Virus record (IMG/VR): IMGVR_UViG_3300047548_001207
Location: 1-25,009 of that record
DNA: 25,009 nt
Source: a virus
Strand: one strand, 5' to 3'
A program made the translations under genes and the position numbers. This document shows positions 1 to 25,009 of this stretch, piece after piece. Position 1 is the stretch's first letter; each line of letters starts with the position of its first letter. The notes under the pieces were generated by a model, which did not search any database, was not told where the DNA came from, and was given only the letters and a program-made list of their open reading frames with translations.

Positions 1-683
1 CTCCAAAGCCTATAGACTCTGATAATGATGGCATACCAGATAAAGAAGACGATGATGATGACGGTGATGGCATACCAGACAATATTGACATAGATGATGA
101 TGGTGATGGCACTCCTGATGAAAATGAGCCAGATCCTGGGGAACCTAACCCAACTGTAAAGGGTGGCAATAAAAAAATAAATGTACCGAAGCCAGAAAAC
201 AGGGCAAACTATTCTATTCCAAAGAATTCTGATGAACGTATCACAATGCCTAACCTGGATAAAAAAATCCTTAGAGAGGTCCAAAGGTTAACTAAACAAC
301 TTATTAGTTCTACTAAGGAGTTTATAGAGGGTGGAATAAATTATGATGGCATAGACTTTATTCCAGATAGTGATATCTTAACAGAAGATGGACAGTCGGT
401 ATTTGAATTTGGAGACTTTAATTCACCTGGGACAGTAAACTCTGGTTTTGCAAATGAAAGGCTAATAGAAATAACTGCTATTATTCAAGGGTTGCTAGAC
501 CAGGGTGGTAGGGGGACAGGTAAATATAACTATGCGGAGTACTTGGATTTATTTGAACTACGGTATAATAATGATGGAACTCCATACTATAGGTTCAGCA
601 TTGAAGTAGTTGGAGAAACTTTAGAAGATGTAATTGTTACTGTTCTAGAGGAAAGTTCGACGGGAGAAGACGAAGGTCCATGA
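1..683 (+). CDS. Virion protein with thrombospondin type 3-like calcium-binding repeats (5' partial)
   Basis: The reading frame is open from the window edge (first complete codon at position 3) to TGA at 681-683, so the true start lies upstream. The ATG at 246 is in frame but internal. The first ~45 visible residues contain three DxDxDGxxD-type units (DSDNDGIPD, DDDGDGIPD, DDDGDGTPD) spaced 13 residues apart. This spacing and composition are typical of thrombospondin type 3/EF-like calcium loops. A Pro/Asn-rich linker follows, then a ~145-residue acidic domain I do not recognise. The gene overlaps the next by ATGA and heads a run of probable tail and fibre genes, so a structural or adsorption role is inferred. 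Calcium would stabilise the repeat segment. The overall function is unknown. Confidence 0.75.
   Translation, partial: PKPIDSDNDGIPDKEDDDDDGDGIPDNIDIDDDGDGTPDENEPDPGEPNPTVKGGNKKINVPKPENRANYSIPKNSDERITMPNLDKKILREVQRLTKQLISSTKEFIEGGINYDGIDFIPDSDILTEDGQSVFEFGDFNSPGTVNSGFANERLIEITAIIQGLLDQGGRGTGKYNYAEYLDLFELRYNNDGTPYYRFSIEVVGETLEDVIVTVLEESSTGEDEGP
26..110 (+). repeat. Short tandem repeat, 39-bp period, encoding calcium-binding loops
   Basis: The 15-mer TGATGGCATACCAGA occurs at 26-40 and again at 65-79. A shorter match (TGATGGC) follows at 104-110. The spacing is 39 bp each time, which is 13 codons and keeps the calcium-loop protein repeat in frame. It looks like recent in-gene duplication of the loop unit rather than a mobile element. 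Confidence 0.7.
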
Positions 684-1636
684 TAGAAGGAACCTATAGA
701 TTTATATTAAATGATGAGATTATTTGTGAGCAAAAGAATGCTCTAACTACAATGGGGCGTGCAATTGCTATTAGATCATTGCTTGGTATCATTCCAAATT
801 TCGCTGGAGTTATTTCATATGGAATAGGCGATGAGCCAAATAATATCAACGGATCAACCAATTTAATAGAAAATAATGGAATGCAGTTCGAAATTGGTAG
901 AACTCCTGTCATTGGTTCATCTTTAGAGTTGTCAAATTCTACAGATGTACTATTATACAGAGGAGTAATTGACTCTACCTCTCAATATCAGATCTATGAG
1001 GTGGGCCTATTTCCAGGTGGAATATCAGACACTACTTCCGATGTGACTGGATCTACAATATTTGACTTTGATAGGGTAGACCTATTTACAAAAGTTGGAA
1101 CGGCCAGCGCTGGAGCGTTGGTGGAAGCGACAGAGGCTAGAATAGGGACCCAGTTGTTCTCTCTACCAGAAACAGATGGGGCTACTTCATATATTAGTTA
1201 CCAAACAAATAATAATATTTTAGAAGAAATAAACAGGTACACATCATTCGATACCTTTAGACTGGCAGGAATGGATCTTAACTCATTTTCATCCAGCGTT
1301 TATTTTAGATTTTATACAGATGAAACAAACTATTTTGACTATACTTTTACTACACCAGCAGCATCAGGATATTTTATTGTATCTGCAGAAAAAGGATCTG
1401 CTATTATTACAGGTTCACCTCGCTGGGACAGCATTACTTCTGCAAGAATATGGCAAACAAGTGGGTCGGCCATGTATTTGGATGGCCTTAAAATAGATTT
1501 TGGTTCGTACCTACAGGACACTCTAACTGGAATGATTTCCAGAGCAGTACTAGCAAGCCCAGTAAGAAAGCCACCAGGAATTCCTTTGACAATAGAATAT
1601 TCATTATCAGTAGGCTTTAACCAGATTGGATCATAA
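680..1636 (+). CDS. Putative minor tail/fibre protein, beta-rich
   Basis: The 318-residue product starts at an ATG that overlaps the upstream stop (ATGA), which indicates translational coupling. The N-terminus (residues 1-55) has the layout seen in some phage tail and baseplate-periphery proteins: a short beta segment, then an N-A-L-T-T-M-G-R stretch and a Gly-rich loop ISYGIGDEP. The rest is rich in Ser, Thr, Gly and aromatic residues with no catalytic motif that I can see. The middle (~140-270) could be a lectin-like beta sandwich, and the C-terminus ends in a beta strand (IEYSLSVGF). Its position between the calcium-repeat protein and the S74 fibre supports a virion role. No family can be named with confidence. 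Confidence 0.6.
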   Translation: MIEGTYRFILNDEIICEQKNALTTMGRAIAIRSLLGIIPNFAGVISYGIGDEPNNINGSTNLIENNGMQFEIGRTPVIGSSLELSNSTDVLLYRGVIDSTSQYQIYEVGLFPGGISDTTSDVTGSTIFDFDRVDLFTKVGTASAGALVEATEARIGTQLFSLPETDGATSYISYQTNNNILEEINRYTSFDTFRLAGMDLNSFSSSVYFRFYTDETNYFDYTFTTPAASGYFIVSAEKGSAIITGSPRWDSITSARIWQTSGSAMYLDGLKIDFGSYLQDTLTGMISRAVLASPVRKPPGIPLTIEYSLSVGFNQIGS

Positions 1637-2514
1637 TGTCAAATATTAGTCTTGATAAAAATCTAATTCCTGGTCAAAAGGTAGAGGTTCTTTTAAGAAT
1701 GACTATTTTTGGTGAGGAGGTCGAAGACACACTAAATATTGAAACGCCTCAAGCACCGCCATTAGTTAATAAATTAAAGGGAATAAAACTTAAGGTAGAA
1801 AATAGAGATAAATATGTAGTTGGAAATAACAAAACTTTTAATTTTAATAAGTTTAAAAAAATAGAAAATATCTCTAATACTAGGTATAAGTTTTTAATGG
1901 TTCTTACTAATTCTAAGGGGGCAGGAGATCTGGCGGCGGACGATGATATAATTATTAATTGTGCCGAAGCAGGGTTTACTGATGTTCAAGGAGTAGTTCT
2001 TCCAGGAAATAGTAAGAAAAAAAACTATGTTTATGCCAGTATAAGTAAAAACAACCTCCCCTCAAAGGATCTAGACACTAATACGTCAGGGACTATTCAA
2101 GAATATAAGAAAAAGATTAAAATAAGAGATATAACAGTAGAATTACCAGAATCACTTACAAAATCTTTAGTATCCGAAAAACCAACTACTCCGCCACAAA
2201 AAGGTAATGTTCAAGATATTGTTATATTTGCCTATAAACAGTTTAGTGGCTCAAATAAATCTTCTATTAAATACAAGTTAATGAATAGTAGTGAGCAAGA
2301 AATTAATTTAAAAAATCCTCCAGCAAGAGTAGACATTGTTGAGTTTGTAGGAAAAAAGTCTAATAAAAAATCTTTTACTATCAATGACGAAAAAGGGGAG
2401 AAAGTTCTTTGCTATATTGCTATTGCTAGATATGTGAGTGATGGAAATGGCTGGAAGGGTGAGTGGCTACAAACTAATGAGTCTGGAGAAGTTATCTTTG
2501 GGAGGGCCGAATAA
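1636..2514 (+). CDS. Hypothetical structural protein, Lys/Asn-rich
   Basis: This 292-residue protein starts at an ATG sharing a base with the previous TAA (TAATG) and ends overlapping the next start in the same way. It is unusually rich in Lys and Asn, with alternating hydrophobic and polar residues suggesting beta sandwiches. A Pro-rich hinge (KPTTPPQKG) near residue 190 separates two halves. No signal peptide, membrane segment or enzyme motif is visible. Its place in the tail/fibre operon suggests a virion component or fibre connector, but I do not recognise the family. Confidence 0.55.
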   Translation: MSNISLDKNLIPGQKVEVLLRMTIFGEEVEDTLNIETPQAPPLVNKLKGIKLKVENRDKYVVGNNKTFNFNKFKKIENISNTRYKFLMVLTNSKGAGDLAADDDIIINCAEAGFTDVQGVVLPGNSKKKNYVYASISKNNLPSKDLDTNTSGTIQEYKKKIKIRDITVELPESLTKSLVSEKPTTPPQKGNVQDIVIFAYKQFSGSNKSSIKYKLMNSSEQEINLKNPPARVDIVEFVGKKSNKKSFTINDEKGEKVLCYIAIARYVSDGNGWKGEWLQTNESGEVIFGRAE

Positions 2515-4445
2515 TGTCAGAAAATACCTTTAATTCACAAGAAATTAATCTTCAACTTCAACCTCTACCAGCATTTATTGATACTGACGGGGCATTTAAA
2601 CTTAATACCCCAATGCTGTCATCATTTAATTTCGATGGATCAATTCCTAAAGCCGATGAACCAGTACAAGCAATTAATATAAAGCCAGGATATCTTATAC
2701 AAATAGAAAGCGGCGGAGAGTATTTTCCAGTAGTTTCAGTAGAATACGATGAGCCAGACATTGATGATACAGGGTTTGTCACCATCAATTATATTGATGA
2801 TCAAGGTGTCACCATTTCAGCAGAGTATGAAGAAACAGATGAGATAAACGCTGTATATGAAGATTGGGCGGAGAAAAGTTTAGGCTCTCAAGGATGGGGA
2901 ATTACTGCTGGCGGAAATGCTATTTTTACAAATGTGGCAGTACGAGGAAGAATTGAGGCAGAAGAAGGGTATATTTCAGGAAATCTTACAATTGGAGATG
3001 GTGGGTCTACAACATTAGATGATCTTGCTACGACTGATGATCTTTCTGGATATGTAGAATTTCCAGATTTAGCATCATATGCTACATACGCTGCATTATC
3101 AGGAAATGGAACCACCACAATTAACGGCGGCAATGTTTCCACAGGCATTATTGATTCAACGACTTATCTAGGAACAGGCGATCCTGTTAATGGAACAGCA
3201 TTTTCCACTCAGGGAATGGCCATTAACCTAACAACTGGTGCAATTATATCTCCATCTTTTCGAATTACTTCATCTGGTGACGCTGTATTTAAAGGTAGAT
3301 TAGAAGCACTTTCTGGATATTTCGGAAATGAAACCTCAGGCTTTAGCATTGGATACAATTCATCAACAGGGCAGGCCGCTCTGGAAACTACAACATTAAA
3401 AATAGGATCTCAGAATGTTTCTGGAATTATATATGGCAGTATTAATTTTTATACTACAACTGGAAGTTCCCTTGGTAATGTGTCAGCCACAAATTCTAAT
3501 AAAAACTGGTCTCTATTTGGAAATGGTATTGGGATTGGAACGACAGAAGACTATCTTCTTTTCCCAGGTTTTGGAAATGCTAACAAAGCCAGATATACTG
3601 GAAACGGATTCGAATGGTATGGAACTGGTGGAAGCAGGATTATGACTATTTCAGGCGGTTCTGGTGGACTAAGAATAGAAAATAATACTGGTGGAATTAT
3701 AGTTTCTGGTGGTGGAAATATTGAGGTGACTGGTGCTGGTAAATTTGTTGGAGATGGATCTGGACTAACTAATCTTCCTGGCGGAGGTAGCGGAGTTTCT
3801 TCAGTAAAAGTTGGTACTAGCGGGAATATGACTGGGGCAGTTACTATAACTGGTAGTCATATAGATAGTATTGGTGATGGGTGGCTGGATGGATCTGCAC
3901 TAGGAGGGGGTAGTGTAGGGGTGGGAAAATTAACCGGAACATTATTTACTCTTGGCACTACTGGAATAACTCCACAATCTACAGTAACGACAATTGCTGG
4001 AGGAATTACTCTTGGCGGTGGACCAACTTTAGGCGGCGGACCCAATATTATTTCATCATCACTTCCCTCACAATCTGGAGACAGTACACTAAGATTAAAT
4101 GGTAATGCTATTGTTAAACAAGCGGTTGGATCATCTCTAAGATACAAAACTGATATACAAAATTTAAATATTGGCACAGACTGGGTGGATGATGAAAATT
4201 TTAATATTGTTTCATTCAAATATAAGCAGGACGTAGAAGAGAACGGAGATAGTGCAAAAACAGTAGTTGGACTAATTGCAGAAGATATTTATAATATACA
4301 AGATTTAAGAGGTATAGTCGAAGTAGATGAATATGGCCCAAGAATGATAGATTATGAAAAATTAGCAATACTACTTGTTCCAGTAATTAAATCGTTAAAA
4401 TCTAGAGTAACTGAATTAGAGCAAAGATTGGATGAAATTGGGTAA
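2514..4445 (+). CDS. Tail fibre protein with C-terminal S74 intramolecular chaperone
   Basis: The product is 643 residues. The central ~300 residues are Gly/Ser/Thr-rich, repetitive beta-helix-like sequence, including the fibre motif FVGDGSGLTNLP near residue 412. The last ~103 residues match the peptidase S74 chaperone domain: SSLRYKTDI with candidate catalytic Ser540 and Lys545 five residues apart, a VGLIAEDI segment, IDYEKL, and a terminal coiled coil (SRVTELEQRLDEIG). In known S74 proteins (endosialidases, T5 L-shaped fibres) this domain trimerises the fibre and then cuts itself off before the catalytic Ser. I infer that this is a receptor-binding fibre maturing the same way. The N-terminus (~1-150) probably attaches to the virion. 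The gene overlaps both neighbours. Confidence 0.8.
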   Translation: MSENTFNSQEINLQLQPLPAFIDTDGAFKLNTPMLSSFNFDGSIPKADEPVQAINIKPGYLIQIESGGEYFPVVSVEYDEPDIDDTGFVTINYIDDQGVTISAEYEETDEINAVYEDWAEKSLGSQGWGITAGGNAIFTNVAVRGRIEAEEGYISGNLTIGDGGSTTLDDLATTDDLSGYVEFPDLASYATYAALSGNGTTTINGGNVSTGIIDSTTYLGTGDPVNGTAFSTQGMAINLTTGAIISPSFRITSSGDAVFKGRLEALSGYFGNETSGFSIGYNSSTGQAALETTTLKIGSQNVSGIIYGSINFYTTTGSSLGNVSATNSNKNWSLFGNGIGIGTTEDYLLFPGFGNANKARYTGNGFEWYGTGGSRIMTISGGSGGLRIENNTGGIIVSGGGNIEVTGAGKFVGDGSGLTNLPGGGSGVSSVKVGTSGNMTGAVTITGSHIDSIGDGWLDGSALGGGSVGVGKLTGTLFTLGTTGITPQSTVTTIAGGITLGGGPTLGGGPNIISSSLPSQSGDSTLRLNGNAIVKQAVGSSLRYKTDIQNLNIGTDWVDDENFNIVSFKYKQDVEENGDSAKTVVGLIAEDIYNIQDLRGIVEVDEYGPRMIDYEKLAILLVPVIKSLKSRVTELEQRLDEIG

Positions 4446-4927
4446 TGAGCGAAATATTAGTGCTTTCTAGGGTACAGGACAATGCTTGGCCGGAAGAATT
4501 TTCTGGGTCATGGGGTAACATTATGAAAAGTTATCTTGGCAATATAGTATTTTCTTTATATTTTAACAATAATTATGAAGAAGGAACTATTAATAGAAAT
4601 AATGATTATCTAGAATTGCCAGACGCATATATATCTATTTCACCGGAGGGTACTATAAATGAAATTTATGTCATTCCCTCTTTAAGGAGAAATAAAATAG
4701 GATTTATGCTTTGTGCCTGGACTAGAACTAATTTTTTAAATGATGGAATAATAGTAAAAGCCCCAAAATATATGACTGATTCTGCAAAAGAATTATACGC
4801 CTATATAAGTAATGAATATGGAGAACCATATGATATCATTGGACCCGCACCGATATTTGATGTATACTTAGATTTCGGTGGCAGATCAATACTAGATATA
4901 GAAAAAAAATATACCCAAGGAGGATAA
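4445..4927 (+). CDS. GNAT-like acetyltransferase-fold protein in the tail operon
   Basis: The protein has 160 residues. Residues ~71-92 (INEIYVIPSLRRNKIGFML) resemble GNAT motif A: a beta strand, a Pro, then an R-x-x-x-x-G pyrophosphate-binding turn and a helix. The usual Gly of the Q/R-x-x-G-x-G/A signature is Lys84 here. Residues ~112-128 (DSAKELYAYISNEYGEP) resemble the motif B region, where a Tyr precedes the final strand. GNAT enzymes transfer acyl groups from acetyl-CoA, but the substrate here is unknown. The start overlaps the fibre stop (TAATG), so it is co-translated with virion genes. It could be a degenerate or structural use of the fold. Confidence 0.5.
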   Translation: MSEILVLSRVQDNAWPEEFSGSWGNIMKSYLGNIVFSLYFNNNYEEGTINRNNDYLELPDAYISISPEGTINEIYVIPSLRRNKIGFMLCAWTRTNFLNDGIIVKAPKYMTDSAKELYAYISNEYGEPYDIIGPAPIFDVYLDFGGRSILDIEKKYTQGG

Positions 4928-5092
4928 ATGTCACAAACATTAGAGCTTATTATTCAAGAATTACAACAGCGCATTGGTCAGATGACTAGTGACTATGAAA
5001 CAAAACTAGCAGTAATGAAGGCTCAGGCTACTGAACAAATTCAAGCCAGGGATAAAAAAATTATTGAATTAGAGGCCAAACTAGATGGCTAG
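4928..5092 (+). CDS. Small coiled-coil protein
   Basis: This 54-residue gene begins immediately after the preceding stop, with a strong AAGGAGG ribosome-binding site 5 bases before its ATG. The product is almost entirely helical, with heptad-like hydrophobic spacing (LELIIQELQQRIGQM, then KKIIELEAKL). It ends inside the start of the next gene (8-nt overlap). Such tiny coiled coils in fibre operons may be assembly factors or chaperones. No family is recognised. Confidence 0.65.
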   Translation: MSQTLELIIQELQQRIGQMTSDYETKLAVMKAQATEQIQARDKKIIELEAKLDG

Positions 5093-5525
5093 AATGAACA
5101 CCATATCTGATGGTCAGCCATTCACCTACCAACTTCTGAATCAGATTATTGAATCAATTAATGCCATCAAGGAGCCAGAGGAAGGTAATGAAGACCTAGT
5201 TGATATCAGGGGTCCAGGGGTTGATAACGCTAAAAACAAACCTCTAATAATTTTTGGATCTGATACTATAGATATTCCAGAAAATAGAACAACAGAGTCA
5301 CGCTCTAAATCATTTGGGTCAGGGGCCACATTTGATAATAGCAACCCAATAGTTTTAGCAACCCTGGTTGATCCAGAATCTGGTGGTAGTATCCCAGTAG
5401 GATATCTTATTATTACAAAGATAACTAATAAAAACTTTGAATATACAGTTAAATTATTAAGAAAGCGTACTAAAAGCACTAAGGTCGAAATAAACTTTGT
5501 TGCATTTGGAACAACTTCAAAATAA
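5085..5525 (+). CDS. Hypothetical virion-associated protein
   Basis: The product has 146 residues. The N-terminal ~30 residues are helical (FTYQLLNQIIESINAIKEP). They are followed by an acidic linker and then a C-terminal beta-rich domain with alternating strands (VGYLIITKITNKNFEYTVKLL, then KVEINFVAFG). This is a common plan for small phage tail or decoration proteins with an oligomerising helix and a beta-sandwich head. It overlaps the coiled-coil gene by 8 nt and is the last of the structural run. No enzyme motif is visible and the function is not assignable. Confidence 0.55.
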   Translation: MARMNTISDGQPFTYQLLNQIIESINAIKEPEEGNEDLVDIRGPGVDNAKNKPLIIFGSDTIDIPENRTTESRSKSFGSGATFDNSNPIVLATLVDPESGGSIPVGYLIITKITNKNFEYTVKLLRKRTKSTKVEINFVAFGTTSK

Positions 5526-5529
5526 TTAA

Positions 5530-5994
5530 ATGTCTGGGTACAACTTAATACCGTCCAGGCACCCAAAATCTATTAACGGATTTTATTATGAGCATATTCT
5601 TATCATAGAGGAATATCTTGGGCGGCAGTTGTATAAATATGAATCTGTTCATCATATAAATGAAATAAAAACAGATAATAAATTAGAGAATCTTTTTGTA
5701 TGTCATCGCCGCGAACATGATAAGGCCCATGGCATGAAAACTGTTTCTATGTATAAACTTAATTCATCATGGATTAAAAAGACATGTAAGTATTGTGGAA
5801 TGGATTTTTATGGATCTCCGTCCATAATGAAGAACAGAGTAAAATGTAGATCCACTTGTAAGGCCATAAAGGTTGACAAAACCTGTGGCCGGTGTGGTAA
5901 GATTTACACCGTTCCTGTAATTAAAGAACATTTATGGGACTTTTGCTCACGAATATGCCGACGAAAGGCGAACAATGACACAAGCAAAAAATGA
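5530..5994 (+). CDS. HNH endonuclease with C-terminal zinc-finger modules
   Basis: The 154-residue protein has an HNH_3-type core at residues ~20-70: EHILIIEEYLG, then SVHHINEIKTDNKLENL and CHRREHDKAH, giving the His-His, Asn and His of the beta-beta-alpha metal site. The C-terminal half holds Cys clusters (CKYC, CRSTC, CGRCG, CSRIC) that probably bind zinc and DNA. Free-standing HNH nucleases are common homing elements in phages. This one sits exactly between the virion and replication modules. There is no clear Shine-Dalgarno upstream (sequence AAAATAATTAA), unlike its neighbours, which fits late insertion or weak translation. It overlaps the following gene by 20 nt. Confidence 0.85.
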   Translation: MSGYNLIPSRHPKSINGFYYEHILIIEEYLGRQLYKYESVHHINEIKTDNKLENLFVCHRREHDKAHGMKTVSMYKLNSSWIKKTCKYCGMDFYGSPSIMKNRVKCRSTCKAIKVDKTCGRCGKIYTVPVIKEHLWDFCSRICRRKANNDTSKK

Positions 5995-6739
5995 TCTTCG
6001 CTGGATGCTAGTTTCAGATGTGCATTTTCCTCGTCACGACAGCCGTAAGGTAGAACTTTTCCTTAAGGTTATGAAGTGGTGGAAACCTGATGCCGTAGAT
6101 CTACTTGGAGATATTGACGATGCTGATTCTACTAGCCGCTGGGCGGCAGATAAGCCAGCAGAAATGTCAGTATCAATTAATGATGGAGGTGTGGATGGAA
6201 CACGAAAATTCCTTCAAGATATCAGGGCTATCGTCCCGAAGGCTGATTGCCATTTTCATGATGGGAATCATGGCTGGACTCGTCATGGGGACTATCTATC
6301 AAAGAAGGCACCAGCCTTTCTAGATGTAGTAACGCCAGACTCACTTTACGAGTATTCTAAGGTTGGATTTGAGTGGCATCTATATCAAGATCCGCCAGTA
6401 AAACGATTTGGAGATATTTATGCTCACCACGGAGAATCAATCTCAAAGCACGCAGGAGAATCGGTTCGTAATGATGTTAATAATTGGGGTGTTTCTCTTG
6501 TACGCGGCCACTCGCATCGTATGGGGGCATATTTCCAAACTTATCATATTACTGGGCAAAAACTAAGAGGGTATGAAATTGGCCATCTTTGCGATGAGGA
6601 CGCAATGGACTACTCAATTGGCAAAAATTGGCAACCAGGATTTGCTGTAGCGCATGTGGTTAATGATTATCCACACATCCAGTTGATTCAAATTAATGAT
6701 TATACCTGCGTAGTTGATGGAAAGGTATTTACTGCATAA
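5975..6739 (+). CDS. Calcineurin-like metallophosphoesterase
   Basis: The 254-residue protein carries the full dimetal phosphoesterase signature in order: D15-x-H17 (SDVHFP), GD at 45-46 followed by D48/D49 (LLGDIDD), GNH at 97-99, HHG at 151-153 and GHSH at 178-181. Family members hydrolyse phosphomono- or diesters, and some act on DNA ends or nucleotides. Its place just ahead of the replication module suggests a role in nucleic-acid or nucleotide processing, but the substrate cannot be read from sequence. It lacks the capping domains of SbcD/Mre11, so it is a compact stand-alone enzyme. The start is taken at ATG 5975, preceded by a weak AAAGGCG site. Its stop shares a base with the next start. 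Confidence 0.85.
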   Translation: MTQAKNDLRWMLVSDVHFPRHDSRKVELFLKVMKWWKPDAVDLLGDIDDADSTSRWAADKPAEMSVSINDGGVDGTRKFLQDIRAIVPKADCHFHDGNHGWTRHGDYLSKKAPAFLDVVTPDSLYEYSKVGFEWHLYQDPPVKRFGDIYAHHGESISKHAGESVRNDVNNWGVSLVRGHSHRMGAYFQTYHITGQKLRGYEIGHLCDEDAMDYSIGKNWQPGFAVAHVVNDYPHIQLIQINDYTCVVDGKVFTA

Positions 6740-6930
6740 TGTTATGCAAAAAATGCGACGGCAAGGTAATGGTAGATCGTACTCTAGGGTCTGATATTCA
6801 TGTTGAGTTATACTGTTTACGTTGTGGAAAGCGGTGGTCTTTGAGATACCCCGAAAAATATGGAGGCTTTGGTGTATGGATAATGAAGAAAGAGAGCCAG
6901 TATCTGACGGGAAGAGATATGGGGTATTAA
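6739..6930 (+). CDS. Small zinc-ribbon protein
   Basis: This 63-residue protein begins MLCKKCDGKVMV and later has LYCLRCGKRW, giving two CxxC pairs about 23 residues apart. This is a classic zinc ribbon. The C-terminal third is basic and aromatic and may be read mainly because it overlaps the next gene by 55 nt. Such mini zinc ribbons usually bind nucleic acid or partner proteins. The specific role is unknown. Confidence 0.6.
   Translation: MLCKKCDGKVMVDRTLGSDIHVELYCLRCGKRWSLRYPEKYGGFGVWIMKKESQYLTGRDMGY
6862..6866 (+). promoter_or_regulatory. Ribosome-binding site GGAGG deciding the start at 6876
   Basis: GGAGG lies 9 nt before ATG 6876, inside the end of the upstream zinc-ribbon gene. The longer in-frame extension upstream (from 6822) reads through the zinc-ribbon coding region and has no comparable site. 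Confidence 0.6.
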
Positions 6931-7409
6931 AAACTCCCAAACGCCGCCGTAAAATATTTATTAACGGTGAACTACATCATATAATTCACATAAATATTCC
7001 TGCAGACGTTGCTACTACATGGAACTATATTCAAGATAAACTAGTTAGATATCCATATAAAACCATGAAAAAACACGCAAAAAAAGCGTATCTCATTAAT
7101 GAAGTAGCGCAGATGGTTAGCCGCCATCCTGAAAGAATAAGGATTGCAATAACTGCTGGAAATATTAAACGGCCACAACAATCTGGACCAAATGGAAAAT
7201 TTTATTTTAATGAAGATGATGTTTTAGATATTCAAGATTACTTTGCTAACGTTCATTATGGCCGTCCAAGAAAAGATGGATCAATTACTCCTTTGCATAG
7301 AACTGTGACAAAAGAGGAGGTCGATGCTAGGCTTGGACGGAGGGATGTTCTATACGTCCAAACAGAAAGTGGAGAATATATCCCTGTGTGGAGGACGGTA
7401 GATTTTTAA
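6876..7409 (+). CDS. Putative HTH DNA-binding protein (MerR/excisionase-like)
   Basis: The start is set at ATG 6876, giving 177 residues, because a GGAGG site lies 9 nt upstream. Residues 1-70 are very basic (KTPKRRRKIFI, MKKHAKKA). Residues ~71-123 (AYLINEVAQMVSRHPERIRI, followed by NIKRP and a FYFNEDDVLDIQDYF helix) resemble the winged helix of MerR/excisionase proteins. There, the E-V-A-x-x-V segment is the first HTH helix and N-I-K-R-P starts the wing. The C-terminus (~130-177) contains another basic segment and a short beta hairpin. It could be a phage transcription regulator or an origin-binding protein near the helicase. The family assignment is tentative. Confidence 0.55.
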   Translation: MDNEEREPVSDGKRYGVLKTPKRRRKIFINGELHHIIHINIPADVATTWNYIQDKLVRYPYKTMKKHAKKAYLINEVAQMVSRHPERIRIAITAGNIKRPQQSGPNGKFYFNEDDVLDIQDYFANVHYGRPRKDGSITPLHRTVTKEEVDARLGRRDVLYVQTESGEYIPVWRTVDF

Positions 7410-7720
7410 TGGGTAAAAAGAAAACTGAAGAACAACAACTCGTAGATTTCATTGGAGAGACAATCTCTACTGAAAGTGCATTACTTGCTTGTGCAATAAC
7501 AATTATGCGTGCAGGAAATATTGCAAAAAATAAAGAAAATGCAGATGCCTTGCTTAAAGTGGCAAAGGCATGGTATGATCTAGCAAGATATTTGGGCGGG
7601 GAAGAGGAAAATAGGCCGAACCCAATTGGATTTACTAGTACATTGGAGACATTAGATGAGCCAGGAGATGAGCCCGACAAGGGTGAAGGTGGGCCTGAAA
7701 TTCGTAAGAAATCTAGGTAA
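7409..7720 (+). CDS. Hypothetical helical protein
   Basis: The start is taken at ATG 7409, which shares a base with the upstream stop (TAATG), giving 103 residues. A GTG at 7388 in the same frame would add 7 residues, but it overlaps the upstream gene. The first ~70 residues form helices with a CAITIMRAGNIAKNKENADAL segment. The C-terminus is acidic and probably disordered (DEPGDEPDKGEGGPEI). No motif is recognised. Its place ahead of the helicase suggests an accessory replication or regulatory role. Confidence 0.5.
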   Translation: MGKKKTEEQQLVDFIGETISTESALLACAITIMRAGNIAKNKENADALLKVAKAWYDLARYLGGEEENRPNPIGFTSTLETLDEPGDEPDKGEGGPEIRKKSR

Positions 7721-7874
7721 TTATGAAAACATTCATGTAGATCTGGGGGTCGAAGACTATGTTCGTAATACCGAAACAGTAACTCAGGCTATGGATAGAG
7801 TATATGATTTTGTAGAGGAACAACTTATTCGTCGCGTTCAGGAAATTGAGGCAGATCTAAGTGGCAGCAAGTAA
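7689..7874 (+). CDS. Small conserved-looking phage protein of unknown function
   Basis: The conserved-looking part starts at LKFVRNLGNYENIHVDLGV and ends in a long amphipathic helix (RVYDFVEEQLIRRVQEIEADL). I prefer GTG 7689 as the start (61 residues), with the purine-rich AAGGGTGAAG ahead of it. ATG 7656 would add 11 residues that lie entirely in the preceding gene. I recall similar mini-proteins (R-N-L-G-N-Y-E followed by V-x-D-Y-V) in actinophage replication clusters, but their role is not known to me. Confidence 0.5.
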   Translation: MGLKFVRNLGNYENIHVDLGVEDYVRNTETVTQAMDRVYDFVEEQLIRRVQEIEADLSGSK

Positions 7875-8199
7875 GTCTGATAAGGATGCGTTCGCCCTAC
7901 TTTCAGAGTACTCTAAGTTATACCAGATAAAATATGGGCAGCCGCCAATCCTTAATAAGTATAAGGAAAAGTGGGGTATGTCCTCGCTTGTTGAGGATTT
8001 TGGTAAAGAGGGTGTTTCTCGCACCCTTCATTACTATTTTAAGATAAACCGTGAAGGTCATTCTTTATCGTGGTTTTATAATAACTTTTCTAATGTCCAT
8101 TTGTCTAGACTTGCCTCCGAAAAGGATGATAAAATCAGGGCGGCGGCAAGAACAAAGACTCGCCAACTAAGAGCGGAGTACCTAAATGTCCTACCTTGA
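7861..8199 (+). CDS. Hypothetical protein upstream of the helicase (possible loader or partner)
   Basis: The product has 112 residues with a GTG start that overlaps the upstream gene by 14 nt. The gene overlaps the helicase start by 14 nt, so the two are probably co-translated. The sequence is helical and basic, rich in Tyr and Trp (YSKLYQIKYGQPPILNKYKEKWG, split by a PP turn), and ends in a lysine/arginine-rich helix. Small proteins encoded just before a phage DnaB helicase are often loaders or primosome adaptors. That role is inferred here only from position, since there is no AAA+ motif. Confidence 0.5.
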   Translation: MAASKSDKDAFALLSEYSKLYQIKYGQPPILNKYKEKWGMSSLVEDFGKEGVSRTLHYYFKINREGHSLSWFYNNFSNVHLSRLASEKDDKIRAAARTKTRQLRAEYLNVLP

Positions 8200-9409
8200 A
8201 GAAGTAGAAGTAATTTCATCAGTATGTAAGAATAAGGATATTCATGTCCTGTTTGATAACAACGCAGATGAACTTATTAAAGACTGCTCAGATGTGTGGG
8301 GCTTTATTAAGGACTATTACGATCAAACACGGGAAGTGCCAGACGCCGATCTTATTGCTACAAGGTTCCGTGACTTTGACCCAGTAGATTCTGGTCCGAC
8401 TGTTTATCAGGTAGATAAATTGCGTCAGGCGTATCTAGATGAATCTATTAGGCTTTCATTGCGTAAGACGGCTCAGATGGTCAATGATAATGAGACTACT
8501 AGGGCTTTACAGGAATTGTCTAAAGACGTTACAAAGATGGCTCGTATCGGTGCAAAAGTAAGAGATATTGATGTAACAGATGTAGATAATGCTTTGGCGT
8601 ACTTTGAAAAGACGCGAAAGTCTGCAGAGAATGGCGAAGTAGGAATCAAGACGGATATCACATCATTCGATGTATGCCTGCCTATGGGAATTGCTAAGGG
8701 GCAGTTAGGAATTCTTCTTGCCTATCCTGCAATTGGAAAGAGTTGGTTAGCACTATATTTTGCCGTCCAAGCCTGGAAGCATGGATATAAGCCCATGGTT
8801 ATTAGTCTTGAAATGACTGAATATGAGGTTCGTAATAGGATCTTCACGATTATTGGTGACGGATTTTTTAGCCACCGTTCCCTTAGTGCTGGGCGGGTAA
8901 GTGATAATGAGTTTAAGTTATGGGCAGAAAAAGCCTTAGGAAATAAGCCGCCATTTAAGATTGTATCTAATGATACAGGGGCAGAAATGACTCCTAATCT
9001 TATTGCATCAAAGATTGACCAGTATCAGCCAGATATTGTTATCGTAGATTATCTGCAGTTGATGACCGACAATTCTGGAACTTCTAATAATGAAACGGTA
9101 AAGATTAAGAATCTATCTAGAGAACTAAAACTTCTTGCTATATCTCAGCAACTACCAATTCTTGCAATTGCATCTGCAACACCAGATGATTCTACAGATC
9201 TAGAATCTGTTCCACAACTTGGACAAGTTGCCTGGTCACGACAGATTGCATATGATGCAGACTGGGTTTTGGCTATGGGAAGAAAGGCAAACTCAGATAT
9301 TCTAGAAACAGCATTTCGTAAGAATAGGCATGGCTTTATGGGAGACTTCTATCTAGAAGTGGACTTTGATAAAGGAACGTTTAAGGAAATCTTAGATCCA
9401 ATTGAATAG
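8186..9409 (+). CDS. dnaB: DnaB-like replicative DNA helicase
   Basis: The 407-residue protein has a helical N-terminal domain (~1-150) and a RecA-fold C-terminal motor. Walker A is AYPAIGKS at residues 179-186 (A-x4-GKS). MVISLEMTEYEVRNRI at ~204-219 matches DnaB motif H1a/S-L-E-M. Walker B is IVIVDYLQLM at 284-293. KNRHGFMGDFYLEVDFDKGTF near the C-terminus is the typical arginine-finger/final strand region. The enzyme unwinds DNA 5'-3' ahead of the polymerase. It overlaps the preceding small gene. A phage primase and DnaE polymerase follow, which supports a phage-coded replisome. The N-terminal domain is shorter and more divergent than in bacterial DnaB. Confidence 0.9.
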   Translation: MSYLEEVEVISSVCKNKDIHVLFDNNADELIKDCSDVWGFIKDYYDQTREVPDADLIATRFRDFDPVDSGPTVYQVDKLRQAYLDESIRLSLRKTAQMVNDNETTRALQELSKDVTKMARIGAKVRDIDVTDVDNALAYFEKTRKSAENGEVGIKTDITSFDVCLPMGIAKGQLGILLAYPAIGKSWLALYFAVQAWKHGYKPMVISLEMTEYEVRNRIFTIIGDGFFSHRSLSAGRVSDNEFKLWAEKALGNKPPFKIVSNDTGAEMTPNLIASKIDQYQPDIVIVDYLQLMTDNSGTSNNETVKIKNLSRELKLLAISQQLPILAIASATPDDSTDLESVPQLGQVAWSRQIAYDADWVLAMGRKANSDILETAFRKNRHGFMGDFYLEVDFDKGTFKEILDPIE

Positions 9410-9417
9410 TTAACTAA

Positions 9418-9430
9418 CGGTATAATATAT
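9418..9430 (+). promoter_or_regulatory. Promoter -10 element CGGTATAATATAT (leaderless-type)
   Basis: A perfect TATAAT at 9421-9426 lies in the only gap of this region. The expected transcription start, 6-7 nt downstream, falls on or next to the ATG at 9433, and there is no Shine-Dalgarno. This would produce a leaderless mRNA, a form common in Actinobacteria. No good -35 is present at 16-18 nt spacing. The identical 13-mer recurs at 10615-10627. Confidence 0.55.
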
Positions 9431-9432
9431 TT

Positions 9433-9735
9433 ATGTCGTTTGTGGGACACAAAAGAATAAAAGAATTTCATATAGATGGCCTCATAGAGGACGACTCTGC
9501 TATTCCTAGTGTCCGACAAAGATATGAAACTATTCTTGTAGACATGATGAGATCAAACGGTTATGTCCCCCACCTTGACGTAGAGCCAGCCTTTAGCCTA
9601 GAATATAAGGAAAATAAGTATACCTTTTTGTTAACAGTTTATGGAGTATATGTTGGAAGGGCAAAGGCACAATGCTACCTAGCAGTAAGCGGAAACAATC
9701 TCATACCGATGAATACTACACATCGGGACAAATAG
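9433..9735 (+). CDS. Hypothetical protein between helicase and primase
   Basis: This 100-residue protein begins MSFVGHKRIKEFHIDGL. It has a predicted alpha/beta mix with a final beta hairpin (KYTFLLTVYGVYVG). No catalytic motif is visible. The gene follows a TATAAT box with no room for a leader, and its 3' end overlaps the primase gene by 64 nt. Its position suggests a helper in primosome function, but I can name no family with confidence. Confidence 0.55.
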   Translation: MSFVGHKRIKEFHIDGLIEDDSAIPSVRQRYETILVDMMRSNGYVPHLDVEPAFSLEYKENKYTFLLTVYGVYVGRAKAQCYLAVSGNNLIPMNTTHRDK

Positions 9736-10622
9736 CCTCTATTCTACAGTCCTGCGATATTAAGGTCGGCGGAGAAATTGATACGCACTTCCTTTTATTC
9801 TGCCCATTTCATTATAATGTTCATACTCCCGCCTGTGAGATAGATAAGAACAACGGTATGTTCATTTGCTTCTCATGCGGTGAGTCTGGGTCAATTACAG
9901 ATATGGTTATGAGGACAACTAATAGAAACTACTTTGAGGCCAGCCGCCTCATTCATTCTAAGCGTGATGATGTAGATATTGAGAGGGTAGTTCAAGAGAC
10001 TATTGATTCCTCTCTAGATCACGCAGAATTTGATATAGAGACTATTGAAAGATTGCATAGCAACCTCATGCAAAATAATCGTGCTAAGGAATACTTCTAT
10101 TCTAGAAACATTACCGATGGTTCATTTGTTAATTTTAAATTAGGGTATTCTGACAAGCAGGATATGGTTGTAGTTCCCGTATTTGATGAATTTAATAGAT
10201 GCTTAGGTTTTGTTGCTAGATCGGTGGAGGGAAAATCTTTTAAGAATAGCGTTGGCTTACCTAAGAGCAAGGTATTATTTAACCTTAATAAGGTAAAGAG
10301 ATCTTCTATTATTGTTGTCGAATCATCATTCGATGTTATTAGGTTAAACCAAGCAGGATTTAATGCGGTGGCAACTCTTGGGGCTACTGTGAGCAGAACA
10401 CAAATTCACTTGCTTCAGCAGTATGCAAAGAGTATTATTGTATGCCCTGATGCAGACGATGCTGGCAGAAAGATGGTAGATAGAATCGTCGGAGGAGTAA
10501 AAAATAAGGTCGTAGATGTTGTGTATCTTTCAGGTGCTAAAGATGTAGGAGATCTATCTGACCAGGAAATGAAGAATTTATTTAATCAGTATTCTGGAAA
10601 TACTTTAATTTTAGCGGTATAA
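9672..10622 (+). CDS. DnaG-type DNA primase (CHC2 zinc finger + TOPRIM)
   Basis: The product has 316 residues. The N-terminal zinc-binding domain has C44, H47, C66 and C69 (FCPFH, then FICFSCGESG), matching the CHC2 primase finger. A linker leads to the RNA-polymerase domain: a VVVPVFDEFNRCLGFVAR core (165-183), the TOPRIM glutamate E217 in IIVVESSFDV, and the metal-binding D260-x-D262 in CPDADDAG. It makes RNA primers for the lagging strand. It is shorter than bacterial DnaG and lacks a C-terminal helicase-binding domain, which is usual for phage versions. The start at ATG 9672 has a GGAAGGG site upstream and lies 64 nt inside the previous gene. The stop codon overlaps the next promoter's TATAAT. 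Confidence 0.88.
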   Translation: MLPSSKRKQSHTDEYYTSGQIASILQSCDIKVGGEIDTHFLLFCPFHYNVHTPACEIDKNNGMFICFSCGESGSITDMVMRTTNRNYFEASRLIHSKRDDVDIERVVQETIDSSLDHAEFDIETIERLHSNLMQNNRAKEYFYSRNITDGSFVNFKLGYSDKQDMVVVPVFDEFNRCLGFVARSVEGKSFKNSVGLPKSKVLFNLNKVKRSSIIVVESSFDVIRLNQAGFNAVATLGATVSRTQIHLLQQYAKSIIVCPDADDAGRKMVDRIVGGVKNKVVDVVYLSGAKDVGDLSDQEMKNLFNQYSGNTLILAV

Positions 10623-10627
10623 TATAT
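10615..10627 (+). promoter_or_regulatory. Promoter -10 element CGGTATAATATAT for the SSB-like gene
   Basis: TATAAT at 10618-10623 overlaps the primase stop codon. The surrounding 13-mer is identical to the one at 9418-9430. Transcription would start near 10630 and leave a ~42-nt leader with AGGAGA before ATG 10672. There is no convincing -35. Confidence 0.55.
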
Positions 10628-10632
10628 AAATC

Positions 10633-10649
10633 GGCCCACTTATAGGGTC
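10633..10649 (+). other. Hairpin in the leader of the SSB-like gene
   Basis: GGCCC (10633-10637) can pair with GGGTC (10645-10649) around a 7-nt loop, with one G-U pair. It sits between the predicted transcription start and the ribosome-binding site. It could be an autoregulatory operator, as phage ssDNA-binding proteins often repress their own translation. That idea is inference only. Confidence 0.35.
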
Positions 10650-10671
10650 AAATACTTCTAGGAGAAATACT

Positions 10672-11325
10672 ATGTCAGTTATTACAGGTTTAAAGAATAT
10701 CAAGAGTAAGATGGAGCGCCCCCAGGTAGAAGAAGGCGCACGCGCACGCTGGCTTAAGTTAGAGGATGGTCAGAGCGTTAAGATTCGTTTTGTTAATGAA
10801 CTAGATCCCGATTCACCTAATTATGATAAGAATCGTGGGCTTGCTATTGTTGTAGCAGAGCATACTAATCCAAAGGACTACCGTCGCAAGGGTCTTTGTA
10901 GCCTTGATGACGAGGGTCGCTGTTTTGGCTGTGAGATGCATCGTAAGGACCCTAAGGCTGGCTGGAAGGCACGGCTACGCTTCTACACAAACGTCCTTGT
11001 AGATGATGGCACAGAGCAGTATGTTGCAGTATGGTCGCAGGGCGTAGGGCAGAAGTCTCCCGCCACCAATATCCTCATTGAATACGCTGGTGATACCCAG
11101 TCAATTACTAACCTTCAATGGCGTCTTAAGAGGTCTGGTACAGGGACACAGACAAGTTATACACTTATCCCGCTAGCACCAGATACAGACAAGTTTGATT
11201 GGTCTGGTATTGAGCCATTCGAACTAGAAAAGGTTGCTGTCCGTCAGGTGGCATACCCAGACCAGGAAGCCTTCTACATGGGCCTTGACGTAGACACTAG
11301 TTCAAGTACATCAGTTGATTGGTAA
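10672..11325 (+). CDS. Putative single-stranded DNA-binding protein (gp32-like)
   Basis: The 217-residue protein begins with a basic leader (LKNIKSKMERP) and continues with beta strands typical of an OB fold (WLKLEDGQSVKIRFVNEL, with a second set near residues 100-155). A Cys/His cluster (C75, C84, C87 and H90, from GLCSLDDEGRCFGCEMH) resembles the zinc knuckle of T4 gp32-type proteins. The C-terminus is acidic with a final aromatic/acidic tail, as expected for SSBs that recruit partners. It has its own promoter-like TATAAT and a good AGGAGA site, and it sits between primase and polymerase. The assignment rests on architecture and context, so it could be another replication accessory protein. 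Confidence 0.65.
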   Translation: MSVITGLKNIKSKMERPQVEEGARARWLKLEDGQSVKIRFVNELDPDSPNYDKNRGLAIVVAEHTNPKDYRRKGLCSLDDEGRCFGCEMHRKDPKAGWKARLRFYTNVLVDDGTEQYVAVWSQGVGQKSPATNILIEYAGDTQSITNLQWRLKRSGTGTQTSYTLIPLAPDTDKFDWSGIEPFELEKVAVRQVAYPDQEAFYMGLDVDTSSSTSVDW

Positions 11326-11331
11326 ATAACC

Positions 11332-11361
11332 TTGATCGTTGAGTCGGCACTAGGATATACT
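11332..11361 (+). promoter_or_regulatory. Candidate promoter for the polymerase gene
   Basis: TTGATC at 11332-11337 and TATACT at 11356-11361 are separated by 18 nt. This gives a start near 11368 and a ~24-nt leader with TTGGAGAC before ATG 11392. The -10 lies in the loop of a hairpin (11347-11370). Confidence 0.45.
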
Positions 11362-11370
11362 TCCTAGTGC
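11347..11370 (+). other. 8-bp hairpin between the SSB-like and polymerase genes
   Basis: GCACTAGG (11347-11354) pairs perfectly with CCTAGTGC (11363-11370) around an 8-nt loop. Only a weak T-rich stretch follows (TTACTCATTTATT), so it is at best a poor intrinsic terminator for the upstream gene. It may instead be an RNA processing or stability element, or a dyad operator, because a -10 box occupies the loop. Confidence 0.4.
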
Positions 11371-11391
11371 TTACTCATTTATTGGAGACAA

Positions 11392-14300
11392 ATGTTTCAT
11401 AATCATCACTCACACTCATTTTATTCACTCCTAGATGGATATTCTTCACCAGAAGAATTGATTAAACGTGCTAAAGAAGTAGGAATGTCTGCTCTCAGCA
11501 TTACAGACCACGGGAGTTTGAGTAGCCATAGAGATATGGTAAAAGCGGCGGCAGATCATGGAGTTAAGCCTATCCTTGGGCTAGAGGCATATTTTACTAC
11601 AGATAGATTAGATAAGAGATCCCGCAAAGAGAGAACTCCAGATGATCAGATTTATAATCATCTTATTATTCTAGCCAAGAATGATAATGGGTTAAATAAT
11701 CTTAATAGATTATCAGAGAATGCCTGGGAAGAGGGTTTCTTTATCAAGCCCCGAACCGACTTTGACATGCTAGAAAAGTTTGGTAAAGATCTTGTTATTC
11801 TATCAGGCTGTATGAATGGAATGATATCTAAGGCAATTGAAAATGATAATGAGGCGGCAGCCATTCAGTATGCCAAATGGTATAAAGATGTATTCGGTGA
11901 TGACTTTTATATGGAGATTCAACCGCATAATCCTGCTTCACTCAACCATTCCCTACTTAGTCTTGCCGATAAACTGAGTATTAAGCCAGTAGTTACATTA
12001 GATTGTCACTTTGCTTCTCCAGAGGATAGGATTGCAGAGGAAATCATGCTTATTCTAGGAACGCACCCGAAGGTTCTTAAAGAGTCTGACTTTAATAAGA
12101 GTCGTAAAATTAAGGATCTGATGGAACGCCTTGACTATATCTATGGAGATCGTCAAATGTCATTTAAGGATTTGGATATTTGGCTGATGGGTTATCAAGA
12201 TGTTAAGGATCGAATGATTGCTCAGGGTATCGACAGAGAAGATATTTACGAGAACAGCGTTGAGATTAGTGAAAAGATAGATCAATACGATATTAAGTTT
12301 GGGGTAGATCTACTTCCTGTTAGTCATGCCGATCCAGACGTAGAACTCCGTCAAAAAGTCATGGATGGCCTTAGAGAAAGAGAACTTATTGAGCCAGAGT
12401 ATCTTGAGCGTGCCAAAGAAGAATTAGAGATTATTAAGCAAAAGAACTTTGCATCATACTTTATTGTCGTTTCCAATATGATTAATTGGGCTAAAGATCA
12501 GGGAATTTTGGTTGGTCCAGGTAGAGGGTCAGCGGCAGGAAGTTTAATTTGCTACGCACTAGGGATTACAGAGGTAGATCCACTAGAGCATAATCTACTA
12601 TTCTTCCGCTTTATTAATCCAGATAGAAATGACTTCCCCGATATTGATACTGACTATGAAGATCGCCGTCGCGGGGAAGTAAAAGATTATCTTATTGACG
12701 AATATAAGCATGTTGCATCTATTGCAACATTTAATACTTTCAGAGACAAGGGTGTTGTCAGGGACGTTGCTAGAGCCTTTAACATCCCTTTGTCGGAAGT
12801 AAATAAAGCATTGAAAGGTATTGAGACATGGGAAGAATTTATCCGCACTCCAGGCACCAAAGACTTCAGGGACAGGTATCCAGAAGTAGTAGAATACGCC
12901 GACAGGCTGCGTGGTCGAATTCGTGGTACTGGTTTGCACGCCGCTGGAATCGTTACATCTAAAACAGATATCTCTTCGTATGCACCTATTGAAACAAGAA
13001 AAGATTCTCATAGTGATAATAGAATCCCAGTAGTTGCGGTGGACATGGATCAGGCTGCGGAGATTGGCTTGATTAAGATTGACGCCCTTGGTCTGAAAAC
13101 CCTTACTGTCGTGAAAGATACGATAAATAGTATCAAGGAGCGCAAGGGTGTAGACATTGACTTAAAGAAAATTCCTATTGATGACCCAGAAGTCTATGCA
13201 GACCTAAGTGCTGGATTCACTAAAGGCGTCTTTCAAGCAGAAGCAACTCCATATACTAATCTTCTTATTAAGATGGGCGTAAGTAATCTTAATGAACTAG
13301 CCGCCTCAAACGCTCTTGTTCGCCCTGGTGCAATGAATACTATTGGCGCAGATTATATCAAGAGGAAGAAGGGGAGACAGGCTGTATCCTATATTCACCC
13401 AATTCTTAAAGATTTTACAGAAGATACCTATGGATGTATCCTTTATCAGGAGCAGGTCATGCAGGCGTGTGTATACTTAGGCGGCATGACAATGACAGAG
13501 GCAGATAAAGTCCGTAAGATTATTGGAAAGAAAAAGGATGCAAAAGAATTCGACCAGTTCAAGGATAAATTTATTTCTGGCGCTTCACGGCACATTTCTA
13601 AGGAGGCCGCAGAAAAACTATGGCATATGTTTGAGGCCCATGCTGGATACTCCTTTAATAAGAGTCACGCTGTTGCCTATTCTACGCTATCTTATTGGAC
13701 GGCATGGCTCAAGAGATACTACCCAATAGAGTTTATGTTCTCTTTGCTAAAGAATGAATTAGACAAAGACAAGCGCACAGATTATCTAATTGAGGCCAAG
13801 AGAATGAACATTAAAATTCGCTTGCCACATATCAATGAATCTGGTGAGGACTTTACTTTAGAGGGTGATGCTATTAGATTTGGCTTGGGAAATATTAAAT
13901 ACCTTTCCCAAGGAATTTCTAAGAAAATTATTGCCAAGAGACCATTTAATTCATACCAAGAGTTCGTAGAGTTTACGACAAAGAAGGGGTCGGGAGTAAA
14001 TAGCCGTGCAGTAGAGGCACTAAATAGAATTGGTGCGGCGGCGTTTGAAGACAATCCCCGATCTGGAAATGAGAGAGAGTACCTTTATGAATACCTTAAT
14101 GTTCCAGAGTTTGTTACGAATATTCCGCGATGGGTAGAGTCATACTTTAGACCACTAGAAGATTACGATGAAAGTGGAGCCTTCATCGTAATGGCTATGG
14201 TGAAGTCAATCAAGCGTGGTGACGGCTGGAGTAGGATTGAAATTGTAGATAAGACTGGCAGCGTCGGGGTATTTCATAACGCAGACACGGTAATTGAGCC

Positions 14301-14649
14301 AGGTAAGATTTATATCTTCCTTATTTCAGATAACAGAATCCTTTCATATCTAACACCAGATTCCCTTGACTCGTCTAACAATTCTTTTGTACAATTTCTA
14401 AAGGCAAAGACTATGGTCCTTGGCCCCGACGAGTATTTTGTCGTGGACATGGAGGCTAGGAAGACAAAGAAGGGCGACAAAATGGCTAACGCTGTTCTCG
14501 CCAATGAGGACAAAGATCTTATGTCCATAGTAATCTTTCCTACAATGTATGCGGAGGCAATTGCAAAAATGAAGCCAGGAACTAATTGCCGACCGATATT
14601 TTCAGAAACTTCATCTGGCGCTACTACATTAAAAGGTTTTATTCGATGA
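11392..14649 (+). CDS. dnaE: DNA polymerase III alpha subunit (DnaE type)
   Basis: The 1085-residue C-family polymerase is complete. The N-terminal PHP domain has HHSHSFYSLLDG (5-16), SITDHGSLS (37-45) and VTLDCHFASPED (201-212). The polymerase core has the nucleotide-binding VGPGRGSAAGS (374-384), the catalytic Asp pair in FPDIDTD (415-421), and the third Asp in LIKIDALGLKTL (~560). A long fingers/thumb region follows (YQEQVM, FNKSHAVAYSTLSYWTAWLK). The C-terminal OB-like domain (FIVMAMVKSIKRGDGWSRIE) ends the protein. It copies the phage genome with the phage helicase and primase. It is slightly shorter than bacterial DnaE and lacks an intein or an inserted exonuclease. Its stop overlaps the next start (ATGA). 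Confidence 0.95.
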   Translation: MFHNHHSHSFYSLLDGYSSPEELIKRAKEVGMSALSITDHGSLSSHRDMVKAAADHGVKPILGLEAYFTTDRLDKRSRKERTPDDQIYNHLIILAKNDNGLNNLNRLSENAWEEGFFIKPRTDFDMLEKFGKDLVILSGCMNGMISKAIENDNEAAAIQYAKWYKDVFGDDFYMEIQPHNPASLNHSLLSLADKLSIKPVVTLDCHFASPEDRIAEEIMLILGTHPKVLKESDFNKSRKIKDLMERLDYIYGDRQMSFKDLDIWLMGYQDVKDRMIAQGIDREDIYENSVEISEKIDQYDIKFGVDLLPVSHADPDVELRQKVMDGLRERELIEPEYLERAKEELEIIKQKNFASYFIVVSNMINWAKDQGILVGPGRGSAAGSLICYALGITEVDPLEHNLLFFRFINPDRNDFPDIDTDYEDRRRGEVKDYLIDEYKHVASIATFNTFRDKGVVRDVARAFNIPLSEVNKALKGIETWEEFIRTPGTKDFRDRYPEVVEYADRLRGRIRGTGLHAAGIVTSKTDISSYAPIETRKDSHSDNRIPVVAVDMDQAAEIGLIKIDALGLKTLTVVKDTINSIKERKGVDIDLKKIPIDDPEVYADLSAGFTKGVFQAEATPYTNLLIKMGVSNLNELAASNALVRPGAMNTIGADYIKRKKGRQAVSYIHPILKDFTEDTYGCILYQEQVMQACVYLGGMTMTEADKVRKIIGKKKDAKEFDQFKDKFISGASRHISKEAAEKLWHMFEAHAGYSFNKSHAVAYSTLSYWTAWLKRYYPIEFMFSLLKNELDKDKRTDYLIEAKRMNIKIRLPHINESGEDFTLEGDAIRFGLGNIKYLSQGISKKIIAKRPFNSYQEFVEFTTKKGSGVNSRAVEALNRIGAAAFEDNPRSGNEREYLYEYLNVPEFVTNIPRWVESYFRPLEDYDESGAFIVMAMVKSIKRGDGWSRIEIVDKTGSVGVFHNADTVIEPGKIYIFLISDNRILSYLTPDSLDSSNNSFVQFLKAKTMVLGPDEYFVVDMEARKTKKGDKMANAVLANEDKDLMSIVIFPTMYAEAIAKMKPGTNCRPIFSETSSGATTLKGFIR

Positions 14650-14984
14650 ATTTAGATACTCTTGCAGATAGATTACATAATACCGCCCAGCAAAAAGGAT
14701 TTTGGGAGCCACTATCTAGGATGGATGAACAAGACTTCTTTATTTTCTATTCAAAACAAATTGCCATGATTCATTCGGAGGCTACAGAAATTCTAGAGGC
14801 TTTAAGAAAAGATAAGGGCGATGAGGCGGTAGTTGAGGAGATCGCTGACCTAATTATTCGGACCCTGGACCTTTATAAAGGAATTAAAGTTTACTCTGGA
14901 GATCTGCCATCTTTAGACGAAGTGTTGATGAAGAAGTCTTTGACTAATCAAGAGCGTCCAAGGCTGCACGGCGTTCGTGGATGA
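14646..14984 (+). CDS. MazG-like nucleotide pyrophosphohydrolase
   Basis: The product has 112 residues from ATG 14646, which overlaps the polymerase stop (ATGA). An upstream in-frame ATG at 14586 would lie deep inside dnaE and is rejected. The central helices carry the MazG metal-binding pattern: IHSEATEILEALRKD, then EEIADLIIRTLDL, giving E-x-x-E and E-x-x-D. MazG-type enzymes hydrolyse (d)NTPs to NMPs and pyrophosphate, cleaning the nucleotide pool or lowering alarmone levels in phage infection. Coupling to the polymerase gene fits nucleotide-pool control during replication. Confidence 0.8.
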   Translation: MNLDTLADRLHNTAQQKGFWEPLSRMDEQDFFIFYSKQIAMIHSEATEILEALRKDKGDEAVVEEIADLIIRTLDLYKGIKVYSGDLPSLDEVLMKKSLTNQERPRLHGVRG

Positions 14985-14988
14985 TATA

Positions 14989-15219
14989 ATGAAGGCTTAC
15001 TTTCTTCATGGTTCAGATGGAGAAAAACTTATGGTCATTCGTGGCTATAGCGAAGACCTTATGCAAAGTATTATAGATACTTTGCAACGCTCAAGGGATG
15101 AGCGTATAAAAGAATTAGCATATATATTGGAGAGTCATTTTAATGAGCGACATGATGATGGAGGAAGTCCTATCAAGACTAGATCCAAAGATAAGAAAAA
15201 TGGTCGGAAGCGCGGCTGA
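14989..15219 (+). CDS. Small hypothetical protein
   Basis: The start is taken at ATG 14989 (MKAYFLHGSDGEKLMVIRGY), giving 76 residues. GTG 14977 in the same frame would overlap the MazG gene by 8 nt. The first half suggests a beta hairpin plus helix. The last ~30 residues are highly charged and basic (RSKDKKNGRKRG) and are read in a segment that overlaps the recA start by 77 nt, so they may be little constrained. No family is recognised. Confidence 0.45.
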   Translation: MKAYFLHGSDGEKLMVIRGYSEDLMQSIIDTLQRSRDERIKELAYILESHFNERHDDGGSPIKTRSKDKKNGRKRG

Positions 15220-16150
15220 CGTTGAAATACACAAACAAAAGACACCTAGCCTTTCACTAAATGTTGCTCTAAAAGGAGGTTTAGCGTATGGTAGACAGGT
15301 TCTTATCTGGGGAAATAAAAGTGCAGGTAAATCATCGTTCTGCCTACAGATTATCGCGGAAGCCCAAAAGGAAGGTAAATTATGCGCTTGGATAGATTCA
15401 GAACAATCCTACTCTCCAGAGTGGGCAGAAAAACTAGGCGTAGACTCACAATCCTTGATCTACTCCCCAGCCAAAACCATTAATGAAATGGTTGATGTTG
15501 GCACACAACTTATCCAGTCAGGTGTAGATCTTCTTGTTGTAGATTCTATCTCTGCACTTCTACCCGCTATCTATTTTGAGAAGGATGGGTCCGAACTTAA
15601 GCAATTGCAAGATACAAAGCAAATTGGCGCAGAGGCAAAGGATATGACTCATGCTGTAAAGATGCTGAACTATGTTAACGATAAAACTTTACTTATTCTT
15701 ATTTCTCAGCAACGTAACCAATTTGGATCTATGCACGCTAGCCATATTCCTACAGGAGGGATGGCGGTAAAATTCTTCTCTAGCACTATTATTAAACTAT
15801 GGTCTAGCGAAGCAGAGGCTTCATCTATTAAAGATAAGATTTCCGTTGGGGACAAACTCATTGAACAAAAAGTAGGTAGGCCAGTAAACTGGACAATTGA
15901 TTACAATAAAACTGGACCACAGTTTATTACAGGGTCGTATGACTTTTATTTTCAAGGCGGTCACGTTGGAGTAGATCATATTGCAGACCTCGTTGATACC
16001 GCTGAAATGCTTGGAGTAATTGAGCGCGGTGGTGCCTGGTATACTGTACTAGGAGAAAGAATTCAGGGTCGTGCCAATGTTATTGCAAGGGCTAGAGAGG
16101 ATCTTGATATGCAAGAAGAATTAACGAAGTTGGTGTATGAAAAAATATGA
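15143..16150 (+). CDS. recA: RecA-type recombinase
   Basis: The 335-residue protein has the RecA core: Walker A GNKSAGKS at residues 57-64, the switch/glutamate strand LCAWIDSEQSYSPEWAEKLGV (80-100, with catalytic E87), Walker B LLVVDSISALLP (130-141), and the DNA-binding L1/L2 region containing ISQQRNQFGSMHASHIPTGG and MAVKFFSS. It forms filaments on ssDNA and drives strand exchange in phage recombination and repair. A clear GGAGAG site precedes ATG 15143. The C-terminal domain is short and divergent, as in phage UvsX/RecA proteins. The stop overlaps the next start. Confidence 0.93.
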   Translation: MSDMMMEEVLSRLDPKIRKMVGSAADVEIHKQKTPSLSLNVALKGGLAYGRQVLIWGNKSAGKSSFCLQIIAEAQKEGKLCAWIDSEQSYSPEWAEKLGVDSQSLIYSPAKTINEMVDVGTQLIQSGVDLLVVDSISALLPAIYFEKDGSELKQLQDTKQIGAEAKDMTHAVKMLNYVNDKTLLILISQQRNQFGSMHASHIPTGGMAVKFFSSTIIKLWSSEAEASSIKDKISVGDKLIEQKVGRPVNWTIDYNKTGPQFITGSYDFYFQGGHVGVDHIADLVDTAEMLGVIERGGAWYTVLGERIQGRANVIARAREDLDMQEELTKLVYEKI

Positions 16151-16344
16151 TAGATCCTAAGGCTTTTATTACTGCCCCTAGTAAATCAGACTCAAAGTTT
16201 AAAAAGATTGACGGCACCTTTTCCTGTCCAGAGCAAGGCTGTTTTGAGGTAGCAACAACAGGAATGTATGATGCATCCAATAAAAAAGTTTACTGGACCT
16301 GTCCAAATGGACATGATGGAAGCGCTAGACTAGCCTATGAGTGA
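16147..16344 (+). CDS. Small zinc-binding protein
   Basis: This 65-residue protein overlaps the recA stop by 4 nt. Cys27 and Cys32 (FSCPEQGCFE) pair with Cys51 and His55 (WTCPNGHDGS) to form a likely zinc ribbon. It resembles tiny single-domain nucleic-acid-binding proteins. It is linked by overlap to RecA before it and the predicted endonuclease after it, so a recombination accessory role is plausible but unproven. Confidence 0.55.
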   Translation: MIDPKAFITAPSKSDSKFKKIDGTFSCPEQGCFEVATTGMYDASNKKVYWTCPNGHDGSARLAYE

Positions 16345-16645
16345 AAGACAAGAGTTACGTCGAATGGGTGCTAAGTCTCACAAGAATAGTGGGAGGGGCC
16401 AGTATCAAAAAGCCGATGGAAATATCCCTAGGTTTGTAATAGATGTAAAAGAATATAGTAAATCTTTATCACTTAGCGAGGACATGTGGGCTAAAGTAGT
16501 AACTGATTGTCTAAGAACAGATAATAAAAAAAATCCATTGCTTATGGCTATTCTTGGGAGTGGTGGTAGAAAGACAAGGCTCGCTGTTATTGAGTGGGAA
16601 ATACTAGAGGAATTATTGGAGGAACTAGATGGAAAACACAATTGA
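16337..16645 (+). CDS. PD-(D/E)XK-like phage endonuclease (possible Holliday junction resolvase)
   Basis: The product has 102 residues. KSHKNSGRGQYQKADG (13-28) and FVIDVKEY (33-40) match the layout I associate with small phage PD-(D/E)XK nucleases: an S-G-R/A-G loop, K-x-D, then a strand with D36-x-K38 as the metal and catalytic Lys pair. A helix with SEDMWAKVVTDCLR and a strand PLLMAIL complete the alpha/beta core. It lies next to recA. Such proteins may resolve branched DNA or trim recombination intermediates. The family call is by pattern, so it could also be an inactive structural relative. Confidence 0.55.
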   Translation: MSERQELRRMGAKSHKNSGRGQYQKADGNIPRFVIDVKEYSKSLSLSEDMWAKVVTDCLRTDNKKNPLLMAILGSGGRKTRLAVIEWEILEELLEELDGKHN

Positions 16646-16961
16646 TCTGATTAATCAGGTGTCAGAGTTCACCGACATTCATGATTTTGTCAGAGATGAC
16701 GGTCTTGATGAAGCCATGGCTGCGATTGTAAAAATTATTTCAAAGCCAGATATTCCTCCAACACAAGCGCTTACACTTATTGCTAAACTGCAGGCTTTAT
16801 CCGCTAAGTTTGGAATTCTTGCTGCATGGTATTCGACGGCGGCAAAAGGGCCAACAGGATCTCCTAATAACATAAAAAAGAATATTTATTACTCAAGTAA
16901 GGAGGCCCTAGATAAACTTGTAGACTCATTGAAGTATACAGTTAGGTATAATCTAGGTTAA
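16629..16961 (+). CDS. Hypothetical helical protein in the recombination block
   Basis: The 110-residue product is mostly helical (LTLIAKLQALSAKFGILAAWYST, with a C-terminal SSKEALDKLVDSLKYTVRY). No metal-binding or catalytic motif is seen. The start at ATG 16629 overlaps the endonuclease gene by 17 nt. It ends 2 nt before the Cas4-like exonuclease start. Its constant contact with recombination genes suggests a helper protein, but the function is unknown. Confidence 0.5.
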   Translation: MENTIDLINQVSEFTDIHDFVRDDGLDEAMAAIVKIISKPDIPPTQALTLIAKLQALSAKFGILAAWYSTAAKGPTGSPNNIKKNIYYSSKEALDKLVDSLKYTVRYNLG

Positions 16962-16963
16962 TT

Positions 16964-17740
16964 ATGGCAAAGAATTTAATATCCTCCCTATTGAGCAAAC
17001 CTAAGGAAACAAAACTAGATTCCAAAAAGTTTGTCAAAATGCTTAACTCTGCATATCAAAATACTAACACGGTGCAAGAGTTTAAGAAAAAAAAGACATT
17101 TGCTCCTAGTACTATTGGATATGGTCACGGAACATGTGCAAGATACTGGTATATAGCCTTTAATGGGGCAGAGTTTACTGAGAATATTCCTGCCGCCAAT
17201 ATTGCTTCTATGAGATCAGGAACGGACGCCCATGAAAGAATTGAAAAACTCATAGAAACAACAGGCCTTCTTAAGCAACGCGAACGGGAAATAAAAAGTG
17301 ACGACCCTCCAGTAAGAGGATTCGCTGACGTAGTATTGGAGATAAATGATGAAGAAATTATCGGTGAAATCAAAACAATTAAAGACCAATACTTCATTCA
17401 AAGAAAAAGCGAGGGAGTACCTTCTTCAAGTCATTTTCTTCAACTATTAATTTATATGAAAATTGAGGGAGCGGACGAAGGATTTATTCTTTATGAGAAT
17501 AAAAATGATAATGAACTCTTGGCTATCCCGATTGAGATGAATGATAAGAATAAAGAATATATTAATTATGTATTTAACTGGATGAGAGAGGTATACTCAT
17601 TGTATGAATCTGATACTCTTCCAAAGCGTGGGTACACAAAATCTACCTGGACCTGTAAAGGTTGCCCAGTATCTGAAACCTGTTTAGAAAAAGAGGTTGG
17701 CGAAGTAAAAATAGCCAACCTAAAGGTGGGTATAGAGTGA
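16964..17740 (+). CDS. Cas4/RecB-like PD-(D/E)XK exonuclease with Fe-S cysteines
   Basis: The product has 258 residues. The nuclease motifs appear in order: H90 in GTDAHE, D122 in VRGFADVVLE, E135-x-K137 in IIGEIKT, and Q160 with Y164 in FLQLLIYMK. Four cysteines (C58 in GTCARYWY, then C231, C234 and C240 in TCKGCPVSETC) flank the domain as in Cas4 and AddB, where they hold a 4Fe-4S cluster. The expected activity is processing of DNA ends to give ssDNA for RecA. There are no cas1/cas2 genes or CRISPR array nearby, so this is a phage recombination nuclease rather than an adaptation protein. The GTG of the next gene overlaps its stop. Confidence 0.85.
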   Translation: MAKNLISSLLSKPKETKLDSKKFVKMLNSAYQNTNTVQEFKKKKTFAPSTIGYGHGTCARYWYIAFNGAEFTENIPAANIASMRSGTDAHERIEKLIETTGLLKQREREIKSDDPPVRGFADVVLEINDEEIIGEIKTIKDQYFIQRKSEGVPSSSHFLQLLIYMKIEGADEGFILYENKNDNELLAIPIEMNDKNKEYINYVFNWMREVYSLYESDTLPKRGYTKSTWTCKGCPVSETCLEKEVGEVKIANLKVGIE

Positions 17741-18033
17741 AGAATTGCGCTAATTGTGGCACCCCATTCGACTCAAATAAAAAGAATCAAAAATACTGCA
17801 CCCCAGCATGTTGTAGACTTGCAACTAATAAAAAGATTATGAGCAAGTACTATGAAAATAAAAGAAGATTAAGCGGAGAGAAAAGGTATTGCGACTGCGG
17901 TCAACTTCTGAGCAGGTACAATGAAAATAATAAATGTTTTATTTGTATAGAAGAAGATAGCAAAAACAGCAGAGGAAATATACTAGAGGTTATTAATAAT
18001 GTCGCTAAAAAAACTCATAAAGCAAAACGCTAG
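17737..18033 (+). CDS. Small zinc-finger protein
   Basis: The 98-residue protein starts at GTG 17737, overlapping the upstream stop (GTGA). The N-terminus has CANCGTPFDSNKKNQKYCTPACC, which contains CxxC and CxxxC spacing typical of a treble-clef or MYM-like finger that binds zinc. A second set (CDCG, CFIC) follows around residues 52-70. The rest is basic. It overlaps the RuvC-like gene by 35 nt. Possible roles are DNA binding in recombination or a homing-nuclease remnant. Confidence 0.55.
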   Translation: MKNCANCGTPFDSNKKNQKYCTPACCRLATNKKIMSKYYENKRRLSGEKRYCDCGQLLSRYNENNKCFICIEEDSKNSRGNILEVINNVAKKTHKAKR

Positions 18034-18565
18034 CACGGTATTGGGCGTGGACTCATCCACTAATTCCTTTGCCTTCTGCCTGTTTGACGGCGAGCCAATT
18101 AAGTGGGGAAAGATAGATTTTCATGGAAACAATATCTACGATAAAGTAATAGATTGTAGAGATAAAATGCCATTTATCAAAGAGGAGATTAAGCCAGATT
18201 ATATTTGTATAGAATCTGCCATCATGGTAAAATCTCAAGCGGTGGCGATACATATGGCTATGATTGTAGGTGTTCTAATATCTGAACTGGCTTTAGATTC
18301 TAAGAGAATCATAACTGTTCCCCCGATTCAATGGCAATCTTACATAAAAAATAATAATTTAACAAAGGCTCAGAAAGAACAAATTAAATTAGACAATCCA
18401 GGCAAATCAGATAATTGGTATAGAAATTATGCAAGAAATATGCGTAAACAAAAAACTCTAGATTACTTTAATAACATGTTTAACATTAGCCTAGAAGATA
18501 ATGACGTTGGCGATGCTTTTGGACTTGCGTATTACGCCCACAAGAATCTGGTGACACATGGCTAA
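17999..18565 (+). CDS. RuvC-like Holliday junction resolvase
   Basis: This 188-residue RNase-H-fold nuclease has D18 in VLGVDSSTNSFAFC, E72 in YICIESA, and a C-terminal acidic pair D169/D172 in DNDVGDAFGLAYY, which together make the RuvC active site. An insertion rich in Lys/Gln/Asn (~115-150) separates the last motif. The family cleaves four-way junctions symmetrically. Together with RecA and the Cas4-like nuclease it would process phage recombination or packaging intermediates. The start ATG 17999 overlaps the preceding zinc-finger gene, and the stop overlaps the next mini-gene. Confidence 0.85.
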   Translation: MSLKKLIKQNASTVLGVDSSTNSFAFCLFDGEPIKWGKIDFHGNNIYDKVIDCRDKMPFIKEEIKPDYICIESAIMVKSQAVAIHMAMIVGVLISELALDSKRIITVPPIQWQSYIKNNNLTKAQKEQIKLDNPGKSDNWYRNYARNMRKQKTLDYFNNMFNISLEDNDVGDAFGLAYYAHKNLVTHG

Positions 18566-18722
18566 ACTATATGAAAATAAGGCGTATCTTACTAAAAGAT
18601 ATGCGATGGAGAAAAAATCTCTTGAGGAGATAGCAAAAGAATGTGGTGTAAGCCATCAAACAATTTATAGATATTTAGCAAAGTTCGGGCTTATCAGAGA
18701 CCAAAGGAAGTTAAAGAGATGA
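18558..18722 (+). CDS. Mini helix-turn-helix protein
   Basis: The 54-residue product is almost only a resolvase/transposase-type helix-turn-helix: SLEEIAKECGVSHQTIYRYLAKFGL at residues ~21-45, where E-I-A-x-x-x-G-V-S forms the turn and H-Q-T-I-Y-R-Y-L the recognition helix. Basic tails flank it. The ATG lies inside the RuvC stop region and the TGA overlaps the next ATG, so it is co-translated. It may be a small phage regulator. Confidence 0.65.
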   Translation: MAKLYENKAYLTKRYAMEKKSLEEIAKECGVSHQTIYRYLAKFGLIRDQRKLKR

Positions 18723-19051
18723 TCGAAATAGATGTAGATGAAATGTTTAGAACTACAAATCCTAATGCTAGGTTTAATCCAATAAACCAAACAGAGAAAG
18801 CCATACTGGATGAATGCAATAGGATCGCCAATTTTCTTATAGAAAAGAATCGTGCCTATGGAAATTCTTTTGAGAAACCAATATCAGTATTTTCAAAATC
18901 TAGTGCCGAAGAGCAAATATATTGTCGTATAGATGATAAATTAAATAGAATCGCTAGCAATAAAGAATATCCAGGAGATGATTCTGTCTTAGATACTATT
19001 GGGTATTTAATTCTTCTTAGAATTTTAAGAAATACTAGAGTAGATAATTAA
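18719..19051 (+). CDS. DUF1599/Nmad1-like nucleotide-metabolism protein
   Basis: The product has 110 residues. KNRAYGNSF (43-51), then YCRIDDKLNRIA (68-79) and LDTIGYLILLRI (91-102) match the DUF1599/nucleotide-modification-associated domain pattern K-N-x-x-Y-G, R-x-x-D-K-x-x-R, D-T-x-x-Y. This is an all-alpha relative of MazG that I know from phage loci handling modified nucleotides. Whether this phage has modified DNA cannot be read from the sequence. The ATGA overlap with the HTH gene indicates coupling. Confidence 0.6.
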   Translation: MIEIDVDEMFRTTNPNARFNPINQTEKAILDECNRIANFLIEKNRAYGNSFEKPISVFSKSSAEEQIYCRIDDKLNRIASNKEYPGDDSVLDTIGYLILLRILRNTRVDN

Positions 19052-19071
19052 ATCTATGATATAGTTATTCA

Positions 19072-19809
19072 ATGAAATGCAGCATCAATGACTGTGGCAA
19101 CAAAACTTACAAAAATTCAGATGAGTGTAGTTTCCATAGACAATTAAGGTTGTGGGGGCAATGTATCTGGCCCCATAAAAAAATAAAGCCTGCCCATGGA
19201 ACAGACGGGCTGTGCCAGCAATGTAGAAAAAGGGGGCACCCCATGACACTACATTTCAATACTATTTGCTTTAAATGTAATAAAAGAAAAGTTGTTACTG
19301 CAGGTCTATGTAATTTTTGTTCTAGGAAAGAAAAATATGGTATGTGTATTTACGGTTGTAACGCGGCCTCAAATGATAGATCTGGGGAATGTGCTAACTG
19401 TAAAAGTCGTGGAGGACCACCTAAAAATATTTCTAAAAGAATAAATAGTGATAAAAATAAATGGTGCAATAGATGTAAAAAAATGCTTACAGCAGATAAT
19501 TTTTATCTTCAAAAAAGAGGCGGGAAAAGTCTTGCAAAATACTGTAAAACCTGTAATTCTAATAATTATAGAATAAGAATGATGGCCTGGAACTATGGTA
19601 AAAATAATGTTATCCAGACTTCATTTAACTTATGTGTAAGATGTTGGGATAATTTAGGTGATTGGGAAGTAGATCATATTTTGCCACGATCTTTGGGTGG
19701 TAGCAACAATGCCAGTAATTTACAAATAATGTGTAAATTATGTAATAGAAAAAAGGGCAATAAGGAGTCCATAGACTATAGAAAGTGGATAAACCATGAT
19801 AAGTATTGA
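19072..19809 (+). CDS. HNH endonuclease with a multi-zinc-finger N-terminus
   Basis: The product has 245 residues. The first ~165 residues contain many Cys/His clusters (CSINDCG, CSFH, CQQCRKRGH, CFKC, CNFC, CANC, CNRC, CKTC), an unusually dense zinc-finger array likely used for DNA recognition. The C-terminal HNH core is CVRCWDNLGDWEVDHILPR, then GGSNNASNLQIMCKLCNRKK. These are the classic H, N and C residues of the metal site framed by CxxC pairs. It is probably a homing endonuclease. It is preceded by a short AT-rich gap with TATGAT at 19055-19060 rather than a Shine-Dalgarno, so it may have its own leaderless-type expression. The gap to the next gene is also larger than usual here. Confidence 0.88.
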   Translation: MKCSINDCGNKTYKNSDECSFHRQLRLWGQCIWPHKKIKPAHGTDGLCQQCRKRGHPMTLHFNTICFKCNKRKVVTAGLCNFCSRKEKYGMCIYGCNAASNDRSGECANCKSRGGPPKNISKRINSDKNKWCNRCKKMLTADNFYLQKRGGKSLAKYCKTCNSNNYRIRMMAWNYGKNNVIQTSFNLCVRCWDNLGDWEVDHILPRSLGGSNNASNLQIMCKLCNRKKGNKESIDYRKWINHDKY

Positions 19810-19835
19810 TATAACTATCCCCTGCATGGTATTAT
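19805..19835 (+). promoter_or_regulatory. Weak candidate promoter before the FmdB-type gene
   Basis: TTGATA (19805-19810) and TATTAT (19830-19835) are 19 nt apart in the gap after the HNH gene. An AGGAG at 19851-19855 serves the next gene. The spacing is slightly long, so this is only suggestive. Confidence 0.3.
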
Positions 19836-19866
19836 TGAGTATTGCACAAAAGGAGACATGGAAGTA

Positions 19867-20043
19867 ATGCCGTTATACACCTTTACATGCATCGAATGTG
19901 ATAAATCACATGAAATGCTTTTAAAGATGGAAGAGCGAAATAATGCTATTTGCCCAGACTGTGGTGTGAGCCTAGTGAGAAATATTGATTCACCAGGAAT
20001 GGTCTGGGCTCCAACCCGTGGCGGAAGCGGTTTTGCCACTTAA
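19867..20043 (+). CDS. FmdB-type zinc ribbon protein
   Basis: The start is taken at ATG 19867, because FmdB-family proteins begin M-P-x-Y-x-F-x-C and this gives MPLYTFTCIECDKSHEM. ATG 19858 is in frame but only 2 nt from the AGGAG site. The 58-residue product has CxxC at C8/C11 and CPDCG at ~31-35, forming a zinc ribbon. A Gly-rich tail (GMVWAPTRGGSGF) is typical of the family. FmdB-like proteins are annotated as regulators but lack a defined role. In phages they are common between replication and terminase genes. Confidence 0.7.
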   Translation: MPLYTFTCIECDKSHEMLLKMEERNNAICPDCGVSLVRNIDSPGMVWAPTRGGSGFAT

Positions 20044-20055
20044 TAAAGGAGAGTC

Positions 20056-20358
20056 ATGTCTAGAAAAAGGGTTAGTGATTCCGAAGAGCAGCCGTCATAC
20101 AAAGTTAATCCAGATATCTCAGTATTCTATGAACTCAAGTTTGGAAAGAATATCATTAAGCCAGGAGATTCACTAAAATTTAAAGATGTCCGTGGATCTT
20201 TCAAGTTTATTAGACTTGCTCATAATATTAAGAAAGACGTTACTTGGATAGATTGCTATTCTCCTGCCACAGGAGAGTACCGTTCGTTTTATGTGGACAA
20301 ACTCAAGGGAGTTGTCCACGCGAAGAAAAGTATTAGAAAGAAGATGAATGTCAACTGA
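20056..20358 (+). CDS. Hypothetical protein before the terminase genes
   Basis: The 100-residue product starts after an AAAGGAGAG site. The N-terminus is polar. A beta-rich domain follows (FYELKFGKNIIKPGDSLKFKDVRGSFKFIRLAHN, shown here as one run of strands), ending in a basic tail (HAKKSIRKKMNVN). The fold resembles small SH3/OB-like barrels, but no family can be named. It overlaps the terminase small subunit candidate by 11 nt. Confidence 0.5.
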   Translation: MSRKRVSDSEEQPSYKVNPDISVFYELKFGKNIIKPGDSLKFKDVRGSFKFIRLAHNIKKDVTWIDCYSPATGEYRSFYVDKLKGVVHAKKSIRKKMNVN

Positions 20359-20866
20359 TGTAGTTCTCGCGGAGCGGTGGGAAAAAATTAATAAGGTGGT
20401 TGATGTGTTCCTAAAAGGAACCACTAACCCTACCGCCATTGCTAAGGCTACTGGATTTAAGCGTGCGGAAGTACAAGAATATCTTGATGAATGGCGCTCT
20501 GTTATACAGAGCGATAGACAGATCCAGATGAGAGCAAGAGAAGCCCTGTCTGGCGCTGACCGCCATTACTCCATGCTGATTGAGGAGGGGTGGGATGTTA
20601 TTAATCAGGCTGGCACAGTTGGAGATTTGGGCAAAAAGACTGCTGGCATCAAGATCGTGGCGGATATCCAGCAAAAACAAATAGATATGTTACAAAAGGC
20701 TGGCCTTATTGAGGACAGCGAAATTGCTCAACAAATTATTGATACAGAGCGCAAGCAAGAGATCTTGGTTAAGATTCTTAAAGAAGTCGTGGCGGACTGC
20801 GATCATTGTAAGCGGGAAGTATTTAGAAGGCTAGAGGAAGTCACAGGTAAGGCAGAGGGCTTCTGA
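20348..20866 (+). CDS. terS: Terminase small subunit (putative)
   Basis: The 172-residue protein has an N-terminal helix-turn-helix (~25-50, TNPTAIAKATGFKRAEVQEYL), central long helices for oligomerisation, and an acidic/Cys-containing C-terminus (DCDHCKREVFRRLEEV). This is the usual plan of small terminase subunits, which recognise the packaging site and load the large subunit. Its TGATG-type junction with the large terminase gene is strong contextual support. Sequence identity of small subunits is low in general, so the call depends on context. Confidence 0.65.
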   Translation: MSTDVVLAERWEKINKVVDVFLKGTTNPTAIAKATGFKRAEVQEYLDEWRSVIQSDRQIQMRAREALSGADRHYSMLIEEGWDVINQAGTVGDLGKKTAGIKIVADIQQKQIDMLQKAGLIEDSEIAQQIIDTERKQEILVKILKEVVADCDHCKREVFRRLEEVTGKAEGF

Positions 20867-22644
20867 TGTTTGATGACTTTATATCGGCTCTAGAGGAAGA
20901 CGAGTTTGAGGAACATCCTGTAAATATTGAAGAATTTGTTACAAATGAAGATTATCTACATCTTCCCCCACTATCAGACTTTCAGTATCAAGCAATTAAA
21001 GCAATGACTCAGGTGTACAAAAAAGAGACCTTGATTAAATTGTATGGAGAAGAAGAGGGTATAAAAAGAAGTCGTCAGACTTGCAACGAAGTAATTCTTC
21101 AATTAGGAAAGGGAAGCGGCAAAGATTATATCTCTACTATCTCTGTCACCTACCTTGTTTATTTATTACTGTGCCTTAAAGATCCAGCCAAATATTTTGG
21201 CAAGCCCCCAGGTGACTCCATCGACATTATTAATATCGCCATCAACTCTGAGCAGGCAAGGAACGTATTCTTCAAGGGGTTTCGTAAAAGAATTGAAGAC
21301 TCTCCATGGTTTGTTGGAAAATACAATATTACCGCCCAGAGTGTGTCGTTTGATAAATCTATTACATGTCACTCAGGTCACTCAGAGCGCGAGTCCTGGG
21401 AGGGATACAATGTTATCTGCGTGATTCTAGATGAGATCTCTGGCTTCAGCACAGTATCAACAAGTGGTAATGAGCAGGCAAAAACTGGTCAGGCGATCTA
21501 TGATATGTATAGGGCCTCCGTAGATTCACGATTTCCAGACGTTGGCAAGGTTGTACTTCTTTCATTCCCACGGTACCGCGACGACTTTATTCAGCAACGT
21601 TACAATGCAGTTATTGCCGATAAAGAAGTAATCATTAGATCTCATACATTCAAATTAGATGAAGAACTTGAGGGGGTCAAGGAGAATGAATTCACTATTG
21701 AATGGGAAGAAGATCAAATCAACGCCTACAAGTATCCTAAAGTTTTTGCGCTCAAAAGGCCCACATGGGAAGTAAACCCCACAAGGTCAATAAATGATTT
21801 TAAAATTGCTTTTTATAATAATCCAGTAGATGCTCTTGGTAGATTTGCCTGTATGCCTCCAGATGCTGTCGATGCATTCTTTAAGTCTAAGGAAAAGATC
21901 CTTGCCTGCTTTAATCAACCCATGAATGGCGTTGATGACGACGGTAGGTTTAAAGATTGGTTCGTCCCACAGGATGAAAAAGAATACTACATCCATGTTG
22001 ACCTTGCTCAAAAACATGATCATTGTGCGGTTGCGATGGCTCATGTTGATAGATGGGTACATCTTAAAAGTTTTATGAATCATAATGTTGTTAGCCCCAT
22101 TGTTGTTGTAGATTGTGTAAGATGGTGGACACCAACCTCAGATAAGTCTGTTGATTTTTCTGAAGTAAAGCAATTTATTATTGATCTAAGATCTCGCGGC
22201 TTTAATATCAAGAAGGTTACATTCGACCGCTGGAACTCTCACGATATTATGACAGAACTTAAAATGATCGGAATAGAGACAGAGACTCTATCTGTTGCTA
22301 AAAAACATTATGATGATATGGCTATGTTAGTAGGAGAAGAAAGAATTATTGGGCCAAGCATTAAACTACTTACCGACGAACTTTTGCAACTAAGAATCAT
22401 TCGTGATAAAGTAGACCACCCAAGAAAGGGAAGCAAGGATCTTTCGGATGCTGTATGTGGATCTATTTATAACTCTATTTCTAACACAAGAAAAGAGTCT
22501 CAAGAAGTTGAGATAGAAGTTCATACATATAAACAATTTATTAGAGATCAGCGCGAGGAAGAGGCTAAAAGAAATGTTATTCAGCCACCCACGGGTGGTC
22601 AGAATAATATAGATGACTATATTCAATCTATAGGGATGGTCTAA
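20866..22644 (+). CDS. terL: Terminase large subunit
   Basis: The product has 592 residues. The ATPase domain has LQLGKGSGKDY (79-88) as Walker A, with Asp in place of the usual final Ser/Thr, and VICVILDEISGF (183-194) as Walker B with the catalytic E190. The C-terminal RNase-H-like nuclease has three acidic motifs: YYIHVDLAQKHDHCAVAM (~367-384), KKVTFDRWNSHDI (~445) and KDLSDAVCGSIY (~526). It cuts concatemeric DNA and pumps it into the prohead. The gene directly follows the small subunit candidate, and the start overlaps its stop. Confidence 0.93.
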   Translation: MFDDFISALEEDEFEEHPVNIEEFVTNEDYLHLPPLSDFQYQAIKAMTQVYKKETLIKLYGEEEGIKRSRQTCNEVILQLGKGSGKDYISTISVTYLVYLLLCLKDPAKYFGKPPGDSIDIINIAINSEQARNVFFKGFRKRIEDSPWFVGKYNITAQSVSFDKSITCHSGHSERESWEGYNVICVILDEISGFSTVSTSGNEQAKTGQAIYDMYRASVDSRFPDVGKVVLLSFPRYRDDFIQQRYNAVIADKEVIIRSHTFKLDEELEGVKENEFTIEWEEDQINAYKYPKVFALKRPTWEVNPTRSINDFKIAFYNNPVDALGRFACMPPDAVDAFFKSKEKILACFNQPMNGVDDDGRFKDWFVPQDEKEYYIHVDLAQKHDHCAVAMAHVDRWVHLKSFMNHNVVSPIVVVDCVRWWTPTSDKSVDFSEVKQFIIDLRSRGFNIKKVTFDRWNSHDIMTELKMIGIETETLSVAKKHYDDMAMLVGEERIIGPSIKLLTDELLQLRIIRDKVDHPRKGSKDLSDAVCGSIYNSISNTRKESQEVEIEVHTYKQFIRDQREEEAKRNVIQPPTGGQNNIDDYIQSIGMV

Positions 22645-22645
22645 C

Positions 22646-23026
22646 ATGGATATGAATGAAGAACTTATAGAGATAATGCTTGAACGCGGCTACATTGAGG
22701 TGGTAGGATATAATACTGTTGGAGATCCAGTATATAAGGTTACTGAATTGTTCTATGAAGAGCAGCAAGAACTTGTAGAATGGATGCGGCAGATGGATTC
22801 AGACATATTGAATTCTTTATGGTTTAAAGGATTCATTGATTTAAAGATGGATGAAGATGGAAATGCCTACATCTATCTTACTGATAAATCAGAGGGATGG
22901 GTCCAATCAGAAGAACTTACTGAAGATGAAAAGTCAATGATGTATCTTATCTATAGCACAGGAGCATATAATGGAGGGACATGGAATGGCGGCTTCCCAG
23001 ACCCAGGATACAAGGAACGTAATTGA
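22646..23026 (+). CDS. Hypothetical acidic protein
   Basis: The 126-residue protein starts 1 nt after the terminase stop. It is acidic. Residues 1-40 (LIEIMLERGYIEVVGYNTVGDPVYKVTELF) resemble a winged helix or small alpha/beta domain. Residues ~70-105 hold a second helical segment, and the C-terminus is Gly-rich (YNGGTWNGGFPDPGYKERN). A packaging or head-assembly helper is possible from position. No family is recognised. Confidence 0.5.
   Translation: MDMNEELIEIMLERGYIEVVGYNTVGDPVYKVTELFYEEQQELVEWMRQMDSDILNSLWFKGFIDLKMDEDGNAYIYLTDKSEGWVQSEELTEDEKSMMYLIYSTGAYNGGTWNGGFPDPGYKERN
22974..22978 (+). promoter_or_regulatory. Ribosome-binding site GGAGG deciding the start at 22986
   Basis: GGAGG ends 7 nt before ATG 22986. 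The alternative in-frame ATG at 22971 contains the site itself and has no site of its own. Confidence 0.6.
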
Positions 23027-23531
23027 TTACTACAAGGAGTGGGAGAATGATCAGATCAAAGCGGATCTTGATACCAAACGCCTCCCATTTATTGTAGGAT
23101 TTGAAAATGTATCTGGAGACTTTAATAAAGCATCTGGTATTAGGAATAGCAATGCATTTCTTGCCAAAGAATCTTGGATTATTGGTAATAAGAAATGGGA
23201 TCGCCGTGGAGCGGTTGGCACACAAAATTATATTCATTTAAAGTATGCTTCATCATTAGACCATATCTATCTTAATGAGCCACATATTAGAGATATGCGT
23301 TGGGTCGCGGTGGATAATGTTCCTGGCGCTATTCCAATTACTAAATATGAGTGGAATCCAAACACTTTTATGATATTTGGCGAAGAGGCCAGAGGTATTA
23401 GCCCAATGGGTCTTGGCATGGCAGATGATGTTGTTATGATTCCTCAACTTGGTAGTGTTAGAAGCCTTAATGTTAGCGTTGCAAGCGGCATCATTATGTA
23501 CGATTATGCTACCAAACTTGGAATGCTATAA
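22986..23531 (+). CDS. SpoU/TrmH-family RNA 2'-O-methyltransferase (paralogue 1)
   Basis: The product has 181 residues from ATG 22986, chosen for the GGAGG 7 nt upstream. All three SPOUT/TrmH motifs are present: motif 1 DFNKASGIRNSNAF (45-58, with N47 and R53), motif 2 MIFGEEARGIS (129-139) and motif 3 IPQLGSVRSLNVSVASGI (152-169). The last two build the trefoil knot that binds S-adenosylmethionine. The family 2'-O-methylates ribose in tRNA or rRNA. WDRRGAVGTQNYIH (71-84) resembles a segment of actinobacterial TrmH-like proteins. The gene overlaps the preceding one by 41 nt. A second, related gene begins at 24737 beyond a tRNA cluster, so tRNA is the likely substrate (inference). Confidence 0.88.
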   Translation: MAASQTQDTRNVIDYYKEWENDQIKADLDTKRLPFIVGFENVSGDFNKASGIRNSNAFLAKESWIIGNKKWDRRGAVGTQNYIHLKYASSLDHIYLNEPHIRDMRWVAVDNVPGAIPITKYEWNPNTFMIFGEEARGISPMGLGMADDVVMIPQLGSVRSLNVSVASGIIMYDYATKLGML

Positions 23532-23535
23532 TATT

Positions 23536-23667
23536 ATGGAATGCATATTTTGTGGGCAGCCAGCAGAGTGGATTGGTGAAAGAAATGAGACCAAATCATA
23601 TGTCTGCCAGACACATTTTCATGCATATTACATAAGTTTTTGGATATGGGAGAAATATAATGGCTGA
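23536..23667 (+). CDS. Mini zinc-finger protein
   Basis: This 43-residue product starts at ATG 23536, shortly after a TATAAT at 23527-23532 inside the end of the methyltransferase gene. MECIFCGQPAEW and VCQTHFHAYY give CxxC and CxxH pairs about 22 residues apart, the minimum for one zinc site. An aromatic C-terminus follows. The stop overlaps the next start. The role is unknown, and a longer in-frame upstream start (23449) would lie wholly inside the methyltransferase gene. Confidence 0.6.
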   Translation: MECIFCGQPAEWIGERNETKSYVCQTHFHAYYISFWIWEKYNG

Positions 23668-24034
23668 ATCATACATTCCGACAGATTCTATGGCATCTAA
23701 TGCCCGTCGCGGTCTTGCTCTGCGAGATGAATTTAATCGTGGGGGTACATCTGTGGGCATTGCACGCGCAAGAGATATCGCAAATAAAAAGAATCTTAGT
23801 GAGTCTACTGTATTGAGGATGCATTCATTCTTTAGCCGTCACGCTGTTGATAAAAAGGGTAAGGGCTGGAGCCAGGGTGAAGAAGGATATCCATCTAATG
23901 GTCTTATCGCATGGCTTTTATGGGGCGGTGACTCAGGAAAATCCTGGGCAGAATCAAAAAGAAATGCTATCATGAGAAGAAGAGAGCAGAGCAATAAGGT
24001 TTGGAAGTCCTCTGCATTTGATATAACAAAATAA
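23660..24034 (+). CDS. Conserved phage protein (ARARD...KGKGW...WLLWGGD family)
   Basis: The 124-residue product contains MASNARRGLALRDEF, GGTSVGIARARDIANKK, LSESTVLRMHSFFSRHAVDKKGKGW and NGLIAWLLWGGDSGKSWAE in that order. I know this arrangement as a small conserved domain that recurs in phages, alone or fused to head or prohead proteins. Its biochemical role is not established to my knowledge. Position after the terminase genes supports a packaging or head link. The start overlaps the zinc-finger gene by 8 nt. The tRNA cluster begins just after its stop. Confidence 0.65.
   Translation: MAESYIPTDSMASNARRGLALRDEFNRGGTSVGIARARDIANKKNLSESTVLRMHSFFSRHAVDKKGKGWSQGEEGYPSNGLIAWLLWGGDSGKSWAESKRNAIMRRREQSNKVWKSSAFDITK
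24001..24027 (+). promoter_or_regulatory. Weak candidate promoter for the tRNA cluster
   Basis: TTGGAA (24001-24006) and TATAAC (24022-24027) are 15 nt apart at the very end of the preceding gene, just before the RNA genes. The spacing is short, so the cluster may equally be processed from a longer transcript. Confidence 0.28.
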
Positions 24035-24041
24035 ATAGACC

Positions 24042-24140
24042 CCGATGTGCCAGCATTGCCGAGTTACGCGGTTGATCCCAGCATGAAGTTAGTCAAACGT
24101 GCAGAACTTAGGATGGTTTGGTTACCCGCTGGCACATCGG
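24042..24140 (+). ncRNA. Cloverleaf-like structured RNA of unknown type
   Basis: Positions 42-54 and 128-140 of this 24.0-24.1 kb stretch pair perfectly for 13 bp (CCGATGTGCCAGC with GCTGGCACATCGG). The inner 7 bp (24048-24054 with 24128-24134) have tRNA acceptor proportions: two linker bases, a D-arm-like hairpin (GCCG/CGGT, 24058-24072), an anticodon-arm-like stem GCATG/CGTGC (24081-24102) with a 12-nt loop instead of 7, an 8-nt variable segment, and a T-arm-like stem GGATG/TACCC with one A-C mismatch. The T loop is GTTTGGT, not TTCGANN. It could be a decayed tRNA, a tRNA mimic, or an unrelated RNA. A TCTTTT follows directly. Confidence 0.45.
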
Positions 24141-24145
24141 TCTTT

Positions 24146-24217
24146 TCCCGATTGGTGTAATCGACAGCACGCAACACTTTGGATGTTGAGGACGAGGTTT
24201 GAATCCTTGATTGGGAG
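24146..24217 (+). tRNA. tRNA-Gln (TTG)
   Basis: A canonical 72-nt cloverleaf. The acceptor is TCCCGAT/ATTGGGA (one G-T pair), with a D arm GTGT/GCAC, anticodon stem CAACA/TGTTG with loop CTTTGGA (anticodon TTG), variable AGGAC less its last base shared with the T stem, and T arm CGAGG-TTTGAAT-CCTTG. The discriminator is G. CCA is not encoded. It reads CAA codons. Confidence 0.9.
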
Positions 24218-24220
24218 CGA

Positions 24221-24300
24221 GCCAGATATTCCCCAAGGTGGGGAAGCGGTCTGTAAAACCGTCGCCTCAGGCATGGTTGGTTCGATTCCAACATCTGGCA
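24221..24300 (+). tRNA. tRNA-Tyr (GTA)
   Basis: An 80-nt cloverleaf starting 3 nt after tRNA-Gln. The acceptor is GCCAGAT/ATCTGGC, the D stem TCCC/GGGA, and the anticodon stem GCGGT/ACCGT with loop CTGTAAA (anticodon GTA). A longer variable region (CGCCTCAGGCATG) is as expected for bacterial class II tRNA-Tyr. The T arm is GTTGG-TTCGATT-CCAAC and the discriminator is A. Confidence 0.92.
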
Positions 24301-24306
24301 CATACC

Positions 24307-24340
24307 ATACTACTTAGTAGTATTGATAGATAGGTCTATC
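24307..24340 (+). other. Two adjacent small hairpins between tRNA genes
   Basis: ATACTAC (24307-24313) pairs with GTAGTAT (24317-24323) around TTA. GATAGA (24325-24330) pairs with TCTATC (24335-24340) around TAGG. They fill the spacer after tRNA-Tyr and may guide RNA processing or stabilise the transcript. They are too AT-rich and lack the T-tract of an intrinsic terminator. Confidence 0.4.
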
Positions 24341-24349
24341 ACGCAGAAA

Positions 24350-24425
24350 GTCAGATATGCGGGACTGCCTTCCACAAGTGCGGCAAAGTAGGGGCTAGCA
24401 CCAAAATGCTAAATGTGGTCTGACA
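24350..24425 (+). ncRNA. tRNA-sized element with acceptor-like stem but no normal T loop
   Basis: GTCAGAT (24350-24356) pairs with GTCTGAC (24418-24424), one T-G pair, and with a discriminator-like A the element is 76 nt, exactly tRNA length. It ends 3 nt before tRNA-Met, the same spacing as between Gln and Tyr. Inside are TGCC/GGCA with a 12-nt loop (24366-24385) and TAGCA/TGCTA around CCAAAA (24396-24411). There is no GTTCGA-type T arm and no 7-nt anticodon loop. It is either a strongly decayed tRNA or another tRNA-like RNA. Confidence 0.4.
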
Positions 24426-24428
24426 CAA

Positions 24429-24494
24429 TGCTCTGGTAGGTACGGAGGGGGCCTCATAAGCCCCTAGCCCGTGGTTCGATTCCACGCAGAGCAA
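24429..24494 (+). tRNA. tRNA-Met (CAT) with a truncated D-arm region
   Basis: The acceptor TGCTCTG/CAGAGCA, anticodon arm GGGGC-CTCATAA-GCCCC (anticodon CAT), 5-nt variable TAGCC and T arm CGTGG-TTCGATT-CCACG are all perfect. However, only 12 nt (GTAGGTACGGAG) separate the acceptor from the anticodon stem, against about 19-22 normally, and no D stem can form. The total is 66 nt. It could be elongator Met, initiator-like, or a lysidine-modified Ile tRNA. D-armless tRNAs are known from mitochondria and are unusual in phages. Confidence 0.75.
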
Positions 24495-24497
24495 CAA

Positions 24498-24516
24498 TGT
24501 AGTCTGATCAACTACA
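24498..24516 (+). other. Hairpin with a 7-nt loop resembling an anticodon arm
   Basis: TGTAGT (24498-24503) pairs with ACTACA (24511-24516) around the 7-nt loop CTGATCA. It lies alone in the spacer between two RNA genes. The loop has the C-T at positions 1-2 that anticodon loops show, but no acceptor or T arm belongs to it, so it may be chance or a processing signal. Confidence 0.3.
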
Positions 24517-24518
24517 GA

Positions 24519-24624
24519 GATATACATGGTGTAATGTGGCAGCACGCCACCTATGAAAATCGTTATCGACGGATAAAAAGATTCATGGGAGGGGAAGTGC
24601 GGGTTCGACCCCCGTTGTATATCG
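24519..24624 (+). tRNA. tRNA-like gene with a greatly extended anticodon arm (isotype undetermined)
   Basis: The acceptor helix is 8 bp (GATATACA at 24519-24526 with TGTATATC at 24616-24623). An extra 5' G opposite C recalls the G-1:C73 of tRNA-His. The D arm (GTGT/GCAC, 24529-24545) has the same stem as tRNA-Gln, and the T arm GCGGG-TTCGACC-CCCGT (24599-24615) is canonical. In place of the 17-nt anticodon arm is a 46-nt hairpin (24547-24592): an 11-bp helix with one A-A mismatch, then a nested TTATC/GATAA hairpin with loop GACG. No 7-nt loop with U33 is present, so no anticodon can be assigned. It could hold an intron-like insert or be a non-decoding tRNA mimic. Confidence 0.6.
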
Positions 24625-24627
24625 CAT

Positions 24628-24699
24628 TGGCGTGTGGCGCAATGGCAGCGCAATCGGCTGTTAACCGATGGGTTATAGGTTCGAATCCTATCACGCCAG
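24628..24699 (+). tRNA. tRNA-Asn (GTT)
   Basis: A canonical 72-nt cloverleaf. The acceptor is TGGCGTG/CACGCCA, the D arm GCGC-AATGGCA-GCGC, the anticodon arm ATCGG-CTGTTAA-CCGAT (anticodon GTT), the variable region GGGTT, and the T arm ATAGG-TTCGAAT-CCTAT. The discriminator is G and CCA is not encoded. It starts 3 nt after the extended-arm tRNA-like gene. Confidence 0.93.
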
Positions 24700-24702
24700 C
24701 CA

Positions 24703-24733
24703 AACGGTAGCGTAAAAACACGACGAACGGTAG
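24703..24733 (+). repeat. Short direct repeat AACGGTAG before the second methyltransferase gene
   Basis: AACGGTAG occurs at 24703-24710 and 24726-24733 in the 37-nt spacer between tRNA-Asn and ATG 24737. The second copy runs into the weak ribosome-binding stretch GTAGGGT. It may be an operator, or chance in so short a sequence. Confidence 0.3.
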
Positions 24734-24736
24734 GGT

Positions 24737-25009
24737 ATGGATACTAGAAACGTAACCGACTTCTATAAGTATTGGGAAAACGAGGCAATCATTGCCGATC
24801 TTGATTCAAAGAGAAATGAATTTGTTGTTGCAGTAGAAAGAGTTAATGGAGACTTTAATTTTTCTACTGTAATTAGAAACTGTAATGCATTTCTTGCTCG
24901 TAAGGTTTATCGTTCTGGCATTCGTCAGTATGACAAGCGAGGTACTGTAGGAACGCATCATTACGAGCATGTTGACTATATTGAGAATATATCTTCTATT
25001 ATTGAGAAG
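24737..25009 (+). CDS. SpoU/TrmH-family RNA methyltransferase (paralogue 2, 3' partial)
   Basis: The gene starts at ATG 24737 and runs off the window after 91 codons. It aligns without gaps to paralogue 1 (22986-23531), with about half the residues identical: both share DTRNVxDxYKxWEN, ADLDxKR, GDFN, IRNxNAFLA and RGxVGTxxYxH. The motif 1 region GDFNFSTVIRNCNAFLA is intact, but the SAM-binding motifs 2 and 3 lie beyond the window, so activity cannot be judged. The upstream site is weak (GTAGGGT). The divergence suggests that the two copies act on different RNA targets or form a pair. Confidence 0.8.
   Translation, partial: MDTRNVTDFYKYWENEAIIADLDSKRNEFVVAVERVNGDFNFSTVIRNCNAFLARKVYRSGIRQYDKRGTVGTHHYEHVDYIENISSIIEK

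Follow-up and report, generated by a model that had tools for sequence, protein, structure and literature searches.

The right end of this contig, derived from a phage with affinity to actinobacterial viruses, holds a tRNA island shortly after the gene for the large terminase (TerL), together with one complete gene and one truncated gene of the SpoU/TrmH family. The reading that we favour, and hold to be somewhat more likely than not, is that the complete gene (T1) encodes a resident TrmH-type tRNA 2'-O-methyltransferase and that the second gene (T2) arrived by recombination. The window, that is the whole stretch of DNA analysed, is an entire IMG/VR virus record of 25,009 bp, which is why T2 lies at a contig end. 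The order of features, all on the plus strand, is TerL, ORF126, T1, ORF124, RNA1, tRNA-Gln, tRNA-Tyr, X1, two tRNA-like genes, tRNA-Asn and T2, so that two SpoU/TrmH genes flank a cluster of RNA genes (24036–24702), as the original prediction had described. TerL (20866–22644), which served as the context anchor, matches the PHROG terminase large subunit and is 60–64% identical to Stanwilliamsviridae terminases (for example that of Streptomyces phage Gilson). ORF126 (22646–23026), with no assigned function, is conserved between TerL on one side and TrmH on the other, and ORF124 (phrog_2859; 23660–24034), likewise without an assigned function, follows TrmH in both types of synteny described below. 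ARAGORN identified tRNA-Gln(TTG) at 24146–24218, tRNA-Tyr(GTA) at 24221–24301 and tRNA-Asn(GTT) at 24628–24702. A scan for promoters and terminators gave nothing informative.

The assignment of T1 (22971–23531) draws on Pfam, NCBIfam, a structural model and sequence motifs. Its frame is open from 22971 to 23531 with a second in-frame ATG, and thus an alternative start, at 22986, and the conserved part begins at residue 13–14. The Pfam family SpoU_methylase (PF00588) matches residues 40–177 with an E value of 1.5e-19 and a score of 70.9 bits, above the curated cut-off of 29.7. The top NCBIfam model is TrmH (Gm18), ahead of RlmB and TrmL, the sequence matches in the PDB are headed by the TrmH entries 7edc, 1zjr and 1v2x, and the predicted structure (mean pLDDT 81.5) is matched best by the Gm18 TrmH enzymes 1v2x, 1zjr and 7edc, with rRNA methylases of the same fold ranking right behind TrmH in both the NCBIfam and the structure searches. 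By alignment and motif spacing, N52, R58, E139, S165 and N167 of T1 are the equivalents of N35, R41, E124, S150 and N152, the catalytic residues of Thermus thermophilus TrmH, and the N, R, E, S, N set of motifs 1–3 of the TrmH equivalog is present. Among 23 aligned homologues, counting at each position the rows that reach it, conservation is complete at N52 and R58 and complete or nearly so at E139, S165 and N167. With dN of 0.03–0.22 against dS of 0.9–3.2, T1 is under strong purifying selection, and to judge from its residues the enzyme is apparently catalytically intact.

T1 thus resembles TrmH in its SPOUT fold, its catalytic residues and its top matches by sequence and structure, and is of similar length (186 residues against 194 in the T. 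thermophilus enzyme); it differs in being phage-borne, in its identity of about 24%, in having a substrate that is predicted only and in scoring below the NCBIfam equivalog cut-off for TrmH (57.1 versus 227 bits). Taken together, sequence and model suggest that T1 most likely 2'-O-methylates tRNA, with G18 favoured, although the nucleotide modified may not be G18, since the score falls so far under that cut-off. A different position is envisaged if T1 were a TrmL-like enzyme that methylates the wobble nucleotide (Nm34) and thereby shields phage tRNAs from anticodon nucleases. TrmL has the minimal SPOUT domain in common with T1, and motif 3 of T1 contains RSLN, comparable to that of TrmL. Phage tRNAs are moreover known to be under pressure from host anticodon nucleases (PMC10264068). 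TrmL, however, is weaker than TrmH both in fold rank and in sequence (36 against 57 bits; T1 scores 36.2 bits against a TrmL equivalog cut-off of 190.6), and the closest enzymes act on G18 of the D-loop rather than on the anticodon loop; protection from anticodon nucleases, as once proposed for this locus, therefore found no support, and we consider this reading very improbable. Contigs from assembled bacterial genomes, including those of Thermoleophilia, Acidimicrobiia, Saccharibacteria and Weissella, contain homologues with 36–50% identity, and the TrmH gene may on this account be of bacterial origin.

T2 begins with an ATG at 24737 and its frame is open up to the contig end at 25009, so that the N-terminal half is present. 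It was assigned from its similarity to T1 (51% identity over 87 residues, E value 2e-27), from motif 1, of which it retains the N and the R, and from its position in the tree. T2 alone gave no Pfam match, probably owing to the missing C-terminal half; motifs 2 and 3, which form the SAM-binding knot, lie beyond the contig end, and the nearest relatives of T2, L050 and L052, have both motifs intact. The expectation that the pair of methylases with tRNAs would recur in related phages was not borne out: exactly one TrmH-type gene was found in each of 65 related virus records (24 of 24 in a first set and 41 of 41 in a second; 4 kb to 320 kb each, none known to be complete), and the pair was seen in this contig alone. 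In the tree, T1-type and T2-type genes form separate phage clades (support 100/98 and 97/98), and T2 of the window clusters with L050 and L052. The slot TerL–ORF126–TrmH–ORF124–RNA1–tRNAs is occupied by a T1-type gene in L002, L010, L021, L028 and L104 and by a T2-type gene in L050, L051, L053, L055, L099–L102 and L105. T1 and T2 are therefore representatives of two old phage lineages that are alternative occupants of one locus. Because these lineages substitute for each other, T2 was acquired or mis-assembled rather than duplicated here; a tandem duplication is ruled out by the clustering of T2 with genes of other phages, and the term paralogue, used in the original prediction, is better replaced by xenologue.

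Mis-assembly deserves consideration because T2 is the last feature before the contig breaks off, right behind a tRNA-Asn whose gene is up to 93–97% identical among phages: in an assembly chimera, sequences of a T1-type and a T2-type phage could have been fused through near-identical island tRNA genes, and T2 would then be foreign to this genome. The lack of a second copy in any of the 65 other records points the same way, as do tRNA-Tyr and X1, which match phages of T2 type or of a second clade (clade 2, L034–L047) at 97–99%, and the two odd tRNA-like genes, whose exact patterns recur in no other viral contig. Mosaic islands are nevertheless normal in this group, X1 being found in both phage types and tRNA content differing among close relatives, and L052 and L054 likewise have T2 downstream of tRNA-Asn. 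We regard a chimera as possible, if unlikely, and continue to prefer recombination as the source of T2.

The link between a single enzyme and the tRNA island is real but lineage-bound. The distance from TrmH to the nearest tRNA is 0.3–1.1 kb in 21 of the 24 searched records, which are related to one another, and in the remaining three it is 3.9 kb, 86 kb (G023) or undefined, no tRNA being detected in G024. Against random placement, the closeness is weakly unusual in each of the 21 close records (fraction 0.02–0.39). The order TerL–TrmH–ORF124–RNA1–tRNA is common to both enzyme types; in clade 2 the tRNA island is on the opposite side of TrmH, lying in L034 and L040 between a TerL-like gene and TrmH. 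The content of tRNAs varies even among close relatives, and the strictest neighbour of TrmH is ORF124 rather than a tRNA. The Trinavirus phages of Rhodococcus, NiceHouse and Trina, are tRNA-rich and also carry a T1 homologue, a tRNA-methyltransferase with 34% identity located at 12–14 kb, but there it is near an RNA ligase gene and, with the first tRNAs at about 77 kb in NiceHouse and 81 kb in Trina, about 64 kb and 68 kb, respectively, from the nearest tRNA. Relatives carrying the gene far from any tRNA, which had been named in advance as evidence against a functional link, thus exist among the distant ones (NiceHouse, Trina and G023), set against the 21 close records. Given the distances in the Rhodococcus phages and G023, and with no tRNA detected in G024, the adjacency may be operon history.

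This history is also part of a further alternative, in which T1 and T2 modify host rRNA or another RNA, in the manner of RlmB, TsnR and AviRb, and tune host translation. It would accommodate the rank of the rRNA methylases just after TrmH, the primacy of ORF124 as neighbour and the remoteness of the gene from tRNAs in distant relatives. RlmB, TsnR and AviRb, however, have extra N-terminal RNA-binding domains, for which T1 at its length has no counterpart, and it is the Gm18 enzymes of tRNA that come closest to it both in sequence and in fold, so that an rRNA substrate appears distinctly unlikely and a tRNA substrate is retained here. The broader proposal of a phage with its own tRNAs and enzymes to modify them accordingly stands in part: methylase and tRNAs are neighbours across the group, two TrmH lineages exist, and T1 is apparently intact and under purifying selection, whereas the bracketing pair is not a feature of the group. 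Among isolates, the closest by TerL are Stanwilliamsviridae such as Gilson (64%), which similarly has a tRNA island directly after the large terminase gene; a TrmH gene is neither annotated in Gilson nor found there by protein search. Since Stanwilliamsviridae have a post-TerL island without TrmH, the island site looks older than the TrmH gene.

Between ORF124 and the first tRNA lies RNA1 (24036–24142), a previously undescribed structured RNA identified from its fold, covariation, an exact motif and a covariance model; the original prediction had not set it apart from the rest of the RNA cluster. It comprises about 107 nt, with a continuous closing helix of 13 pairs, a variable middle and a conserved 3' core, CTTAGGATGGTGTAGTTACC, which in the window reads CTTAGGATGGTTTGGTTACC. 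The region 24036–24146 folds better than 200 of 200 shuffles (z = -3.6), the exact 21-base motif occurs in 31 viral contigs, and RNA1 is retained even where the adjoining ORF124 falls to 56–58% protein identity. In an alignment including diverged copies from L050, L053 and L055, none of the 13 closing-helix pairs is disrupted in any of 15 sequences; five of these pairs vary on both sides, one position alternating between G-C, C-G and A-U. When the inner helix and a small hairpin are included, 97.8% of cells are paired, compared with 31–41% when the pairing is slid, and six pairs show two-sided changes, a number reached in 0 of 500 shuffles. RNA1 is therefore a genuine structured RNA with a covarying helix. 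Its strand is favoured to be the plus strand, because the G-U pairs fall on it.

The covariance model R1 found RNA1 in 11 of 27 whole records, once per record besides weak reverse-strand echoes and always just upstream of the first tRNA of the island. By this model it is absent from clade 2, from L052 and L054 and from the Rhodococcus phages, and it was not found in Gilson even with the filters off. As clade 2 keeps TrmH and tRNAs without RNA1, TrmH is independent of RNA1. No Rfam family matched RNA1. A resemblance to 5S rRNA noticed by eye was rejected, with no Rfam 5S match up to an E value of 5 and a middle that is variable and nearly missing in L053; an intrinsic terminator was rejected because the downstream T-run is not conserved, and a copy of the core in L106 was judged a chance match, no homologue of an island gene or RNA being nearby.

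X1 (24305–24428), an element without an assigned identity, is 97% identical in the tRNA islands of L038 and L050, although T1 shares 80% identity with the TrmH protein of L038 and 50% with that of L050; X1 occurs in T1-type and T2-type phages and always inside the island. One small hairpin of X1 covaries among the copies. A known RNA was rejected as its identity, with no Rfam match and a fold no better than that of shuffles (z = -0.6). Of the two tRNA-like genes, the first (24429–24494; Rfam tRNA 33.2 bits, and alignment) has the anticodon CAT and is without a D-arm, and the second (24520–24623; Rfam tRNA 33.8 bits, and fold) has acceptor, D and T arms with the anticodon arm replaced by a long hairpin; a search of viral contigs with exact patterns derived from both gave no match elsewhere. 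In the window, and likewise in L021, L028 and L038, tRNA-Gln has GA for GG in the D-loop and U for C at the matching T-loop position, a change consistent with an exchange of G19-C56 for A19-U56; C56 is kept in the other tRNAs examined.

In the tRNA cluster of phage T4, the small stable RNAs C and D are short non-tRNA RNAs that are co-transcribed with it, and RNA1 may resemble them in kind. Non-coding structured RNAs with no explained function, GOLLD and ROOL, are also known near phage tRNA islands, many GOLLD RNAs exceeding 800 nt (PMC12286853). RNA1 is like them in being a structured RNA beside a phage tRNA island, and it is far shorter; the Rfam families of GOLLD and ROOL match neither RNA1 nor X1. 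As such RNAs are already known at these islands, RNA1 would be a small newcomer to an established theme, the presence of non-coding RNAs within the tRNA islands of phages, which RNA1 and X1 together fit.

Under the favoured reading, the enzyme would methylate tRNA ribose, most likely at G18 in the D-loop, and the methylation would stabilize the tRNA elbow during infection, in the tRNAs that the phage encodes and perhaps also in those of the host. T2, having presumably entered through recombination within the mosaic island, would be a second enzyme of like kind, perhaps with other tRNA preferences, and RNA1 would be a small non-coding RNA that is probably co-transcribed with the island and freed by tRNA processing. 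A more speculative extension, which we put forward tentatively, is that aquatic actinobacteriophage-like viruses share a conserved module of methylase, RNA1 family and tRNA island: the enzyme would put a mark on the phage's own tRNAs, RNA1 would serve the island through processing, stability or as a decoy, and some members would gain a second enzyme that widens the set of modified tRNAs. A literature search, largely outside subscription journals, returned no account of this arrangement.

In conclusion, the reason for tRNA genes in phages has long been debated, and the retention beside tRNA islands, across a phage group, of a predicted dedicated tRNA methylase, with either of two lineages in the slot, suggests that phage tRNA modification may itself be selected. 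RNA1 adds a short, well-supported RNA family to the puzzle of the non-coding RNAs of phage tRNA islands.

The first tRNA gene is preceded in both T1- and T2-type phages, which carry one or the other of the two SpoU/TrmH-type methylase lineages, by RNA1 (24036–24142 in the window), a structured RNA with covariation for which a comparison with Rfam gave no match. X1 (24305–24428), a further element within the tRNA islands, has 97% identical copies in the islands of distant phages, at positions 2324–2447 of the related virus record L038 and 4100–4224 of the T2-type record L050, and covariation was found in one of its hairpins. In Streptomyces phage Gilson (L187), the spacer separating two tRNA-Pro genes (9600–9685) is closed, as judged by eye, by GTAGAAGC/GCTTCTAC; this spacer is possibly another island RNA.

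The tRNA-Gln of the window (24146–24218) carries an apparent exchange of G19–C56 for A19–U56, which is shared by L021, L028 and L038. Two tRNA-like genes, one with anticodon CAT and without a D-arm (24429–24494) and the other with a long hairpin substituting for the anticodon arm (24520–24623), gave no match outside the window in exact-pattern searches of viral contigs. By eye, a possible second D-armless tRNA-like gene, with a TATAA loop, lies at 7357–7437 of the T2-type phage L053. Separately, the TrmH homologue of L059 (record G023, 320 kb) contains an in-frame TAG, and this virus may be a recoded phage.
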